Assembly: GCF_014279795.1 (NCBI RefSeq)
Contig: NZ_CP047945.1
Coordinates: forward strand, 1,136,572-1,200,571
DNA: 64,000 nucleotides
DNA from: Synechococcus sp. PROS-7-1
GTDB taxonomy: Bacteria; Cyanobacteriota; Cyanobacteriia; PCC-6307; Cyanobiaceae
Reading direction: 5' to 3'
Numbering within the stretch: the first letter of the stretch is position 1; each line of letters begins with the position of its first letter. The translations under genes and the position numbers were made by a program. Shown in pieces: positions 1-64,000 of the stretch. The notes below the pieces were generated by a model that saw only the letters and a program-made list of their open reading frames with translations, was not told where the DNA came from and did not search any database.

Positions 1-1047
1 GAGGTCGTTGTTCACAAGATCCATAAATCTCTGCTGCTGAAAATCTCCGTCTTCACCAAATTGAATGTCTCTCAGCAGATACCAACGCACGGCATCGGTC
101 CCGCAACGCTCCAGCAGGGTTTCCGGATCCAGCACATTCCCCAGCGCTTTGCCCATTTTCTGGCCCTCCCTGGTGAGAAAACCATGCCCGAAAACGCGCT
201 TGGGAACAGGCAATCCCGCAGACATCAGCATGGCGGGCCAATACACCGCATGAAAGCGCAGGATGTCTTTGCCGATCACATGAACATCCGCAGGCCAGCC
301 AACGTCTGCGAGGCGATCCAAGTCCGCCGCCCCACCGTCATCCAGCAGCGCTGTGAGGTACCCGAGCAAGGCGTCAAACCACACATAGAACGTGTGCCCT
401 GGATGGCCGGGAACGGGTAGTCCCCATGACACATTCACCCGGGAGATCGAGAAATCACGCAGCCCACCTGCGACGAAATTTTCAATCTCCCGACGGCGAC
501 TGGTGGGTGCGATGAACTGAGGGTCCCCAATCAGGGTTTCAATGCGTTCCTGAAACTGGGAGAGACAGAAAAACAGATTCTCCTCGTCGCGCCATTCCAG
601 TGGCTTGCGATGGATGGGGCAGTCGGGATTCTTGGCATCGGAGGGATCATCTTTGAATTCCTCACAATCCACGCAGTACCAGCCTTCCTGATGGCCGGTA
701 CGGATATGCCCTGCAGCCTCACAGCGCTGAAAAAAGGCCTGGACAAGGGGAAGATGGCGAGGGCTTGTGGTGCGAACGAAACGATCATTGGTGATGTCCC
801 AACGCGCCCAGAGGTCGGAGTACAAGGCGGAAATCTGATCGCAATGATCCGCTGGACTGATGTTCTGCGTTTCGGCCGTGCGTTGAATCTTCTGGCCGTG
901 TTCATCAACCCCGGTAATGAACACAACATCTTGGCCTTCGAGACGCTGAAAACGAGCGAGCGCATCACAGGCGAGCGTGGTGTACACGCTTCCGAGGTGG
1001 GGCTTGGCGTTGACGTAATAGAGCGGCGTTGTGAGGCTGTAGGTCAT
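1..1047 (-). CDS. metG: Methionyl-tRNA synthetase, N-terminal 349 residues (3' end outside window)
   Basis: Charges tRNA-Met with methionine in the cytoplasm. The reading frame runs from an ATG at 1047 off the left edge, so the C-terminus is missing. The class I HIGH-type motif appears as PHLGSVYTT near residue 18. A zinc-knuckle region follows (YCVDCEEF, then CPIHRKPL), and the KMSKS loop near residue 300 reads KMGKA. Asp/Trp motifs such as WFDALLGYLTAL match the family. It diverges from the downstream plus-strand gene across 75 bases that must hold both promoters. The last Ser of the KMSKS-type loop is Ala here, a mild oddity. Confidence 0.96.
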   Translation of the reverse strand, partial: MTYSLTTPLYYVNAKPHLGSVYTTLACDALARFQRLEGQDVVFITGVDEHGQKIQRTAETQNISPADHCDQISALYSDLWARWDITNDRFVRTTSPRHLPLVQAFFQRCEAAGHIRTGHQEGWYCVDCEEFKDDPSDAKNPDCPIHRKPLEWRDEENLFFCLSQFQERIETLIGDPQFIAPTSRRREIENFVAGGLRDFSISRVNVSWGLPVPGHPGHTFYVWFDALLGYLTALLDDGGAADLDRLADVGWPADVHVIGKDILRFHAVYWPAMLMSAGLPVPKRVFGHGFLTREGQKMGKALGNVLDPETLLERCGTDAVRWYLLRDIQFGEDGDFQQQRFMDLVNNDL

Positions 1048-1122
1048 CGCGTCGGCTCTCTTCTGAGGCCCCTGGCTCTGGGGCTGGATCTTAACGACCT
1101 CCTTTTCTTCCCTCTGGTTTCG

Positions 1123-1767
1123 ATGACATCTCCAATCCAATGCGCAGAGGTTCGGCGTGTCTGGTTGTCAGCCCTGCACCAACTGGCTCTTGCTGACGGT
1201 GATTTCAGCGAAGGAGAGCGCAGAGCGCTGGCTGATCACCTTTCTAAAACCCTGCCTGACGCCGATCTCAACTGGGACGGCTTGCCCCCTGTTCAAGACA
1301 GTGATCTGGCCGAGGCTTTCGCTGCAGATCCGACCCTCGCCGAGCAGTTTCTGCGCTCTGCCGTTGTGGTGTCGTTGGCCGATGGTCATCTCAGTGCCAT
1401 GGAATTGGCTCTGCTCCATCACTGGGCGGACTTGCTCGGCTGTGATCAGTCACCCCTGAAGGGTTTGCAGCCGTGTGACGCCCCGACAAGCGCCCGGAGT
1501 ATCCATCCGCTTGAACCCTTGAAACAGTGGTTGGATGCGCTTGACCCCAGTGACCCAGCCGTCGCTGGCTTCATCGTGAGCCTGATCCCTGCGCAATGTC
1601 CCTTTGAACGCGACATAGTGCTGTTTGGCCACAAACTCGTGCACATTCCGCCGATGTGCAAACTGAATCCGCTGTACGACCAACTCGTGGGGCTGCGCTT
1701 CCGCTGCCTGGGCCGCCTACCGGAAGACGAGCAGCTACGGATTAGTCGCAGGGATTGCAGCGCGTGA
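1123..1767 (+). CDS. TerB-like domain protein with Mo-dependent nitrogenase C-terminal-like domain
   Basis: Function unknown. The first ~120 residues carry two helical repeats of the TerB/tellurite-resistance kind (LALADGDFSEGERRALADHL and VVSLADGHLSAMELALLHHW). The last ~60 residues (CPFERDIVLFGHKLVHIPP, then MCKLNPLYDQLVGLRFRCL) resemble the cyanobacterial Mo-nitro_C domain found fused to or beside nitrogenase genes. Marine picocyanobacteria do not usually fix nitrogen, so the name is misleading and a signalling or metal/stress role is more likely. The ATG at 1123 was chosen because the frame upstream of it is antisense to metG. The stop overlaps the next gene's ATG by one base (TGATG), implying co-translation with the FAD oxidoreductase. 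Confidence 0.8.
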   Translation: MTSPIQCAEVRRVWLSALHQLALADGDFSEGERRALADHLSKTLPDADLNWDGLPPVQDSDLAEAFAADPTLAEQFLRSAVVVSLADGHLSAMELALLHHWADLLGCDQSPLKGLQPCDAPTSARSIHPLEPLKQWLDALDPSDPAVAGFIVSLIPAQCPFERDIVLFGHKLVHIPPMCKLNPLYDQLVGLRFRCLGRLPEDEQLRISRRDCSA

Positions 1768-3554
1768 TGATCACGTCCATCGATGCGGTCGATGTTCTCG
1801 TTTGGGGCGGCGGCTCTGGTGGTGTAGCTGCTGCGATTCAGGCCGCACGCGGTGGTGCCTCCACGCTTCTGCTGACACCCGGCCCATGGCTCGGGGGGAT
1901 GGTGAGCGCAGCTGGAGTGTGCTGCCCGGATGGCAACGAACTATCGCCCTGGCAAACGGGGCTTTGGGGGGCCTTCCTGCGGGAGTTGGAGCGGCGTGAA
2001 CCGGAAGGGCTGGATCACAACTGGGTGAGCTGCTTTGGCTACCGGCCCACCACGGCAGAGCAGATCCTGCAGGACTGGGTGAGGGCCGAGGCCAATTTGC
2101 TTTGGTGGCCTCGCTGCAGCTTGCTGGAGGTGGAGCGGGAAGGATCACTGATCAATGCCCTGCAGGTTGAAATCGATGCTGAATGCCGGCGTGTGCGTTG
2201 CCAGGTGGTGATCGATGGCAGCGATCGCGGTGATCTGCTTCCCCTGGCAGAGGCTCCCTACCGCTTCGGCTGGGAGGCGCAGGAGCAGTGGGGTGAACCC
2301 AGTGCCCCAAGCCAGGAGCGCCTCAAGTCAGAGGCCTTTTTCCGGCATCAGCCTGTGCAATCGCCCACTTGGGTGGTGGTGGGCCAGCTGCAAAGCGATC
2401 ACCTGCAGGCGGATTCAGCCCGCGGCATCGATCCCGCCGGCAGGCCCCAGCTTCCGGCTCCTTTTGAGCAGGCCTGTGAGTGCTTCGGCCTGGAGCGCAC
2501 CCTCACCTACGGGCGCTTGCCCGGTGGCTTGGTGATGCTCAACTGGCCCCTGCATGGCAACGACTGGCACTGGGGGCTGAGTCGGGCCTTTGGCGCTGAC
2601 CCCAAGCAAGAAGCGGCGTTGTACGAAGAGATGCAGGCCCACAGCCTGCGTTTTGCTGAAGCCCTCAAGGAAGCCAGCGATGGCTGGCTGCAGCTTGGCC
2701 ACGCCTTCCCCGCCGAGTCCGGCAGTCCGGCTCCCTGGCTGGCGGCCATGCCTTACTGGCGAGAGGGGCGGCGCTTGGTGGGGCGCGCCACAGTGCTGGA
2801 GCAGGACCTGTTGCCGGTTGGCGAGGGGGCCTCGTGCGCTGCCTTGCCCCGTGATCCAGCCGGTGCGCTGCAGTCGATCGCGGTGGGCAACTACGCCAAC
2901 GACCATCACTATCCAGGGCCTGATTGGCCCTTGGCGCCAAAGAGCTGCCGCTGGGGTGGGCGCTGGACGGGCACACCGTTCTGCATCCCCTACGGCGTGC
3001 TGGTGAGCGCGGAGATCGACAATCTGATGGCGGCCGACAAGGCGATCAGCACAAGCCACATGGCGAATGGCGCCACGCGGCTGCAGCCGTTGGTGTTGAA
3101 CGTGGGTCAGGCGGCGGGAGCCGCTGCAGCGCTGGCGGTGGCTGAGGCCGTGCCACCGGCGCACTGTTCAGTGCCCCAGCTCCAGGCGCTGTTGATCAAT
3201 GATCGAAGGGCACCTGCAGCAGTGGTTCCGAACTGGACCTTGGCTTGGAGGGATCCGTTCTGGAACGACCTCCAGCACAAGTCACTGCGTGGGTTTTCGG
3301 AGCAGACTGATGCAACGCAGGCAGCGGCCCCTGCACCCCCCAGCCACAGAGATGCTGTGTTGAGGGGATGGATTCATCCCTGCGGCGACGGAGGATTTCG
3401 GCTTGAGACGCCCGATGGGGATGCCTGGCCGGTGATCACCCTTGAACCATCGGTTCAGGCCTGGATGACCACCGTGAAGGAGCCGACTGCCGTGGCCCTG
3501 CGAGGAATCCTCAACCCCTGGGGGCCCTGGTTGAGGGTGACAGGCTGGGGCTGA
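1767..3554 (+). CDS. FAD-dependent oxidoreductase, FAD_oxidored family
   Basis: A 595-residue flavoprotein with an N-terminal Rossmann dinucleotide-binding motif (VDVLVWGGGSGGVAAAIQAA). It is followed by LLTPGPWLGGMVSAAGV, the layout of FAD-dependent dehydrogenases in the FAD_oxidored group. A C-terminal FAD-contact stretch (LMAADKAISTSHMANGATRL, then GQAAGAAAALAV) closes the cofactor fold. Substrate unknown. A TTG at 1755 is in frame, but the ATG at 1767 fits the one-base overlap with the upstream gene. It ends directly against the ilvD stop, which is convergent with no spacer, so no dedicated terminator separates the two. Confidence 0.88.
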   Translation: MITSIDAVDVLVWGGGSGGVAAAIQAARGGASTLLLTPGPWLGGMVSAAGVCCPDGNELSPWQTGLWGAFLRELERREPEGLDHNWVSCFGYRPTTAEQILQDWVRAEANLLWWPRCSLLEVEREGSLINALQVEIDAECRRVRCQVVIDGSDRGDLLPLAEAPYRFGWEAQEQWGEPSAPSQERLKSEAFFRHQPVQSPTWVVVGQLQSDHLQADSARGIDPAGRPQLPAPFEQACECFGLERTLTYGRLPGGLVMLNWPLHGNDWHWGLSRAFGADPKQEAALYEEMQAHSLRFAEALKEASDGWLQLGHAFPAESGSPAPWLAAMPYWREGRRLVGRATVLEQDLLPVGEGASCAALPRDPAGALQSIAVGNYANDHHYPGPDWPLAPKSCRWGGRWTGTPFCIPYGVLVSAEIDNLMAADKAISTSHMANGATRLQPLVLNVGQAAGAAAALAVAEAVPPAHCSVPQLQALLINDRRAPAAVVPNWTLAWRDPFWNDLQHKSLRGFSEQTDATQAAAPAPPSHRDAVLRGWIHPCGDGGFRLETPDGDAWPVITLEPSVQAWMTTVKEPTAVALRGILNPWGPWLRVTGWG

Positions 3555-5225
3555 TCAGGGCTGATCGGTGACCGCACCCTGGCTGCTGGAACTCACAAGC
3601 CGGGCATATTTGCCGAGGATTCCAGTGCGGTACTTCGGCGTTGGTGGTACCCAGGCGTTACGTCGCTGTGTTAATTCCGTGTCGTCCACATTGAGTTGGA
3701 GGAGCAGCTGATTGGCATCCACGGTGATGCTGTCTCCTTCCTTGATCAAGCCGATGGTTCCACCCACGGCCGCCTCAGGCGCCACATGGCCGATGACCAA
3801 ACCGTATGAGCCTCCGGAGAAACGGCCGTCGGTGATCAGCGCCACCTTGTCGAGCAGACCCTGGCCCACGATCGCGGAGGTGGGGCTGAGCATTTCGCGC
3901 ATGCCCGGACCGCCGACGGGGCCTTCGTTGCGCACCACCACCACATCACCGGCCTGGATCTGGTTGTCGAGAATCGCTTCTAGGCAAGTTTCTTCGCTTT
4001 CAAACACCCTTGCCGGGCCTGTAATTACTGGATTCTTCACACCACTGATCTTCGCGACTGCTCCTTCCGAGGCCAGATTGCCCTTGAGGATGGCCAGGTG
4101 GCCCTTGGCGTAGAGGGGATTGGAGAGTGGACGGATCACGTCTTGATCCGCGGGTGGTGTGGAAGGCACATCCGCAAGCAGTTCCTTCAGGGTTTTGCCT
4201 TCGATCGTGCGGCAATCACCGTGGAGCAGGCCGGCATCGAGCAGCAGTTTCATCACCTGGGGAATCCCACCGGCGCGGTGGAGATCCACCGTGACGTAAC
4301 GGCCACTGGGTTTCAGATCACAGATCACCGGAACGCGCTGGCGGATCTGTTCAAAGTCGTCGATGGCCAGTGCAACGCCGGCCGTGCGGGCTATGGCCAG
4401 CAGATGCAGCACCGAATTGGTGGAGCCACCCACCGCCATGATCACGCTGATGGCATTTTCAAAGGCCTCCCTTGTCATCAGGTCAAGCGGGCGGATGCCG
4501 GCCTGGATTGCCTGCACCAACACCTCGGCCGATCGGGCTGCACTGTCGGCCTTTTCCTCATCTTCAGCGGCCATGGTGGAGCTGTGGGGAAGACTGAGCC
4601 CCATCGTTTCGATGGCGGCGCTCATGGTGTTGGCGGTGAACATGCCGCCGCAGCTGCCAGCACCGGGGCAGGCATTTTTCTCGATGGCCGTGAGCTGCTC
4701 TTCGTCGATCTTGCCGCTGGTGATCTGACCCACCGCTTCAAAAGCACTCACCACGGTGAGGTCGCAGCCGCCCAGTTTTCCCGGCTTGATGGTGCCGCCG
4801 TACACGAAGATCGCTGGGATGTTCATCCTCGCCATCGCGAGCATGGCCCCAGGCATGTTCTTGTCACAGCCGCCGACGGCCAACACGCCATCCATGCTTT
4901 GGCCATTGCAGGCTGTTTCGATGGCGTCGGCGATCACTTCCCGGCTCACCAGGGAATATTTCATCCCCTCGGTGCCCATCGAAATCCCGTCGCTGACGGT
5001 GATGGTTCCGAAGGTCTGTGGCATGCCACCGGCCAGTCGGGCCGCTTCTTCGGCACGCCGGGCTAAGTCATCAAGCCCGACGTTGCAGGGCGTGATCGTG
5101 CTGTAGCCGTTGGCGATGCCGATGATCGGCTTGCCGAAGTCCTGATCGCCGAAACCCACGGCCCGCAGCATCGCCCGGTTGGGTGAGCGCTGGATCCCTT
5201 TGGTGACGGCATCGGAGCGGAGCAT
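3555..5225 (-). CDS. ilvD: Dihydroxy-acid dehydratase
   Basis: Catalyses the third step of branched-chain amino acid synthesis, dehydrating 2,3-dihydroxy-isovalerate and 2,3-dihydroxy-3-methylvalerate, and needs an Fe-S cluster. At 556 residues it has the usual length. Cluster-binding motifs are visible: [16 protein letters not shown] near residue 118 and [16 protein letters not shown] near residue 187. The C-terminal [16 protein letters not shown] signature is intact. The ATG at 5225 is followed by the typical [19 protein letters not shown] opening. Monocistronic in appearance. Confidence 0.98.
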
Positions 5226-5278
5226 GGATCAGGCCGTCATCCGGCGTGAAACTGAAATCAACCTACCGGCTGCGCTGG

Positions 5279-5575
5279 TCACCCCCTGGAGCCAAGGTCT
5301 TCAAGCTGCTTGCGAACATCCGCGATCGCGGCATTCAGCTGCTCAACCCGGGCCTCTAGCTGACTGTCGGCATCAAGAGGCTGGCGCTCTCCTGGTCCAA
5401 GAGCCTCGCTGCCGTCCTGCATGCGCGGGGCATACAACATCGAGCGCTTGTAGCGCAGACGCCGGCGACGGTCTGCTTCCGAGATCAGCCACCAGCCAAG
5501 GCCTGCTGCGCCCAGAACAGCTCCGCTGACGAGTGTCGCCAGTGTTGCCGAGGTTGAGTCTTGCTGACGCGCCAT
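5279..5575 (-). CDS. Conserved small membrane protein with C-terminal coiled coil
   Basis: 98 residues and not assigned to a named family. It has one N-terminal transmembrane segment (LATLVSGAVLGAAGLGWWLI), then a basic stretch (RRRRLRYKRS). The acidic/Gln-rich C-terminal helix (ARVEQLNAAIADVRKQLEDL) has heptad character and is probably a short coiled coil. It lies 24 bases downstream of the phosphoribosyltransferase-like gene on the same strand, so the two are likely co-transcribed. Probably a cyanobacterial lineage protein. Confidence 0.7.
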   Translation of the reverse strand: MARQQDSTSATLATLVSGAVLGAAGLGWWLISEADRRRRLRYKRSMLYAPRMQDGSEALGPGERQPLDADSQLEARVEQLNAAIADVRKQLEDLGSRG

Positions 5576-5599
5576 GGCCCTTCAATCCTTGGTTGAACC

Positions 5600-6217
5600 C
5601 TAGGTGGCCTGCGTTGATCTGATCCCGAGCCTTTGCAAGGGGTCACCGATTCCCGGAAGAATCTGATTCTGTTCATCAAGATCAGCATCGATGCAGGCGG
5701 TGTGAATGGTGATATCAGGGAAGGCCTCACCAATGCGCTTCAACCCCGGGCTGGCGCAAATTGTGGTGATCACGCGCAAGCGACGCCCATCCACCCCTTC
5801 TTGCTGCAACCGATTCAGGCTCGAAAGCAGAGTTTCGCCATCGTTGATCTGATCGAGAAGCAGCACAACACCCGCTTGGGCCTCGATGCCTGAGGGCACG
5901 CCATCGAGGCATAGATCAGCATTCGGAAGCACCTGGCGTGCACCCTCCCAAAGATGCAGGCCTCCAGGGAGAACCGGGATTGCAAGGAGGGGAACGCTCG
6001 CTTCAATCATCGTTCCTTCTGTGCTCGCCAGAGGTGTCTGCACCACCTCCCTCCGGTGCGGCAACCAGTCGCGAAGCGCTTCGTAACTCAGCCATCGGCC
6101 GAGCTCTTCCATTGCTGTACGAAACAGAGCTGCCGGAGTTCCCTGATGGCGCAGCACCGTTAGCCAGTGGGCAATGAGTGGGTGGGGCGGAACGACCACC
6201 CGAAGAGTCTTGGCCAT
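5600..6217 (-). CDS. Uracil phosphoribosyltransferase-like protein with degenerate PRPP loop
   Basis: 205 residues, the usual UPRT length. The N-terminal HPLIAHWLTVLRHQGTPAALF and the following FRTAMEELGRWLSYEALRDW align with the opening of uracil phosphoribosyltransferases. The C-terminal uracil-binding region is kept as QILPGIGDPLQRLGI. The PRPP-binding loop, normally hydrophobic residues followed by DPMLATGG, is here LLLDQINDGETLLSSL (residues 119-134). It lacks the Thr-Gly-Gly core. The fold is therefore clear, but uracil salvage activity is doubtful. It could be a regulatory paralogue or a repurposed enzyme. The start at 6217 matches the family. Confidence 0.8.
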   Translation of the reverse strand: MAKTLRVVVPPHPLIAHWLTVLRHQGTPAALFRTAMEELGRWLSYEALRDWLPHRREVVQTPLASTEGTMIEASVPLLAIPVLPGGLHLWEGARQVLPNADLCLDGVPSGIEAQAGVVLLLDQINDGETLLSSLNRLQQEGVDGRRLRVITTICASPGLKRIGEAFPDITIHTACIDADLDEQNQILPGIGDPLQRLGIRSTQAT

Positions 6218-6304
6218 GACACGTGGCTGGGCAGATCTCTGCCATAACGTGACCGTTCAAATTACGGCAGCTGCTTCCGGCACCCGCCGAGGTTCCTACC
6301 CCCC

Positions 6305-6835
6305 ATGTCTGTCTCCGCGTTTCTTCGCAACTCGCTGCGCCAACTGGTCACGGCCTTGCTCGCCGGAGTGCTGGTCTTCTCCGCCGTTTTCATCGGTGCA
6401 CCCTCAGCAGAGGCGATCACCGCCCCGGAGCTGCGCGGACAGCGTGCCGTGCAGGACATCTCATCCAACATGCATGGTCGGGATCTGAAGGAAAAGGAAT
6501 TTCTCAAGGCCGACCTGCGCGAGGTTGATCTTGGGGACGCCGATCTCCGCGGGGCTGTGATCAACACCTCGCAACTTCAGGGAGCTGATCTTCGCGGTGC
6601 CGATCTTGAAGATGTGGTGGCTTTCTCCAGCCGCTTCGATGGGGCCGACTTGCGCGATGCGAACTTCACCAACGCGATGTTGATGCAGAGCCGTTTTAAC
6701 GACGCTCAGATCGAAGGAACCGATTTCACGAATGCCGTGATCGATCTTCCCCAGCTCAAAGCTCTGTGTGGACGCGCCAGCGGCGTGAACAGTCTCAGTG
6801 GTGTGAGCACGAGAGAATCACTGGGATGTCGTTGA
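6305..6835 (+). CDS. Lumenal/exported pentapeptide-repeat protein
   Basis: 176 residues. A signal peptide occupies residues 1-38 (hydrophobic VTALLAGVLVFSAVFIGA, cleavage after SAEA). The mature part opens with ITAPELRGQ and then runs A(D/N)LXX-type pentapeptides (KADLREVDLGDADLRGAVI, GADLRGADLEDVVAF, GADLRDANFTNAML), predicting a right-handed beta-helix. Cys residues near the end (ALCGRASG, ESLGCR) resemble thylakoid lumen pentapeptide proteins. The stop overlaps the CobW-like gene start by one base, suggesting translational coupling. Confidence 0.88.
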   Translation: MSVSAFLRNSLRQLVTALLAGVLVFSAVFIGAPSAEAITAPELRGQRAVQDISSNMHGRDLKEKEFLKADLREVDLGDADLRGAVINTSQLQGADLRGADLEDVVAFSSRFDGADLRDANFTNAMLMQSRFNDAQIEGTDFTNAVIDLPQLKALCGRASGVNSLSGVSTRESLGCR

Positions 6836-7926
6836 TGGCCAAGCGACTTCCTGTCACGGTGATCACCGGCTTCCTCGGCGCCGGCAAAACCACAGTTCTG
6901 CGGCACCTGCTCACCCAGAGCGGTCAACGACTTGCCGTGATGGTCAATGAGTTCGGAACCGTTGGCTTGGATGGAGATCTGATCCGCAGCTGCGGTTTCT
7001 GCCCAGACGAGGAGGTGGAGGGCCGTCTTGTGGAACTGAATAACGGCTGCCTCTGCTGCACCGTTCAGGACGATTTCCTGCCAACGATGGAAACGCTTCT
7101 GGAACGATCCGATCAGCTCGATGGCATTGTCGTTGAAACGAGCGGTCTGGCTCTTCCCCGTCCCCTCCTCCAGGCTCTTGAGTGGCCTGCCATCCGCCGC
7201 CGTGTGCATGTGAATGGGGTTGTCACCGTGGTGGATGGTGAAGCCATGAGTGGTGGCAGTCCCGTCGGTGATCCTGAGGCGCTGGAACGTCAGCGGCAAG
7301 AGGATCAGAGCCTTGATCACCTCACGGCCATCGAGGATCTGTTCGAAGACCAGCTCCAAGCAGCGGATCTTGTTCTGATCAGCCGTTCCGATTGTCTGCA
7401 GCCGCCGCAATTGCAGACCGTTTTGCAGGCGATCGAGCCGCGGCTGCGTCCCGGTGCGGGCACTCTGGCCATCAGTCGTGGCGAGGTGGATCCAGCTCTG
7501 GTTCTCGGGCTTGAGTCCCTTGAATCGAGCCATGGCGCTGAGCACGCCGACGAAGCCGGGCATCACGATCACGACCAAGACCACGACCACGAACACAGCC
7601 ATAGCCATCACGATCACAGCCATGTGGAGGCCATCAGCGGTCAGATCCGTCTGGAAGGCCCCTTTGATCGCAGCACGCTTGAGCAGCTACTGCCGGAGTT
7701 TGTCCGCACCCATCATGTGATCCGCCTCAAAGGTCGTGTCTGGCTTCCCGGCAAGACTCTCCCTCTGCAAATCCAGATGGTGGGTCCCAGGTTGGACAGC
7801 TGGTTTGAAGCAGCTCCAGATCATGCCTGGATGCCTGCAGCAGGCTCCGGTCTCGAGCTCGTCGTGATCGGCCTCGAGGCTGGTGCGGCAGAGAGGCTGG
7901 AGTTGAGGCTTCTGGCGAGTCGCTAG
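6835..7926 (+). CDS. CobW/COG0523-family GTPase with His-rich metal-binding loop
   Basis: A P-loop G3E GTPase of the metallochaperone type. Walker A is GFLGAGKTTVLRHLL at the N-terminus. The diagnostic CXCC motif is NNGCLCCTVQDD, and SRSDC occupies the base-specificity position. A run of His/Asp residues at 7559-7629 (HHDHDQDHDHEHSHSHHDH) probably binds zinc or a similar metal. A CobW C-terminal domain follows. The ATG at 6835 overlaps the previous stop; an in-frame ATG at 6826 would overlap more. Role inferred: metal delivery or homeostasis under limitation. The 3' end overlaps the convergent symporter by four bases. Confidence 0.93.
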   Translation: MAKRLPVTVITGFLGAGKTTVLRHLLTQSGQRLAVMVNEFGTVGLDGDLIRSCGFCPDEEVEGRLVELNNGCLCCTVQDDFLPTMETLLERSDQLDGIVVETSGLALPRPLLQALEWPAIRRRVHVNGVVTVVDGEAMSGGSPVGDPEALERQRQEDQSLDHLTAIEDLFEDQLQAADLVLISRSDCLQPPQLQTVLQAIEPRLRPGAGTLAISRGEVDPALVLGLESLESSHGAEHADEAGHHDHDQDHDHEHSHSHHDHSHVEAISGQIRLEGPFDRSTLEQLLPEFVRTHHVIRLKGRVWLPGKTLPLQIQMVGPRLDSWFEAAPDHAWMPAAGSGLELVVIGLEAGAAERLELRLLASR

Positions 7927-9290
7927 CGATGCAAGAGGCGCGACCGCACCGTGTTCCAATCACGCATCACCCAGAGAGAGAGCATCACCAGAACAGCGGG
8001 AATCAGCCCCATGCTCATGCGGATCATGACCAACGCTCCCTCAGGCTGGGCTTCCCCCAGGCTTGCTTCGTAGCCACTCCAGCTGAGCATCAGGCCCAGC
8101 AGGAACACTGAAGCGGCACTTCCAAGCTTCTGGATCTGAACCATAAAGGCTGTAATCAGACCGGCGGGATGGTTGGGCTCCGCATCGACAGCCTCCGGCA
8201 GAAAAGCCCAAGGCAGCAAATAGGCCGTGGCCGCGCACAGACCCAGCAGCACGAGGGTGACCAGCAAGGCGAGAAGCTGGGTTCGATTGGCAGCGGCAAG
8301 AGCGTTTCCGCTGATGGGGAGCGCCGGCAGCACCATCGCGATGATGCAGAACACAATCCAGCCACAACCACCGACCTGCAGCGCCAGCAAGCGGCTTCGT
8401 TGTGCGGCCACCCGATTCCAGATCCAGAGTCCTGCCATGGCGCTGATCTGAAACGGGATCAGCAAGAACGTGCTCCAGCGATGGGGGAGATGCAAGGCAT
8501 CCGAGAGGTAGATGATCGACACTGGTTGCATCAGCTGAAGGGCTCCCCACCCCAGCAGGTACATCGCCACCACCCGCAGAAACAGACCGTTGGCTTTGAG
8601 GCTGCGCAGCTGAGGGATGAGAGCCTGATGCATCGCTTTGGGTCGCTGGCACCGGGCTGCAGCAGGCGCCAACCCAATCGCACTGGCCACACTGCCGAAC
8701 ACCAGGATCAGGCCAGAGGCCAAACCGATTCGCAGGTATCCAGGTGCACCTTCATGGCTGAGTGCTGCGCCAAGCAGAAGCCCAAGCAGGCTGGCCAGAA
8801 CGGACCCCGTGAAGCGGTAGGCGTTGAGGCGCGTGCGCAGCGTTTCATCATTCGTCAGCTCCGTGGCCAGCGCTGAGTAGGGCAGGTTCACCCCGGAGTA
8901 GGTGCTCTGAAAGATCGCCGCTACCACCACAAACCAGAGAAACCGCCAAGGATCACTGAACGGTGGCACCCACCACATCAGAGTCATGGACAGCCCCAGG
9001 GGTGCCGCACTGGAGATCATCCACGGCAGACGCGGGCCCCAGCGTCCGCCGGTGCGATCGCTGAGCAAACCGATCATCTGATCACTGAACACATCCCAGA
9101 CGCGAACCACCATCAGCACCGTTCCTGCCAGCCATGCGGGCAATCCAGCCACTGCGGTGTAAAAAACGAAGAGATAGAAGCCCACGACGGCCGTGGCCAT
9201 GCCAGTTCCGGCATCACCAATGCCGTAGGCGAGCAACACTCTGCGCTTGAGCGGAGCGGGAGCATCGGAGAGATCCAGTGCTGTGCTCAT
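7923..9290 (-). CDS. MFS transporter, glycoside-pentoside-hexuronide:cation symporter type
   Basis: A 455-residue integral membrane protein with about 12 hydrophobic segments. The opening (RRVLLAYGIGDAGTGMATAV) and the second-helix loop (VRVWDVFSDQMIGLLSDRT) match MelB-type symporters of the MFS_2/GPH group, including the Asp-rich cation-site helix and the GRWGPRLPWM loop. Substrate cannot be read from sequence. Transcription is convergent with the CobW gene and overlaps it by four bases. Confidence 0.85.
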   Translation of the reverse strand: MSTALDLSDAPAPLKRRVLLAYGIGDAGTGMATAVVGFYLFVFYTAVAGLPAWLAGTVLMVVRVWDVFSDQMIGLLSDRTGGRWGPRLPWMISSAAPLGLSMTLMWWVPPFSDPWRFLWFVVVAAIFQSTYSGVNLPYSALATELTNDETLRTRLNAYRFTGSVLASLLGLLLGAALSHEGAPGYLRIGLASGLILVFGSVASAIGLAPAAARCQRPKAMHQALIPQLRSLKANGLFLRVVAMYLLGWGALQLMQPVSIIYLSDALHLPHRWSTFLLIPFQISAMAGLWIWNRVAAQRSRLLALQVGGCGWIVFCIIAMVLPALPISGNALAAANRTQLLALLVTLVLLGLCAATAYLLPWAFLPEAVDAEPNHPAGLITAFMVQIQKLGSAASVFLLGLMLSWSGYEASLGEAQPEGALVMIRMSMGLIPAVLVMLSLWVMRDWNTVRSRLLHR

Positions 9291-9330
9291 GGGCGGTTCA
9301 GTCCCTTGCTTGTGATCTTCGGCAATCGAA

Positions 9331-9975
9331 TCAGTTCATCACCACGAGGCGCTGGGTTCCTGACCGTTCGATCAGAGCAGAGAGATCGAGCATGTCGTTG
9401 CGGTTCACCAGACCGATGCATCCAAGGGTGCCGCTTTGGGAATTGAGGCGACCGGCGCTGGGATCCTGGTGGATTCCCAGAACTCTGCGACCGGTCGTGA
9501 AGGTGGGCTCGATGCTGATCCAGACAGGGCCAAGCTCGGGATAGGCCCCGTCGGCGAGGGGTTCGACCGGGCCGACGCTGTAGGTGCCTGCTGGCAGGGG
9601 AGCTCGGCTTCCCATGCGGTCGCGGTCAGCGTTCTGACGATTGGCCCGTCCGCTGACAGCGTCAAAACGACGGGTTGGCTTTCCGGGAATCTCGAGCCTC
9701 AGATCCCAGATCGGATCGCCGGTGGAGGCGATGCGGCGGTCGGTCCGTTCCAGAACGAGGGTGGGGACAGGCTTCGGCTTCGGTGGAACGGGCTCGAGCA
9801 GGGCCATCAGGGAGGGACGCTCGCCATCCTGACGATCAGCGCGTGCTGCGGGGGCCATTCCCAGTCCGAGCAACGCTGTCGCCACAACTGGCCATGCAAG
9901 GCAACGGCAGAGAGTGCGGCGATCCCGGACGATTTGCATTCCGCTGACAGAAAAACGAACCTGTCTTACGGGCAA
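9331..9975 (-). CDS. L,D-transpeptidase (YkuD) family protein, exported
   Basis: Predicted periplasmic peptidoglycan enzyme of 214 residues. A signal-like segment spans residues 24-46 (LAWPVVATALLGLGMAPAARA). The YkuD signature appears near the C-terminus as GIHQDP followed by SGTLGCIGLVN. This gives the catalytic His and Cys, but Gly replaces the Arg usually found after CI/CV. An internal ATG at 9939 (residue 13) is a plausible alternative start that shortens the region before the signal peptide. A second YkuD protein lies at 34623. Confidence 0.85.
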   Translation of the reverse strand: MPVRQVRFSVSGMQIVRDRRTLCRCLAWPVVATALLGLGMAPAARADRQDGERPSLMALLEPVPPKPKPVPTLVLERTDRRIASTGDPIWDLRLEIPGKPTRRFDAVSGRANRQNADRDRMGSRAPLPAGTYSVGPVEPLADGAYPELGPVWISIEPTFTTGRRVLGIHQDPSAGRLNSQSGTLGCIGLVNRNDMLDLSALIERSGTQRLVVMN

Positions 9976-10008
9976 TCATTATCGGTTCAAGAATGAATAA
10001 ACGGTTTC

Positions 10009-10557
10009 TCAGCCGGCCCCCGTTGTGCGCCAGTCCAAACCAGGGATGTGAGCCACGATTGACGCTGTGGTTTTCATGTAGTCCGCGTAGTTGGGGCAGC
10101 ATTTGAGCAGTTCACGCTCCTCCCGGTGCGCTTTGCCGGTGAGGACAAACACCAGCGACAAAAAAAGAGCCATGTGCAGAAGACTTCCCCAGGCCAGGGT
10201 CACTCCCAAGGAACACACCAACACTGCTCTGTAGAGAGGATGGCGGCAGTGGGCATAAACCCCTGTGGTGACCAGGGCGGCTCCCTTCTTGGGCTCCGGT
10301 AAGGGCGAGAGACTGGGGCCCAGGGCACGGAATCCCTGAACCGCCAATCCCAGTCCCACGGCGAAGAGGATCAGTCCGCCCATCGCCATCCCCGCTGGCC
10401 AATGGACCCCTAGGGAGTGCGTGCTCGGCCAAGCCGGCGCCAGATGTCCCACGATCAGCAGCAGCTGGGCCACCAGCCACCATTCACCCTGTTGATTGCT
10501 GAACAGGCTTCGCCAGCTCAGGTTCCAGCCATGGAACGCCTGGTTCCAATCCGCCAT
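10009..10557 (-). CDS. Isoprenylcysteine carboxyl methyltransferase/PEMT-like membrane methyltransferase
   Basis: 182 residues with several transmembrane helices. The methyltransferase signature of this superfamily is seen as GVYAHCRHPLYRAVLVCSLG near residue 120. It is followed by a C-terminal AHREERELL and NYADYMKTT that bind SAM and the lipid head in relatives. The methyl acceptor is unknown and could be an isoprenoid or lipid. It lies next to, but divergent from, the SDR gene at 10587, with 29 bases between starts. Confidence 0.85.
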   Translation of the reverse strand: MADWNQAFHGWNLSWRSLFSNQQGEWWLVAQLLLIVGHLAPAWPSTHSLGVHWPAGMAMGGLILFAVGLGLAVQGFRALGPSLSPLPEPKKGAALVTTGVYAHCRHPLYRAVLVCSLGVTLAWGSLLHMALFLSLVFVLTGKAHREERELLKCCPNYADYMKTTASIVAHIPGLDWRTTGAG

Positions 10558-10586
10558 GGGGTGGCCTTCCTCTACGTGCTCCCACT

Positions 10587-11291
10587 ATGCGAACGATTCT
10601 GATCACAGGTGCGAGTCGGGGTATCGGCCGGTCGATTGCGACCTTGCTGCTCTCTCAGGGGCATCACCTTTGTCTGGCTGTTCGGGATCCGGATGGCCTC
10701 CGCGATACAGCCCTGGATCCCCGTCTCCATGGCGATGCTCTATCGCTTTGTCGCTACGACGCCAGGGATCCAGGCGATGCCGAGCGGGCTGTGCAGGCGA
10801 CGCAGCAGGCGTTTGGAGCACTCGACACCCTGATTCACTGCGCCGGAATCCTCCGGAGCACACCGCTGTTGTTCAGCGATGCGCAAAGCAACGAGCCCGA
10901 CGAGCTTTGGAGTGTGAATGTGAAGGGCCCCTGGTGGCTGACACGAGCAGCCTGGCCAGCGCTCGTGGCCTCACAAACGGGGCGGATTCAGGTGTTGGTC
11001 TCCATGAGTGGCAAACGCTGCAAGGGCACGTTGGCGGGCTATTCCGCCAGCAAGTTCGCCCTGATGGGCCTCTGCCAGGCGATGCGCAACGAAGGCTGGG
11101 ACCAGGGAATCCGCGTGACCGCCATCTGCCCAGGTTGGGTGAACACCGACATGGCACGCGCAACGAGTCCTCTGGCACCCGAATTGATGACGCAGCCGGG
11201 CGACCTCGCGTCCCTCTGCGCCAACCTGCTCAATCTGCCGGCATCCGCCGTGCCCTTTGAGCTGGCGGTGAATGCCACGTTGGAACGCTGA
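10587..11291 (+). CDS. Short-chain dehydrogenase/reductase
   Basis: A 234-residue classical SDR. The NAD(P)-binding motif is ILITGASRGIGRSIATLLLS at residues 4-23. An NNAG-equivalent position appears as LIHCAGIL, the catalytic Ser is in LVSMSGKR, and the YxxxK motif is YSASKFALMG. The later CPGWVNTDMA (PG motif) is typical. The substrate is undefined; the ending is convergent with a small exported protein two bases away. Confidence 0.93.
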   Translation: MRTILITGASRGIGRSIATLLLSQGHHLCLAVRDPDGLRDTALDPRLHGDALSLCRYDARDPGDAERAVQATQQAFGALDTLIHCAGILRSTPLLFSDAQSNEPDELWSVNVKGPWWLTRAAWPALVASQTGRIQVLVSMSGKRCKGTLAGYSASKFALMGLCQAMRNEGWDQGIRVTAICPGWVNTDMARATSPLAPELMTQPGDLASLCANLLNLPASAVPFELAVNATLER

Positions 11292-11293
11292 CC

Positions 11294-11641
11294 TCAGTCC
11301 AGCGGAATGTCGCCGCGGGCGCAGACCGTGTTCCAGCAGAGCGTTCCATCCGCACTCCAGCGCGCCTGCACCTTGGCCCAGGGGGTCTGCTCGCCAATCT
11401 GCATCTGCATCGTGCCGCTGCCGTCGTGCTGAAAACGCACCACTTGGTTGCTGAACGCCAGCTCCCAGCGAGCTCCCGGTTGCTCGCTCACGTAGCGGCA
11501 GGGGGACCAGGCCTGATTGGCGTGGCGGCATTCCATCGTGACGGCCAAAGCGGATTGAGCCCGCGCTGGAGCAGCAAAGACCGCCACTGAGACCATCAGC
11601 AGAGCGATGGATGGAAGAACAGCGTTGCTGGGGGCAGTCAC
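11294..11641 (-). CDS. Small exported Cys-containing hypothetical protein
   Basis: 115 residues, no recognised family. An N-terminal signal peptide (SIALLMVSVAVFAAPARAQS) is followed by a mature domain with four Cys (MECRHANQAWSPCRY, and LCWNTVCARG). The spacing suggests two disulfides in an extracytoplasmic beta-rich domain. Divergent from purS with about 97 bases between. Confidence 0.7.
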   Translation of the reverse strand: MTAPSNAVLPSIALLMVSVAVFAAPARAQSALAVTMECRHANQAWSPCRYVSEQPGARWELAFSNQVVRFQHDGSGTMQMQIGEQTPWAKVQARWSADGTLCWNTVCARGDIPLD

Positions 11642-11738
11642 GCGTTGCAGGGTTCACTCACCTGTCTTCAACGTGCAGTCGATCGCCCCTTTGCGGACCC
11701 CTGGCCTGTCAAGATTTAACAATCCCCGTTCAGAGCTC

Positions 11739-11993
11739 GTGCCGCGTTTTCAAGCCCGCGTTCTGGTGCAACTGCGCCCATCGGTCCTCGATCCCGCAGG
11801 GGAAGCGACGAGCGCCGCTGCCCAGCGTCTTGGTGTGGATGGGATTGCCCATCTCCGCATCGGTAAAGCAGTGGAACTTGAATTGGAAGCACCTGATGAG
11901 GCAGAAGCGCGGCGCAGGGTTGAACTGCTCAGTGATCGACTACTGGCCAACCCTGTGATCGAGAACTGGACTCTGGAGCTCTCACAGTCATGA
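11739..11993 (+). CDS. purS: Phosphoribosylformylglycinamidine synthase subunit PurS
   Basis: The small subunit of the PurLQS complex that makes FGAM in purine synthesis. The 84-residue frame from a GTG at 11739 gives [20 protein letters not shown] and ends in [14 protein letters not shown], both typical of PurS. GTG was preferred because upstream residues in the open frame have no PurS similarity. Its end overlaps purQ by four bases (ATGA), so the subunits are translationally coupled. Confidence 0.93.
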
Positions 11994-12643
11994 CCATCGG
12001 GGTTGTCGTTTTCCCAGGATCAAACTGTGACCGCGATGTCCGCTGGGCCACAGAAGGATGTCTTGGTCACCAGACCCGGTATCTCTGGCACGAAGATCGT
12101 GATCTTGGTGGGTTGGAGGCCGTCGTGTTGCCAGGCGGATTCAGCTATGGCGATTACTTGCGCTGCGGCGCCATTGCCCGTTTTGCACCAGTGCTCGAGT
12201 CCTTGAAACGTTTCGCGTCAGAGGGGGGCCGCGTTCTGGGAATCTGCAACGGATTTCAGGTACTGACGGAACTCGGCTTGCTGCCTGGGGCCCTCACGCG
12301 GAATCGTCATCTTCATTTCATCTGCGAGTCCACTCCCCTTGCGGTGGTGAGTGATCGCACCCCCTGGCTGGCGACTTGCGCGCGCGATGACCAGTTCTCC
12401 TTGCCGATCGCTCACGGCGAGGGCCGTTTTCAGTGCAGTGATGACACGCTCAAGAAGCTGCAGGACGATGACGCCATTGCCCTGCGTTATTGCAGGAACC
12501 CCAATGGTTCTGTCGCCGATATCGCTGGCATCACCAATGCACAGGGCAACGTGCTGGGTCTGATGCCACACCCGGAGCGCGCGTGCGATCCAGTAACCGG
12601 AAGTACAGCCGGTCGCGCGATCCTGGAGGCTCTGCTCTCCTAA
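11990..12643 (+). CDS. purQ: Phosphoribosylformylglycinamidine synthase subunit PurQ
   Basis: The glutaminase subunit that delivers ammonia to PurL in the fourth step of purine synthesis. 217 residues; a class I glutamine amidotransferase with the nucleophile Cys in [20 protein letters not shown]. The catalytic His/Glu are in [13 protein letters not shown]. The opening [15 protein letters not shown] is a PurQ hallmark. Overlaps purS by four bases. Confidence 0.97.
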
Positions 12644-12646
12644 GTC

Positions 12647-13624
12647 ATGCGCCGTCGATCGCTGCTGGAGTTGGCTTCGTTAGCAGTCGGTTCCGGGGCG
12701 TTGACCTCTCTCTGGCCTGGCGGCGTGAGGGCACGCCAAACGCCCCGACGGCTTCCACCCCTACGACCGCTAGCGAAAGGCTCGCGGCTGCGTGCTCTTA
12801 ATCCAGGAACCTGGATTGATCCAGACACGGATTTCAATCCTCTCGTTCAACGCTGTGAGGCCCAGGGGTGGGTCTTGGAAATCCCTGACGATGTGCGTGG
12901 TCAATGGCAGTGGTTTTCGGGAACCGATGCTCAACGGCGCCGGGTTATCGAGGAGGCTTGGAATGATCCCACTCTTGATGGGGTGGTGTACGTGGGTGGT
13001 GGCTGGGGCGCGGCCAGGGTGCTTGAAGCGGGTGTTCAGTTCCCGAAACGATCCTTCTGGGCGCTTGGTTTTTCCGACAGCAGCGCCCTGCTCCTGGCCC
13101 AGTGGAACGCCGGACTTCTGGGCGCCATTCATGGCTCCACAGGTGGGCCGGAGCAGCAGTGGCAACGCACAGTTTCACTTCTGAAAGGTGAGCCGACAGC
13201 GCCGTTGCAGGGACGCCCGCTGCGTGCTGGTTCAGCCCAGGGCCCCCTGGTGGTGACCAATCTCACGGTGGCGACGCATCTGATCGGCACCCCATGGTTT
13301 CCGTCCCTTCAGGGATCTGTTTTGGTGCTTGAAGATGTGGGTGAGGCTCCTTACCGCGTGGATCGCATGCTGACGCAGTGGCGCAGTGCGGGGCTCTTGA
13401 ACAACGTGGCGGGTGTGGCTTGCGGTCGTTTCAGCTGGAAGGAGGACGACATTCTTCCCGGTGATTTTTCGATGGCTGAGATTCTCGAGGAACGCCTTGG
13501 TGATCTCGGGATTCCTCTGCTGCTCGATCTGCCCTTGGGCCATGGATTACCCAATCAATCCCTGCCTCTAGGCGTGAAGGCACAACTGAATGGGAACGAT
13601 GGCACCCTTCAACTTCTTCGCTGA
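12647..13624 (+). CDS. LD-carboxypeptidase (peptidase family S66)
   Basis: Probable muramoyl-tetrapeptide carboxypeptidase acting on recycled or periplasmic murein peptides. 325 residues. The N-terminus MRRRSLLELASLAVGSGAL looks like a Tat or lipophilic signal. The Ser nucleophile elbow is LGFSDSSALLLAQWN. The Glu and His of the S66 triad fit VLVLEDVGEAPYRVDRML and LDLPLGHGLPN. Starts three bases after purQ and ends six bases before the ALDC-like gene, so it may be read through from purSQ. Confidence 0.9.
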   Translation: MRRRSLLELASLAVGSGALTSLWPGGVRARQTPRRLPPLRPLAKGSRLRALNPGTWIDPDTDFNPLVQRCEAQGWVLEIPDDVRGQWQWFSGTDAQRRRVIEEAWNDPTLDGVVYVGGGWGAARVLEAGVQFPKRSFWALGFSDSSALLLAQWNAGLLGAIHGSTGGPEQQWQRTVSLLKGEPTAPLQGRPLRAGSAQGPLVVTNLTVATHLIGTPWFPSLQGSVLVLEDVGEAPYRVDRMLTQWRSAGLLNNVAGVACGRFSWKEDDILPGDFSMAEILEERLGDLGIPLLLDLPLGHGLPNQSLPLGVKAQLNGNDGTLQLLR

Positions 13625-13630
13625 CTCACC

Positions 13631-14761
13631 ATGGCTGACCTCACCATTGCGAACACTGTCAGTGATCTGATCCTTGGCGATGTGCGCGAACATCTGCCGC
13701 TGGAGAGGATTCCGCTCGAAGGTGATGTGTTGGGTCTGGGCACAACCACGAGTGTCGATAACGGAGAACTAACTTTCCTTCGCAATGGCGACCAGAAGTC
13801 CGTGATCTGGCGATGTGTCGCCCACGACGGAAGCATCGTCAGACTCACCCCTGGCGATGGCAGCGGTCATTTCCCCTATGTGTGCTTCACCAGGGATGCC
13901 AGGGCTCTGCGTCGACCAGCCGATCTCGAGACCCTCGGAGACCTGGAGGGACGGCCACTGCAAGGCCTTGTGGAGGATGCCATCGCCCAGGGGCAGCGTC
14001 TTGGCACCCTGGAGGCGGCACCGATCTACGGCGTGCGTCTGATCGCGCACTGGCATGAACTGGTGATCACCGTGGCCTCCAAGCTCTGCATGGGACAGCA
14101 GCGCAGAAATCTTGGAATCGCCACGAGTGAGGCTGGAACCACTGCTGCGGGCCTCAGCATCTACGACATGCTCCAGCATTACCGGCTCGCTCCACTGCCC
14201 CCGGACCCGGGCAACACGGACGATCCGATCCGCTATCTCGGCCGCTCCATGCAATGGGATTGCTGCGGGTTCTTCGATACGGAGCCCGAACTCGGACGGG
14301 TGACCGTTCCACAGGAAGGCGCCCATCTGCATCTGCATGGCTGCAGCACCGACCTGGCCTATGGCGGCCATCTCCACCATGAACATCCTTCAACCCGCCT
14401 GGCACGGCTTGAGAGCCTATGGATTTATCCGCTGCGCAGCATCAAGGCACTGGCCAGTGACCTGGCGATCGAGAGCCTTGTCTATCGAGCAGGTGCACTG
14501 CACTTCCGTGTCAGCAATATCGGCAGCATGGACGTCAGTGATGTGGGCGTCGCTGTCGTGATCGATGACCGCTACAGCAACCACCGCTACGTGCGCATTC
14601 CATGGCTCAAAGCCGGTGAAAGTGAAGACTTCACCATGCCCTTGTCTCTGTCAAAGGGCGACCACAGAATCTCCGTGATTGCTGATCCCGAACAGCTAGT
14701 GATCGAAGTGGAAGGTCGCAGGACGAACAATCGGATGGACCTGGATGTGGTGATTGCGTAG
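13631..14761 (+). CDS. Acetolactate-decarboxylase-like domain fused to CARDB-like domain
   Basis: 376 residues, not a named gene. Residues ~28-85 (GDVLGLGTTTSVDNGELTFL, then an Asp-Gly turn and HFPYVCFT) and ~126-150 (APIYGVRLIAHWHELVITVA) follow the order of motifs in alpha-acetolactate decarboxylase. A three-His metal site is suggested by GAHLHLHG (232-237) and AYGGHLHHEH (243-252). Residues ~276-376 form a CARDB-like beta-sandwich (LHFRVSNIGSMDVSDVGVAV). Full-length ALDC lacks such a tail. No signal peptide is seen, so it is cytosolic. Acetoin formation is possible but unproven; the wider AF0104/ALDC/Ptd012 fold also includes non-enzymes. It ends at a strong hairpin. Confidence 0.6.
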   Translation: MADLTIANTVSDLILGDVREHLPLERIPLEGDVLGLGTTTSVDNGELTFLRNGDQKSVIWRCVAHDGSIVRLTPGDGSGHFPYVCFTRDARALRRPADLETLGDLEGRPLQGLVEDAIAQGQRLGTLEAAPIYGVRLIAHWHELVITVASKLCMGQQRRNLGIATSEAGTTAAGLSIYDMLQHYRLAPLPPDPGNTDDPIRYLGRSMQWDCCGFFDTEPELGRVTVPQEGAHLHLHGCSTDLAYGGHLHHEHPSTRLARLESLWIYPLRSIKALASDLAIESLVYRAGALHFRVSNIGSMDVSDVGVAVVIDDRYSNHRYVRIPWLKAGESEDFTMPLSLSKGDHRISVIADPEQLVIEVEGRRTNNRMDLDVVIA

Positions 14762-14765
14762 GCAC

Positions 14766-14796
14766 AAAAAAAAGGAGGCCGAATGGCCTCCTTTTG
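14766..14796. terminator. Bidirectional intrinsic terminator
   Basis: An 11-bp perfect stem AAAAGGAGGCC / GGCCTCCTTTT with a GAAT loop. It is preceded by an A run and followed by T residues, so either strand reads stem plus U-tract. It lies between the convergent ALDC-like gene and fba and can end both. Confidence 0.9.
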
Positions 14797-14818
14797 CAGG
14801 ATGACTCGATCGCGATGA

Positions 14819-15892
14819 TCAGGCAGCGACGGCAGCCTTGGGATCGAGAGCGCCTTTGGCATAAAGGCCGGCGTAGTGGGTGATGCTGGCCTGCTTGATC
14901 TTGCTGGCGTTGCCGGCGGCCCAGAACTGCTGGTAGCGGTCGAGGCACACCTGCTTCATGTACTTGCGAGCCGGCTTGTTGAAGTGGCGGGGATCGAAGT
15001 TGGCGGGATCAGCCATGGCTGCTTCGCGAACAGCAGCGGTGAAGGCGAGGCGGTTGTCGGTGTCGATGTTCACCTTGCGCACACCGTTGCGGATGCCTTC
15101 CTGGATCTCCTCGACGGGAACGCCGTAGGTCTCGGGGATGGAACCACCGTGCTTGTTGATCATCTCCAACCATTCCTGGGGAACGGAGGAAGAGCCGTGC
15201 ATCACCAGGTGGGTGTTGGGGATGGCCTTGTGGATTTCAGCGATGCGGCTGATGGCCAGCACTTCACCGGTGGGCTTGCGGGTGAACTTGTAAGCGCCGT
15301 GGCTGGTGCCGATGGCGATGGCCAGGGCGTCACACTTGGTCTTGGCAACGAAGTCAGCTGCTTCAGCAGGATCGGTGAGCAGCATGTCCTTGGACAGCTC
15401 ACCCTCGAAACCGTGGCCGTCCTCAGCCTCACCCTTGCCGGTTTCCAGGGAACCCAGGCAGCCCAGCTCACCTTCAACGCTCACACCCACGGAGTGGGCA
15501 AAATCCACCACTTGCTTGGTGACGGCCACGTTGTACTCGTAGCTGGCGGGAGTCTTGGCGTCGGCCTCCAGGGAGCCATCCATCATCACGGAGGTGAAAC
15601 CGTTGATGGCAGCGGAGTAGCAGGTATCGGGAGCGTTGCCGTGGTCCTGGTGCATCACCACGGGGATGTGGGGATAGGTCTCGGTGGCGGCCAGGATCAG
15701 GTGACGAAGGAAGATTTCACCGGCGTAGCTGCGGGCGCCGCGGGAGGCCTGCAGGATCACGGGGCTGTCGGTCTCATCAGCCGCTTCCATGATCGCCTGC
15801 ACCTGTTCCAGGTTGTTCACGTTGAACGCAGGAATGCCGTAGCCGTTTTCGGCGGCGTGGTCGAGCAGAAGCCGAAGCGGAACGAGCGCCAT
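14819..15892 (-). CDS. fba: Class II fructose-bisphosphate aldolase
   Basis: Metal-dependent condensation of triose phosphates to fructose-1,6-bisphosphate (and sedoheptulose bisphosphate) in the Calvin cycle and gluconeogenesis. 357 residues. The zinc-binding [13 protein letters not shown], the Glu/Asp-rich loop with [14 protein letters not shown] and the C-terminal-side zinc ligand [12 protein letters not shown] are present. The opening [20 protein letters not shown] is characteristic. Ends at the bidirectional terminator. Confidence 0.98.
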
Positions 15893-15978
15893 GGGAAAGA
15901 ACCTCGAGGTAGAACGTCTTGGAGACGAATGGGGGCGAATCTACCGGATCTAACCCCTGGATTCTTGTCTCCCCTCGA

Positions 15979-17064
15979 TCACTGTCCCAAGGCCATCTCA
16001 AGGCAGCGGTCGCATGCCTTCTGACTGGCAAGCCCTTCCAACAGACCTGGCACCATCGGCCGGCCGCTGCGCATGCTCTCCGCCCACCAACCTTGCAGCC
16101 GAGCGACAGGGGCAACGCGGCCGTCACTCCAGGTTTTCGCAAAGCGGAACTCCTCATCCGCCTGAATGCTGCGAGGGGGTTCGCCGTCCCGTTGAAGGGT
16201 GAGGGAGAACCCGTGCACGTAGTCCTTTTGGTTTTCACTACCCAGCTTCAAACTTCCCTCCGATCCGTAGATCTCCAGCCAGCAACCCCTGCCATTGCGC
16301 GCCACCGATGCCAGAGCCACCTGTGCGGCCAGTGGTGCTCCCTGATGGGTCGTGAGCGTTGTGTTGATCAGGGCGATGTCTTCTGCTGTGACGGCCCGAA
16401 CTTCGCCGCTGGCATCTGGTCTGTTCGCGATGGCGGTTTGCGTGATCGATTGCAGGGTCTGCACCGGGCCGATCAGCCAGGCCAGCATGTCGAAGGCATG
16501 GGTACCAAGGGCCCCCAGCACACCGCCTCCTTCGTCTGCTTGGGCATACCAGTTCCAAGGGCGCTGAGGATTGGCCCGACTGCTCATCAGCCAATCGAGC
16601 TTTGCCAGCCAGGGGGTGCCGATTGCGCCGCTGCTCAGAAGCTTTTCTGCCTGCTGAAAGAGCGGCACTGCCCGATATTCAAAATCCACAGCCACGCTGA
16701 GACCTGCGCTCGAGGCTGTCCGCTGCAGCTCAGCCACCTGATCAGCATTCAGGGCAACCGGTTTTTCAAGCAAAAGATGCTTCCCGGCGGCCAAGGCTTG
16801 TCGAGCGAGTTCGTAGCGCGGCCCCGGCGGTGTGGCGATGATCACCGCTTCCACCTCGGGATCCTCAAGCAGGGCCTCGAAGGCGTCATATCCCTTCAGG
16901 CCCATGTCTCCACCCACTTGATCCAGGCGCTCTTTGCGGGGATGCCACAACGCCACGGCCTTGAGATCAGGGTTCGCTTCCAGTGCAGGAAGGTGAACGG
17001 ACGCCCCGAAACCAAGACCGGCAACGGCGACACCAATTGGATCTCGGTTGGATCTCAAAGCCAT
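15979..17064 (-). CDS. Gfo/Idh/MocA-family oxidoreductase
   Basis: A 361-residue NAD(P)-dependent sugar or inositol-type dehydrogenase. The Rossmann motif is VAVAGLGFGASVHLPAL near residue 12. The family EKPVAL signature is LLLEKPVALNADQVAEL, and an active-site region with GGGVLGALGTHAFDMLAWL follows. It may encode a biliverdin-reductase-like or sugar-modifying enzyme; the sequence does not fix the substrate. 86 bases upstream of fba on the same strand. Confidence 0.88.
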   Translation of the reverse strand: MALRSNRDPIGVAVAGLGFGASVHLPALEANPDLKAVALWHPRKERLDQVGGDMGLKGYDAFEALLEDPEVEAVIIATPPGPRYELARQALAAGKHLLLEKPVALNADQVAELQRTASSAGLSVAVDFEYRAVPLFQQAEKLLSSGAIGTPWLAKLDWLMSSRANPQRPWNWYAQADEGGGVLGALGTHAFDMLAWLIGPVQTLQSITQTAIANRPDASGEVRAVTAEDIALINTTLTTHQGAPLAAQVALASVARNGRGCWLEIYGSEGSLKLGSENQKDYVHGFSLTLQRDGEPPRSIQADEEFRFAKTWSDGRVAPVARLQGWWAESMRSGRPMVPGLLEGLASQKACDRCLEMALGQ

Positions 17065-17098
17065 GGGGCATCAGTGGGGGAAAGACAGCAAAGAGGGA

Positions 17099-17494
17099 TC
17101 AGGCCAATCCGGAGCTGCAGACAGCATCGATCACCTCGGAGATCAGATCGTCGTCAGCCGGAGCTTCCCAGGAGGCCCTGAAGCGGGGAAGACCATTTTT
17201 CTGCGTATCCCGATACAGGCGTTGGTCGCAATCGATGTCCATCACGACCAAGGTTCCTAAGGCCGGTGATTCATCCTCCGTTCTCAGGCTGTAACGGCTC
17301 AGAACGGAAACGGTGCCGTCCTTGCTGCGTCGAACACTGCCAGCGTCCCACCACTGTTGGCCTTCCGAACTGGATGGAACCTCTCGCCAATCAACAGGAC
17401 CTGCCAGGACGGGACCCGCAAGCAGGAGAAGCAGGAGTGAAACCACCACCAGGCTGATCCACCGGGCGAATTTGAAACGCGGAGTCAGCCTCAT
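17099..17494 (-). CDS. Exported hypothetical protein downstream of accD
   Basis: 131 residues of unknown function. A strong signal or membrane anchor (WISLVVVSLLLLLLAGPVLA) precedes a mature domain (VDWREVPSSSEGQQWWDAGS, SRYSLRTEDESPALGTLVVM, DIDCDQRLYRD). The motif order resembles cyanobacterial exported proteins that record a surface or lumen state, but no family is assigned. The ATG at 17494 overlaps the accD stop by one base (TGATG); an in-frame TTG lies just upstream. Two Cys (IDCDQ, DAVCSSG) could pair. Confidence 0.7.
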   Translation of the reverse strand: MRLTPRFKFARWISLVVVSLLLLLLAGPVLAGPVDWREVPSSSEGQQWWDAGSVRRSKDGTVSVLSRYSLRTEDESPALGTLVVMDIDCDQRLYRDTQKNGLPRFRASWEAPADDDLISEVIDAVCSSGLA

Positions 17495-18372
17495 CAAACT
17501 GCCGCACTCCCCTGTCGGCAGCCATGCAGTTTCATCAGCGTGGCGAGCGTGGACTTCAGCTGGGTGCGAGGAACGATTGTGTCCACGAATCCGTGGTCCT
17601 GGAGGTACTCCGCCGTTTGGAAGTTTTCGGGCAATTTTTCCCGCAGGGTCTGTTCGATCACCCGTCGGCCGGCGAAGCCAATCAGAGCCTTCGGTTCCGC
17701 CAGGATCAGATCACCGAGCATGGCGAAACTGGCGGTCACGCCTCCGGTGGTGGGGTGAGTGAGCAGGGGCATGTAAAGCACGCCTGCTTCACGATGCCGT
17801 TCCAGGGCACCGGAGATCTTGGCCATCTGCATCAGGCTGAGCATGCCCTCCTGCATCCGCGCTCCCCCTGACGCGCAGACGATGAGCAGCGGCAGGCGCT
17901 TGGCAGTGGCTTGTTCGACCAGGCGGGTCAGCTTCTCTCCCACAACTGATCCCATTGATCCGCCCATGAAGCGGAAATCCATCACCGCCAGGGCCATGGG
18001 GATGTCGTCCACTCGGCACAAGCCTGTGATCACTCCATCGCGGAGGCCCGTGCCGGCTTGGGTTTCACGCAGCCGGTCGGCGTAGGCGCGACGGTCTTTA
18101 AAACCAAGTGGATCGGTTGGGGCCAACCCCTCGTCAATCGCTTCAAAGCTGCCTTCATCGACGATCAAAGCGATGCGTTCAGCGCTGTTAATCCGGTGGT
18201 GATGGCCGCAATTGCTGCAAACACTGGCATTGGCAAGCAGATCTTTGCGGTACACCACCTGGCCGCATTCAGGACATTTGCTCCAGAGGCCGTCGCCTTC
18301 CTCGGGCTCCTGGGCAACCTTCACGACGGACTGTTCTTTGCGGCGATCGGCGAACCAGTCGAATAGCGACAC
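17494..18372 (-). CDS. accD: Acetyl-CoA carboxylase carboxyltransferase subunit beta
   Basis: Forms, with AccA, the carboxyltransferase that makes malonyl-CoA for fatty acid synthesis. 292 residues. An N-terminal four-Cys zinc ribbon (CPECG...CSNCGHH) is followed by the crotonase-like core with [19 protein letters not shown] and [20 protein letters not shown]. The next gene overlaps its stop, so they share a transcript. Confidence 0.98.
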
Positions 18373-18408
18373 GCAATGCCTTCTACTGGAACCATTTAAG
18401 ACGACACA

Positions 18409-19230
18409 TCAGGCTCCTCCCATCAGGGCAAGCCAGCGTTGCCACCACCACGGCGCTCCCATCAGCCATGTCATCCAAATCCCGAAGGCGATGAAAGGAC
18501 CGAAGGGGAAGGGTTGCCTGGGCCCAAGACGACCCGTCCATCGGCCCGCTGTTCCAACCGCGGCACCGGAGAACACCGCCAGAGCCATGGCGACCCCGAG
18601 GCCGCCCAAGCCGAGCCATGCCCCTGCCATTGCAGCCAGTTTGGCGTCGCCAAGACCAAGGGCAGGTTGGCCCAGGATTCGTTCGGCAAGGGCGCTCAGG
18701 CCCTCCATCACCAGAAGTCCGGTCGCGCTGGCGATCAGATGATTGAGGAGAATCGCCTCTGGGTGATCACTGCCGCCCCCCCAGGCCAGAAAAGCTGTGG
18801 CGAAGACGCCGCAGATGACCCCTGCTCGGCAGATCGGTTCCGGCAACCACAGGTGGTCGAGATCGATCAGAACCAGCGGCAGTAGGAGGCTTACAAGTGC
18901 AAGCCCCATCAGCAGAGTGATCAGCACCACGCTGCTATCGCTGCTGCGTTGGGCCGGTATCAGGGCGCTGAGCCACAGGCAGCCACTGAAGGCCTCCACG
19001 ATTGGGTAACGGACCGAGATCGCTGCTGCGCAGTCCCGACATCGGCCGCGCAGAAGCAACCACCCAAGCACTGGAACGTTGTCATGCCAGCGCACGGGAT
19101 GACCGCAGCTCGGGCAGTGACTTCCTGGCCAAATCGGAGATTCCTGCCTTGGAAGTCGCCACACCACAACGTTGGTGAAACTGCCGATGCAGGCACCGAA
19201 GAGGGCCAGGGAGATCACCATGAGTGCCAC
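18409..19230 (-). CDS. pilD: Prepilin peptidase/N-methyltransferase
   Basis: Inner-membrane aspartic protease that cleaves and methylates type IV prepilins. 273 residues with multiple TM helices. The N-terminal cytoplasmic zinc-type loop shows CPSCGHPVRWHDNVPVLGW and CRDC. The catalytic Asp motif is ALGLGDAKLAAMAGAWLG, and the other Asp lies in LIDLDHLWLPE. A GTG at 19230 has a good AGGGGG ribosome site nine bases before it; ATG at 19221 is the alternative. The GTG overlaps the upstream gene's stop. Confidence 0.93.
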   Translation of the reverse strand: MALMVISLALFGACIGSFTNVVVWRLPRQESPIWPGSHCPSCGHPVRWHDNVPVLGWLLLRGRCRDCAAAISVRYPIVEAFSGCLWLSALIPAQRSSDSSVVLITLLMGLALVSLLLPLVLIDLDHLWLPEPICRAGVICGVFATAFLAWGGGSDHPEAILLNHLIASATGLLVMEGLSALAERILGQPALGLGDAKLAAMAGAWLGLGGLGVAMALAVFSGAAVGTAGRWTGRLGPRQPFPFGPFIAFGIWMTWLMGAPWWWQRWLALMGGA

Positions 19231-19577
19231 TAGAACGAGCCCCCCTTCTGTCGATCTCGGGGGACTCTCGGGCGCTTGAGTTTGAGGCCAATCAGCTCAG
19301 CGCTGATGAACTGCTCCTCGGGCAGGAGGGTCGGCATCTCAAACACCACGCGACCGTCATCGTGCTGACCATTCACCACCACACCACATGGATCGAGGGT
19401 GTAACCGTTCGTGGTCAGGTGATTGAAATAAACCCTTCGTGCGACGGCGATCAAGCGCCGACTGTCCACTCGATCCCAGCGTGGTGTCAGTCCGGCGTTA
19501 CTACCGCCAGCACCTTCAATCACAAAGGATGGTGAAAACGAAGAAATGGGTTCACCTGACTGTTCAGATGAACCCAC
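19230..19577 (-). CDS. Conserved hypothetical protein between prk and pilD
   Basis: Up to 115 residues; function unknown. The core (RRLIAVARRVYFNHLTTNGY and PCGVVVNGQHDDGRVVFEMP, then EEQFISAELIGLKL) looks like a compact soluble domain. The first ATG at 19577 lies inside the hairpin that terminates prk, so the true start may be the GTG at 19523 or lower. The 3' end overlaps pilD by one base, which suggests co-expression with pilin processing. Confidence 0.6.
   Translation of the reverse strand: MGSSEQSGEPISSFSPSFVIEGAGGSNAGLTPRWDRVDSRRLIAVARRVYFNHLTTNGYTLDPCGVVVNGQHDDGRVVFEMPTLLPEEQFISAELIGLKLKRPRVPRDRQKGGSF
19535..19575 (-). terminator. Intrinsic terminator of prk
   Basis: On the minus strand GGGTTCATCTGA and TCAGGTGAACCC form a 12-bp stem with one G-U pair and a four-base loop (ACAG). 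It is followed by the T-rich ATTTCTTCGTTTTC. It stands 38 bases after the prk stop. The next gene's most upstream ATG is within the stem. Confidence 0.8.
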
Positions 19578-19613
19578 GATAGATCGATTTAGCTTGACTG
19601 GAAAAGACTGAAA

Positions 19614-20516
19614 TCAGCCCAGCTTTTTCTTTTCCTCAATCATCCTGTGAATGATTGGTGTGAGGATGAGCTCCATGGCAAAACCCATTTTGCCGCCATT
19701 CACCACGATGCTGGTGGGGCTCGACATGAATGAATCGTGAATCATGCTCAGAAGGTAGGAGAAGTCAATCCCCCACTTTTCACGAGCTCCTTTGCGGAAG
19801 TGGATGATCACGAAGCTCTCATCTGGGGTGGGAATGTTTCTGCAGATGAAAGGGTTTGAGGTGTCCACTGTGGGCACCCGCTGGAAGTTGATATCCGTGC
19901 GGCTGAACTGCGGGCAGATGTGATTGATGTAATCCGGCATCCTGCGCAGGATGGTGTCCACAATGGCTTCGGCGGAATAGCCCCGCTCGGCATTGTCTCG
20001 GTGGATTTTCTGAATCCACTCCAGGTTGGTGATGGGCACCACACCCACCAGCAGGTCGGCGAGGGCTGCCACGTCGTAGTCATCGCCCTGAACTCCGCCG
20101 TGGAGACCTTCGTAGAAGAGGAGGTCGGTGCCACCGGGGATGTCCTCCCAGGGGGTGAACTGGCCTGGATTGAGCTCAACGCCGAGACGAGCGTTGTGTT
20201 CCGCTGCTTCTTCGGGGCTGTGCAGGTAGTAACGCTTCTGTCCACCGCCGGTTTCGCCGTAAACGCGGAAGAGTTCCTCGAGCTTGTCGAAGAGGTTGGC
20301 CTCAGGACCGAAATGGGAGAAATTTTCCCCTTTGGCGAGGGCCTCTGCCATGGCCTTTTTCATCTCCATCCGCTCGAAGCGGTGGTAGCTGTCACCCTCA
20401 ACGACAGCCGGAGTGATGCTTTCACGGGCGAAGATGTGCTCGAAGGCACGCTTCACGGTGCTGGTTCCTGCACCGGAGGAACCCGTGACAGCCACGACGG
20501 GGTGACGCTTCGACAT
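19614..20516 (-). CDS. prk: Phosphoribulokinase (class I-like)
   Basis: Makes ribulose-1,5-bisphosphate from ribulose-5-phosphate, the CO2 acceptor. 300 residues from ATG 20516 (MSKRHPVVAVTGSSGAGTST). An ATG 48 bases upstream adds 16 residues unlike the family. The P-loop GSSGAGTSTVKRAF, YEGLHGGVQGDDYDVAALAD and the IQKIHRDNAERGYSAEA stretch resemble proteobacterial class I enzymes. The canonical cyanobacterial class II has a redox Cys pair in its P-loop region, and no such pair is visible here. Whether a class II copy exists elsewhere cannot be seen. Upstream partner is leuB. Confidence 0.93.
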   Translation of the reverse strand: MSKRHPVVAVTGSSGAGTSTVKRAFEHIFARESITPAVVEGDSYHRFERMEMKKAMAEALAKGENFSHFGPEANLFDKLEELFRVYGETGGGQKRYYLHSPEEAAEHNARLGVELNPGQFTPWEDIPGGTDLLFYEGLHGGVQGDDYDVAALADLLVGVVPITNLEWIQKIHRDNAERGYSAEAIVDTILRRMPDYINHICPQFSRTDINFQRVPTVDTSNPFICRNIPTPDESFVIIHFRKGAREKWGIDFSYLLSMIHDSFMSSPTSIVVNGGKMGFAMELILTPIIHRMIEEKKKLG

Positions 20517-20591
20517 CGACGGAGGCAGATCTGGCCCGACGAGTTTGGCAGGTCGAAGGGCCAAATCCGAATTTTCGTTGGCGCGACTTGT

Positions 20592-21665
20592 CTAAAGAGC
20601 CTTGAGAAGCTCCTCACCCATGGCCTTGCATCCCAGAGGTGTGCATCCTTCGGCCATCAGATCACCGGTGCGGAAACCAGCGGCAAGGACGCGGTCGACG
20701 GCTTGTTCAAGGGCGTCAGCGGCGGCTTTCTGCTTGAGGCCAATCCGGAGCATCATGGCTGCAGACAGCACCATGGCCATGGGATTGGCCTTGTCTTCTC
20801 CGGCGATATCCGGAGCGGATCCATGGACCGGCTCAAAGAGTCCTGGGCCATCGCTACCCAGGGATGCGGAAGGGAGCATGCCGATGGAGCCGGTGAGCAT
20901 GGCGGCCTCATCACTGAGGATGTCGCCAAACAGGTTGCCGGTGAGCAACACATCAAACTGCCGAGGTGCTCGCACCAGTTGCATGGCTGCGTTGTCGACA
21001 TAGAGATGACTGACCTCCACATCCCCGTAGGAGGGGGCCATGGCGTCAACACGATCGCGCCACAACTGGCTCACATCCAACACATTGGCCTTGTCCACAG
21101 AGCACAGCCGGCCCCCTCGCTCCCTGGCTAGTTCAAAGGCCACCCTGGCAATGCGATCCACCTCTGAGGCCGAATAGGTCATGGTGTTGAAGCCGCGTTC
21201 TTCGCCGTCGGCTTCGACTCTTCCCTTGGGTTGGCCGAAGTAGATGCCTCCGGTGAGCTCCCGCACCACCATCAGATCCACACCGTCGATCACTTCGGGC
21301 TTCAGGCTGCTGGCTTCGATCAGTGCGGGCACGATCTTCACTGGACGGAGATTGGCGAACAGGTTCAGTCCAGACCGCAACGCCAGTAGGCCGCTTTCCG
21401 GTCGTTTCTCCCGGGGAAGGCTGTCAAACCGTGGACTGCCGATCGCAGCCATCAGCACCGCATCCGCTGAGCGGCAGGCCTCCAGAGTTGTGCCGGGGAG
21501 AGGCTCTCCGGTGGCATCGACCGCAGCCCCTCCGATCAACTGTTCATCAAAATCCAGCTGGAAGCCGTGGCGATCGGCCACCACGTCGAGCAACTGGCGC
21601 GTCACGGCAGTGATTTCTGGGCCGATGCCATCTCCTGGAAGCAGGACGACGCGATGCTGAGTCAT
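20592..21665 (-). CDS. leuB: 3-isopropylmalate dehydrogenase
   Basis: Third step of leucine synthesis, NAD-dependent oxidative decarboxylation. 357 residues starting at ATG 21665 ([19 protein letters not shown]). An ATG 18 bases upstream is less likely. Substrate loop [20 protein letters not shown], the [11 protein letters not shown] motif and the Mg/NAD site [19 protein letters not shown] are all present. It lies 29 bases after lpxD on the same strand. Confidence 0.98.
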
Positions 21666-21694
21666 GGAGTCGACCGACAACAATGGTGCTGAGA

Positions 21695-22771
21695 TTACTG
21701 ATTGGCTTCGATCGATCCTCCGGTGGCTTCTGAAGAGACTTGCTTCTTCAGTTCGCGCAGCTGTTTCGCCATGTCGGGCAATTTGGCAAAGGCCGCCGAG
21801 CAGCGCAGCCAGAGCCGATTGGGAATGGCTGGATAACCACTGACGACCTCGCCTGCAGCTACTTCCCCGTGGATCCCGCTTTTAGAGCTTGCAATGGCGC
21901 GATCGCCAATCACAGCCCTGTTGGCCACGCCCACCTGGCCCGCCAGGATGACTCCGTTGCCCAGTTGGGCACCACCGGCGATTCCCACCTGAGAGGCCAG
22001 GGCACAGCCGCGGCCCGTCACCACTCCGTGACCGATCTGGACGAGATTGTCGATTTTTGTGCCGCTGCCGATCCGGGTTTCGCCGACGGATGGACGGTCG
22101 ATGGTGCTGCCGCAGCCCACTTCAACCCCCTCTTCGAGCACGACAAGGCCGGTCTGCGGCATCTTGCGCCAACCCTTGGCGGTGGGCACAAAGCCGAAAC
22201 CTTCGGATCCAACCACGGCATTGGAATGCACCACACAGCGATCACCAATCCGGCTGCCGGGATGGACAACAGCGTTGGCATGCAGCTCGCAGCCCTCGCC
22301 GATGTCCACATCCCCGTAGATCACAACACCCGGATGAATCACGGTCCTTGGACCGATTCGGGTGTCATCGCCGATGCATACCTGGGGGCCGATGCTCACA
22401 CCGGCTCCAAGTTGCACCCGATCAGCGATCACCGCACTGGGGTGGATCCCTGCCAGGGGGGATGGGTTGGGGTGCAGTTGTTCGAGGGCTTCGGCAAAAG
22501 CCAGCCGGGGATCACGACAGATGGCCCAGGCCAGCTGATGCTGCTCGGCAAGGTCGCGCAGGTCCTGTTGGTCTGGAATCAACACTGCGCCAGCGTCGCT
22601 GCTTTCGAGACTGCCAACGAGCGCGTTTCCTTTCTCTAGAAAACTGAGTTGATCCGCCGTTGCACGCTCGAGTGAGGCAGCACCGCGCAGTTCGGGGTCC
22701 CGGCCTTCGGAGAGGGAGAGAACGCCTGCATCGCCGTTCTTGAGCACGGCGATCAATTGGCTGAATCGCAT
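21695..22771 (-). CDS. lpxD: UDP-3-O-acylglucosamine N-acyltransferase
   Basis: Adds the second acyl chain in lipid A assembly. 358 residues. The N-terminal substrate domain ([20 protein letters not shown]) is followed by a long left-handed beta-helix of hexapeptides ([40 protein letters not shown]). The catalytic His lies in the [20 protein letters not shown] region. Separated from proB by four bases; probably one operon through leuB. Confidence 0.96.
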
Positions 22772-22775
22772 GGGT

Positions 22776-23891
22776 TCAGGAGGCTGGCTGGCGGATCGTA
22801 GGTGTGATCAGCACCATGGCGTCACGGTGGATCACAACAGGGGAGCCTCCGATGGTTCTGGGCCTGGAGGCTTGGTTCAGACGAAACACAAGCTGCTCAC
22901 TGTCCATGGAAGTCAGCCCACGGGCGATCTCCAGGCCATCGGGGTCGAGCACGCGCACGGCCTGATTCGCGTTGAATTGACCCTCCACCGCGGTGATTCC
23001 CACCAGAAGTAGGGATGCACCACGCTGCTTCACGGCCCTGCAGGCACCGCTGTCGATGGACAGACTTCCGGTGGGTTGGAGCGCGTGAACCAGCCAGCTT
23101 TTGCGGTTGCCCAGGGGTTCAGGGTGGGGATGGAAGACTGTGCCGCCCCGCCCTCCCTGAAGGATCTGACGCAGTCCTTCGGGGTTGCGACCGTCGCCAA
23201 GATGCACGGTGATGCCGCTGGCGGTGGCAATGCGAGCGGCGGCCAGTTTGGTGGTCATCCCACCGGTCCCCCAGCGGCCGCCATCTCCGGCTCCTTCCTC
23301 CAGATCGGCGATTTCAGAGGGATGAAGTACATCGGTGATCGGTGTGGCTGCGCTGTCACTGCGGGGGTCAGCGGTGTAGAGGCGGTCCACGTCGGTGAGT
23401 AGGACCAGTTCGTCGGCGCCTACGGCCGCTGCCACGAGCGCCGAGAGGGTGTCGTTATCGCCGAAGCGCAGTTCCGCTGAAGACACCGTGTCGTTTTCAT
23501 TCACCACCGGAAGCACACCCCACTGCAGCAATTGGTGCAGGGTTGCCGAGGCGTTGTGGTAACTCCGGCGGTCAGCCAGATCCGAGCGCGTGAGGAGCAC
23601 TTGTGCCACAGGAATCGAGCGATGCGACAGGGCTTTCTCGTACAAGCTCATCAGATGGCCCTGGCCGATGGCTGCTGCGGCCTGCAAGCCGGCGACGCTT
23701 GTGGGTCGGTGGGGCATCCCCAGGCGTTGACACCCCAGTCCGACGGCTCCAGAGGTCACAAGAACGACTCTGTCTCCGTTGTGAATGCTCTCCGCCAAGC
23801 TGCTGGCCAGACGCGCAATTGCATCTGCAGTCGTGGCACCCGGACGCTCCCTGAGCAGGCTGGTTCCGACCTTCACAACTCTGAGCTTCAT
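22776..23891 (-). CDS. proB: Glutamate 5-kinase
   Basis: Phosphorylates glutamate in the first step of proline synthesis. 371 residues: an amino-acid kinase domain ([51 protein letters not shown]) and a C-terminal PUA domain from about residue 280. [20 protein letters not shown] is the conserved late kinase motif. It overlaps yqeG by four bases. Confidence 0.97.
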
Positions 23892-24400
23892 CGGGAGGAG
23901 CTCCCAAGCAGGAGTGCCAGGCGGCGTTCCAGACGCTGAACGCGATCGTTCTGACAGGGGAATCCTTCCGCATTCGGGGGCCTGACCAGAACCGTGAACA
24001 GTCCCAGGCGATTTCCTGCCAGGACGTCGGTGAAGACCCGATCGCCAACCATGGCGATCTGCGTGGGCGGTGTGGGCAACTGGTCGATGATTCGGCTGAT
24101 GGCCCGCCTGCGGGGCTTGGATGCGGCGCAGGTGAAGTCAACGCCGATTTGATCAGCAACGGCCTTGACCCGTTGCCTGGAGGGGTTGTTGCTAACCAGA
24201 TGCAGATGCAGTTGTCGGGAGGCTTCATCCAGCCACCGGCGCATCGCCGGTGGCAGCAGCACGTCCTTGCCTGGAAGGAGCGTGCGATCCACATCCAGAA
24301 GCAGCACTTTGATTCCTCGCCCCAGGAAGGGTTCCAGTGGCAGATGGGCCAGGGTGAGACCAGGGTCCCAGTCGGGCCGCAACCAGTGACGCTGCATCAC
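23888..24400 (-). CDS. YqeG-family HAD-type phosphatase
   Basis: 170 residues, HAD subfamily IIIA. Motif I is VLLLDVDRTLLPGKDVLLP (Asp-x-Asp) and motif III/IV is AMVGDRVFTDVLAGNRLGLF. Related proteins include phosphatidylglycerophosphate phosphatases, a role that would fit pgsA in the same window, but this is inference. Four-base overlaps on both sides place it in the proB-DUF3727-ruvX operon. Confidence 0.9.
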   Translation of the reverse strand: MMQRHWLRPDWDPGLTLAHLPLEPFLGRGIKVLLLDVDRTLLPGKDVLLPPAMRRWLDEASRQLHLHLVSNNPSRQRVKAVADQIGVDFTCAASKPRRRAISRIIDQLPTPPTQIAMVGDRVFTDVLAGNRLGLFTVLVRPPNAEGFPCQNDRVQRLERRLALLLGSSSR

Positions 24401-24939
24401 TCCGGTAGATCACGCTCGTCGAGTTCAGCCTCGATTCTGGGCTGGATCCTGTCGAAGTCCTCTCCTTCAACGAGAACGGCACAGCCATCGTCCATGCGCG
24501 CCACGACGAAAAAAGGATCAAGGGGGATGTAGAGCCCGTATTCCTGCTCCTCAACGAGAAAACTCACCAGGAGTTCATAGGTCTCGGACTCGTCGTCACC
24601 CTCCTCGTCGTCTGCATCTTCTGGTTCGGGTTCATCCAGTTCACCGTTCACGGTGAGGGTGACGGCCGAACGCACCAGGGTGAGGTCATGTTCCTGCAGC
24701 ACCACATCAGCAACCGACAGGATCGGCTCGCTGCTCGCAATGCTGTCGATCAGCTGGGGATCTTCGCCATCGCGGAGCTTGAACAGGCACACGGGCGTGT
24801 CCACTGGTGTGAGCAGGGCAAAGTCCTGACCATCCAGAGGGATGAGCTGCTCCAGGAAACAGAGCAGGTCGCGTCCCTCGCTGTCTTTGACAAGGACGGT
24901 GGGGACTTCACCGCTGGACGACGGGCCGCTTGAACTCAT
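24397..24939 (-). CDS. DUF3727 family protein
   Basis: 180 residues, cytoplasmic. The N-terminal half (VLVKDSEGRDLLCFLEQLIP, then VDTPVCLFKLRDGEDPQLID) resembles the DUF1292/DUF3727 beta-domain. An acidic linker (DEPEPEDADDEEGDDESETY) leads into a second similar unit (LLVSFLVEEQEYGLYIPLDP, FFVVARMDDGCAVLVEGEDF). Function unknown; conserved in cyanobacteria and plastids. Position between yqeG and ruvX with overlaps is a conserved-looking operon. Confidence 0.82.
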   Translation of the reverse strand: MSSSGPSSSGEVPTVLVKDSEGRDLLCFLEQLIPLDGQDFALLTPVDTPVCLFKLRDGEDPQLIDSIASSEPILSVADVVLQEHDLTLVRSAVTLTVNGELDEPEPEDADDEEGDDESETYELLVSFLVEEQEYGLYIPLDPFFVVARMDDGCAVLVEGEDFDRIQPRIEAELDERDLPE

Positions 24940-25415
24940 GGGGTCGAGGATGGATGTGAACAGGATCCTTCATCAGCCTCATTCCCGCCACGTTCATCGG
25001 GCGCCGCGTTGACCGGTTCCACATCCGGGCCCTCGGCTAACCACTGTTCCAGAAGCAGTGCGGCGGCGGCACTGTCGAGGCGACCGCTGCGATCTCCCTG
25101 CAGACCGTGCCGTTCAGCCGCAGCCCAGCTGCTGCTGTGTTCATTCACAAAGGCGAGAGGAAGGTCAAGATCTCGGGCGACCCGTCGTCCATAGCGACGG
25201 CAGTGGTGTGCCTGGTCTGTGAGCTGTCCTTGATCATCCAGGGGGACGCCCACCACCAGTCCTTGCACGTTGCGCTGATGGCAAAGGGTGCGTAGGTGAT
25301 GGAGATTCTGCGCATGGGCGCCACGGTGCAAAGCCGGAAGGGGGGACACCGTCAGGCCCAGAGCATCGCAACCGGCGAGTCCGATGCGGCGCCGGCCGAC
25401 GTCGAGACTGAGCAT
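24936..25415 (-). CDS. ruvX: Holliday junction resolvase-like protein RuvX/YqgF
   Basis: RNase H-fold nuclease with proposed roles in 16S rRNA 5'-end maturation and recombination. 159 residues from ATG 25415. Motifs LSLDVGRRRIGLAGCDALG, LVVGVPLDDQGQLTDQA and the C-terminal acidic LDSAAAALLLEQWL are present. A TTG at 25442 overlaps the upstream stop and would add nine residues. The C-terminal tail beyond residue 135 is low-complexity and charged. Confidence 0.92.
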   Translation of the reverse strand: MLSLDVGRRRIGLAGCDALGLTVSPLPALHRGAHAQNLHHLRTLCHQRNVQGLVVGVPLDDQGQLTDQAHHCRRYGRRVARDLDLPLAFVNEHSSSWAAAERHGLQGDRSGRLDSAAAALLLEQWLAEGPDVEPVNAAPDERGGNEADEGSCSHPSSTP

Positions 25416-25438
25416 GGAGCGGGGAGCGGGCCTGGGAT

Positions 25439-26503
25439 TCAACGCCTCGGTGCCAGGGTTGGGGTGGGCAGCGGCGGATGCTGCGGCTGCAGATGGCCGA
25501 GCATGGTTTCCAAAGAGCGGAGGCCTCCCTGCTCTCTCTGACTCACCCGTCTCCAGAGGCTCCGCCCCAGGAGTAGCTCCGATTTCTCGGATGTCCAGCC
25601 AAGGCTTTCCAGCTGGTTCTGCATCCTGTGATCGTCTTCATTCACGAGAAGCTCTGGGGTTCGGCCTCGCACCACCCACCGGTGGACGATGTCAGTGAAA
25701 GCCGAGCTGATCCGTGCATCCCAGGCGGGCCCACGCACGAATTCGAAACGGGACGCATCCAGCCCCCAGGGTCGGTTGAGGAGCCCGGCGATGGCCACCG
25801 GCTCCTGATCAACTCCCGCCATCAGGACCAGCGATCCTTGCCGGCGATCCAGCAGGTCACTCCAGTGCCTGTCAATGATCTGGCGGTGCTGGGGACTGAT
25901 GCTGCTCTGCTCCAGCGACAACAACGGCTTCACATTGCTCCGCGAGACCGCACTCCACCGAACCTCGTCGGGTAAGCCCGGTGTTTGTTCCTCGAGAGCC
26001 AATGGTTGTTTCTGCGGGGCCGTCCAGATGCGGCGTTGCAGCAGAGGCTGAAAACCAGATTCGCGCAACACATCCAGCGTCACGCGATCCAATGGGTCAC
26101 ATCGCACCAGCCAGCTGGGCGACTGCGCCACAGGATCCTTCATGGATTCCTGAATGAGGAGTCGCAGTGCCTGCGCGTGGCTGAAACGCTCAGGGCTCTG
26201 GAACTGGAGAAGATCCAGATGCCAACAGGTTGAACGGCGATTGCCGGGGCGAAGCAGTGCCAGCGCCAACAGCCGGTCTTGATGGGTGGAGGCTGTTTCG
26301 AGCAGCGAGAGCACCCGGTTGGTGCGTGTTGTTAGCGGTGAGCGGATCAGACCACCCAAACCGCTGACCCAGTTCTGCACCAGCAAGGTTTGAAGCGTGG
26401 TGTCCGGCAGGCCGTCGTTGCACTCTCCGTTGTGGGGATTGCTGGCGATGTGACCCGCCTTCAGTGGTTCGATCCGAAGCCGGAATCCCGCTGACTGTCC
26501 CAC
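25439..26503 (-). CDS. Hypothetical protein with GNAT-like features
   Basis: 354 residues, no confident family. It has no signal peptide. The layout of two similar halves (RLLALALLRPGNRRSTCWHL early; GSLVLMAGVDQEPVAIAGLL late) hints at a tandem GNAT-like acyltransferase fold, without a clear acetyl-CoA P-loop. The region NEDDHRMQNQLESLGWTSEK near residue 300 resembles the C-terminal GNAT helix-strand pattern. It heads the overlapping ruvX-DUF3727-yqeG-proB run. Confidence 0.7.
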   Translation of the reverse strand: MGQSAGFRLRIEPLKAGHIASNPHNGECNDGLPDTTLQTLLVQNWVSGLGGLIRSPLTTRTNRVLSLLETASTHQDRLLALALLRPGNRRSTCWHLDLLQFQSPERFSHAQALRLLIQESMKDPVAQSPSWLVRCDPLDRVTLDVLRESGFQPLLQRRIWTAPQKQPLALEEQTPGLPDEVRWSAVSRSNVKPLLSLEQSSISPQHRQIIDRHWSDLLDRRQGSLVLMAGVDQEPVAIAGLLNRPWGLDASRFEFVRGPAWDARISSAFTDIVHRWVVRGRTPELLVNEDDHRMQNQLESLGWTSEKSELLLGRSLWRRVSQREQGGLRSLETMLGHLQPQHPPLPTPTLAPRR

Positions 26504-26554
26504 CGCAGGCCTCCTGCCTCTCCCAAATGTATCGCCGCCGTTCTCACTTCGTGC

Positions 26555-27721
26555 TCATGCAGGGCGCACCAACACCAGAGGTGTGCGCTCGTTGGCGTTA
26601 CCAGCAGGATTCGGTTTGAGTGCGCGGTGCAGCAGTTCCTCATCACATCCCCGGCTCGAGGCAAGCACCTTGACGCGTCCGAGGTCATTCACATCCACGA
26701 TGGCCACCGAAACGCCAAGGGCTGCTGCTGCTTCATCACACAGGCGTTCAGGGTCCTGGGGCCCCAGAACGATCGTTTGGTCATAGGGAGGTGTCGTTCC
26801 GGTGATGTCGTCAATCAGGCGGGCTTGTTCTCCGGCCAGGCGATAGAACCAGCCCCGCTGTCCCAATGGTTTGAGCAGGGAGCCGACCAACCAGGCCAGC
26901 AACACCCGGGTGGGTCCCACCTGGTCGATCAGGGTCTGCAGACCGCAGGCGGTGGCCAGGCTGCTGGTGGGGTGAAACACACGACAGAGCAGCCGGGCCA
27001 GCCATCCCGGACTGATCGTGGAGGGATGGGCATAACGCCCCTGGATCACCGCCACTGGTGTTTCACCGATCGTGAGGATGTCGCCCTTCTGAAGTAGGTC
27101 GCCGGCGTAGTGACGCAACACCTCGATGCAGTCATCGAGAGGTCCGAGCAGGTGGGTCTTCAACGGCAGCACCGAGCATCCTTCGCCCGATCGGAAATCA
27201 GCCTGACTGGCTGCCATCACCGCTGGTCGGCGCAGGGGCACGACCACTCCCTGGCGACGGCTCAAGCGTCCGAAGGGTCCGTAGTTCACCCACTGCACGT
27301 CCACCCAGACCGTGTCCACCCTCTCGCCAACCGGTGTGGGTGCGTCACCCGTCAGCGTGATCTCCACGTGGACCCTGGTGCTCTTCTGACCCTTCACGAT
27401 GTACGCGGGCCAGTAGCCATCAGCCCGTGTGTCCTCATCGGGGTGCTGCGGTGTGATCCGGGTGGAGGTCACGACGTCGCGCAGATCGGCGCTGCCGATC
27501 AGGGTGGGGTTGACCTCAAGTTCTGGAACCATCACCTCCATGCGCGTGTGGGGGTTGCTGATCTCCACCCAGCCATCCATGACCAGAGATGCTCCCGTCT
27601 GGTTGATGGACCAGTCGCTCTGACACAGCACCAGAGGGGAAGCGGGTCGGAGTCGATGCCGCGCTTCGATCCAGGCGATTGCCAGCCCCAGCAGCAAGAG
27701 AATCAGCAGGAGACAATCCAT
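26555..27721 (-). CDS. Membrane-anchored CofE-like (F420-0:gamma-glutamyl ligase-like) protein
   Basis: 388 residues. The N-terminus is a membrane anchor (MDCLLLILLLLGLAIAWIEA). A beta-rich domain follows (SLVMDGWVEISNPHTRMEVM, IVKGQKSTRVHVEITLTGDA). The C-terminal ~210 residues have CofE-like features (LQKGDILTIGETPVAVIQGR, GTTPPYDQTIVLGPQDPERL, VAIVDVNDLGRVKVLASS). Cyanobacteria are not known to make F420 by the standard route, so the substrate is probably different. The name reflects fold, not proven activity. Confidence 0.7.
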   Translation of the reverse strand: MDCLLLILLLLGLAIAWIEARHRLRPASPLVLCQSDWSINQTGASLVMDGWVEISNPHTRMEVMVPELEVNPTLIGSADLRDVVTSTRITPQHPDEDTRADGYWPAYIVKGQKSTRVHVEITLTGDAPTPVGERVDTVWVDVQWVNYGPFGRLSRRQGVVVPLRRPAVMAASQADFRSGEGCSVLPLKTHLLGPLDDCIEVLRHYAGDLLQKGDILTIGETPVAVIQGRYAHPSTISPGWLARLLCRVFHPTSSLATACGLQTLIDQVGPTRVLLAWLVGSLLKPLGQRGWFYRLAGEQARLIDDITGTTPPYDQTIVLGPQDPERLCDEAAAALGVSVAIVDVNDLGRVKVLASSRGCDEELLHRALKPNPAGNANERTPLVLVRPA

Positions 27722-27782
27722 GGAATCGCCGGTCCTGGACCGGTAGTAATGGCGCGCAGCGTAAGGCGTCTGAGCCGGGTGC

Positions 27783-28319
27783 TCAGCGGGAGATCACCTC
27801 AGTGTTGAGCTCGTTGAAACTCAGACTTGTACTTCCGCCTGTGGGGGCGGGGATTCCGGTCGCAGCACTGATCGCCGCATTGATTTCTTCGAGAGGGACC
27901 TGTCCCTCTGAATCAAGAATCACGGAACCACTGCCGTCGAGCACCACCACTTGAGGAACAACTCCTTTCCAGTAGTGGGCAGGGTCGTTCTGACCCTGAT
28001 CACCGCGATTCTGCAGGGCATCGGTGGTGAGGGGAAGTAGGTCAACGCTGTTGCCCCAGACGCGCTGGAGTTCCGACACGGATGAGGAGAACACTTTGCT
28101 GGTGCTGCTGTCGTCGAGGTAATAAACCAAAACGCTGGTGCGGCCTGCGGCTTGCGACTCGGCCAGGGTTGTGGCGGGCGGAACCAGAGATCCGTTGCCT
28201 GCATACAGAGCGAAGATGTTCCCGTCGTAGCTGTCGGTCTCCCTGGCGGCTTGTCCAGGGAGTGCCATCAGAACCAAAGCAAGAACCATCGAAAGGGAGC
28301 GAAGCAGGAACCCAGCCAT
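27783..28319 (-). CDS. Thioredoxin-like thylakoid protein, PSI accumulation factor family
   Basis: 178 residues with a signal peptide (LSMVLALVLMALPGQAARET). The mature part (SYDGNIFALYAGNGSLVPPA, TSVLVYYLDDSSTSKVFSSS, GVVPQVVVLDGSGSVILDSE) has a thioredoxin-like fold without a CXXC pair. It matches the cyanobacterial and plastid family described as a thylakoid membrane photosystem I accumulation factor. Likely lumen-facing. The family name is from memory, not a search. Confidence 0.72.
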   Translation of the reverse strand: MAGFLLRSLSMVLALVLMALPGQAARETDSYDGNIFALYAGNGSLVPPATTLAESQAAGRTSVLVYYLDDSSTSKVFSSSVSELQRVWGNSVDLLPLTTDALQNRGDQGQNDPAHYWKGVVPQVVVLDGSGSVILDSEGQVPLEEINAAISAATGIPAPTGGSTSLSFNELNTEVISR

Positions 28320-28378
28320 GGTTCAGCAGGAAAGACAACGCATTCTGAACCCTTCTTGCCGCTCTCTTCGCTCGGCGC

Positions 28379-29995
28379 TCAGCTGCGCCCGAGACTGCGC
28401 CCCATTCCCTGGGCAATGCCCCGGCCGATGAGGCCAATCGCGCGACCGACAACCTGGGTGAGAACCACCACCATCAGATCACCGAACCGTTTCACCAGAC
28501 TCTGCACCTGGGGGGCGATGGCATCGCGGGCTTCGACCAGAAGGGCGACCTGCTGTTGCCACCACTGCAGCTGTTTCAGTTCTTCATCCCTCGGTTCCGT
28601 CAGCAGCAGAGGCTCGATCTGGCCCGAGTGCAGTCTGTACAGCAGTCTGCGACTCTCGTACAGGCGGATCGGACGTTCAATCCACTCCTGCCAACGGGAC
28701 TGACTGTTGAGCTGGTTGCGCAGCCTCTCCAGTTCACGGGTGGAAATCAACGCGTGATCCAGCAGATAACGACGCAGTTCAGGCCACTCGCCGCAGACGC
28801 CCAGTAACTCGCCGCCGATCAGCTCCGCTGTGCGCACCAGCCAGTTGCTGATGAGCGTCTCGAGCTGGAGCAAGGCTCTGGGATCGTCGGAGGGAAGCAG
28901 CTGTCCGTCCACAAGAACGGGTTGGTCCTGCACCAACGCCGCAAGCATGGTCATGGGGTCTGGAAGTTCCTCATCGCCTCGCAACAGATCGGTCCGCTTC
29001 AGCAGCTCGTCCGCAACCGGCTGCATGGCTTCGCCGAGAGGCAAGCGCACGTAGCTGCCCGCCACACTGCGTAGCGCTTGCTGGCGAACCTCCGGTTGCA
29101 GGGCGTTCCATCGCTTCCTCAGGTCTTGCTGGCTTAAGGGGGCTCCGGGGGCTTCTTGCCGGAGGCGCAGCAGCACGGTGTGCAGTTGTTGGAGAAGGGC
29201 CAGAAGCAGATCGCGGCGACGCTCCGGATGCAATCCCTCGATGGCGAGCAACTGGCCGGTGCCATTGCCCAGACCTCCGCTTACGGCAGTTTGAAGACGC
29301 TCTTGGATGGCCTCCCACACCGCCTCCGTGTTGCGATCCCTGATGCTGAGACTGATGCTTTCCTTCGGCTGCGAGAGGGCAACGGCATCATCAAGACCCA
29401 CCTGCAGAGGCCCCCAGAGCCACAGCAGAAGATTGCGTGCACTCAGCAGCTCCCGCCGGCGTCCTTCCAGCAGCAAACGCAGAAGCGATTGCTCGGGTGG
29501 CGGATTCAAGAGCGCTTCAATGACCTGCAGATCTGCACTGATCTGCTGCAAACCGCTCAGCAGAAGCCAACTGGCAGCGCCGACAGGCTGGACTGGATGG
29601 TCAGCCGCCGATGCGCAGGATTCGATCTCGAGCACCCGTCCCCCCTGCAAGAGGCGATGGATGGCGGAACGCAATCCTTCAAGATTGGGATCCTGAACAA
29701 CCCCCTCACAGTTCAAAGCCAAAAGCTCTCGGGGATCACGGCTGAAATCCGAGGGGAGAACGAGCAGGATCGGAGAGGGAGTCCAGCGTTGCTGGAGCTG
29801 GAGAATCTCCCGATCGAGAAGGAGTGACTGGCTGCGTCCCGGGAGTGCCCAGATCACCAGGTCGGGGTGACCCACCAACGCCTCACTGCTGCGCCGAATG
29901 CTGAGAGGACGCTCAGCGGTGGAGAGTTCAGCCGCGAGACTTTCACCGAGAAGGTCGGGAGCGAAAAGGAGAATCTCCCTGGCCTGAACGTTCAC
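28379..29995 (-). CDS. DUF3685/Ycf55-like protein
   Basis: 538 residues. The N-terminal ~120 residues look like a degenerate receiver domain (EILLFAPDLLGESLAAELST, PILLVLPSDFSRDPRELLAL) with the phospho-Asp not evident. The long helical middle (EGRRRELLSARNLLLWLWGP, LRRYLLDHALISTRELERLR) and the Gly-rich tail (GRAIGLIGRGIAQGMGRSLG) fit the DUF3685 family of cyanobacteria and red-algal plastids. Function unknown. Its 5' end overlaps the frameshifted extension of the Fur-like gene. Confidence 0.75.
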   Translation of the reverse strand: MNVQAREILLFAPDLLGESLAAELSTAERPLSIRRSSEALVGHPDLVIWALPGRSQSLLLDREILQLQQRWTPSPILLVLPSDFSRDPRELLALNCEGVVQDPNLEGLRSAIHRLLQGGRVLEIESCASAADHPVQPVGAASWLLLSGLQQISADLQVIEALLNPPPEQSLLRLLLEGRRRELLSARNLLLWLWGPLQVGLDDAVALSQPKESISLSIRDRNTEAVWEAIQERLQTAVSGGLGNGTGQLLAIEGLHPERRRDLLLALLQQLHTVLLRLRQEAPGAPLSQQDLRKRWNALQPEVRQQALRSVAGSYVRLPLGEAMQPVADELLKRTDLLRGDEELPDPMTMLAALVQDQPVLVDGQLLPSDDPRALLQLETLISNWLVRTAELIGGELLGVCGEWPELRRYLLDHALISTRELERLRNQLNSQSRWQEWIERPIRLYESRRLLYRLHSGQIEPLLLTEPRDEELKQLQWWQQQVALLVEARDAIAPQVQSLVKRFGDLMVVVLTQVVGRAIGLIGRGIAQGMGRSLGRS

Positions 29996-30509
29996 GGTGC
30001 TCAGCTCTGCTACCTACAGGCGTCAAGGTAACGGTCCTCTTCAGGATCCTCCAGTGGTCTCTGCACGACGACCACTGAGCTGAAGGGTGTAGGACTCGAT
30101 CCTGATAACCGGTGCGTTGTTCAATGTCCTGGAGTAAGGCCGGGGGGAGTTCAACGTCGAGATCTTCAATCGCGCCGCTTTCCATGCAGGTGATGTGGCT
30201 GTGGGGGTCGTTGCGGTACCCGTAGAGACGACCACTGGCACGATCGAGACATTCGATGACACCTGCGCTCTGCAGGGCTTCGAGATTCTGATAAACGGAG
30301 GTGTGGCCAATGCTCCGACCTCTCTGATTCAGTTTTTCGAAAATGTCCCTCGCACTGAGATGGGTTCCTTCGCTCCAGAGCAGATCCAGCACCATCCTGC
30401 GTTGCCGGCTCAAGCGCATTCCGAGTGTTCGGCACTGCTCGAACGCTTGCTGAAGGCTCCTGTGTCTGCCTCCATCCTGAATGAGGGGTGACACGAGCGG
30501 AGACTCCAC
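29943..30509 (-). CDS. Fur-family transcriptional regulator, C-terminus frameshifted
   Basis: 188 residues as encoded. The winged-helix DNA-binding part (LGMRLSRQRRMVLDLLWSEG, RSIGHTSVYQNLEALQSAGV) and the metal region (YRNDPHSHITCMESGAIEDL) are Fur/PerR/Zur-like. The usual second Cys of the CXXC pair is Ser. After ERTGY-like residues (EQRTGY at 30105) the frame turns into an unrelated Arg/Ser-rich tail. In the -1-shifted frame, the expected C-terminus RIESYTLQLSGRRAETTGGS continues to a stop at 30041. One extra base near 30104 would explain this, so the intact gene would span 30041-30509. Confidence 0.82.
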   Translation of the reverse strand: MESPLVSPLIQDGGRHRSLQQAFEQCRTLGMRLSRQRRMVLDLLWSEGTHLSARDIFEKLNQRGRSIGHTSVYQNLEALQSAGVIECLDRASGRLYGYRNDPHSHITCMESGAIEDLDVELPPALLQDIEQRTGYQDRVLHPSAQWSSCRDHWRILKRTVTLTPVGSRAEHRERSGQGDSPFRSRPSR

Positions 30510-30530
30510 AGCTGTAGTCGGAATGACTTC

Positions 30531-30554
30531 ACTTTAAAACCCTCCCCGGGAGGG
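30531..30554 (-). terminator. Probable hisA terminator
   Basis: On the minus strand, just after the hisA stop, CCCTCC/GGAGGG pair across a CGG loop and are followed by GTTTTAAAG. Short but GC-rich. The same 50 bases must contain the promoter of the Fur-family gene. Confidence 0.6.
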
Positions 30555-30562
30555 CGCATGGC

Positions 30563-31333
30563 TTAGGCGAAATCCTGAAGCAGGTCCGATGGAGGGTCCT
30601 GAAGCCGGTCACTCGCAAGGGCTCTCAGCGCTTCGCCCAGGTCAATCCGTCCGTCGTAAAGCGCACGACCAACGATGACCGCTTCGACTCCAAGCGGTTC
30701 CAACGTCAGCAAGGCCAGAAGATCGGCCATGCATCCCACGCCTCCAGAGGCGATCACAGGAACTGAACTGGCTTCAGCCATCTCCCGAAGGGCCTGAAGG
30801 TTCGGTCCCTCCAAGGTGCCATCGGTGCTGATGTCAGTACTGATGATCGCTGCGATGGCGGAGGCGCTGAAGCGGGCGGCCAGCGTGGTGGCTTCGGTGT
30901 TGCTGTCCTCCAGCCATCCCTTGGTGGCCACCTTCCCGTGGCGAGCGTCGATGCCCACCACCACCCGCTCGGGATGGCGCTCGGCCAGATCGATCACCAG
31001 CTGGGGCTGCTCCAGCGCCACGGTGCCGAGGATCACCCTGTCGAGACCACAGGTGAGCAGCGTCTCCGCTCGCTCCGCGGTGCGCACCCCTCCACCGAGT
31101 TGCACGGGGATCGTGAGTGCTGAAGTGATCGCACGAATGGCGCTGTCATTGGCTGGTTCCCCACTGCGGGCTCCATCCAGATCCACAAGGTGCAGTCGTT
31201 CGGCGCCCTGGTCCTGCCAGCGCATGGCCTGAGCCACGGGGTCGTCATTGAAGCGTGTGACCTTGTCGTAATCACCTTGGTGCAGACGGACGCAGCTGCC
31301 CCCCAGCAGATCGATGGCGGGAATGATCTGCAT
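30563..31333 (-). CDS. hisA: Phosphoribosylformimino-5-aminoimidazole carboxamide ribotide isomerase
   Basis: Amadori rearrangement in histidine synthesis; a TIM barrel. 256 residues from ATG 31333 (MQIIPAIDLLGGSCVRLHQG). The open frame extends upstream but without HisA similarity. The two catalytic Asp fall in IPAIDLLGG and ISTDISTDGTLEGPN. Phosphate loops LGGGVRTAE and VIASGGVGCMADLLAL are intact. No hisF or hisH is nearby. Confidence 0.97.
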   Translation of the reverse strand: MQIIPAIDLLGGSCVRLHQGDYDKVTRFNDDPVAQAMRWQDQGAERLHLVDLDGARSGEPANDSAIRAITSALTIPVQLGGGVRTAERAETLLTCGLDRVILGTVALEQPQLVIDLAERHPERVVVGIDARHGKVATKGWLEDSNTEATTLAARFSASAIAAIISTDISTDGTLEGPNLQALREMAEASSVPVIASGGVGCMADLLALLTLEPLGVEAVIVGRALYDGRIDLGEALRALASDRLQDPPSDLLQDFA

Positions 31334-31412
31334 GCTCGGCTCAGGGAACAACCTCCATCCTGCATGGCTGGGTTGAGCGCGCTTCAATGGCTGCCGATCC
31401 GCTGGACTGACT

Positions 31413-32336
31413 GTGCAAATCCTGTTGATGGGTGGGACCCGCTTTGTTGGGAAGCCTCTCGTGAGCCGCCTTCTGCAGCAGGGTCATCAGCTCACCCTGT
31501 TCACCCGTGGTCGGCAACCCCTGCCCGCCGGTGTCGAGTCTTGCGTTGGTGATCGCCAGGACGACACCGCCCTGGAGCAGCTCCGTGGCCGCCGCTTCGA
31601 GGTGGTGATCGACAGCTCCGGACGGACTCTTGCTGACAGCCAAAAGGTGATTGAAAGGACTGGAGCTCCCTCCCACCGATTCCTTTACGTGAGCTCTGCT
31701 GGGGTTTACGCCGGTAGTGAGAGCTGGCCTCTTGATGAGCAGAGTCCCCTGGATCCAAAGAGTCGCCATGCCGGTAAAGCTGAAACCGAGGCTTGGCTGA
31801 TGCGTGAGGGGATTCCGTTCACGAGTTTCCGGCCCACCTATATCGTCGGCCCCGGCAACTACAACCCGGTGGAGCGCTGGTTCTTCGACCGCATCGTTCA
31901 TGAGCGCCCGATCCCGCTTCCGGGGGACGGAACCACGATCACCCAGGTTGGCCATGTGGAGGATCTTGCTGAGGCCATGGCCCGCAGCCTTGAAGTGGAT
32001 GCTGCCTGCAACCGCATCTACAACTGCTCATCCCATCGCGGAATCACCTTCCGTGGGTTGATTGCTGCCGCCGCCGAGGCCTGTGGCCGCGCGTGCGCTG
32101 ATCTTGATCTGCGTTCATTCGACCCCAGTGGCCTGGACCCGAAAGCCCGCAAAGCGTTCCCCCTGCGGCTCAGTCACTTCCTGACCGATGTCTCAAGAGT
32201 GGAGCGCGAACTGGCATGGATGCCCCGGTTTGATGCAGCTACCTCAATGGCTGACAGTTTTCAACGGGATTACCAGCTGAACCCCACGCCCAATCCGGAT
32301 TTCAGCGGCGACGATGCCCTGCTTTCGGCGGCGTGA
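31413..32336 (+). CDS. NAD-dependent epimerase/dehydratase-like protein (CSP41 type)
   Basis: 307-residue extended SDR from a GTG at 31413. The binding motif is ILLMGGTRFVGKPLVSRLLQ rather than GxxGxxG exactly. LYVSSAGVYAGSESWPLDE holds the Ser-Tyr region, and HAGKAETEAWLMREGIPFTS carries a shifted YxxxK-like Lys. Plastid homologues (CSP41) bind and cleave stem-loop RNAs, so it may be an RNA-associated protein instead of a sugar epimerase. Convergent overlap of 35 bases with pgsA. Confidence 0.82.
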   Translation: MQILLMGGTRFVGKPLVSRLLQQGHQLTLFTRGRQPLPAGVESCVGDRQDDTALEQLRGRRFEVVIDSSGRTLADSQKVIERTGAPSHRFLYVSSAGVYAGSESWPLDEQSPLDPKSRHAGKAETEAWLMREGIPFTSFRPTYIVGPGNYNPVERWFFDRIVHERPIPLPGDGTTITQVGHVEDLAEAMARSLEVDAACNRIYNCSSHRGITFRGLIAAAAEACGRACADLDLRSFDPSGLDPKARKAFPLRLSHFLTDVSRVERELAWMPRFDAATSMADSFQRDYQLNPTPNPDFSGDDALLSAA

Positions 32337-32850
32337 TGTAGGCCAGCCCAGACCAGAGAGCCAGCCCTAAGGCTGGCCAGTACAGGCACCAGCCCAGCTG
32401 ACGAAGCCCCTGGACGACTGAACCGGCCCCCCAGCTCGGAGGCCAAATCAGCAGAAACAGGCTCAGGAACTGCAGGGTGGTTTTTGTTTTGCCGAGCCAG
32501 GAGGCCGGAGCTCCGCTCTGGCTTCCTGATCGCCAACCCGAAATCAACAGTTCCCGGGCCAACAGCAGCCAGACCGACCAGAGGGGGAGGACCTGCTCGC
32601 TGGCCAACCAGATCAATGGTGCGCTGATCAGAAGCTTGTCTGCCAGGGGATCGAGCCTGGCCCCCCAGCTGCTGCCGCCATCGGCTTTGCGGGCCATCCA
32701 GCCATCAGCCCAGTCACTGAAGGCACCCAAGAGCAGCAGCACCCAAGCGGTGGAGAGCTGGTCGGCGGCAAGAGCCAGCAGTAAAGGGGCTCCAAGAACA
32801 GCACGGAACAGGGTGAGTCGATCCGCCCAGGATCGCCAGGGAGAGACCAA
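32302..32850 (-). CDS. pgsA: CDP-diacylglycerol--glycerol-3-phosphate 3-phosphatidyltransferase
   Basis: Makes phosphatidylglycerol phosphate, leading to PG that photosystems require. 182 residues, several TM helices. The CDP-alcohol phosphotransferase motif is complete: SDWADGWMARKADGG, then GARLDPLADKL (DX2DGX2AR-X8-GX3DX3D). The Trp-rich opening RSWADRLTLFRAVLGAPLLL is typical. Its 3' end overlaps the CSP41-like gene by 35 bases; divergent start 31 bases from the CBS protein. Confidence 0.95.
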   Translation of the reverse strand: MVSPWRSWADRLTLFRAVLGAPLLLALAADQLSTAWVLLLLGAFSDWADGWMARKADGGSSWGARLDPLADKLLISAPLIWLASEQVLPLWSVWLLLARELLISGWRSGSQSGAPASWLGKTKTTLQFLSLFLLIWPPSWGAGSVVQGLRQLGWCLYWPALGLALWSGLAYITPPKAGHRRR

Positions 32851-32881
32851 GGCTCAGAATGCGTGCAGTTGATCAGGTCCC

Positions 32882-33352
32882 ATGGTGCTCCAGCAGACGG
32901 TCGGGGAGGTGATGTCCGCTCCGGTGCTGACAGTCACGCCTGCTACTCCCTTGAAGGATGCCGTGACTCTGTTGAGCGACCACCACATCAGTGGCGTGCC
33001 TGTGGTGGGTGATGACGGCACTCTTGTGGGTGAACTCACCGAACAGAGCCTGATGGTGCGCGAGAGCGGGGTGGATGTTGGGCCGTACGTGATGCTTCTC
33101 GACAGCGTGATTTATCTACGCAATCCCCTCAATTGGGACAAGCAGGTTCACCAGGTGTTGGGCAACACCGTGGCTGATCTCATGAGCCGCGATTGCCATT
33201 CGTGTGTGCAGTCTCTGCCCCTGCCGAAGGCTGCCTCCATGCTCCACGAGAAAGGAACGCAGCGATTGATCGTGGTGGATGAAGAGCGCCGGCCTGTTGG
33301 CATGCTCACCCGCGGTGATGTGGTGAGAGCCCTGGCATCCGCCCAGCCCTAG
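32882..33352 (+). CDS. Stand-alone tandem CBS-domain protein
   Basis: 156 residues that are essentially two CBS domains. The first is VGEVMSAPVLTVTPATPLKD with HHISGVPVVGDDGTLVGELT. The second begins VADLMSRDCHSCVQSLPLPK and ends with RPVGMLTRGDVVRALAS. Such pairs bind adenine nucleotides and regulate partners; no partner is identifiable here. Overlaps the convergent repeat protein by four bases. Confidence 0.92.
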   Translation: MVLQQTVGEVMSAPVLTVTPATPLKDAVTLLSDHHISGVPVVGDDGTLVGELTEQSLMVRESGVDVGPYVMLLDSVIYLRNPLNWDKQVHQVLGNTVADLMSRDCHSCVQSLPLPKAASMLHEKGTQRLIVVDEERRPVGMLTRGDVVRALASAQP

Positions 33353-34545
33353 CGCTGGGCGAGGGGCTGGATGCGGATGGCAATCGGCTTGATCAGCCGG
33401 AAGTCCACCATGTCTCCCACCTTGAGATCAGCGAACACTTCATCTTCGAGTTCAGGACGAATGTCCAATTTGTGAATCTTTCCGAGGGGACCGCGCAGGG
33501 TCACGTTGTGATCGGTGCGCGACAGCCGAACCACTTCTGCGGTTCCGGTTGCCATGGCGATCCGAGTGCCTGAGGGGAGTGGACCGAAGGCGTTGCCGAG
33601 TCGGCGATCTTCCCGCTGGAAGCTGAGCGTGGTCTGGCTTGAGGGCCTGAGATCCACCACCAGGCCTTGGAGAAGCTCGATGGAGACCTGATCTCCAGGT
33701 TTGAGGCCCGCTGCTGTGGGATCGATGGCACTGGTCAGCAAGCTGGTGTGGCCTTGGGCGCCCTTCACCTCGAGCACTTTCTGTCCGGGAATGATTCGTT
33801 GAATCGTGGCTTTCAGCTGAGCCAGTTCGAAGGCTTCAAGCAGTTCGCTCTTGAGGGCTGCGCCGTCATCGATCACGGTGCTGACCATCGGCGCCTGACC
33901 GTTGACCTTGTAGCCCTGTATCGCCGCTTCTGATGCAGGGAGCTTGCGCACATCGATGGCCAGGGGCTGGATCAGCCGGAAGTCAACGGTGTCTCCGACC
34001 TTGAGGCGGTCAAAAGGGTTCACCCCGGGTGTGGGGACCACATCGAGGTTGTTGATTCCGCCCAGAGGACCCAGTAGATCGATGGAGTTGTCCTTGGCAT
34101 CGATGCGGATCACACGGCCGGTCCCCGAGGCCAGAGCCACGCGCATGCCCTTCTTGAGCCTGCCCATGTCCATGGGGAGGATGATGTCTTCGCGGTTAAA
34201 GCTCAAATCACTGCTGGAACTTGGTTCCAGTTCCACCACCAGGCCGTCGAGAATGGAGAGGCTCACTTCGTCCCCCGCTTTCAGGCCAAGGGAAGTGAGG
34301 TCGATGCCCACCGTCAGGATCTCTTTGTGACCGTGGGGATCGATCACCTCGATCACTTTCTCTTCAGGCAGAGCGGTGGTCACCGTGGCCCGCATCTCGG
34401 TGACTTCAAATGCAGCCAGCTCTTCGGGCGAGAACCCTGCGTAGGCGCCGGGAGTGAGCAGTGCCGTGAGTCCAAGGCCTGCACCGATTACACCCCGCAA
34501 GGGTCCGCAGCGGAGCAGGGATCGGAGAGCAGAGGTGGGGGACAC
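33349..34545 (-). CDS. Exported protein made of two tandem ~157-residue repeats
   Basis: 398 residues from a GTG at 34545, giving a signal peptide (LRGVIGAGLGLTALLTPGAY). A TTG 63 bases upstream gives a poor leader. Residues ~46-202 and ~239-395 are copies of each other: compare LKAGDEVSLSILDGLVVEL with LKPGDQVSIELLQGLVVDL, and LKVGDTVDFRLIQPLAIDV with LKVGDMVDFRLIKPIAIRI. The copies are beta-rich, with KVGD turns. Function unknown; likely periplasmic. No other gene in the window shares the repeat. Confidence 0.8.
   Translation of the reverse strand: MSPTSALRSLLRCGPLRGVIGAGLGLTALLTPGAYAGFSPEELAAFEVTEMRATVTTALPEEKVIEVIDPHGHKEILTVGIDLTSLGLKAGDEVSLSILDGLVVELEPSSSSDLSFNREDIILPMDMGRLKKGMRVALASGTGRVIRIDAKDNSIDLLGPLGGINNLDVVPTPGVNPFDRLKVGDTVDFRLIQPLAIDVRKLPASEAAIQGYKVNGQAPMVSTVIDDGAALKSELLEAFELAQLKATIQRIIPGQKVLEVKGAQGHTSLLTSAIDPTAAGLKPGDQVSIELLQGLVVDLRPSSQTTLSFQREDRRLGNAFGPLPSGTRIAMATGTAEVVRLSRTDHNVTLRGPLGKIHKLDIRPELEDEVFADLKVGDMVDFRLIKPIAIRIQPLAQR
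33361..33831 (-). repeat. Internal repeat copy 2 of the duplicated exported protein
   Basis: Encodes the second copy, from FELAQLKATI to AIRIQPL, with TTLSFQREDR, PSGTRIAMATGTAEVVRL and GPLGKIHKLDI matching copy 1 in order. Confidence 0.8.
33940..34410 (-). repeat. Internal repeat copy 1 of the duplicated exported protein
   Basis: Encodes the first copy, from FEVTEMRATV to LAIDVRKL, including SDLSFNREDI, KKGMRVALASGTGRVIRI and the GPLGGINNLDV segment. Each part has a counterpart in the second copy, in the same order. Confidence 0.8.
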
Positions 34546-34622
34546 GGGAAGGTCTGGTAAGTGGAGAGACGCTAGCCCGACCCGATCTAGGTCACAATGG
34601 CCGCGCAAACGCGATTTCAGCC

Positions 34623-35096
34623 ATGCCCTTCCCTTCCTGGCGCATCGCCCTGCCGGCGGGGCTGGCCCTGTTGTGCGTGGGCTTGGCTCCGATGCAGGCT
34701 CGGGCTGAAAAAACCATCGAGATCAGCCTCAAGCAGCGATACCTCACGCTGTTTGACAACGGCAAGGTTGTGGAACGCTTCCCTGTCGCCATCGGTGCTC
34801 CGGAATCTCCGACCCCCGCAGGCAGTTACGCGATCACGCGCAAAGAGGAAGCTCCCGTGTACCACAAGGGCGGCAAGGTCATCGCACCCGGTCCGAAGAA
34901 TCCAGTTGGCGTTCGCTACATGGCTTACTTCCAGATCGGTTCCGGCGAGTACGCGATCCATGGCACAGCCTGGCCGAATTGGGTCAAGCTTCGTGCCGCC
35001 GTCAGCCTGGGATGCATCCGCATGCTTAATAAGGACGTCGTCACCCTCTTCAAGCAGGTGGATGTCGGCACTCCTGTGGTCGTAACCACCAACTGA
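34623..35096 (+). CDS. L,D-transpeptidase (YkuD), minimal exported form
   Basis: 157 residues with a signal peptide (IALPAGLALLCVGLAPMQAR, cleavage after ARA). The mature protein is a single YkuD domain: KTIEISLKQRYLTLFDNGKV at the start and the catalytic IHGTAWPNWVKLRAAVSLGC followed by IRM at the end, with intact His, Ser, Cys and Arg. Makes 3-3 or protein cross-links to peptidoglycan. Unlike the copy at 9331 its active-site motif is canonical. The small secreted gene 18 bases downstream is probably co-transcribed. Confidence 0.94.
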   Translation: MPFPSWRIALPAGLALLCVGLAPMQARAEKTIEISLKQRYLTLFDNGKVVERFPVAIGAPESPTPAGSYAITRKEEAPVYHKGGKVIAPGPKNPVGVRYMAYFQIGSGEYAIHGTAWPNWVKLRAAVSLGCIRMLNKDVVTLFKQVDVGTPVVVTTN

Positions 35097-35113
35097 ACTT
35101 CAGCCATTCAGCC

Positions 35114-35395
35114 ATGTTCAAGCGCTTGTTTCCTTCCCTGTTAATCACTGGGTTCGCCTCTTTGGCCGCAACGGCGACTGTGGCCTCTGCGATGAAGGAG
35201 ATGCCGGAACAAAAGTTCCTCGATCAGGTCGAGGGCCCCGGTCATGTCCTGATCACTGCCCGAGGCGTGGAGGCTGTGAATGCGGAAGCGCGTCGCCAGG
35301 GTCTGCGTTTCCCTGCGGTCGGCTACTGGTCGCCAGACAATGTGTGTTTCTCCAAGCCACCACGCGGTGATTGCAACGGCATTTTCCGTCGCTGA
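35114..35395 (+). CDS. Small exported hypothetical protein
   Basis: 93 residues with a signal peptide (LLITGFASLAATATVASAMK). The mature part has two Cys in NVCFSKPPRGDCNGIF. No family recognised. Its position right after a YkuD gene suggests a cell-envelope role, but only by association. Confidence 0.65.
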   Translation: MFKRLFPSLLITGFASLAATATVASAMKEMPEQKFLDQVEGPGHVLITARGVEAVNAEARRQGLRFPAVGYWSPDNVCFSKPPRGDCNGIFRR

Positions 35396-35397
35396 TT

Positions 35398-36852
35398 TCA
35401 GGGCAGAGGAGGGGGAAGAAGCGGAGGCGGTGGTGCTCCCACCATCCCATCAGCAGGATTTTGGGCGTTGTCATCAGCATCGGCGGTGACAACGTCTGTT
35501 AGGTCGTTTTCAGCAGGCGACCCTTGAGTCTCCTCCCTCAAGCGAGGCTCGATCACTTCCGGTGGGGGGAGGTCTGGAGGTAGATCGGTCTCAATCGGTG
35601 GAAGCGACGGCTCCAGCGGTGCTTCCAAATCGTCCCCAAGGGGCTGTTCGAGCAGCACCAAGGGATCAGCGGTAATCGGCGGCTCCGGAAGTGGAGAACG
35701 GTTCCTGATCCCCGGCGTCGTCGGTTGTGCTGTATCGGACTCGCGGGACGACGGTTTCGGCGCCCAGATCATCCGGGCGATGGGTTCGACCCCCTGTTCC
35801 ATCACCCGGTTGAGACCAGCCAGCGCTCGATCAGCCAAGCGCGTTCCAGCCATCTGAACACAATCGGCAGGGCCATTGCAGGACGCCTGTGACTGCAGAC
35901 GCTCTGAGAGGTTGGCGACCAGTCCTCCCTGCAGCTGATTGCGTCGCTCACTCAGCCGCAGCAGGTAGGGGACGTGCACAAAACTGGTTGCTCCGCCGCT
36001 AATCCAGTTGGCATCTTCTTCCGTGAATCCCTTCACCCCAGGAATGATCAGACGACTCTTGGAGGCATGGTCGGGCATGTAGGCCGCAACCAAGCCCCGG
36101 CGCCGTGCGAGTTCTCTGGTTTGTTCCAATGTGAGGCCGTCCTTGCTCATCAGCATTTCCAGCCGTCCGTCACTGCGCAGGCCGAAGATCATCCTGATCC
36201 GAGGCAGGTAGTAACGGATTCTTTGCCCCATGCTGATGCTGTAAGCACCTTTGTAGCTGTCAGGGGGCTGTTCAAGATCGTTGTAAACGCTGTGCAGCCC
36301 ACCGATGAACATGTCGTAGGTCTGCTCACGTTCAGGGGTGAGTTCCCCGTAGCCAAAGTCCACGCGTCCGTCGTCACGGATTCCAACGAAGGCCCTCTGC
36401 CGAGACGCTGTGCGGTTTCGTCCCCGCCAGATGCGTTGACCGAATTTCAGATCCCCCAAAGGAACGGTGATCTCTTGCCCACCGCTATCGATGTGTCGCT
36501 CATACATCGGCCCGGACACGTAAGCCAACGCGGCTGAGTCCTCAAAGGCATCCTGCTCGCGATCCCAGCCCTCGAGCAGACCAAGCCTGACTTTGCGTGG
36601 GTCGAAATCAAGGGCATACACCTCATCATCAGGTTGATACCTGAAGGGGCCAAGTGCGTCTCCTTCGAGCTCTTGGTCGGTGCGTGGTGAGAGGCCTGGA
36701 TCGGGCGTCCCTGGTGCAAGCGCCAGCAAACCTGCGAAGACGGCGACTGGGAATCCGAGAATCAGCCATCGTTTGCGACCGCTAAGCCTCTTCCGTCGTT
36801 GCTGACGTCTCCGACGTCCCTTGCCGGTTGCGGGCGCAATGTTCCGTTTCAC
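35398..36852 (-). CDS. Membrane-anchored hypothetical protein with Pro-rich tail
   Basis: 484 residues from a GTG at 36852, which overlaps the upstream pdeM-like stop by four bases (GTGA). The ATG at 36927 would overlap it by 79. A very basic leader (KGRRRRQQRRKRLSGRKRW) precedes one TM helix (LILGFPVAVFAGLLALAPG). The middle (RAFVGIRDDGRVDFGYGELT, IFGLRSDGRLEMLMSKDGLT, TREL) faintly resembles phosphodiester glycosidase-type domains. The C-terminal ~110 residues are Pro/Glu-rich (EPSLPPIETDLPPDLPPPEV). Function not assigned. Confidence 0.65.
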   Translation of the reverse strand: MKRNIAPATGKGRRRRQQRRKRLSGRKRWLILGFPVAVFAGLLALAPGTPDPGLSPRTDQELEGDALGPFRYQPDDEVYALDFDPRKVRLGLLEGWDREQDAFEDSAALAYVSGPMYERHIDSGGQEITVPLGDLKFGQRIWRGRNRTASRQRAFVGIRDDGRVDFGYGELTPEREQTYDMFIGGLHSVYNDLEQPPDSYKGAYSISMGQRIRYYLPRIRMIFGLRSDGRLEMLMSKDGLTLEQTRELARRRGLVAAYMPDHASKSRLIIPGVKGFTEEDANWISGGATSFVHVPYLLRLSERRNQLQGGLVANLSERLQSQASCNGPADCVQMAGTRLADRALAGLNRVMEQGVEPIARMIWAPKPSSRESDTAQPTTPGIRNRSPLPEPPITADPLVLLEQPLGDDLEAPLEPSLPPIETDLPPDLPPPEVIEPRLREETQGSPAENDLTDVVTADADDNAQNPADGMVGAPPPPLLPPPLP

Positions 36853-37571
36853 CGGGCTTGCCGTCGCTTTCTTGGTTGGGGTTCGGGAGTAAGCCAAGGA
36901 ACGATGGCGCCCTCCGCCACCAGCCATTTGCGGTAACGGTGACCGCAGTCATGCCCTCCCGTCAACTCTCCGAAGGCAGGAATCAGCATTCGCTGCTCGT
37001 GTTCGTCGTAGGCGAAACAAGGAAGTCGCAGGCGATCAGCACCTTGGCGCAGGGTTGCCGTTGGATGAATATGGCCGCAAATATTGAGCAGGTCTGCCGT
37101 GGCTGGGCCGTTTTCCGGCTCGTGGCTTAGCCAGAGACTGCCCAGACGGAAGGACGATTGTCGAGGAAGCATCGTCATTCGAAGATCCCTGTCGTGATTG
37201 CCTCCAACCAGGAGAATCTGAGTTTCAAGCCGTTCAGACAACGTGGCCAGGTCGCTCATCAATCGAGGGGTGAGCCCCTGGCGACCGTGGATCAGATCGC
37301 CCAGGATGATGATCCTCTCGGGGCTGCAGCTGGTGCAGATTTCCTCAAGACGCCCCAGTGTTCCGCGATCTTCATCACTCGGCACGGGTATCCCAAAGGC
37401 CTGAAACACCTCTGCCTTGCCAAGGTGGAGATCAGCGACCAGAAGGTCTCGGCTCGCCTCTCTCCAGATCCCTCGATCTGGCAGAAGCACCAGTTGCTCA
37501 TCCCGCCAACGCCAGATGCAGCCGCCCGCAGGAATCGCTGAGTCTGCTTCTGTAGCGTCGATGGCAGCCAA
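36849..37571 (-). CDS. pdeM: Ligase-associated DNA damage response metallophosphoesterase
   Basis: 240 residues. Calcineurin-type metal motifs are in order: LLVADLHLGKAEVFQAFG, IIILGDLIHGRQG, LVGGNHDRDLRM and ICGHIHPTATLR. The lead-in WRDEQLVLLPDRGIWREASR is characteristic of the metallophosphoesterases that accompany ATP-dependent DNA ligases. The chosen TTG start at 37571 has a strong GGGAGG site just upstream, and no ATG lies between it and 37700. The ligase, helicase and exonuclease partners sit 10-19 kb away on the same strand. Confidence 0.85.
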   Translation of the reverse strand: MAAIDATEADSAIPAGGCIWRWRDEQLVLLPDRGIWREASRDLLVADLHLGKAEVFQAFGIPVPSDEDRGTLGRLEEICTSCSPERIIILGDLIHGRQGLTPRLMSDLATLSERLETQILLVGGNHDRDLRMTMLPRQSSFRLGSLWLSHEPENGPATADLLNICGHIHPTATLRQGADRLRLPCFAYDEHEQRMLIPAFGELTGGHDCGHRYRKWLVAEGAIVPWLTPEPQPRKRRQAR

Positions 37572-37616
37572 TGAGCCTCCCGATCGTCCATTCTCAACGC
37601 ATTGTGGGTCGGTTGA

Positions 37617-37805
37617 ATGGCGAGTGCTTCCCAACCCCTTGCTCCTGCAGGAGAAACCCTGTACTGGCTCCAGCGTCGGCTGATGTCCCTCGAGCGGCAA
37701 GAACGTTTCGAATGTGCGTATGCCTTGCGGATGGAGGTTGCTGAGTGGATTCTCGGAGCTGAAGATGGCAACCTCAGGGTTCCACGGTTTCCAGAGTCTC
37801 TATGA
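37617..37805 (+). CDS. Small conserved-looking hypothetical protein
   Basis: 62 residues, soluble, helical (ETLYWLQRRLMSLERQERFE, CAYALRMEVAEWILGAEDG). Its TGA overlaps the ATG of a 27-codon membrane ORF by four bases, an arrangement typical of real coupled genes. Divergent from the pdeM-like gene by 45 bases. Function unknown. Confidence 0.6.
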   Translation: MASASQPLAPAGETLYWLQRRLMSLERQERFECAYALRMEVAEWILGAEDGNLRVPRFPESL

Positions 37806-37885
37806 CACTTGCCTTGCTTCTGGCTTTGCTCGGTTCGCTGGTTGCTATGGGCTTCATCGTGAGACGGCTTGAGCGCAACGGTTGA
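37802..37885 (+). CDS. 27-residue single-TM peptide
   Basis: ATGA overlap with the preceding gene leads to a 27-codon frame: a hydrophobic helix (TLALLLALLGSLVAMGFIV) followed by a basic end (RRLERNG). Size and layout resemble the small single-helix subunits found with photosystems, cytochrome b6f or NDH-1, or a leader for the channel gene five bases downstream. No family assignment is possible by eye. Confidence 0.5.
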   Translation: MTLALLLALLGSLVAMGFIVRRLERNG

Positions 37886-37889
37886 GGCG

Positions 37890-38960
37890 GTGAAAGTGAA
37901 GGTTGCATTCCTTTTGGCAGGGCTGACGGCGCTTGTTTGGCCTGGTGATGCTCTGGCCCAAACGCTTCGCGTGGGAGTGAGTGGTTCTCCTCCCTTCGTA
38001 ATGAAGGATGGCATCGCCCTGGAGGGGATCAGTCTTCAGATCTGGGATGAGACGGCGGATCGTTTGAACCGCCCCTACGAGCTGATCCAGTTTCCAACGA
38101 CGGAAGCCAATATCGATGCCGTGGTGAATGGAAAGGTGGATCTGGCCATTGGGCCGATCAGCATCACCCCCGGACGTTTGGCCAACCCCAAGATCGACTT
38201 CACCCAGCCTTATTTCCACGGAACGGAAGATCTGCTGCTGCCCTTGCGAGCTCCGAGTCTTCTGGCTCGGCTTCGTCCCTTTTTTGGTTGGGCGGCCTTG
38301 TCCTCAGCCGGGGGATTGATGCTGCTGTTGTTTCTGGTTGGAAATCTGATTTGGCTGGCGGAACGCCGGCGGAATGCCGCTCAGTTCCCGCGTCATTACC
38401 TCAAGGGTGTGGGCAATGGCATGTGGTTTGCCCTGGTCACGCTCACCACCGTGGGCTACGGCGATCGGGCTCCGCTTTCTAAAACCGGTCGAACCATTGC
38501 GGGCGTTTGGATGGTGATGTCGCTTCTGGCGCTCTCGTCGATCACGGCGGGCCTGGCCTCAGCCTTTACCGTTTCGCTCTCTCGGCTTGACCCCACAGCG
38601 ATTCGCGAAAGCTCGGATCTACGGGGCAAGACTGTTGCCGTTGTGAATGGCACGACCAGCCAAACCTGGGCGAAGATCTATGGCGCTCGCGCGAAGTCTG
38701 CCTCAACTCTGAACGAGGCCATTGCGCTGCTGGGCAAGGGAACCGTTGATGGGGTTCTTTTCGATGGTGCGCCTTTGCGTTATTACCTTCAGCAAAATCC
38801 CGAGGCGCCCTACAAGATTGCGCCATTCAGCCTGGCCAATCAGACCTACGGTTTTGTTCTGCCGATGGACAGTCCGTTGCGGACTCCGATTGATGTGGTG
38901 TTGCTCGATATGCAGCGCAAGGGAGAGGTCAAAAAGATCACAGACTCTCTTTTGCAGTAA
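37890..38960 (+). CDS. GluR0-like ligand-gated potassium channel
   Basis: 356 residues. After a signal peptide (VAFLLAGLTALVWPGDALAQ) comes a bacterial solute-binding lobe (LRVGVSGSPPFVMKDGIALE). A two-TM potassium pore module is inserted (AALSSAGGLMLLLFLVGNLI; pore loop LVTLTTVGYGDRAPLSKTGR at about 187-192; then VWMVMSLLALSSITAGLASA). The second ligand lobe follows (LRGKTVAVVNGTTSQTWAKI). The TVGYGD filter predicts K+ selectivity and amino-acid gating. The GTG at 37890 was preferred over TTG 37869, which overlaps the peptide gene. Confidence 0.9.
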   Translation: MKVKVAFLLAGLTALVWPGDALAQTLRVGVSGSPPFVMKDGIALEGISLQIWDETADRLNRPYELIQFPTTEANIDAVVNGKVDLAIGPISITPGRLANPKIDFTQPYFHGTEDLLLPLRAPSLLARLRPFFGWAALSSAGGLMLLLFLVGNLIWLAERRRNAAQFPRHYLKGVGNGMWFALVTLTTVGYGDRAPLSKTGRTIAGVWMVMSLLALSSITAGLASAFTVSLSRLDPTAIRESSDLRGKTVAVVNGTTSQTWAKIYGARAKSASTLNEAIALLGKGTVDGVLFDGAPLRYYLQQNPEAPYKIAPFSLANQTYGFVLPMDSPLRTPIDVVLLDMQRKGEVKKITDSLLQ

Positions 38961-38983
38961 CCGAGACCGGTCCAGTGCCGCCT

Positions 38984-39220
38984 TTATTGCAAGGGGCCAT
39001 GCCTGCGTAGGCCCTCCTCAATCAGAAAAGTGGCGAGGCTGCTGCAGCTTCTGCCTTCTGCCAGTGCCTGCTGCTTGAGTCGATTCATCACACCAGCGGG
39101 AAGGGTGACATTGACCCGTTCCGATTCAGCGGCTTCAGCGACCTGCCCGGCGGTGATCTCCTGATGCTCTGAACGCAGCTGTACTTGCAGCTCATGGAGC
39201 AAGGTCTGCAGGAATGACAC
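38984..39220 (-). CDS. Ribbon-helix-helix (CopG-like) protein
   Basis: 78 residues from GTG 39220. The C-terminal half has the RHH pattern: a beta strand (ERVNVTLPAGV) then helices MNRLKQQALAEGRSCSSLAT and FLIEEGLRRHG. The N-terminus is a short helix (LQTLLHELQVQLRSEHQE). Probable small DNA-binding regulator or antitoxin-type protein; no toxin gene lies adjacent. The CGTA repeats just upstream may be its operator. Confidence 0.75.
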   Translation of the reverse strand: MSFLQTLLHELQVQLRSEHQEITAGQVAEAAESERVNVTLPAGVMNRLKQQALAEGRSCSSLATFLIEEGLRRHGPLQ

Positions 39221-39235
39221 GTGGATGTTTCACTT

Positions 39236-39262
39236 GCGTAACGTAATCGTACCGCAATACGC
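39236..39262. promoter_or_regulatory. Candidate operator with iterated CGTA half-sites
   Basis: Between the divergent RHH and PPC-glutaredoxin genes the sequence holds CGTA at 39237, 39242 and 39248, and its complement TACG at 39258. The spacing of about 5-6 bases suits tandem RHH dimers. Seen directly; regulation is inferred. Confidence 0.4.
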
Positions 39263-39307
39263 TTCGGTTGGCTTGCTTTATTCTGTTGCGGCTCTCTCAG
39301 GGATTGC

Positions 39308-39907
39308 ATGGAGACTCTGACCCTCAAGCTGGAACCCGGTCAGGATCTTCACCAGTCCCTTCATCAACTTGCATCCGATCATCAGCTCAGCGGTTTCGTT
39401 CTGGGAGTTGTTGGCGATCTTTCAGCCGCTTGTTTTCAGTGCCCGGGGCAACCCAATCCCACCAGGATGCAAGGCATCCTGGAAGTGATCACTTTGAACG
39501 GCACGGTGTCTCCGCAGGGAGTTCACCTCCATCTCAGCCTCTCGGACGGAGCATGCCAGGTTTGGGGTGGACATCTCGAGCCAGGAACCATCGTGCACAG
39601 GGGCGTGCAGTTGATGGTCGGACTGAGTGAATTGCCAGGTCAGAGCTCACCAACAACCAGCAATGAACGGGTCGAGCTGGCCGTTCTCCCAGGGTGTCCC
39701 TGGTGCCATCGCGCACGCCAGCTTCTCGAACGGCATGCGGTTCCCCATCGCCTCATCTCCGTCGAGTCCGACAGCATATTTGAGGCCTGCTGGAGGCGCA
39801 GTGGGCTGCAGGTGTTTCCCCAGATTTTTGTTGATGGGGACTACTTCGGCGACTACACCGCCCTCCATCAGCTGCATCAGAGTGGCCAGATTGAGTCTCT
39901 GCGATGA
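39308..39907 (+). CDS. PPC (DUF296)-glutaredoxin fusion protein
   Basis: 199 residues in two parts. Residues 1-115 form a PPC/DUF296 domain (LTLKLEPGQDLHQSLHQLAS, FVLGVVGDLSAACFQCPGQP, GVHLHLSLSDGACQVWGGHL). Residues ~122-199 form a glutaredoxin-like domain with CPWC at 130-133 (VLPGCPWCHRARQLLERHAV), a cis-Pro in GLQVFPQIFVDGDYFG, and a C-terminal helix. PPC proteins are often DNA- or ligand-binding; joining one to a thiol domain suggests a redox-sensing switch. Four-base overlap with the next membrane gene. Confidence 0.85.
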   Translation: METLTLKLEPGQDLHQSLHQLASDHQLSGFVLGVVGDLSAACFQCPGQPNPTRMQGILEVITLNGTVSPQGVHLHLSLSDGACQVWGGHLEPGTIVHRGVQLMVGLSELPGQSSPTTSNERVELAVLPGCPWCHRARQLLERHAVPHRLISVESDSIFEACWRRSGLQVFPQIFVDGDYFGDYTALHQLHQSGQIESLR

Positions 39908-40116
39908 CTGAGTCGACTGACACCGATCTGTGGTCGCACAAGCCATGGTGGTGTCAGCCATGGACGATCGTTCTCACCGGCCTGCTCGTGGTGGGTGGCA
40001 GTTGGTTGGTGCTTCACCGGCTCTGGGTCACAGGCCCTGTGGCCTTGGTCGTGGGGTGCTGGTGGTTTCTCTTTCTCGTGATTGCACCCACCGCCTATCG
40101 CAATCAGTCGCGCTGA
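39904..40116 (+). CDS. DUF6737-like small membrane protein
   Basis: 70 residues with two TM helices. The opening DLWSHKPWWCQPWTIVLTGL, then GGSWLVLHRLWVTGPVALVV and WWFLFLVIAP, matches the cyanobacterial/plastid DUF6737 family. The ATG overlaps the PPC-glutaredoxin stop by four bases, so both are made from one message. Function unknown. Confidence 0.8.
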   Translation: MTESTDTDLWSHKPWWCQPWTIVLTGLLVVGGSWLVLHRLWVTGPVALVVGCWWFLFLVIAPTAYRNQSR

Positions 40117-40346
40117 GAAGCTCGAAAGCGATGCTTCTCCTCCAGTAATTCCCCTTCCAATTGTTCAATCAGTTGCGTGACCAGCGCTTGGAACTCAGGC
40201 TGGCATCCGCGGAATGCTGCCTTATGCCGGATCGGTTCATTGCGCGTGCGCAGATCGGTCAGCATCAGCTGGAGAGCATCGATTCTGGCGTTGCTGTTCA
40301 AAACGTCACGTCTCGCGCGAGGCGAGGTTATGACACCGGGCGCCAC
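40104..40346 (-). CDS. Conserved-looking hypothetical protein
   Basis: 80 residues from GTG 40346, mostly helical (NARIDALQLMLTDLRTRNEP, FQALVTQLIEQLEGELLEEK). No family recognised. Three bases after the porin stop and overlapping DUF6737 at its 3' end by 13 bases; may be read through from the porin transcript. Confidence 0.55.
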   Translation of the reverse strand: MAPGVITSPRARRDVLNSNARIDALQLMLTDLRTRNEPIRHKAAFRGCQPEFQALVTQLIEQLEGELLEEKHRFRASQRD

Positions 40347-40349
40347 AGA

Positions 40350-41831
40350 TCAGAATCTCAGGGTTGTTTTCAGCAAGGCGCCAAGCTGACTCAGGGATGT
40401 GCCTTGGGGCGTATCTGCTCCCAGGGGGCGGCTGAGGTAGAAGAGCGCGGGCGTGACGCTGATCGCGTCTGAAACCTGAACCATCATCCAGCCCTCCATG
40501 GCGAAACCGGCGTCGTCGGGAGTCGCCCCTCCCTTCAGAGCCGTCGCAAAGATCGGTTGGCCGACGGCCAGCCCCATGGATGTGTCTTCAAACAGCCAAT
40601 CGCTCCACTGCAAAGCCACCGTCCATGACTGGGAGATCGACACCAGCCCATCGCTCTTCACCGTTTTGCGATAGCGCGTGCTGTTCCACCCCCACCCGGC
40701 GCTGACCGATGGGACCCATCCATCATCGGGGGGTTGCCAGTACCCGCTCAAGGCCGTGCCTGTGGTGATGCCGGGTTGGTTGAAGCTGCGCAGGGTGAAA
40801 GGACTGGCGTAATCAATGATGTTGAAACCGTTCTGGATGGTCGCCAGCGCTGCGGCGATTCCCCAGGTGTCCGTGGCCCAGCCCACCTGCGCGGTGGCAC
40901 TGCTGCCTGCGTCCACCCCGATCATTCCCGACCCGGAAAAACCGTTCTCGCCGTTTCCGGCGATGTAGTTAAGGCTGAAGCTCAGCGGTCCTCGTTCCCA
41001 CATCACACCACCACCGGCGCCGAGATTGCTGCTGTAAGCCCCTGAAGCTCCTGCCTGGGTGAACAGATCCAGCACCGTGTCGTCTGGGTAGACACTGGGC
41101 CACATCGCCAGCATCACGCTCTGGTTCACACGGCTACCGACGGTGAACGTCCAGTCCTCACCCACTGGGAACTGATACCAGGCGCGATTGACTCCGAGGC
41201 GGTCTGGGAAAGGCCCTTGCTGAAAAGCCACTTCCAATTCCGAGAGTTGGCTGGGTCCACCTCCTCCGAAGGTGTTTTGGTCTGAATCGAGATCGCCAGC
41301 TCTCAGCCGGAGATTAAGCAGATCCTTGCCCGTGAAGCTCGTGCGCAGGATCAGCTTCTCGTCGTAGCCAAAGGCCGATGCTCCAAAGGTGCTGCGAATG
41401 TCGTTGCGCAGCGTGTCGGAGGTGCCTGCGAAGGCATTGCCTCCGACGATGAACGTGGTGACTCCCTTCAACCGCGTTGTCGGAGAGAACGCTGTGGCTT
41501 CGAGACTGTTGACGGCTTCATCCAGGCGATTCAGCCGATGGTTGCGCAGCTGAAGCAGTTCATTGCTGAGTTCGCTGATCAATCTCTGGATTGCTTCATG
41601 GTCCGATCCCTGACGCTGCACACAGTCCTCAAGCTCTGCGGCCGCCTGAAGACGATTCAGTGCCCGTTCTGGAGCGATCTCTGCTGTGCAGCCCGCGCTC
41701 TGGAGCAGCTGCTCGAGGTAGGGCGCCACAGGTGCAGACGCAGGGGTTCCTGCGGCCATCTCTGAGTGAGCCGCGCTGGTGTTCAACACGCTCAGGAGGC
41801 CATAAAGCGCTAGGGGCACTAGGCGTTTCAT
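40350..41831 (-). CDS. Iron-uptake/OprB-like cyanobacterial porin
   Basis: 493 residues from ATG 41831 with a signal peptide (LVPLALYGLLSVLNTSAAHS). A remnant SLH-like and helical region (YLEQLLQSAGCTAEIAPERA, HEAIQRLISELSNELLQLRN) precedes a beta-barrel rich in alternating strands (NEDWTFTVGSRV-like turns, LSLNYIAG). It ends in the outer-membrane terminal motif LGALLKTTLRF with C-terminal Phe. It lacks a full-length SLH domain of the usual Synechococcus porins. Overlap-free spacing of 26 bases after the ABC ATPase. Confidence 0.85.
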   Translation of the reverse strand: MKRLVPLALYGLLSVLNTSAAHSEMAAGTPASAPVAPYLEQLLQSAGCTAEIAPERALNRLQAAAELEDCVQRQGSDHEAIQRLISELSNELLQLRNHRLNRLDEAVNSLEATAFSPTTRLKGVTTFIVGGNAFAGTSDTLRNDIRSTFGASAFGYDEKLILRTSFTGKDLLNLRLRAGDLDSDQNTFGGGGPSQLSELEVAFQQGPFPDRLGVNRAWYQFPVGEDWTFTVGSRVNQSVMLAMWPSVYPDDTVLDLFTQAGASGAYSSNLGAGGGVMWERGPLSFSLNYIAGNGENGFSGSGMIGVDAGSSATAQVGWATDTWGIAAALATIQNGFNIIDYASPFTLRSFNQPGITTGTALSGYWQPPDDGWVPSVSAGWGWNSTRYRKTVKSDGLVSISQSWTVALQWSDWLFEDTSMGLAVGQPIFATALKGGATPDDAGFAMEGWMMVQVSDAISVTPALFYLSRPLGADTPQGTSLSQLGALLKTTLRF

Positions 41832-41857
41832 CACCTCTTCGCACTCTGTCGCAAGGG

Positions 41858-42667
41858 TCATGCCGGCAGCACCTGACGGTAACCACCGGCTTCCAAAACC
41901 TTCAAGGGCGTCTGGAACAGATCTGACAGCACGCGGTCGTTGAGCACCTCGACGGGTGCACCATCCACAACGACACCTCCTTGGCGCATTCCCACCACTC
42001 GGGTGATCTCGGGAATGATCGAATCGATCTGGTGGGTGATCACGATCACCGTGGTTCCCATGCGGCAGAGCTGTCTGAGCTGAGCCAGCAACCCGTGCCG
42101 AGCCCGCAGGTCGAGGGCATTGGTTGGTTCATCGAGGACCAACACCTGCGGTTGATGCACCATGGCTCTGGCAATCAGCACTCTGCGTTTCTGGCCATCG
42201 GACAGGCTCCCGAATCGGCAGTTGTCCAGATCTGACAGGTTGAATTGCTCCAACACGTCAGCGGATTGTTGAATTTGCTCAGCGGTGGGATGAAGTCCGC
42301 GTCTGAGACCGATGGCTCCAAAGAAGGCGGAGAGCATCAGCTCATGGCAGGGCATTGCGTTGGGGATGCGCTGCTGCAGTTCCGTATCCAACACTCCCAG
42401 ACGCTCACGTAGGGACCAGAGATTGATGTGTTCCTCTCCGAAGAGCCGCAGGTGGGACTGCGGTTGAACCACGGGATGAAGGCAACGGCTGATGAGCTTC
42501 ACGAGGGTGCTTTTGCCGGCACCGTTCGGTCCGAGAATCGCTGTGGATTCGCCAATCCAGAGACGCAGAGACAAGTCTTCGACAATGCGTTGACCACCAG
42601 CCCAAGCCTCGATGGCTTGGAGCTCCAGCCAAGGTGGGTCTTGCCGGCTTGCGTGCGGAAGGTCCAT
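41858..42667 (-). CDS. ABC transporter ATP-binding protein (solitary)
   Basis: 269 residues from ATG 42667; the open frame extends further but is antisense to another gene. Walker A AILGPNGAGKSTLVKLISRC, signature LSDGQKRRVLIARAMVHQPQ, Walker B VLVLDEPTNALDLRARHG and the switch His VIVITHQ are present. No permease gene is adjacent; the porin downstream (minus strand) could be linked. Resembles the ATPases of metal or photorepair systems, but substrate unknown. Confidence 0.9.
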   Translation of the reverse strand: MDLPHASRQDPPWLELQAIEAWAGGQRIVEDLSLRLWIGESTAILGPNGAGKSTLVKLISRCLHPVVQPQSHLRLFGEEHINLWSLRERLGVLDTELQQRIPNAMPCHELMLSAFFGAIGLRRGLHPTAEQIQQSADVLEQFNLSDLDNCRFGSLSDGQKRRVLIARAMVHQPQVLVLDEPTNALDLRARHGLLAQLRQLCRMGTTVIVITHQIDSIIPEITRVVGMRQGGVVVDGAPVEVLNDRVLSDLFQTPLKVLEAGGYRQVLPA

Positions 42668-42702
42668 GGGGTGATTGTGGCGGCTGAGCCGATGGGATCT
42701 CG

Positions 42703-42918
42703 ATGACCAGCCGCTGCAGCCGATGCGGATCCACCAGTTTCCGCGCCGATCGTTCTCTCGGTGGTCGTCTTGTTTGTTCCCATTGCGGAACGCCTGCAGA
42801 TCAACGCGTGGGAGGGATGCGCAGACCTGCGGTTCCCTCTCGCAGGAAGGGGCTTGCTTTCTGGTTGGTCGTCGCAGCGATCGCATTGCTGCTCGTGATC
42901 GTGATTCAGTCGCTGTGA
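42703..42918 (+). CDS. Zinc-ribbon small membrane protein
   Basis: 71 residues: a four-Cys zinc ribbon (CSRCGSTSFRADRSLGGRLV, then CSHCG), a short linker and one C-terminal TM helix (LAFWLVVAAIALLLVIVIQ). Common in cyanobacteria; function unknown. Divergent from the ABC ATPase by 35 bases. Confidence 0.8.
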   Translation: MTSRCSRCGSTSFRADRSLGGRLVCSHCGTPADQRVGGMRRPAVPSRRKGLAFWLVVAAIALLLVIVIQSL

Positions 42919-43334
42919 TCGATCGCGTCGAGCTTGACTGTCAAGAGAGTCAGCGTTGGCGCCAGCGGACGGGTTTGTTTCAGCTTCGGGCTGAGAATTC
43001 GGCCAGATCTTAGTTCTGCCGCAGTGGCCAGAACCATGTCTTGGCCTTCATTCAGTTCAAGCTGGTGCAGGTCTTTCTGGAGCTCACCAACGAACACGTG
43101 GGCTGTGCGGATGGCGGTGCAGTGGTTGAACCAAAGCCGGAGGTTGACGGGGCACCAGCCGATCTCCTCCTCCAGCTCCCGGCGCAGAGCCGTCTCTGGG
43201 GATTCTCCTTGTTCCAGATGGCCGCCGAAGAGTCCCCAGCAACCCGGTGCAGCGATGCCATCGATGTCATCGCGGAGTTGCAGCAGCCAGCGATCACGCT
43301 GGCGCAACATGGCCAGGGCAACAGCGAAAGGCAT
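42906..43334 (-). CDS. Nudix hydrolase
   Basis: 142 residues from ATG 43334 (MPFAVALAMLRQRDRWLLQL). The Nudix box is complete: GGHLEQGESPETALRRELEE followed by EIGW. Cleaves a nucleoside diphosphate-X compound; the substrate cannot be told. A longer frame reaching 43382 overlaps the adjacent small exported gene and was not used. Confidence 0.92.
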   Translation of the reverse strand: MPFAVALAMLRQRDRWLLQLRDDIDGIAAPGCWGLFGGHLEQGESPETALRRELEEEIGWCPVNLRLWFNHCTAIRTAHVFVGELQKDLHQLELNEGQDMVLATAAELRSGRILSPKLKQTRPLAPTLTLLTVKLDAIDHSD

Positions 43335-43341
43335 GGACAGC

Positions 43342-43590
43342 TCAGAAGATTCCGAGGGTCTTCTTCTTGCAGTAGCCAGCACCGATGTTCATCCAGCCCG
43401 ACCGGCAAGCTTTGCCGTTGGTGGGAGCCACTTCGTAGTACACCGGTGACACGCAGGTGCTGCCCAGAGTGTTCACGTAACCCAGGGGACATTGGTCATG
43501 ACCTGGAGCCTTGGGGATTTCCTTCTGAGCCAAGGCAGAAGGGGTGAGCATGAAGGGGGCCAATGCTGCGAGCCAGATCAGGCGCTTCAT
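43342..43590 (-). CDS. Small exported Cys-rich protein
   Basis: 82 residues. A signal peptide (LIWLAALAPFMLTPSALA) precedes a mature domain with four Cys (DQCPLGYVNTLGSTCVSP, GKACRSGWMNIGAGYCKKK). The Cys-Gly-rich pairs suggest two disulfides. Upstream lies a 63-base AT-rich gap likely holding its promoter. Unknown function. Confidence 0.75.
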   Translation of the reverse strand: MKRLIWLAALAPFMLTPSALAQKEIPKAPGHDQCPLGYVNTLGSTCVSPVYYEVAPTNGKACRSGWMNIGAGYCKKKTLGIF

Positions 43591-43653
43591 GAAGGGAATA
43601 ACTTTGAAATTGGCTGTGAAGTTAACAGAAAACTGTTTTGTTTGTCACTGGCA

Positions 43654-44223
43654 TCAAAAGGCCTCATGGCGTCTACTCAGTCGTTGATGTTGATTCAATC
43701 GACTGAAAAAAAATGATTCAATGCTCAGGTCATTCCGTCGCAACAGGGCAAAGATTGTGCCTGCATTCCCTCTGCAAATTCGCAGCGTTTCATCCAGCGC
43801 TGTGATCTCAAGCCAGGCTGGAAACGATTGAGTCACTGTTTTCATCAACGCCAAGCGGCCTCCTCCTGGCAACCCAGGCCCGACCCAGCCTCCTTTGCGA
43901 AAGCAGACTGAAACCCTGGTGGCACTAGCGATCGATAGCTCTGCCTCCACTGTGATCGCCGCCAAACGTCCGAGGGGGCCATTGAGTCTCAGCACATTCA
44001 TGCCTCGGCTGCGTTCTGGGTCCAAGATCTGCAGATTGTCCAACCATGCCGCCTGTTTCAGCCAGGGTTGGCTGGCGCTGCTCCAGCGCAAGTCCCACAC
44101 CCCGCTGAGCTGTTGGCTCTGTTGATTGAGGTCAACATCAGACCCGGCTTCGGCGTCCTTGATTAACCCTGCGATGGCCGGGTCTTTGGGATGGTCTTTG
44201 AGTAAGCGGATCAGTGTCTCCAT
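43654..44223 (-). CDS. PAP/fibrillin-like protein
   Basis: 189 residues. The core LSGVWDLRWSSASQPWL, LNGPLGRLAAITVEAELSI and ALDETLRICRGNAGTIFALL follow the plastid-lipid-associated/fibrillin lipocalin-like pattern. Such proteins sit near thylakoid lipid droplets and photosystem repair; role inferred. Four bases after the DUF427 gene on the same strand. Confidence 0.82.
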   Translation of the reverse strand: METLIRLLKDHPKDPAIAGLIKDAEAGSDVDLNQQSQQLSGVWDLRWSSASQPWLKQAAWLDNLQILDPERSRGMNVLRLNGPLGRLAAITVEAELSIASATRVSVCFRKGGWVGPGLPGGGRLALMKTVTQSFPAWLEITALDETLRICRGNAGTIFALLRRNDLSIESFFFSRLNQHQRLSRRHEAF

Positions 44224-44227
44224 CGGT

Positions 44228-44698
44228 TCAGATCAGCTCCGGATGCATCGGATCCCCTTTGAATGGCCCCTCAACAGCTGATGTAATCCACCCACCGTAG
44301 AAACCTCCTGGCTGGGGGATCACAGGTTCGTCATTGACCCAGCATCCCTGCATCAACCCTGGATACAGCGCAAACCACCCAGCGATGGCTTGAAACGATG
44401 GGGTGGGTGATGGATACCGCCACACAGCGCGATGAATCCTGCCCCGTGATGTCACCACATCGAAGTACTCCGCCACCCCTTTCCATTCGCAAAAACTTCG
44501 TCCCGCTGCCGGGCTGAGCAAAGCCATAGCGATCCCCGTCGGCGGCAGGTAATAAGTGGGAGGGTGATAGGTCTCGAGCACGCGCTGGCAGCCCTTGCCA
44601 TCGAAGAGCAGCTCACCGCCGACTTTGACCAGAACGTGATCGTCGCTGGGCTCCAGACGTGGTGGCCTGGGGTAATCGGCGACCCTCTCCGGTGCCAT
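44228..44698 (-). CDS. DUF427 family protein
   Basis: 156 residues. YPRPPRLEPSDDHVLVKVGG, LETYHPPTYYLPPTGI and VWRYPSPTPSFQAIAGWFAL mark a DUF427 protein, whose domain is a small beta-barrel; the C-terminus GGFYGGWITSAVEGPFKGDP is the common second part. Enzyme activity unknown. Forms a two-gene unit with the fibrillin-like protein. Confidence 0.88.
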   Translation of the reverse strand: MAPERVADYPRPPRLEPSDDHVLVKVGGELLFDGKGCQRVLETYHPPTYYLPPTGIAMALLSPAAGRSFCEWKGVAEYFDVVTSRGRIHRAVWRYPSPTPSFQAIAGWFALYPGLMQGCWVNDEPVIPQPGGFYGGWITSAVEGPFKGDPMHPELI

Positions 44699-44751
44699 GG
44701 CGCCTTGATCATCTGCTCTGATGATGGCGCTGTCTGCCCTGCTCTGGAGTG

Positions 44752-45453
44752 ATGCGACCCGTTGACCCCCATCAGCCAGTGGTGATCCTTGGTGGATTTC
44801 TGATTACCGAGGAGGCGTATCAGCCAATGGCCCAAGCCATCAGGCAATCCGGTGTGGCGGATGTGGTGGTCGTTCCAGTCAGCCGCCTCGACTGGTTGCT
44901 CACCAGCTGGGGATTCGGCTGGCGGCGCGTGCTCGATCGTGTGGCAGCTGCGGTGGAGCAGCAGCAGACCCTCTCATCAAGCGGGACGGTCACCTTGGTC
45001 GGCCACAGCTCCGGGGGGGTGATGCTGCGTCTTTATCTCAGTGATGAGGAGTTCCAGGGTCGTCGTTACAGCGGTTCTGATCGCTGCGACCGTCTGGTCA
45101 CACTCGGCAGTCCCCATCAGGCCATCCGAGCCACCCCCCTGCGCGCCATGGTGGATCGCCGCTATCCGGGTTGCCATCATCCGAACGTGGATTATGTGGC
45201 TGTTGCCGGCGAGCTCGATCTCAGTGCTGCCATGGCATCCGCGTTCAGTCGGCGCAGCGCTGCTGGCAGCTACAGGAGCATCACTGGCGAAGCGACGGTG
45301 TCAGGGGATGGTCTTGTGCCCGTTTCGTCAGCTCTCTTGAAGGATGCCCGTCATCACGTTCTCGCTGACACCGCCCATGGCGGTCTCTTCGGTTCGCATT
45401 GGTATGGAAGTCCTGAGCGTGTTCACGCTTGGTGGCAGTTTGTTCAAAGCTGA
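44752..45453 (+). CDS. Alpha/beta hydrolase, lipase-like
   Basis: 233 residues. The nucleophile elbow VTLVGHSSGGVMLRLYLSDE carries Ser; the oxyanion region is PVVILGGFLITEEAYQPM. The catalytic His is likely HVLADTAHGGLFGSHWY. Related proteins are annotated as triacylglycerol lipases or PGAP1-like esterases. ATG 44752 was chosen over the adjacent GTG 44749. Divergent from DUF427. Confidence 0.85.
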   Translation: MRPVDPHQPVVILGGFLITEEAYQPMAQAIRQSGVADVVVVPVSRLDWLLTSWGFGWRRVLDRVAAAVEQQQTLSSSGTVTLVGHSSGGVMLRLYLSDEEFQGRRYSGSDRCDRLVTLGSPHQAIRATPLRAMVDRRYPGCHHPNVDYVAVAGELDLSAAMASAFSRRSAAGSYRSITGEATVSGDGLVPVSSALLKDARHHVLADTAHGGLFGSHWYGSPERVHAWWQFVQS

Positions 45454-45454
45454 C

Positions 45455-46060
45455 TTAAGCCAATGCGTCCGGTCTTGGTTTCAGTGTTCGGCCATCAATG
45501 CGCCAGTAACCGAACCAATCGGGACTCAGATCCATCTCCAGAGCAGAGGACTGTTTCCGCAATGTGATGCGCCAACCGTCGAGGCCGTCAATCGGCAAGC
45601 AGTCATCGATGTCGCCAACTGAGTCGATCCCATGCAGATCATCCTTGTGACGCTGCAGTGAGCCCTTTAACCAGCGGGCTTTGGCCCGGGCCTTCGCGGC
45701 CTGCTGAGTGCTGGCAACCACAAGGCCGAACTGATGCTGCTCCTGAAGCGACTCCCGCACGTAGCCACCGAGATTCACGAACCACAAGCGATCCACTGGA
45801 CCGGGCTCATCACACTCGGAGGGCTCTGCAAGGGCAACGGCTGATGGCATCAGATGGATCGCGAAGCCATCCACCTGGGTGATGGCTTTGTAGCTGTCCA
45901 CATGCAGTCCTTTTTGCAAACCGAACCATTCGCGCCTCAACGCTGGAATCGTGTCTTCGATGCAGGACCCCACCACCCAGCGCACATCGTGAAGTTCCAC
46001 GTGGCACGTCGCCGTGCGTCCTCCAAGGACGACAAGAAAGAGGGTCGGTGGATCGGTCAT
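45455..46060 (-). CDS. DUF1543 family protein
   Basis: 201 residues from ATG 46060. LFLVVLGGRTATCHVELHDV and RWVVGSCIEDTIPALRREWF are the DUF1543 hallmark. The second half repeats a similar element (LWFVNLGGYVRESLQEQHQF). No biochemical role known. Its start overlaps chrA by four bases, so it is the last gene of the chrA unit. Confidence 0.82.
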   Translation of the reverse strand: MTDPPTLFLVVLGGRTATCHVELHDVRWVVGSCIEDTIPALRREWFGLQKGLHVDSYKAITQVDGFAIHLMPSAVALAEPSECDEPGPVDRLWFVNLGGYVRESLQEQHQFGLVVASTQQAAKARAKARWLKGSLQRHKDDLHGIDSVGDIDDCLPIDGLDGWRITLRKQSSALEMDLSPDWFGYWRIDGRTLKPRPDALA

Positions 46061-47244
46061 GACGACAGGGCGACGCCTCCAACCAGGCCGCAGACCAAAA
46101 CGACCCGCCAGGCCGGTTGCTTCCAACCGACCAGAAGCAGAAAGGCCACCAACGCCAAACTGAAATCGGCACTGCTCTTGATGCCGGCCAGCCAGACCGG
46201 CTGAAACAGAGCTGCCAGCAACACACCCACAACTGCAGCATTGATGCCCTTCAAGGCGCGTCGCATCGCTTGCAATTTGCCGAGGTCGCTCCAGAACGGC
46301 AGAACGCCGCCGATCAGCAGAAAAGCTGGAAGAAACAGGGCCATCAGCGCCAGGAGCGCGCCGCCGAGGCCCTGCAACCCGCCGCGCAGATCAAAACCGA
46401 GGAAGGCGGCAAAGCTGAACATGGGTCCAGGAACAGCCTGAGCGGCTCCATAGCCGGCGAGAAACTGATCAAGGCTGATCCACCCAGGGGGAACCAGAGA
46501 CTGTTCGAGCAGAGGAAGCACGACATGCCCTCCACCGAACACCAGAGATCCGGCTTGAAGAAACCCAGCCACTTGCTGGATCGCTACCGGTCGGGCTTCC
46601 GCTGTGAGCCAGGGCAGGGCCATCAGCAGGCCAACCAGCACCAGTAGCAGAAGAATGGACACGCTTCGGCGCACGGGCACCTTGAGTAGTTCATGGCCCA
46701 AGGCGCGATCGTCGGGTGGAGTTAACAGGGTCAGCCCTGTGACCGCGCCGATCAGCAAGGCGAGAAGCTGCACCCAGGCCAGGGGGACCAACAGCACCAA
46801 CACCGCTGCCAGCGCCATCAGGCTGGCGCGGCCCCGATCAGGCGCCAGTTTGCGCTGCATGCCGAGCACAGCCTGCGCCACCACGGCAACGGCGGCCACT
46901 TTCAAGCCCTGAACCCAGCCTCCAAAGAGCCAGTCCGGATTGGCTGACAGCACAGCCGACGCAATCACCAGCAGGATCGCCGACGGGAAGGTGAATCCGA
47001 TCCATGCTGCCAAGGCGCCGGGCCACCCCGCGCGCATCAAGCCAATGCCCATCCCAACCTGGGAACTGGCAGGGCCAGGCAGAAACTGGCAAAGGGCCAC
47101 GAGGTCGGCATAGGCCGCGTCGCTGAGCCACTGCTCCCGTTGCACGAACCGCTCACGGAAATAGCCGAGGTGGGCTACCGGTCCGCCGAAGGACGAGCAT
47201 CCGAGCAGCAGGAACTGGCGGAACACCTCGATCACTCGCTCCAT
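46057..47244 (-). CDS. chrA: Chromate transporter
   Basis: 395 residues with two CHR domains in tandem. The first begins FLLLGCSSFGGPVAHLGYFR and holds LVALCQFLPGPASSQVGMGI. The second holds VFGGGHVVLPLLEQSLVPPG and GYGAAQAVPGPMFSFAAFLG. Exports chromate or, in a marine setting, perhaps handles sulfate-like anions. 27 bases downstream of the helicase gene, so may be co-transcribed with it. Confidence 0.92.
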   Translation of the reverse strand: MERVIEVFRQFLLLGCSSFGGPVAHLGYFRERFVQREQWLSDAAYADLVALCQFLPGPASSQVGMGIGLMRAGWPGALAAWIGFTFPSAILLVIASAVLSANPDWLFGGWVQGLKVAAVAVVAQAVLGMQRKLAPDRGRASLMALAAVLVLLVPLAWVQLLALLIGAVTGLTLLTPPDDRALGHELLKVPVRRSVSILLLLVLVGLLMALPWLTAEARPVAIQQVAGFLQAGSLVFGGGHVVLPLLEQSLVPPGWISLDQFLAGYGAAQAVPGPMFSFAAFLGFDLRGGLQGLGGALLALMALFLPAFLLIGGVLPFWSDLGKLQAMRRALKGINAAVVGVLLAALFQPVWLAGIKSSADFSLALVAFLLLVGWKQPAWRVVLVCGLVGGVALSS

Positions 47245-47271
47245 GGCCAGGAACAACTGGATGAGCGGAAC

Positions 47272-49719
47272 TTAGTCAGCTTCCACGCGCAATGCCTCCC
47301 GCATCATTCGTTGCACGCGCTCCTGCACGGATTCGTTGGTCATCCGATTGTTTAAGCGTTCCACCAGTAGGGGGAAGGCGAGTGGGCCCGGTCTGGGTGT
47401 CGGGCAATGCAGGGTGTCTCCCTGGCGGATGCGCCTTAAAGCGGAGCGCAGTCGAGGTAACTCAAGCTGCTCCTGCAGCACCTCGTCTCTGGCCTGGCGG
47501 AGCAGGAGGTTGTTGGGTTCGTGTTTGCTGAACACTTCCCAGAGCAGGGAACCGCTGATCTGGAGTTGGCCGGTGGATTTGTTCTGGCCCGGGAATCCCT
47601 GCACCAGCAGCCCCGCCACCTGGGCAATGCTGCGAAACCGGCGTCGGCACAGTTCCGAAAGGTTCAGGGCCTGCTCCAGATCCTCTTCCAGGGATGCGTC
47701 ATCGAGGAGCTCGTCGAGATGGTCCTCCAGCAGCTGATCGATGGGATAGCCCCTCGGTGCCAGCAGTTCAAATCCGTAATCGTTCACCGACACAGTGATC
47801 GTTCCTCGCTGCACGCGCGTGAGGCGCGTTGCCCAGAGAAAGCCGAGCCCCTCATGCACAAAGCGGCCTTCAAAGGGGTAGGCGTACAGGTGAACCCCCT
47901 CCCGAGTTCGGCAGGTTTCGATCAGAAGCTGATCGCTTGCAGGCAGCGTGGAGAGATCCATCTGCCGCTCAAACAACGGTTCAAGCGCCTTGAGTTCCGG
48001 TGTGTCGAGCTCGCCGCGCCCAGCCCGGGCCACTTCTTCGCGCAGATGATGGGTGAGCAGATCGGACAGCGACATTTGCCCGCCAGCCCACGCTGGTACA
48101 GCAGTGCTTTTCTTGGTGGTGCTTTTTACATAAGCGGTCATCTCGCGCAGACGCACGAACTCCAGCTGACGGCCGGCAAAGAAGAACACATCCTTGGGCT
48201 TGAGCTGGCTGATGAAATTTTCTTCCACATGGCCGAGCACTGAGCCGCGCACGAAGCGCACGCGAATGGACGGAGCCGAGGTGATCGTGCCGATGTTGAA
48301 GCGGTGAAGCCTGGCAATGGCCGTCTCGCGGATCACGAAGCGGCCATCGTCTGTGGCTTCCAACTTTCTGTAGCGGGGGTAGGCCCCGAGGCAATCGCCC
48401 CCCTGCTCGAGAAAGCGCAGGCACCAGTCCCAGTCGGTTTGCGTGAGTGGGCCGTAGCTGGCGGTGGCACGAATGGCCTCCAGGGTTGATGTCGGGCAGA
48501 AACCAGGTCCACAGGCGAGTGTGGTGAGGTGCTGCAAGAGCACATCCAGGGGGGCGCGGGGAGGGCGTCGTTCCTCCACCAAGCCGTTCTCCAGTCCGCG
48601 ACGCACGGCACTGAGCTCAAGCAGTTCCAGGGCGTTGGTTGGCATGAATAACACCTTTGAGGTGCCCCCTGGTAGGTGGGCCGAACGCCCGGCTCTCTGC
48701 AGCAGACGGGCCAGATTCTTGGGAGATCCGATCTGCACCACCTGCTCCACAGGCTGAAAATCAACCCCCAGATCCAGGGAGCTGGTACAGACCACCCAAA
48801 GCATGGACCCTGCTTTCACCGAGGCTTCAATCGCCTCGCGTTCGCTGCGATCCAAGGCGCTGTGATGGAGAGCCAGCAGGCCCTCCATCTCAGGGCAGGC
48901 ATAGCGCAGGCACTGAAACCAGCGTTCTGCCTGGTTGCGGGTGTTGGTGAACAGCAGCGTGCTGGTGGTGGGAACCAGGGATCCAACCAGGTCCTCGTAA
49001 CGTCTCAGGCCGAGATGTCCTCCCCAGGGAAAGCCATCGATGCTGTCCGGAAGGATGCTGCGCACGCTTAGTCCCCGCTTGGGAGCTGCGGTGATCAGAC
49101 AGGGATCGCAACGGTTTCCGAGGGCATGCCGTGCCGATTCCTCCAGATTGCCGATGGTGGCGCTGATGGCCCAGGTTTGCAGTGCGGGTCGTTGTTGACG
49201 CAACCAACTGAGTGCCAGTTCTGCCTGAATCCCCCGCTTGCTGCCGATTAGTTCGTGCCACTCATCGAGGATCACGGTGTCGAGGGTCTGAAACAGACGC
49301 TCGCAGTGGCGGCCAGCCAGAAGCACGCAGAGCGACTCGGGCGTGGTGATCAGAATCTCTGGGGGCGTTTTGATCTGGCGCGAGCGTTCGGCCGTTGGCG
49401 TGTCTCCATTGCGGATGGCGACCCTCAGGGGCCATTGCATGGCGTCGATCGGATCCTGAATCGCCAGGGCGAGGTCGCGGCTCAGGGCCCGTAAGGGCGT
49501 GAGGTAGAGGAGTCGAACGCCCTTTTGTTCGGAGGGTGACGCGAGCATGCGGGCGATGGGCCCCATCACGGCGGCGTAGGTCTTCCCCGAACCGGTGGGC
49601 ACCTGAATCACCCCGCTGCGCCCCTCCAGATGGGCCGTCCAGGTGGACCGCTGGAAGGGCATGGGGGTCCAGCCCTGACGCGCAAACCAGCGCTCGATGG
49701 GGATCAGAAGACGGGTCAG
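47272..49719 (-). CDS. Ligase-associated DNA damage response DEXH-box helicase (Lhr-like)
   Basis: 815 residues if a CTG at 49719 is used; the first ATG (49662) gives 796 and cuts away LLIPIERWFARQGWTP, which belongs to the family's Q-motif region. Walker A is QVPTGSGKTYAAVMG, the DEXH box is VILDEWHELIGSKRG, motif III is ISATIGNLEE. Motifs V-VI (VQIGSPKNLARLLQRAGRSA) and the Lhr-type winged-helix and C-terminal domain follow. The CTG overlaps the DUF350 stop as CTGA, the same geometry as the common ATGA overlap. Partners: ligase at 53415, exonuclease at 55530, metallophosphoesterase at 36849. Confidence 0.9.
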   Translation of the reverse strand: MTRLLIPIERWFARQGWTPMPFQRSTWTAHLEGRSGVIQVPTGSGKTYAAVMGPIARMLASPSEQKGVRLLYLTPLRALSRDLALAIQDPIDAMQWPLRVAIRNGDTPTAERSRQIKTPPEILITTPESLCVLLAGRHCERLFQTLDTVILDEWHELIGSKRGIQAELALSWLRQQRPALQTWAISATIGNLEESARHALGNRCDPCLITAAPKRGLSVRSILPDSIDGFPWGGHLGLRRYEDLVGSLVPTTSTLLFTNTRNQAERWFQCLRYACPEMEGLLALHHSALDRSEREAIEASVKAGSMLWVVCTSSLDLGVDFQPVEQVVQIGSPKNLARLLQRAGRSAHLPGGTSKVLFMPTNALELLELSAVRRGLENGLVEERRPPRAPLDVLLQHLTTLACGPGFCPTSTLEAIRATASYGPLTQTDWDWCLRFLEQGGDCLGAYPRYRKLEATDDGRFVIRETAIARLHRFNIGTITSAPSIRVRFVRGSVLGHVEENFISQLKPKDVFFFAGRQLEFVRLREMTAYVKSTTKKSTAVPAWAGGQMSLSDLLTHHLREEVARAGRGELDTPELKALEPLFERQMDLSTLPASDQLLIETCRTREGVHLYAYPFEGRFVHEGLGFLWATRLTRVQRGTITVSVNDYGFELLAPRGYPIDQLLEDHLDELLDDASLEEDLEQALNLSELCRRRFRSIAQVAGLLVQGFPGQNKSTGQLQISGSLLWEVFSKHEPNNLLLRQARDEVLQEQLELPRLRSALRRIRQGDTLHCPTPRPGPLAFPLLVERLNNRMTNESVQERVQRMMREALRVEAD

Positions 49720-49925
49720 ACCAGAATCACGCTGACGACAACAGCTGTGACTGCGAGCACAACAGCTGCAACAACAATGCCCGCTGCGATGTTGCCCTTG
49801 CGAATCTCGCCTCGGTAATCGAGAGGGGTCAGGCGATCAAACAACCACACCCCCCCAACGATTAACAGCACCCCAGCGACTGTCCAGAGAAGACTGAGCA
49901 GCAGCTGGGCAATCGGTCCCGGCAT
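49716..49925 (-). CDS. DUF350 family membrane protein
   Basis: 69 residues, two TM helices: AQLLLSLLWTVAGVLLIVGG, then FDRLTPLDYRGEIRKGNIAA and GIVVAAVVLAVTAVVVSVIL. This is one half-repeat of DUF350. Families of this kind often sit with DUF4178 and polyamine genes, both of which appear on the opposite strand from 50 kb. It is divergent from the 49984 gene by 58 bases and overlaps the helicase. Confidence 0.85.
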   Translation of the reverse strand: MPGPIAQLLLSLLWTVAGVLLIVGGVWLFDRLTPLDYRGEIRKGNIAAGIVVAAVVLAVTAVVVSVILV

Positions 49926-49983
49926 CGGTCGTGAGGTGGAAGTTGTAGTAGTAATTTAGTGCTGGGCTGTCTGTAGGAAATTC

Positions 49984-50973
49984 ATGCAGCAGACTGCAGC
50001 TCCAGCTTCGGCGGCGGGTTCGGGCCTCAAGGCGCCAGCTTCATCGGTGTCACGACGGCCTCTTTGGGTCTTGTTGATTCCCGTCGGGCTGCTTGTTGCA
50101 ACATTTTTTGATCGCCCCTCGACGATCACCAACCTGAGTGTGCAGGTCCCCCGCGCTGATCAGCCGGTGGTGTCGGAACCTTTTGAGCTGCCAAACATCA
50201 ATGATCGTGTCACGGTCAGGTCCCGGTTTTCCGTTCCTGCAAAAACATTCGTTTTTCTTTCCACAGAGTTATTAGACGACAAGGGTGTTGTTCAGTTCCA
50301 ATACGACAGGGAAGGTAAAAGTCGCTCAAAAAATGATGGATTTATCGAGTTCAGACCAAAGAAGCCCGGGCGTTTTCGCTTGCGTTTCGAGGTGTATTTG
50401 CCCAGAGATCAACAAGCGCAGCCCACTCAACTTACGGCGCCAGTTGTTGTCAACAGTGTTATCACCAAGGATCCCTTCGATTCGGGTGCACTCGTTTATG
50501 GATTTTGGTCGACCGTCGTTGTCAGCCTTCTGTATCTGTCACAGGTGTATTTTCGTGGACATCTGCAATGTTCTGGCTGGTGTGAGAGTGAGTCTGAATT
50601 GAATCGCGCCACCCGTGGTGAGTATCAAAGTGGATTGCTCAGAGTGCGCTTGCGTGGAACCTTTGAGGTCCCGAAGCGTCTGTATGCATCGGAGTATCAG
50701 GCTCTAAGATTGGAGATTATCAATGGTTTAGGTCGTTCGGTTTTTCAGGGAACGATTCCTTGTCGGTTCACCCGCGATGGTGAAGACTCCGATACCTACA
50801 CGTTGCGTGCTGAGCCCCAGCTGTTCCATCTCACTCGGGATAGCTTCTTACGTTTTGACGTGAGTCTTCCGACCGTTCTTCAAAATCTCGACCCTGAGCG
50901 CATTGGTATTCAGATCTGCGATCAGGTCATCCTTCCCTGGACTCAAGCAATTCGAGCTCGGTTGAACCCATGA
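49984..50973 (+). CDS. Hypothetical membrane protein heading the polyamine-type cassette
   Basis: 329 residues with no assigned family. TM helices lie near residues 28-42 (LWVLLIPVGLLVATFF) and 170-187 (GALVYGFWSTVVVSLLYLSQ). Between them is a beta-sandwich (DRVTVRSRFSVPAKTFVFLS, GRFRLRFEVYLPRDQQAQPT). A cytoplasmic-looking C-terminal domain follows. Base use is more AT-rich, with more TTT/ATT/TTA codons than neighbours, hinting at a different history. The 3' end overlaps the next gene by four bases. Confidence 0.7.
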   Translation: MQQTAAPASAAGSGLKAPASSVSRRPLWVLLIPVGLLVATFFDRPSTITNLSVQVPRADQPVVSEPFELPNINDRVTVRSRFSVPAKTFVFLSTELLDDKGVVQFQYDREGKSRSKNDGFIEFRPKKPGRFRLRFEVYLPRDQQAQPTQLTAPVVVNSVITKDPFDSGALVYGFWSTVVVSLLYLSQVYFRGHLQCSGWCESESELNRATRGEYQSGLLRVRLRGTFEVPKRLYASEYQALRLEIINGLGRSVFQGTIPCRFTRDGEDSDTYTLRAEPQLFHLTRDSFLRFDVSLPTVLQNLDPERIGIQICDQVILPWTQAIRARLNP

Positions 50974-51245
50974 CGAAGCTTCTTTTGCTGTTTCTTAACG
51001 GAGGCATCGCTGCTCTTGCAGTGAGTGCAGCGTTGACCAACGACAGTGCGAACCAATTGGGTTCGAGCCTTTTGCCAGACACCGATACCCAAGGTGCGTA
51101 TCGCGGCTCCTATGTGGGTGGCCGTTGGGTCAGCCGCAGCTCCCGCTTGGAAACGAATCGGCTGCTGTACTACGGAGGCAGTGGCGGCTCTGGAGGTTCG
51201 TCCTACGGCGGAGGGTATGGCGGTGGTGGATGGGGCGGCAAGTAA
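50970..51245 (+). CDS. Small exported Gly/Ser-rich protein
   Basis: 91 residues: a signal or TM segment (LLLLFLNGGIAALAVSAAL), a short middle (YRGSYVGGRWVSRSSRLE) and a Gly/Ser/Tyr-rich tail (YGGSGGSGGSSYGGGYGGG). Overlaps the preceding gene by four bases and the spermidine-synthase-like gene by 16, so it is probably translated in the same unit. Function unknown. Confidence 0.7.
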   Translation: MTKLLLLFLNGGIAALAVSAALTNDSANQLGSSLLPDTDTQGAYRGSYVGGRWVSRSSRLETNRLLYYGGSGGSGGSSYGGGYGGGGWGGK

Positions 51246-52819
51246 CCGCCGCTGATCTCAGTCCCGTCCAGGTTCGGGTGCTGTTGGTGACGGCCATGGT
51301 GTCCTCTGCAGCTGGCCTAACGCTGGAGCTGCTGCTGGTCGCCCAGGCGAGTTACCTAATGGGTGATGCAACCCTTGCCACGGGTGTGGTGGTGGGCACG
51401 TTTCTCGCGGCCATGGGGCTGGGTGCCTGGTTGACCGAATTCATTGGCACGAAGAGGCAATCCCTGGTGCGATTGCTTCGGGCATTGATGCTGGTGGAAC
51501 TCTGTCTGTTTCCCCTCTGTTTGCTGGGACCTCTGGCCCTGTTCTGGTTGTTCTCGCGCAATGCGCCGCTCTGGTTGGCGACCGTCGTGCTCACTGTGCT
51601 TGTGGGGTTGCTTGGCGGCATGGAGCTGCCGCTGATCACGCGCATGCTCGAAACCCAGGATCAACTGCGCCGCGCCCTTGCAAGGGTTCTTGCGCTGGAT
51701 TATCTGGGGTCTCTCGTCGGTGCCCTTGCTTTCCCCCTGGTGCTGCTGCCCTGGCTCGGTCTGCTTCCATCCGCCGCGGCGTTGTCGCTCGTTCCAGTGG
51801 GGTGCAGCCTGGCCCTGGCCTCGGTTTTTCCGAGCCTGCGGCCTTGGCGCTACCCATTGCTAGCCCTGCTGCCCCTGGCATCGGTCGCGGGTGTGCTGAT
51901 CGCACCGCTGGGTGATCGCATCGAGGATCGCTTTTATGGGGCGCGGGTGATTGAAAGGAAGCAATCGCGGTTTCAGCGCATCGTGTTGACCCGCCAGGGT
52001 GCCGACCTCAGGCTTTTCCTAGATGGAGATCTGCAGTTTTCAAGCCTTGATGAGTACCGCTATCACGAAGCGTTGGTGCATCCAGCGTTGGCTTGGCACC
52101 CAGCACCGCGACGCATTCTTTTGATGGGCGCAGGCGATGGCTTAGCCCTCAGGGAAATCCTTCGTTGGCCTGACGTTGAGAAGGTCGATGTGGTGGAACT
52201 CGACCCAGAGGTCGTCAACCTGGCGCGCCGTCATCCCATGCTCCGGCGTCTCAATGCTGACAGCCTCAGGGATCCAAGGGTTCAGATTCATCTCGGTGAT
52301 GCCTATGCCCATCTGCGTTCTCTGCCCAACCAATACGACGTGGTGATTGCTGATTTTCCCGATCCGGATACGTTGCCCGTCGCTCGTCTCTACAGCGTGG
52401 GTTTCTATGGCACCTTGCGCCAACGGCTCAATCCAGGCGCTGTGGTTGTCACGCAGGCCAGTACACCCTTTCTCGCACCCCGCGTTCTGGCCTCGATTGA
52501 AGCTGCATTGCGGGAGGTGGGCTTGCTGACGCGTCCTTACTCAGTGGCGATTCCAAGTTTTGGACCCTGGGGGTTCGTGATGGCCCATGAGAACAACAGG
52601 TCCAATCGTTTCCGTCCGATACCGTTTGCCACTCGCTGGCTGGATGCCGATCAGCTTTCTGGACTGTTTGCCTTCCCCCGTGATTTGCGGCCTGAGGCTT
52701 TGGATAGAGTTCAACCCAATCGAATGACGCGCCCGGTTCTGCTCGACTATCTGAGGAATGATCGCCGCCGCAGGCTGCAACAACCCCGTCCGCCAATTTC
52801 TACGACTACAGGTTTCTAA
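51230..52819 (+). CDS. Multi-TM spermidine-synthase-like aminopropyltransferase
   Basis: 529 residues from ATG 51230. The first ~210 residues hold six to eight TM helices (VTAMVSSAAGLTLELLLVAQ, TFLAAMGLGAWL, VLTVLVGLLGGMELPLI). The C-terminal Rossmann domain carries aminopropyltransferase motifs: FLDGDLQFSSLDEYRYHEAL, ILLMGAGDGLALREILRWPD, VVELDPEVVNLARRH and VVIADFPDPDTLPVARLYS. The substrate-binding Tyr/His/Glu and catalytic Asp are intact. Predicted to make or modify polyamine-like amines at the membrane. A TAATG overlap leads to the DUF4178 gene. Confidence 0.88.
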   Translation: MGRQVTAADLSPVQVRVLLVTAMVSSAAGLTLELLLVAQASYLMGDATLATGVVVGTFLAAMGLGAWLTEFIGTKRQSLVRLLRALMLVELCLFPLCLLGPLALFWLFSRNAPLWLATVVLTVLVGLLGGMELPLITRMLETQDQLRRALARVLALDYLGSLVGALAFPLVLLPWLGLLPSAAALSLVPVGCSLALASVFPSLRPWRYPLLALLPLASVAGVLIAPLGDRIEDRFYGARVIERKQSRFQRIVLTRQGADLRLFLDGDLQFSSLDEYRYHEALVHPALAWHPAPRRILLMGAGDGLALREILRWPDVEKVDVVELDPEVVNLARRHPMLRRLNADSLRDPRVQIHLGDAYAHLRSLPNQYDVVIADFPDPDTLPVARLYSVGFYGTLRQRLNPGAVVVTQASTPFLAPRVLASIEAALREVGLLTRPYSVAIPSFGPWGFVMAHENNRSNRFRPIPFATRWLDADQLSGLFAFPRDLRPEALDRVQPNRMTRPVLLDYLRNDRRRRLQQPRPPISTTTGF

Positions 52820-53424
52820 TGGCGTCTTTGATCTTTCTTTTTGTCATTTTTGCCCTTCTGCTTTGGTTTTTTTCTCGCTACAGCATGGGCCGGTGGCATC
52901 GTCCTCCAGTCGGATCAATGCCCCAACAGCGCACTTTGTTCAATCTTCAGGTGGGTGATGTTGTTCAGCATCAATCACGCGATTGGATTGTCGAAAACAC
53001 CCTTGTTTTTGATCAAGAAGGTTTCCAGTGGCAGGAGTATTACCTGAGGGACGGCGCAGAGGGAGTTTGGCTGGTTGTTGTTGACGACGATCGGATTGAA
53101 CTGTCTTGGATGCATCAGGTGCCTCCAGAAGAGGTCTCTGTTCTATTCCCCCTTCGTGATGAGCTTGTTTTCCAAGGCATCCGTTATCGACTGGCGGAAA
53201 AGGGAATCGCCAATTACCGCAAAACATCCCGCGGCAGTCAGCAGGGAGGTCCCTGTCGTTTTCACGACTATGTTGCTCAGTTCGATCGAGTTCTCAGCGT
53301 CGAGATTTACTCCGCATCTGAGCTTCCTGCTGATGGTGGTGAGATTGAAATTTGTGTTGGAGTTCGTATCACTCCAGAATCCCTCACCTTGCTACCGGGA
53401 GATGGTCGCAGCGTTTACGCCTGA
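52819..53424 (+). CDS. DUF4178 domain protein
   Basis: 201 residues. An N-terminal TM helix (IFLFVIFALLLWFFSRYSMG) precedes a DUF4178 domain (LFNLQVGDVVQHQSRDWIVE, FQWQEYYLRDGAEGVWLVVV). The domain is found beside spermidine synthase and DUF350 genes in varied bacteria. The end overlaps the convergent DNA ligase by ten bases. Base composition is AT-leaning like the first gene of the cassette. Confidence 0.85.
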   Translation: MASLIFLFVIFALLLWFFSRYSMGRWHRPPVGSMPQQRTLFNLQVGDVVQHQSRDWIVENTLVFDQEGFQWQEYYLRDGAEGVWLVVVDDDRIELSWMHQVPPEEVSVLFPLRDELVFQGIRYRLAEKGIANYRKTSRGSQQGGPCRFHDYVAQFDRVLSVEIYSASELPADGGEIEICVGVRITPESLTLLPGDGRSVYA

Positions 53425-55118
53425 GTAAGACGTTGCTCATCGCACAGTTGTGCAGCGTCGATGAGCGTATTGGCACTGTCCGCCGTGCGGTCATGGCGCC
53501 AGCGCAGAATTCTGGGGAAGCGAACAGCCATTCCGCATTTGTGGCGTTTGGATGGCTGGATGCCCTCGAACCCGATTTCAAACACCAGATCAGGAGTCAC
53601 CGATCGCGTTGGTCCGAAACGTTCCATTGTGTTCGCTCGAATCCAACGATCGAGGTCGAGAATTTCACGATCATTCAGGCCGGAATAGGCCTTGGCAAAG
53701 GTCACAAGTTGATGCTGATCAGGATCGGCTGAGCGGCGATCCCAGAGTGCAAAGGTGTAATCGGTGAACAGATTGGCTCGGCGTCCACGCCCTGCCTGGG
53801 CATAGATCAACACGGCGTCCAGGGTCATGGGATCGCGCTTGTGTTTCCACCAATGGCCGCGTTTGCGTCCACTCAGGTAGGGGGATTGCCTCTGTTTCAG
53901 CATCAGCCCTTCCGCTCCCTCACGCACGGCCCGCTGGCGCAGGGTGTCGAGGTCATCCCAGGAACTGAGTTGTGCCCCAGCGCTGATGCGCAGCTGTCCC
54001 GAGCATTGGGCCTTGTCCATGGAGGCTAGGAGAGTGTTCATTGCCGCGAGGCGCTCGTCCAGGGGACTGTTGCGACGATCCTCTCCACTGGATTCGAGCA
54101 GGTCGTAGGCCACGAAACAGGCCGGGCAGTCTTGACGAAGTTTCCGGCCCACGCTCTTGCGACCCAGTCGGCGCTGCAGATCGCTAAAAGGTCGCGGTCG
54201 GTCGTCTTCGGCAGCCCAGCAGATCACCTCACCATCGAGAACGGTTTCATCGGCCAGGGAAGCGGCCATCTCAATCAGCTCAGGAAATTGTGCATTGATC
54301 AATTCCTCACCACGACTCCAGAGATAGGTGCCGCTGTTGCGTTGGATCAGTTGCCCTCGAATCCCGTCCCATTTGTGCTCCACCCACCACTGCTGTGCCG
54401 GTGTCTCCCGCAGGGAGTCCAGTTGCAGGGGGCTGGCCAGAAAAAACGGATAGGGCACCGGTCCCCGATTGGTTCGTTCGGTTGTGGGTGCTGCGGTGAG
54501 CGCATCAAACCAGCTCGGTGAAGGCTCGAGGGGGGCCATCAGCCGCTCCAACACCAGGGCCTCTTCCAGGGAAAACCCTTTGGCGATCGCCTTCACCACG
54601 AGCCCCCGTGCAACGCCGATCCGAAACCCTCCAGTGAGCAATTTGTTGAATAGAAAATGCCGTTCATCCGGCAGGGTGCCCCAGATCGTGAGCAGGGCTG
54701 CACTCTGTTGCTGTGGCTCGAGCACCGCCAGCTTCGGTAGCAGCTCTTCCATCCACCAGTGCAGGGGCGGGTTGGTTGCGATGGTTTCGATCCAGGCATT
54801 CAGCCCGGCATCAATCCACTGAACCGGAACGGATCCTTTGAGCTGCGGCCACAGCAGCGCGAGGGTTTCGGCGGAATCACCAACATGGCTCTGACAGTCA
54901 TCGAAGAGCCAGTCGGGAATGGCATCACAAGCCTGCAAAATCTCGCGAAGCCGCCGACCGGTGATCAGGCGTCGTCGCTTTTCCCCCATCAGCAGCAACA
55001 CACTCCAGGCGCTGTCGTGCGCCTCGCCTTTGCGGAGTTGATCGGCGATCAGATCGACCTTGCGCGCCGTGCCCGTGGATTGATCCAGGGCATCGATCAG
55101 CGTTGCGAAGTCATCCAT
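53415..55118 (-). CDS. ATP-dependent DNA ligase (ligase-associated DNA damage response type)
   Basis: 567 residues. A helical N-terminal domain (VDLIADQLRKGEAHDSAWSV) precedes the nucleotidyltransferase core with the adenylated Lys in EHKWDGIRGQLIQRN. Next come ADETVLDGEVICW and EGLMLKQRQSPYLSGRKRGH, then an OB-fold. Cyanobacteria have an NAD-dependent LigA for replication; this enzyme serves repair with the metallophosphoesterase, exonuclease and helicase in the window. Confidence 0.95.
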   Translation of the reverse strand: MDDFATLIDALDQSTGTARKVDLIADQLRKGEAHDSAWSVLLLMGEKRRRLITGRRLREILQACDAIPDWLFDDCQSHVGDSAETLALLWPQLKGSVPVQWIDAGLNAWIETIATNPPLHWWMEELLPKLAVLEPQQQSAALLTIWGTLPDERHFLFNKLLTGGFRIGVARGLVVKAIAKGFSLEEALVLERLMAPLEPSPSWFDALTAAPTTERTNRGPVPYPFFLASPLQLDSLRETPAQQWWVEHKWDGIRGQLIQRNSGTYLWSRGEELINAQFPELIEMAASLADETVLDGEVICWAAEDDRPRPFSDLQRRLGRKSVGRKLRQDCPACFVAYDLLESSGEDRRNSPLDERLAAMNTLLASMDKAQCSGQLRISAGAQLSSWDDLDTLRQRAVREGAEGLMLKQRQSPYLSGRKRGHWWKHKRDPMTLDAVLIYAQAGRGRRANLFTDYTFALWDRRSADPDQHQLVTFAKAYSGLNDREILDLDRWIRANTMERFGPTRSVTPDLVFEIGFEGIQPSKRHKCGMAVRFPRILRWRHDRTADSANTLIDAAQLCDEQRLTQA

Positions 55119-55144
55119 TTCAGGGGAGAGACGGTGCGTTCCCG

Positions 55145-55501
55145 TCAGTAGCTCCAGCGGTTGAGATTGCTGTTGTCAGGCCCTGTGACCTGAACACTGC
55201 ATCCTGGAAGGCCTGCAGCAGCACGGTTGAAAGCGCTCACGTAGTCCTTTACGTAACCGGAATCGGAGTAGCGATCAAGCGCTGACTGCAGCTGCGCCAG
55301 AGACGTGCCGATCTGATCCCTGCTGAGCACGCCGGCCTTGAGGCCCGCGCAGATGTCACGCGCAGCGGCGCTGCCGTCAGCGGGAAATACCACCGTGTTG
55401 ATTTGTTCAATCGTGACTGTGACGTCCTGCGCGGCGGCAGGCGTGGGCGCGACAGCGATGAGGAGCCCCAAGCCCATCAGCGCGAAACGGGGATTCAGCA
55501 T
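55145..55501 (-). CDS. Exported hypothetical protein between ligase and exonuclease
   Basis: 118 residues with a signal peptide (LMGLGLLIAVAPTPAAAQDV). The mature region (VFPADGSAAARDICAGLKAG, LAQLQSALDRYSDSGYVKDY) has two Cys (DICAG, PGCSVQ). No family. Sits inside the DNA-repair pair on the same strand but is predicted extracytoplasmic, so functional linkage is doubtful. Confidence 0.65.
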   Translation of the reverse strand: MLNPRFALMGLGLLIAVAPTPAAAQDVTVTIEQINTVVFPADGSAAARDICAGLKAGVLSRDQIGTSLAQLQSALDRYSDSGYVKDYVSAFNRAAAGLPGCSVQVTGPDNSNLNRWSY

Positions 55502-55529
55502 GGGTCAAGAACCGGGGCCTGACCTTAAT

Positions 55530-56507
55530 TCAGCTGAGCTGATCGAGGGGGCGGGCATCGAGTCCGTGCCGCTCCCGGAGGAAACGGGAGAGCACATCGT
55601 CCTGACCATGGGTGACGTAAATCGTTTTGGCCCCGGAGTCGAGCACGGTTCGGATCAAGCCCTGCCAGTCCGCATGATCGCTGAGCACGAAGCCCCGTTC
55701 GTATCCGCGACGCCGGCGCGCACCGCGAACGGCCATCCATCCAGAGGCGAAGGCTGTCTGCGGAGATCGAAACCGTCGCATCCAAACGGAGCGATGGGCT
55801 GAAGGAGGAGCAAGGATCAAACGTCCGGCGAGGGAGTCTTTGCGCGCGAGAACGCTCACGGGTCGGCTTGGCGTCATGGCGATTCCGGCCTCTCTGTAGC
55901 TGCGGGTCACGGTTTCCACGGCGCCGTGGAGGAGCACTTCCTCTTGAACGCCGATGGCGTGCAGTTCCGCCATCAACCGTTGAGCCTTGCCGAAGGCGTA
56001 GCAAAACAGCAGAGACGGTCGCTCTCGATCACCTTGCCACCAATCGCGGATCTGCTCAGCAACGCGGTGCCCCGGTTCCCAGGCATAAATCGGCAGTCCG
56101 AAGGTGGCCTCGGTGATCAGCACATCGCACGGCACCACCTCGAACGGTTCACAGCTTGGATCGCTGCATCGCTTGTAGTCACCGGTCACCACCCACACTT
56201 CATCGTTCACGCAGAGGCGGATCTGGGCCGACCCGAGCACATGCCCAGCACTGTGAAACGACACGCAGGCCTGGTTGAGCCAGAACTCGCGGCCGTAAGG
56301 CATGGCATGGAATGTGATGTCTTGTCCGAGGCGCTGTCTGAGGACGCCTTCGGAGGATTCAACCGCCCAGTATTCGTCACAGCCCGGTCTGGCGTGATCA
56401 GCGTGGGCATGGGTGATGAGTGCACGCCTCACAGGTCTGGACGGATCAATCCAGGCATCCGCAGCTCGGCAGTAGAGACCGCTGTCGGTGTGTTCGAGAA
56501 GCGGCAT
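55530..56507 (-). CDS. Ligase-associated DNA damage response exonuclease (MBL/beta-CASP)
   Basis: 325 residues from ATG 56507. Metallo-beta-lactamase motifs are RALITHAHADHARPGCDEY, HSAGHVLGSAQIRL and VVTGDYKRCSDPSCEPFEVV. The beta-CASP part includes LLFCYAFGKAQRLMAEL and the C-terminal LSDHADWQGLIRTVLDSGAK followed by TIYVTHGQ. Nuclease of the SNM1/mRNA-3'-end fold, predicted to act on DNA ends with the ATP-dependent ligase 28 bases plus one small gene downstream. Confidence 0.93.
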   Translation of the reverse strand: MPLLEHTDSGLYCRAADAWIDPSRPVRRALITHAHADHARPGCDEYWAVESSEGVLRQRLGQDITFHAMPYGREFWLNQACVSFHSAGHVLGSAQIRLCVNDEVWVVTGDYKRCSDPSCEPFEVVPCDVLITEATFGLPIYAWEPGHRVAEQIRDWWQGDRERPSLLFCYAFGKAQRLMAELHAIGVQEEVLLHGAVETVTRSYREAGIAMTPSRPVSVLARKDSLAGRLILAPPSAHRSVWMRRFRSPQTAFASGWMAVRGARRRRGYERGFVLSDHADWQGLIRTVLDSGAKTIYVTHGQDDVLSRFLRERHGLDARPLDQLS

Positions 56508-56522
56508 CCCCACCAATGCCGT

Positions 56523-57455
56523 TCAGCGACTCATTTCGAGCATGCGACGGATCGGAGCCTCGGCTTCAGAACGGAGGGATTCCTCCATGGCGATTTGCGG
56601 CGCCAGGTTTTCAAGACAATCGCGGAGTTTCTCCAGCGTGTTCAGCCGCATGTAAGGGCAGGCATTGCAGCTGCAACCATCGAGCCCTGGCACATCGATC
56701 AGGGTTTTGTCAGGCACCCGCTGCTTCATCTGATGGAGAATTCCAGGCTCCGTCAACACAATGAACGTGTCGGACTGGCTTGATTGGGTGTAGTTGAGAA
56801 GTTTGCTGGTGGAGCCGATGAAATCGGCCAGATCCAGGAGATTCTCCTGGCACTCAGGGTGGGCGATCACTTCTGCCTGTGGATTCTCGAGCTTCAGGCG
56901 TAAGACCGCCTCTTCACTAAAGGTTTCATGAACGATGCAACGCCCTGGCCAGAGGGTGAGTTCACGACCGCTCTGGCGCTGCACCCAACGGCCAAGATTC
57001 TGATCTGGAGCAAACAGGATTGGTCGGTTGGCCGGCAGCTGATTGACCAGGTCCACAGCGTTGCTGCTGGTGCAGATCAAATCACTCTGGGCTTTCACCG
57101 CCGCGGTGCAATTGATGTAGCTCACAACGAGGTGATCTGGATGCTCGGCGCGGAATCGGGCGAATTCATCGGCTGGGCAATCATCCGCCAGGGAACATCC
57201 CGCGTCCAGGTCAGGCAGAACGACCGTTTTCTCTGGACTGAGGATTTTTGCTGTCTCAGCCATGAAATGAACACCGCAGAACACGATCACATCCGCATCG
57301 GTGCTGGCCGCTTTTCTTGAGAGCTCGAGGGAATCGCCAATGAAATCGGCGATGTCCTGAATGGCAGGCTCCTGGTAGTAGTGCGCGAGGATCACGGCAT
57401 TGCGTTCCTTGCGGAGCCGGTTGATCGCCGCAACGAGGGCGGTGTCAGCGCTCAT
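56523..57455 (-). CDS. nadA: Quinolinate synthase
   Basis: Condenses iminoaspartate and DHAP to quinolinate for NAD synthesis, using a 4Fe-4S cluster. 310 residues. [40 protein letters not shown] and [20 protein letters not shown] are typical; C-terminal cluster residues lie in [20 protein letters not shown]. No nadB or nadC nearby. Confidence 0.98.
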
Positions 57456-57498
57456 CTGAGCCTTCTGGGGCAGGATGGACTCAGCCTAGGCAGTTGCT

Positions 57499-58359
57499 CT
57501 GACGACGCTCCGTCTTGCCATTGCCGGAGATCTACACGGTGACTGGGGAGACCGGGATGCCGTGTTGGCACAGCAGCTTGGCGCTGATGCCCTGTTGTTC
57601 GTCGGCGATCTCAGCGATGGCGATCTGCGTCTTGTTAAGCGGATCACCCAACTGGCCTGTCCAGTGGCCGTCATTCTTGGCAACCATGATCGGGGCAAAG
57701 ACCGCAGTGGTGCTCTTCTCCAGCAGCAGTTGACCCTGCTGGGCGATCGCGATTGCTCATGGGCACTCCGTTCCTGGCAAGCCCCTGCCGTCGGCATTGT
57801 CGGAGCCCGCCCCTGCAGCGCCGGAGGAGGGTTTCATCTTTCTCACGCGGTTCAAGCCGTGTTCGGGCCAGTGACGGAAGAGGAATCAGCGCGTCGGATT
57901 GTTGAGGCCGCACGGCGTGTACCCGACGACTGGCCGCTGGTGGTGCTGGCCCATTGCGGTCCCACCGGTTTGGGGTCAGATGCCTCCAGTCCCTGCGGCC
58001 GGGACTGGAAAAAGCCAGCGGTTGATTGGGGTGATCGTGATCTCGCTTTGGCCTTGGATCGCATGCAGAAGCAGCGGCCCGCCGACCTCGTGGTGTTTGG
58101 GCACATGCACCACCATCTACGCGGGGGGCAAGGCGAACGCATCACCTTTCACCGCGACCGTCTGGGCACCCTGTATGTGAATGCTGCCTGTGTTCCACGC
58201 ACGGGCGTTGATGCATCGGGGGAGCCACTTCATCACTTCACATGGGTTGAATTCAATGGCACCTGTCCCACCCTGGTGAGCCATCGCTGGTATCGGCCAC
58301 AGGGTGAGCTCGCTTATGAACAAACGCTCCATCGCCTGAGCAGGCAGGTCCCCGATTGA
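57499..58359 (+). CDS. Metallophosphoesterase (TIGR04168-like cyanobacterial family)
   Basis: 286 residues if a CTG at 57499 is used, giving TTLRLAIAGDLHGDWGDRDA. A TAG stands only four codons upstream of the CTG, and the first ATG/GTG/TTG (GTG 57562) would delete the GDLHGDW metal motif. Other metal motifs are LLFVGDLSDGDLRLVK, ILGNHDRGKD and VFGHMHHHLRGG. Conserved cyanobacterial phosphoesterase of unknown substrate. The stop overlaps the glycosyltransferase ATG (TGATG). Confidence 0.82.
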   Translation: MTTLRLAIAGDLHGDWGDRDAVLAQQLGADALLFVGDLSDGDLRLVKRITQLACPVAVILGNHDRGKDRSGALLQQQLTLLGDRDCSWALRSWQAPAVGIVGARPCSAGGGFHLSHAVQAVFGPVTEEESARRIVEAARRVPDDWPLVVLAHCGPTGLGSDASSPCGRDWKKPAVDWGDRDLALALDRMQKQRPADLVVFGHMHHHLRGGQGERITFHRDRLGTLYVNAACVPRTGVDASGEPLHHFTWVEFNGTCPTLVSHRWYRPQGELAYEQTLHRLSRQVPD

Positions 58360-59453
58360 TGTTGATCTACGTCTGCATCAGTAGTCATGGTTTCGGCCAC
58401 GCAGCCCGTCAGGCCGCCATGTTGAAGCAGTTGCACTCGCTCTGTCCCGAGTGGAGGCTGGTGATCAGCACGATGGTGGATCGTCGCTTCCTTGAGCTCG
58501 CTTTTCGGGATATTCCCGTGGTGCTTCGCCCCGTGCAGTGGGATGTGGGGATGCTCCAGGCCGATGCTCTTGGTGCTGACCCGATCGCCACACTGGAGGC
58601 ATTGCAAGATCTGGAGCACGCCCTTCCCCAGCGGCTGGATCAGGAAGTGGCTTGGATCTCCAGGCAGGAGTCGCCAGTGCTCGTCATCGGCGATATCCCA
58701 CCGGTGGCCGCCGAACTCGCTGAGCGGCTGCAAGCTCCTTTGGTTTGGATGGGCAATTTCGGCTGGGATGACATCTACGCCCCCCTTGGATCCGCCTTCG
58801 AGGGATGGGTTCGTCGCGCGCGGGATTGCTATCAACGCGGGTCCCTGCTGCTGCGTTGTCCGTTCTCCCTGGCGATGAACTGGAAGCTACCGGAGACCAG
58901 TTTGACGTTGGTCGCCGCTGAACCCAGGTCCATTCCCTCAGCGCTGGAGGCCGAGTTGCAGCAGTCCCCATCTCCGAATGTGCTGGTGGGGTTTGGAGGT
59001 CTCGGTCTGGGACTGGAGCCATCGCTGTTTGCGCGTTGGCCCGATCACCGTTTTTTGCTCAATCTTCCTGGGAATCGAGATCTGAGGGAGCGTCTCGCGT
59101 TGATCAGCAACGTGACCCTGCTACCCAACGGGGTGCGACCACTGGATGTCATGCCCTATTGCAGCCGGCATCTTGGAAAACCGGGCTTCAGTAGTTTTTG
59201 CGAAGCGATGGCAGCAGATCTCGGACTCCATGTCGTGGAGCGTCAGGGATTCGCCGAGGCAACCACCTTGATGGAAGGGCTCAGGCTGCACGCGTCCCAT
59301 CGCATACTTCGGCGGGAGGACCTTGAAGCAGGCCGCTGGGCCTTGGATCAGCCCCTGCAGCCGCCCGCCCACGGCAAGCTCATTGCCACTGGAGCGATCG
59401 AGGCGGCCAAGGCCGTGCAGAGGGTCGCAACCGATACTGTTCAGCAGGACTGA
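58359..59453 (+). CDS. Glycosyltransferase-like protein (GT28/MurG-type fold)
   Basis: 364 residues. The N-terminal LIYVCISSHGFGHAARQAAM resembles the GT-B opening with Gly-rich donor loop (compare MurG and glycosyltransferase 28). The C-terminal donor half shows NVLVGFGGLGLGLEPSLFAR and YCSRHLGKPGFSSFCEAMAA, a GKPG-type loop. The nucleotide sugar is unknown. ATG at 58359 fits a one-base overlap with the phosphoesterase, suggesting a functional pair. Confidence 0.8.
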   Translation: MLIYVCISSHGFGHAARQAAMLKQLHSLCPEWRLVISTMVDRRFLELAFRDIPVVLRPVQWDVGMLQADALGADPIATLEALQDLEHALPQRLDQEVAWISRQESPVLVIGDIPPVAAELAERLQAPLVWMGNFGWDDIYAPLGSAFEGWVRRARDCYQRGSLLLRCPFSLAMNWKLPETSLTLVAAEPRSIPSALEAELQQSPSPNVLVGFGGLGLGLEPSLFARWPDHRFLLNLPGNRDLRERLALISNVTLLPNGVRPLDVMPYCSRHLGKPGFSSFCEAMAADLGLHVVERQGFAEATTLMEGLRLHASHRILRREDLEAGRWALDQPLQPPAHGKLIATGAIEAAKAVQRVATDTVQQD

Positions 59454-59678
59454 TAGCCGCCATTGGCCTGGCTTATTGCTCTCGCGAATGCAGCGCTGGC
59501 CTGGCTCTGATCGCGATCGAAGCCGCAGCCAGGGGTCTGGACAGTCTTCAGCGTGTCACAGGCGGTCTAGGTGATCCGCCCGCTGTTCGACACAGTCAGG
59601 CCGTGTTGTTCTCAACATTGGAGTTCTGAATCTCGCTTTTAAAGCGTTCATAACTTCTTGTACTACGGCTTCATTTGT
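59454..59678 (+). other. 225-base spacer with a short uninterrupted frame
   Basis: No recognised gene or RNA. The stretch from about 59455 to 59630 has a stop-free plus frame with coding-like residues (LIAAIGLAYCSRECSAGLAL, IAIEAAARGLDSLQRVTGGL) but no ATG, GTG or TTG near the start. It could be the remnant of a gene. The last ~50 bases are AT-rich and are the likely promoter of the GH104 gene. Confidence 0.4.
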
Positions 59679-60422
59679 ATGACTTCGCTTGTTCGTTCCA
59701 TCTGTCGTGTTCTCCCGGCGGTGTCAGCAAGCGTCCTGCCCCTTTTGTCTCTTTCTGTTCCTGCCGAGGCCGTGCTTCCTCCGGTAGGCAACGATCGCTC
59801 TCGTCTGGTGATGCTTCCTGAAGAAGCTCAGATGTCGGCTCTCCCCTACGTCATCACCCCTGAGCGTCGAGCGATGCTCAACACCATCCGTTTTGCTGAG
59901 GGAACCTGGAAAGGTGGCCTTGATTTGGGTTACAGGGTGATGTTCGGTGGTGGATTGATGCGATCGATGGATCGCCACCCCAACCGGGTGATTTATTCCT
60001 CTCGTTATGCCAGCGCAGCAGCAGGTGCCTATCAGTTCATGCCCTTCACCTGGGATTTAGTGAAGCGCAGCCTCGGCGTTCGTGGATTCGGCCCAGAAGT
60101 CCAGGACCAGGGTGCTCTGTTTCTGATCCAGCGCCGCAAGGCTTTGAGCCTCACCGATACAGGTGTGATGTCTCCACTTCTCGCTGCAAAACTGGCTCCA
60201 GAATGGGCATCCTTTCCCACACTGCGCGGACGCAGCTATTACGGTCAGCCCGTGAAGCGCTTCACCAACCTCAAAGGATTTTACAACTTGAATCTGGCCC
60301 AACTGCGGCAGATTCGTGATGCCAAAAGAGAATCCTTGTCAACGAATTCTTCTGAACAGGAGTCCGGCATGCCCAAAGCTCCTGTTTGCACAGGCCCCAC
60401 CATTCTTTGTGGATTGCCCTGA
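59679..60422 (+). CDS. Exported GH104 (lambda R-like) muramidase-like protein
   Basis: 247 residues from ATG 59679 with a signal peptide (VLPAVSASVLPLLSLSVPAE). The core has endolysin motifs: MLNTIRFAEGTWKGGLDLGY (catalytic Glu in AEGT), FGGGLMRSMDRHPNRVIYSS, and SAAAGAYQFMPFTWDLVKRS with FGPEVQDQGALFLIQRR. It resembles lytic transglycosylases/lysozymes of GH104. No holin or phage genes adjoin; a housekeeping envelope role is more likely than lysis. Confidence 0.86.
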   Translation: MTSLVRSICRVLPAVSASVLPLLSLSVPAEAVLPPVGNDRSRLVMLPEEAQMSALPYVITPERRAMLNTIRFAEGTWKGGLDLGYRVMFGGGLMRSMDRHPNRVIYSSRYASAAAGAYQFMPFTWDLVKRSLGVRGFGPEVQDQGALFLIQRRKALSLTDTGVMSPLLAAKLAPEWASFPTLRGRSYYGQPVKRFTNLKGFYNLNLAQLRQIRDAKRESLSTNSSEQESGMPKAPVCTGPTILCGLP

Positions 60423-60437
60423 GGACGATCCTCAGGG
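60417..60437. terminator. Perfect hairpin at the GH104 stop
   Basis: CCCTGAGGA and TCCTCAGGG form a nine-bp perfect stem with a CGA loop, overlapping the GH104 stop codon and lying before the psb32 stop. No U-tract follows on either strand, so termination efficiency is uncertain. Confidence 0.5.
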
Positions 60438-60454
60438 TCCAGGCCAATTCTTCG

Positions 60455-61258
60455 TTATTCGTTCGACTCGCTTAGACGTCGTCCAACAGTTGCTTGAGCA
60501 ATCAAGTAGGCGCCAACGGCTCCACCGATGAATCCCATGCCGTTGCGAATCAAAGGCAGGAGATCGCTGGTGCGAGTCACCACCGGAGCGATCCCGAAGA
60601 CACCAAACAGCATGATCCAAAGAGGAGAAAGGAGCAGCAACCAGGCCCAGGCCACGCGCTCCCCTTCCTTGCGTGGGTAGGCCGCAAAGCCGGCGATTAA
60701 TCCACCGAGCACTGAAGTGCTGAGCGTCCAGAGCCATTGCTCGGTGGGCAGACCTGGAACCACCTGGCAACCACCGCGGTCGAGGCACAGCTCCACAGCA
60801 TCAATCGCCGCGATGAGCGCTCCGTCCTCGCCATGGTCACGCACGTAGTACTGATTTCCATAGCGCGTTTGCAACTCGACCCACCAGGTGCGGGGCATCA
60901 GGGCGAAGAAGGCATCGCCCACGTTGAAATTGAGCAGATTGCCACCTCTGGGATCACCCACCATCAGCAGGCTGCGTTCATCGAGCCCCCAGAATTCCTT
61001 CACCGCCAATCCTGGGGTGCGCTCGTATTGGGTCAGGACCCTGATCTTCCAGCCACTGCGTTGCTCGAAGGCATCCAATGACACTTCAAGCGATTGCAGT
61101 TCCTTTGCACTGAAAATTCTGGCTAGATCAATCACGGGGGTCGGGTGATCCGGAAGCAGTTCAGGGTTATCGATGGCCTGCACGGGTGCTGCAAGCAAAA
61201 GCAGCAGAGGAAGGATTAGAAGTGCCGCCCAGCGACAGAGTGTTCGGCGGAAGCCCAT
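60455..61258 (-). CDS. psb32: TPM-domain protein, Psb32-like
   Basis: 267 residues from ATG 61258. Signal peptide (WAALLILPLLLLLAAPVQAI), TPM domain (VIDLARIFSAKELQSLEVSL, LAVKEFWGLDERSLLMVGDP), then two or more C-terminal TM helices (LWTLSTSVLGGLIAGFAAYP, AWAWLLLLSPLWIMLFGVFG). Psb32 protects and repairs photosystem II. The upstream part of the open frame (to 61369) lacks similarity. Confidence 0.85.
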   Translation of the reverse strand: MGFRRTLCRWAALLILPLLLLLAAPVQAIDNPELLPDHPTPVIDLARIFSAKELQSLEVSLDAFEQRSGWKIRVLTQYERTPGLAVKEFWGLDERSLLMVGDPRGGNLLNFNVGDAFFALMPRTWWVELQTRYGNQYYVRDHGEDGALIAAIDAVELCLDRGGCQVVPGLPTEQWLWTLSTSVLGGLIAGFAAYPRKEGERVAWAWLLLLSPLWIMLFGVFGIAPVVTRTSDLLPLIRNGMGFIGGAVGAYLIAQATVGRRLSESNE

Positions 61259-61293
61259 GATCGTCAACGTCTGCCCGCCATTCTCACCAACTG

Positions 61294-62526
61294 ATGGTCT
61301 CGGATGTGTGCTGCCCAGCCTGGTTGCTGGATCGACTTCGGCAATCCGGAGGAGAGGTTCCCTTCTCACTGTTCATGCACTGGGCCCTTCACGACCCCGA
61401 CCATGGGGCGTATGGATCAGGCCATCTTGCGGTCGGGCCTGAAGGCGACTTCGCAACATCGCCCTCTCTGGGGGAGGACTTCGCTGAACTGCTTGTGGAT
61501 CAGTTGGTGGAGTGGCTTCAAGCCCTCGCCAAGTGCCATCCCTCTGACCGCCTCTCAGTGGTGGATGTCGGCCCGGGTGAAGGCATGCTCACCGCCCAGC
61601 TCATCCCACTGCTTCGCCGCAAAGCACCTGAATTAGTCGATCGTCTGGACTGCGTTCTTGTGGAGTGCAACCCAGGGATGGAAACGCGGCAAAGGGATCG
61701 CCTTGGAGCTTGCCCTGCCATTCCCTGCCGCTGGAGTTCACTCAATGAGCTCAGTCACACTCCCGTGATCGGTGTTGTGCTGGCGCATGAGCTGCTCGAT
61801 GCACTCTGCGTTGAACGTTTGGTGCTCAGAGCAGGAACCTTGCATCGACAGATGGTTCGTCTTCGCGATGAGGGTTCCTCGGCACAGATTCATCTGGCGG
61901 AAGCACCTTTTGATGGAGAGCTCAGGGCACGGTTCCAGCGTGAGTGTGACCGCTCAGGGATGGTGATCCCACCCGCTGGGGCAGAGGATGGCTGGACCAC
62001 GGAATGGCATGCATCCGTTTCCCCTTGGATGCATGACGCGGCTGCGGCAGTGCAACAGGGCGTGCTGCTGGTCGTGGACTATGCCTTTGAAGCGGATCGC
62101 TATTACGCGTGCCATCGAAGCGATGGCACGCTGCTTGCTTATCAGGATCAGGTCGCGACCAATGATGTCCTTCGCAATGCTGGTACCCAGGACATCACGG
62201 CCCATCTTTGTGTGGAGGGTGTGGTTGCAGCCGCTGAGATGAATGGCTGGTTGTTTGAAGGACAACGCCGTCAAGGCGAGGCCCTTCTGGCCCTCGGCTT
62301 GGCCGAACGATTCAGTGCCCTTCAATCCCTTCCCGCTGCGCAACTGGGAGAGGCATTGCGGCGTCGAGAAACCCTATTGCGTTTGGTTGACCCTTCCTGT
62401 CTCGGTGATCTGCGCTGGATGGTGTTCCACCGGCAGACCGCAAGACAGGATGATGTCCCAATGCAACGCAGCCGTTTGCTGCGGGATCCTCCACAGGTCA
62501 GTGCTGGCCCTCCAGACACTGCCTGA
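61294..62526 (+). CDS. SAM-dependent methyltransferase, MidA/NDUFAF7 family
   Basis: 410 residues. Motifs [59 protein letters not shown] and [20 protein letters not shown] define the family, whose eukaryotic member methylates an Arg of complex I. In cyanobacteria it may act on the NDH-1 complex. Divergent from psb32 by 35 bases; convergent overlap of 29 bases with aroB. Confidence 0.92.
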
Positions 62527-63601
62527 CGTCGTCATCGTTGATCTGATCGCTGATCAGAACCGATCCAATGGCGTTCGGCACGACAAACCGCAACTGCCCG
62601 TGGCGGACTTTTTTGTCGGAACGAAGGGTGTCAAGGACCCGGTCGATCTCCAGGGAAGGCCATTCAGCGGGCAGCCCAGCCTTACGAATCAAGGTCAACT
62701 GACGTTGCTGATCTGCCTCCGTCCACAGTCCCTTGATGACGGCCAGATGACCAACGGCTGCCATTCCGATGGCGACGGCTTCACCATGCAGCCAAGTGCC
62801 ATATCCGGTGAGTGTTTCCACAACATGACCGAAGGTATGGCCGTAATTGAGAATCGCTCGCCGCCCGCCTTCCCGTTCATCGGCGGCAACCACGGCGGCT
62901 TTGGCCTGGGCAGATCGCTCGAGGATGGTCTGTAGCAGTTCTGTTCCCATTCTGGCTGGATCACTGAGATCCTCTGCCTGCTCGAGACGTTCGAACAGTT
63001 CGGAATCGCCGATCACCCCGTATTTGATCACTTCCGCCATTCCGGCGCGGAACTCCCTTGGTGGAAGTGTTTGCAATGTGAGGGGATCAATCATCACCAG
63101 CGATGGCTGGTGAAACGCCCCAATCAAGTTTTTCCCACAGGCATGGTTAACGCCGGTTTTGCCTCCGATCGAGGCATCCACCATCGCCAGGAGGGTGGTG
63201 GGAATCTGAACCACTGGGATGCCTCGAAGCCAGCAGGCTGCAGCGAATCCGGTCATGTCCCCAACGACTCCACCACCAAGGGCCAGCATCAAGGAGGTGC
63301 GTTCCAGCCCGTTCCGTTGTGCGGCGTCAAGAATGATCCTGATGGTGTCGAGCGTTTTCTGCTCCTCGCCCGCATCGATCTGCAAGAGCACTGGTCTGAA
63401 ACCTGCTGTTTCGAGACTGGTGAGGCATTGCGCTGCGTAGTGATCGGCCACTGCCGGATTGCTCACCACAAGAATCCTGGTTCCATCTCGCACTTGCAGC
63501 GCAGAGATTGCATCACCGACACGGGTTAGCTGGCCCGAACCGATGATGACGTCATAGGGGTTGCGTTCGAGGGCTACACGGATCCTGGCTTGTGGTTCCA
63601 T
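62498..63601 (-). CDS. aroB: 3-dehydroquinate synthase
   Basis: Second step of the shikimate pathway. 367 residues from ATG 63601. NAD-binding [57 protein letters not shown] and zinc-binding [10 protein letters not shown] with [10 protein letters not shown] are intact. The upstream open-frame extension to 63649 is not aroB-like. Confidence 0.98.
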
Positions 63602-63672
63602 TGCCGACGTTGTCTCTGGGGTCGTGGTCACTGACCCTATCCTCAGCACGAAAGGTTTCGGGTTGGGGCTTG

Positions 63673-64000
63673 ATGAAATCCGAGGTTGATCGCAGCAGAA
63701 CCCTGACGGCCTGGGGCTTTCTGAGTCCTGCGCTCATCCTTCTTGGTGTTTCGGTGCTGATTCCAGCCGCGATGGCGCTGGTCATGAGCTTCACGCAGAC
63801 AGGGCTTGATGTTTCTGAACCCCTGCGTTTCATCGGATTCGCCAATCTGCGGCGCTTGGCAGGTGATCCGATGTTTTACAAAGTTCTGGGCACGACTCTG
63901 ATCTATCTCTTCGGAGTCGTACCGCCGATTGTTCTTGGCGCCCTTGCTCTGGCTGTGCTTGTGAACCGGGCTCTCCCTGGAATTCACGTTCTTAGAGCTG
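63673..64000 (+). CDS. Sugar ABC transporter permease, N-terminal part (3' end outside window)
   Basis: 109 residues to the edge. After a short leader ([20 protein letters not shown]) come TM helices ([51 protein letters not shown]) with the [14 protein letters not shown] loop of MalF/UgpA-type permeases. Divergent from aroB by 71 bases. The binding protein and second permease would lie to the right. Confidence 0.88.

Follow-up and report, generated by a model that had tools for sequence, protein, structure and literature searches.

Our analysis suggests that a membrane-fused member of the polyamine aminopropyltransferase family (TM-SpeE) in Synechococcus sp. PROS-7-1 decorates the lysine of a partner protein outside the cytoplasm and does not make spermidine, because TM-SpeE usually adjoins a small exported protein that ends in lysine. 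The TM-SpeE gene is part of a five-gene cassette at positions 49716–53424 of the window, i.e. of the whole stretch of 64,000 nucleotides that was analysed, which encodes a DUF350 protein, a protein of 329 amino acids (ORF329), a Gly-rich protein, TM-SpeE and a DUF4178 protein. All five open reading frames were recovered where the initial annotation had placed them. The DUF350 protein (49716–49925, minus strand; 69 amino acids with two TM segments; PF03994, 49.9 bits at a cut-off of 26) is the only one found in the genome and is divergent from ORF329 across a gap of 58 bases. Its divergence had been described correctly, but the proposed overlap with the neighbouring helicase gene would need a non-standard start, since an open reading frame with an ATG, GTG or TTG start ends at 49662, 53 bases short of DUF350. 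The four genes on the plus strand had been described as joined by overlaps of 1–16 bases, and we measured 4, 16 and 1 bases between ORF329 (49984–50973), the Gly-rich protein (50970–51245; 91 amino acids), TM-SpeE (51230–52819; 529 amino acids; PF01564, 133.8 bits at a cut-off of 22.9, and NF002956, 550 bits at a cut-off of 472) and the DUF4178 protein (52819–53424; 201 amino acids with an N-terminal hydrophobic segment; PF13785, 105 bits at a cut-off of 25). The 16-base overlap with the Gly-rich gene is given by the TM-SpeE start at the ATG at 51230. ORF329 and the Gly-rich protein had been listed without a family, and neither had any Pfam or NCBIfam match. ORF329 is built of a first TM segment, a beta-sandwich predicted to lie outside, a second TM segment and a second beta-sandwich, and is conserved across cyanobacterial cassettes. 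Its AlphaFold2 model (pLDDT 88) retrieved only generic beta-sandwiches with Foldseek and VIA-align, including capsid jelly rolls; the comparison with the GOLD domain 5azx_A gave Z 11.0 over 98 residues at an rmsd of 2.8, and none of these fold matches provided a functional lead.

The cassette is an accessory element, located between the genes for an Lhr-type DEAD helicase (47272–49662, minus strand; PF19306, PF08494 and PF00270) and an ATP-dependent DNA ligase (53415–55118, minus strand; PF01068), both of which lie outside the system; the 3′ ends of the ligase and DUF4178 genes overlap by 10 bases. Of 31 genomes of the genus, some incomplete, 24 yielded no DUF4178, and in all six cassette-less relatives that were drawn from these 24 and examined the helicase adjoins the ligase. 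In one genome (G017) the cassette is located at another place. An embedding in repair genes is thus true of this locus and does not describe the general setting, and we rejected a functional link to repair because helicase and ligase adjoin each other without the cassette and the cassette of G017 lies elsewhere; the repair-gene neighbourhood looks incidental. The cassette gene order was found again in other cyanobacteria, and the gene set is therefore not a product of chance. Confinement to close relatives had been named as a point against the initial annotation; the set recurs far beyond them. The TM-SpeE of Synechococcus WH7803 is 97% identical to the one studied here. The recurrence of DUF350 and DUF4178 with polyamine enzymes, which had also been claimed, is supported, and the association is published, as discussed below. 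Near the 80 named loci, however, DUF350 was detected at no more than 39 and SpeD at 4, both lower bounds from single-query tblastn.

The locus had first been read as a membrane-located system for polyamine modification or stress, of undefined chemistry. This reading is partly supported: a membrane-located system with an aminopropyltransferase stands, while the chemistry is narrowed by the Gly-rich protein, whose C-terminal lysine is invariant and which is the likeliest acceptor. This residue, K91, is encoded by the AAG codon at 51240–51242 (plus strand) immediately 5′ of the stop and was the same in 12 of 12 sequences compared. An HMM made without the tail, for which one small ORF was reported at each locus (the top match at E<1e-2), found the gene in 71 of the 80 named loci, and all 71 proteins end in lysine, which is the sole lysine past residue 25 in 51 of them. 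In the same loci lysine is the last residue of one of 73 ORF329 and none of 78 SpeE proteins, with a background of 3.5% among ORFs of at least 150 amino acids and 5.4% among ORFs of 45–130 amino acids. A second rule that is blind to the last residue selected stand-alone small single-TM ORFs at most 1 kb upstream of TM-SpeE. It picked out 126 such ORFs, spread over 103 of the 135 loci, and 100 of these ORFs end in lysine (78 of 81 where a locus had exactly one candidate); several of the 32 loci without a candidate by this rule carry the gene by other searches. A further last-residue-blind listing shows all candidates, and most of the others are internal-start pieces of larger genes or lie in other frames. 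The tail-less HMM count and the upstream rule are the only figures unbiased for the last residue, as some counterpart and cluster searches took lysine-ending ORFs only. Three of the named loci for which upstream DNA is available (L063, L069 and L092) have neither the small gene nor ORF329, and the small lysine-tailed gene is absent from L157 and L159.

Lysine-ended counterparts also occur beside TM-SpeE in further classes of the same phylum, and plasmids from other phyla carry them too. Without their last ten residues the bodies of these counterparts form 12 clusters at E<1e-3, in a set whose rows were partly chosen by the lysine. The bearer in Alteromonas is a lipoprotein of 510 amino acids with the end FRNRGPSSGK, which was obtained by reading annotated genes, outside the small-ORF rules. 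Several lineages encode a protein with a Tat-like N-terminus 3′ of TM-SpeE, and five of six such proteins tested match amine oxidase PF01593. In L164 and L149 a lysine-ended protein is present and DUF4178 was not found in the locus DNA examined. Viral contigs contributed 12 loci with one full TM-SpeE (L236), where no tail protein was found on a contig that stops 150 bases past the TM-SpeE gene. Three cyanobacterial loci with soluble SpeE, FemAB and DUF4178 (L031–L033) were considered for membership of the same system and set aside, since no lysine-tailed protein was seen in them.

TM-SpeE carries a membrane domain in residues 12–236 (51263–51937, plus strand), for which AlphaFold2 predicts seven helices (12–44, 47–71, 79–109, 114–141, 146–176, 178–199 and 201–236). 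Mean K+R counts in 87 cyanobacterial TM-SpeE sequences are 2.11, 2.72 and 2.99 in loops 2-3, 4-5 and 6-7 and 0.00, 0.17 and 0.01 in loops 1-2, 3-4 and 5-6, and the inside loops are the richer ones in 131 of 131 TM-SpeE sequences. With the N-terminus inside, seven helices would lead the SpeE domain beyond the membrane, and we infer from the loop charges and the AlphaFold model that it lies outside the cytoplasm. In the small proteins K+R is 1.18 before and 1.20 after the TM segment (greater before it in 30, less in 57 and equal in 39). The placement of their tail, which is probably outside the cytoplasm as well, therefore draws on signal-like N-termini and lipobox-like members, judged by eye, and not on charge counts. 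A point against enzyme activity on that side is that we know of no case of decarboxylated S-adenosylmethionine outside the cytoplasm.

The aminopropyltransferase-fold domain extends from residue 239 (51944–52819, plus strand), as delimited by alignment to 3anx and 1uir and by Foldseek, which matched it to 1uir with a TM-score of 0.74 by target; when membrane and enzyme domains were submitted together, the 50 matches listed were all SpeE. The catalytic residues align with those of the two solved structures, in agreement with the intact motifs described at first. Q269, E275, Y278, H279, D303, D325 and D375 are kept in all 131 aligned TM-SpeE sequences and D378 in 129 of them (131 of 135 sequences passed the profile-coverage filter, L167 not being among the 131). 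We take these residues to be donor-site and catalytic positions; judged from the sequence, the donor site is intact and aminopropyl transfer is predicted. TM-SpeE thus resembles canonical SpeE (PF01564; 3anx, 1uir) in fold and in donor-binding and catalytic residues. It differs in the seven TM helices in front, in the predicted extracytoplasmic side and on the acceptor side, where DFPDPD and PSFGPWGF stand against DGSDPAGP and SGWWSW in the genome's own SpeE. The form P[SA]FG.WG is found in 131 of 131 TM-SpeE, and each of the 122 rows listed reads D[FL]P[DN]P. The motifs DxxDPxGP and GWWSW, presumably those of the putrescine (acceptor) side, are absent from TM-SpeE in the alignment. Thermus SpeE (1uir) is also without the Trp-rich acceptor motif in the alignment, and the motif difference alone is therefore compatible with polyamine acceptors.

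We tentatively favour, at somewhat short of an even chance, an extracytoplasmic aminopropylation of the C-terminal lysine by TM-SpeE. The cassette would then be an envelope protein-modification system, in which the Gly-rich protein would be exported and anchored with its flexible lysine-ended tail beyond the membrane, where the SpeE domain would lie as well. There TM-SpeE would move 3-aminopropyl groups from decarboxylated S-adenosylmethionine onto the terminal lysine, whose side-chain amine would take the part of a free putrescine or cadaverine end and become the aminopropylated product. The donor would be made by cytoplasmic SpeD (the only speD found in the genome lies at 525919, far from the cassette) and is assumed to cross through or beside the 7-TM domain, and DUF350, DUF4178 and ORF329 may act as assembly, donor-supply or sensing subunits. 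The loci that lack the small gene, the two that have it with no DUF4178 found, and the limited detection of DUF350 and SpeD near the named loci speak against this reading. A broader version, which we regard as doubtful though conceivable, is an unrecognised extracytoplasmic modification fed by exported donor, in which aminopropyl or perhaps oligo-propylamine would be placed on the lysine of either a small anchored peptide or a lipoprotein. In some lineages a Tat-exported amine oxidase would then oxidise the product to a reactive aldehyde, with the potential to cross-link the envelope. To our knowledge there is no earlier case of a protein-linked polyamine of such type in bacteria.

A transfer by TM-SpeE to a small molecule or to a lipid headgroup in the membrane is rather unlikely; the lysine-tailed protein would then be a structural or regulatory subunit, its tail lying in or close to the active site as a gate or mimic. 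The intact donor site and the membrane domain would suit such a substrate, but it creates no need for lysine as the very last residue on differently built proteins, including the Alteromonas lipoprotein. The C-terminal lysine could also serve assembly or stability, and we consider it quite unlikely that it stays unmodified and signals stability, assembly or sorting to DUF350, DUF4178 or some other partner. Within a single clade (f44), four TM-SpeE loci speak for such a signal and for the favoured aminopropylation alike: neither DUF350 nor DUF4178 was detected by profile in the locus DNA examined and no lysine-ended candidate was found either, so that the lysine accompanies the larger gene set. 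Against a signal of this kind, three cyanobacterial loci combine a soluble SpeE-like gene with DUF4178 and an eight-TM DUF350-like gene, and the tail was not seen there. That TM-SpeE is a membrane-anchored, otherwise ordinary spermidine or spermine synthase is very improbable: the name of NF002956 (polyamine aminopropyltransferase) and SpeD in the genome agree with it, but the genome carries a separate canonical SpeE, the acceptor-side motifs differ, and such fusions reportedly fail to complement a SpeE deletion in the 2019 work of Li et al. A PspA-type membrane stress sensor with vestigial SpeE chemistry is extremely improbable, for although PspA, SPFH/band-7 and DUF4178 genes adjoin TM-SpeE in other lineages, the catalytic residues are strongly conserved and PspA had no Pfam match among the cassette genes and the two flanking genes.

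Li et al. (2019, Biochem J 476:2579) are also said to have described TM-SpeE in association with DUF350 and DUF4178 and to have left the acceptor of the fusions open. Their MFS-SpdSyn/AdoMetDC/DUF350 clusters share with our cassette DUF350 and the TM-SpeE fusion, probably no polyamine synthase in either case, but include a linked AdoMetDC gene (speD), whereas SpeD is not adjacent in our window. The available text of Ravi 2024 (PMC11237479) describes the association too, proposes that membrane-fused spermidine synthases may aminopropylate "other substrates" and reports, as group 2, a 7-TM and spermidine-synthase-like fusion with DUF350 and DUF4178 in one PSP-associated operon. As far as that text goes, group 2 and our cassette have in common the clustering of the 7-TM-SpeE fusion with DUF350 and DUF4178 and an exported partner (there the lipoprotein Ctha_1186, of which the Alteromonas lipoprotein is possibly a counterpart). 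They differ in DUF350 (two TM segments in 69 amino acids here, eight there), in the presence of ORF329 here, in the exported partner, which is small, Gly-rich and lysine-tailed here and a lipoprotein there, and in the CesT/Tir-PspA dyad there, while no PspA or CesT/Tir gene was identified here. The same available text mentions neither a terminal lysine nor an outward-facing enzyme domain, and the word "lysine" is absent from the main text. The lysine-tailed Gly-rich protein beside TM-SpeE appears to be the new part.

Known carrier or tag proteins, LysW and Pup, bear a reactive side chain on a terminal Glu. The Gly-rich protein can be likened to them by description, as a small protein with an invariant last residue and a flexible end, but it ends in Lys, with an amine in place of a carboxylate, and is membrane-anchored. 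Lysines of diatom silaffins carry propylamine chains, and the notion of exported peptides with propylamine-bearing lysines is all that would be shared, as silaffin lysines are internal and the system is eukaryotic and uses other enzymes; a silica parallel for Synechococcus would be an analogy only. The invariant terminal lysine names an acceptor, a membrane side and a mass shift (+57.06 Da per group), and with the lysine-tailed partner the question of what membrane-fused SpeE modifies becomes directly testable. If the proposed aminopropylation is true, it would be a new protein modification, a distant analogue of hypusine and silaffin lysines, by an aminopropyltransferase active outside the cytoplasm, and would make sense of DUF350 and DUF4178 as well as of the attached operons with PspA and band-7.

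The five-gene cassette occupies positions 49716-53424 of the window, in a genome consisting of a single contig of 2.57 Mb. It comprises a DUF350 gene on the minus strand and four plus-strand genes encoding ORF329 (a two-TM protein), a Gly-rich protein of 91 aa, TM-SpeE (a seven-TM domain fused to an aminopropyltransferase (SpeE) domain, 529 aa) and DUF4178. The plus-strand genes are joined by overlaps, as the initial annotation had described, which we measured at 4, 16 and 1 bases. Profile searches of the genome identified one SpeE besides TM-SpeE, of the canonical kind, one SpeD distant from the cassette, and no second DUF350. On one side the cassette borders on the gene of an Lhr-type helicase, on the other on that of an ATP-dependent DNA ligase. 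A chromate transporter gene (PF02417; 46057-47256) adjoins the helicase gene, so the flank does not purely consist of repair genes. By eye, helicase-like residues run on upstream of the first ATG toward the DUF350 stop (49662-49720), and the two genes would overlap given a non-standard helicase start. DUF4178 was found in 15 of 60 genomes searched and, within the genus, in 7 of 31 (own genome counted), several of the genomes being incomplete. The helicase adjoins the ligase in all six cassette-less genomes examined (G001, G007, G008, G009, G011 and G018; alignment gaps of 83-285 bases) and also in G017, where the cassette is found at another location. The embedding in repair genes that had been remarked on from the sequence therefore looks incidental rather than a functional link: between helicase and ligase, part of the genus has either gained or lost the cassette.

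A TM-SpeE search yielded 80 named cyanobacterial loci (the best 80 of 143), with Synechococcus WH7803 as the nearest named match listed (TM-SpeE 97% identical), although nearer records may exist. Single-query tblastn found ORF329 in at least 71, DUF4178 in at least 67, DUF350 in at least 39 and SpeD in at least 4 of these 80 loci, numbers that are lower bounds since a profile search added ORF329 in L034 and L035. Across the phylum, 33 of 386 genomes (E 1e-60) encode TM-SpeE relatives, as do 29 of 194 in another of its classes (that of G172). Full-length relatives are also carried by plasmids from Burkholderia, Novosphingobium, Ensifer, Tritonibacter, Gemmatirosa and Alteromonas, with 12 records at 80% coverage or more. 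Among 46 further loci, which come from other classes of the phylum and from plasmids and include L157, L159 and the viral L236, profiles detected DUF4178 in 38 and DUF350 in 35, the DUF350 profile having missed an eight-TM DUF350 annotated in L167. The suggestion that DUF350 and DUF4178 recur with a polyamine-type enzyme was thus borne out across cyanobacterial loci, other classes of the phylum and plasmids. Li et al. in 2019 reportedly linked MFS-SpdSyn with DUF350, and this enzyme is said not to complement a SpeE mutant.

The most revealing member of the cassette was the Gly-rich protein. In an alignment of 12 orthologues the only invariant columns were the start Met, G46, W53, R59 and the last residue, K91. 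An HMM made from columns 1-70, with the tail excluded, recovered the gene in 71 of the 80 named loci, and all 71 proteins end in K, while the penultimate residue varies (G in 43, A in 25, V in 3). The terminal K is the only lysine after residue 25 in 51 of them. The same ending was found in 1 of 73 ORF329 and 0 of 78 TM-SpeE proteins; among all ORFs of these loci it occurs in 3.5% of those with at least 150 aa and in 5.4% of those with 45-130 aa. Beyond the 71, L037, L041 and L112 contain a K-ending candidate by position, the contig breaks off upstream of SpeE in L083, L095 and L096, and L063, L069 and L092 lack both the small gene and ORF329. A second small ORF that shares the tail (GGGPSRGK; L084:4797-4946) might be a second acceptor or a fragment.

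Lysine endings were not restricted to this protein. In other classes of the phylum, TM-SpeE is accompanied by a small TM protein whose ending is GGK in 10/10 loci of f43 and HK in 16/16 loci of f55 (including L190, seen only in a K-seeking scan), and the single loci of f45, f46, f47 and f53 also encode K-ending ones. On plasmids, all ten loci examined (Burkholderia, Novosphingobium, Ensifer, Tritonibacter and Gemmatirosa) encode a K-ending small TM protein, with the endings SHK, THK, ESGK, RVK and HGK; the three Burkholderia genes, which came from K-seeking scans, are some 3 kb away from SpeE on the other strand and carry a lipobox-like LFSC. In the Alteromonas operon a 510-aa lipoprotein (N-terminal LISAC) ends in FRNRGPSSGK, close to the cyanobacterial tail; the genes annotated there showed no counterpart of small size. 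Pfam gave no family above cut-off for this lipoprotein or six small proteins tested, nor did NCBIfam for eight proteins tested. Without their last ten residues the bodies formed 12 clusters (E<1e-3), some of which are surely distant relatives. When small ORFs that stand alone, have a single TM segment and lie at most 1 kb upstream of TM-SpeE were collected from 135 loci irrespective of the last residue, 126 were obtained in 103 loci, with no candidate in the other 32. One hundred of the 126 end in K, and 21 of the 26 others overlap a K-ending gene in another frame, judged by positions. In loci with a single candidate it ends in K in 78 of 81, the exceptions being L092, L157 and L161. Clade f44 (L144, L145, L160 and L161) encodes TM-SpeE without DUF350 or DUF4178 by profiles and without a lysine-ended candidate, and its enzyme perhaps acts on another acceptor. 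In L145 a PMT-like glycosyltransferase adjoins TM-SpeE.

The cassette in L162 is apparently decaying, with TM-SpeE in two pieces and the gene of the lysine-tailed protein (the Gly-rich protein or a counterpart ending in K) intact. Another cyanobacterial DUF4178 system (L031, L032 and L033) combines soluble SpeE-like, FemAB/GNAT-like (Pfam-checked in L033) and eight-TM DUF350-like proteins, and L033 also has a SpeD-like gene; in these three loci a lysine-tailed protein was not seen. In L151, a DUF2617 protein (L151:5208-5654) shares an operon with DUF4178, a lysine-tailed protein and TM-SpeE, which ties the group to the DUF2617/DUF4247 operons of Ravi et al. 2024.

The donor-site and catalytic residues of TM-SpeE align with the Thermus aminopropyltransferase, in agreement with the intact motifs first reported, and are near-invariant (seven positions in 131/131 sequences, D378 in 129/131). 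On the putrescine side TM-SpeE has DFPDPD and PSFGPWGF where the genome's own SpeE has DGSDPAGP and SGWWSW. These differences hint at another acceptor but are no proof of one, since the second motif is absent from Thermus SpeE as well. Hydropathy indicated seven segments (131 sequences), and an AlphaFold2 model (34 rows, pLDDT 88) has seven long helices N-terminal to the SpeE domain. The positive-inside rule orients membrane proteins by the K+R content of their loops. In 87 cyanobacterial TM-SpeE the mean K+R was 2.11, 2.72 and 2.99 for loops 2-3, 4-5 and 6-7 versus 0.00, 0.17 and 0.01 for loops 1-2, 3-4 and 5-6; the corresponding means in 44 others were 2.16, 3.23 and 4.02 (inner) versus 0.27, 0.02 and 0.84 (outer), and the summed inner loops exceeded the outer ones in 131/131. 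The N-terminus is thus predicted to lie inside, which with seven crossings would place the enzyme domain outside the cytoplasm. The same side is probable for the lysine tail, judging by eye from the short signal-like N-termini of the small proteins and the lipoprotein-like bearers in Burkholderia and Alteromonas; charge counts of the small proteins (1.18 versus 1.20) do not by themselves give an orientation. Several lineages encode a protein of 512-571 aa directly after TM-SpeE; five of six tested matched amine oxidase PF01593 (L152, L165, L169, L170 and L186) and the sixth, in L166, only NAD/FAD-binding models. RR-type Tat-like N-termini (L152, L165, L166, L169, L170, L179, L180 and L197) and, in 12 of 16 f55 loci, SRxxFL[KR] with a single Arg give a further hint of extracytoplasmic placement.

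Our leading explanation, to which we give slightly less than an even chance, is that TM-SpeE aminopropylates the terminal lysine outside the cytoplasm. Most likely the lysine amine would thread into the SpeE pocket in place of putrescine or cadaverine, and aminopropyl groups would be added to it there. Gly, Ala, Ser and Pro ahead of the cyanobacterial lysine would suit a narrow pocket entry; in f55, His and often Tyr precede it. The donor is assumed to pass through the membrane domain, which is the weakest step. DUF4178 would face the cytoplasm, as predicted by Ravi et al. 2024 (PMC11237479). ORF329, modelled with one beta-sandwich on either side of its second TM helix, might be suited to linking both membrane sides. 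PspA, SPFH/band-7 and protein kinase genes in the neighbourhoods of relatives are in line with a putative role in membrane stress.

That DUF350 and DUF4178 accompany the seven-TM SpeE fusion is already known (Ravi et al. 2024, PMC11237479). In the literature searched, one paper mentions DUF4178, and titles and the opening lines of abstracts showed nothing relevant on an aminopropylated C-terminal lysine or on periplasmic or membrane aminopropyltransferases; most subscription journals and bioRxiv lay outside this literature, and the terminal-lysine rule may therefore already be in print somewhere. What the present analysis adds is this terminal-lysine rule, its extension to a lipoprotein, and an enzyme domain that is predicted to face outward.
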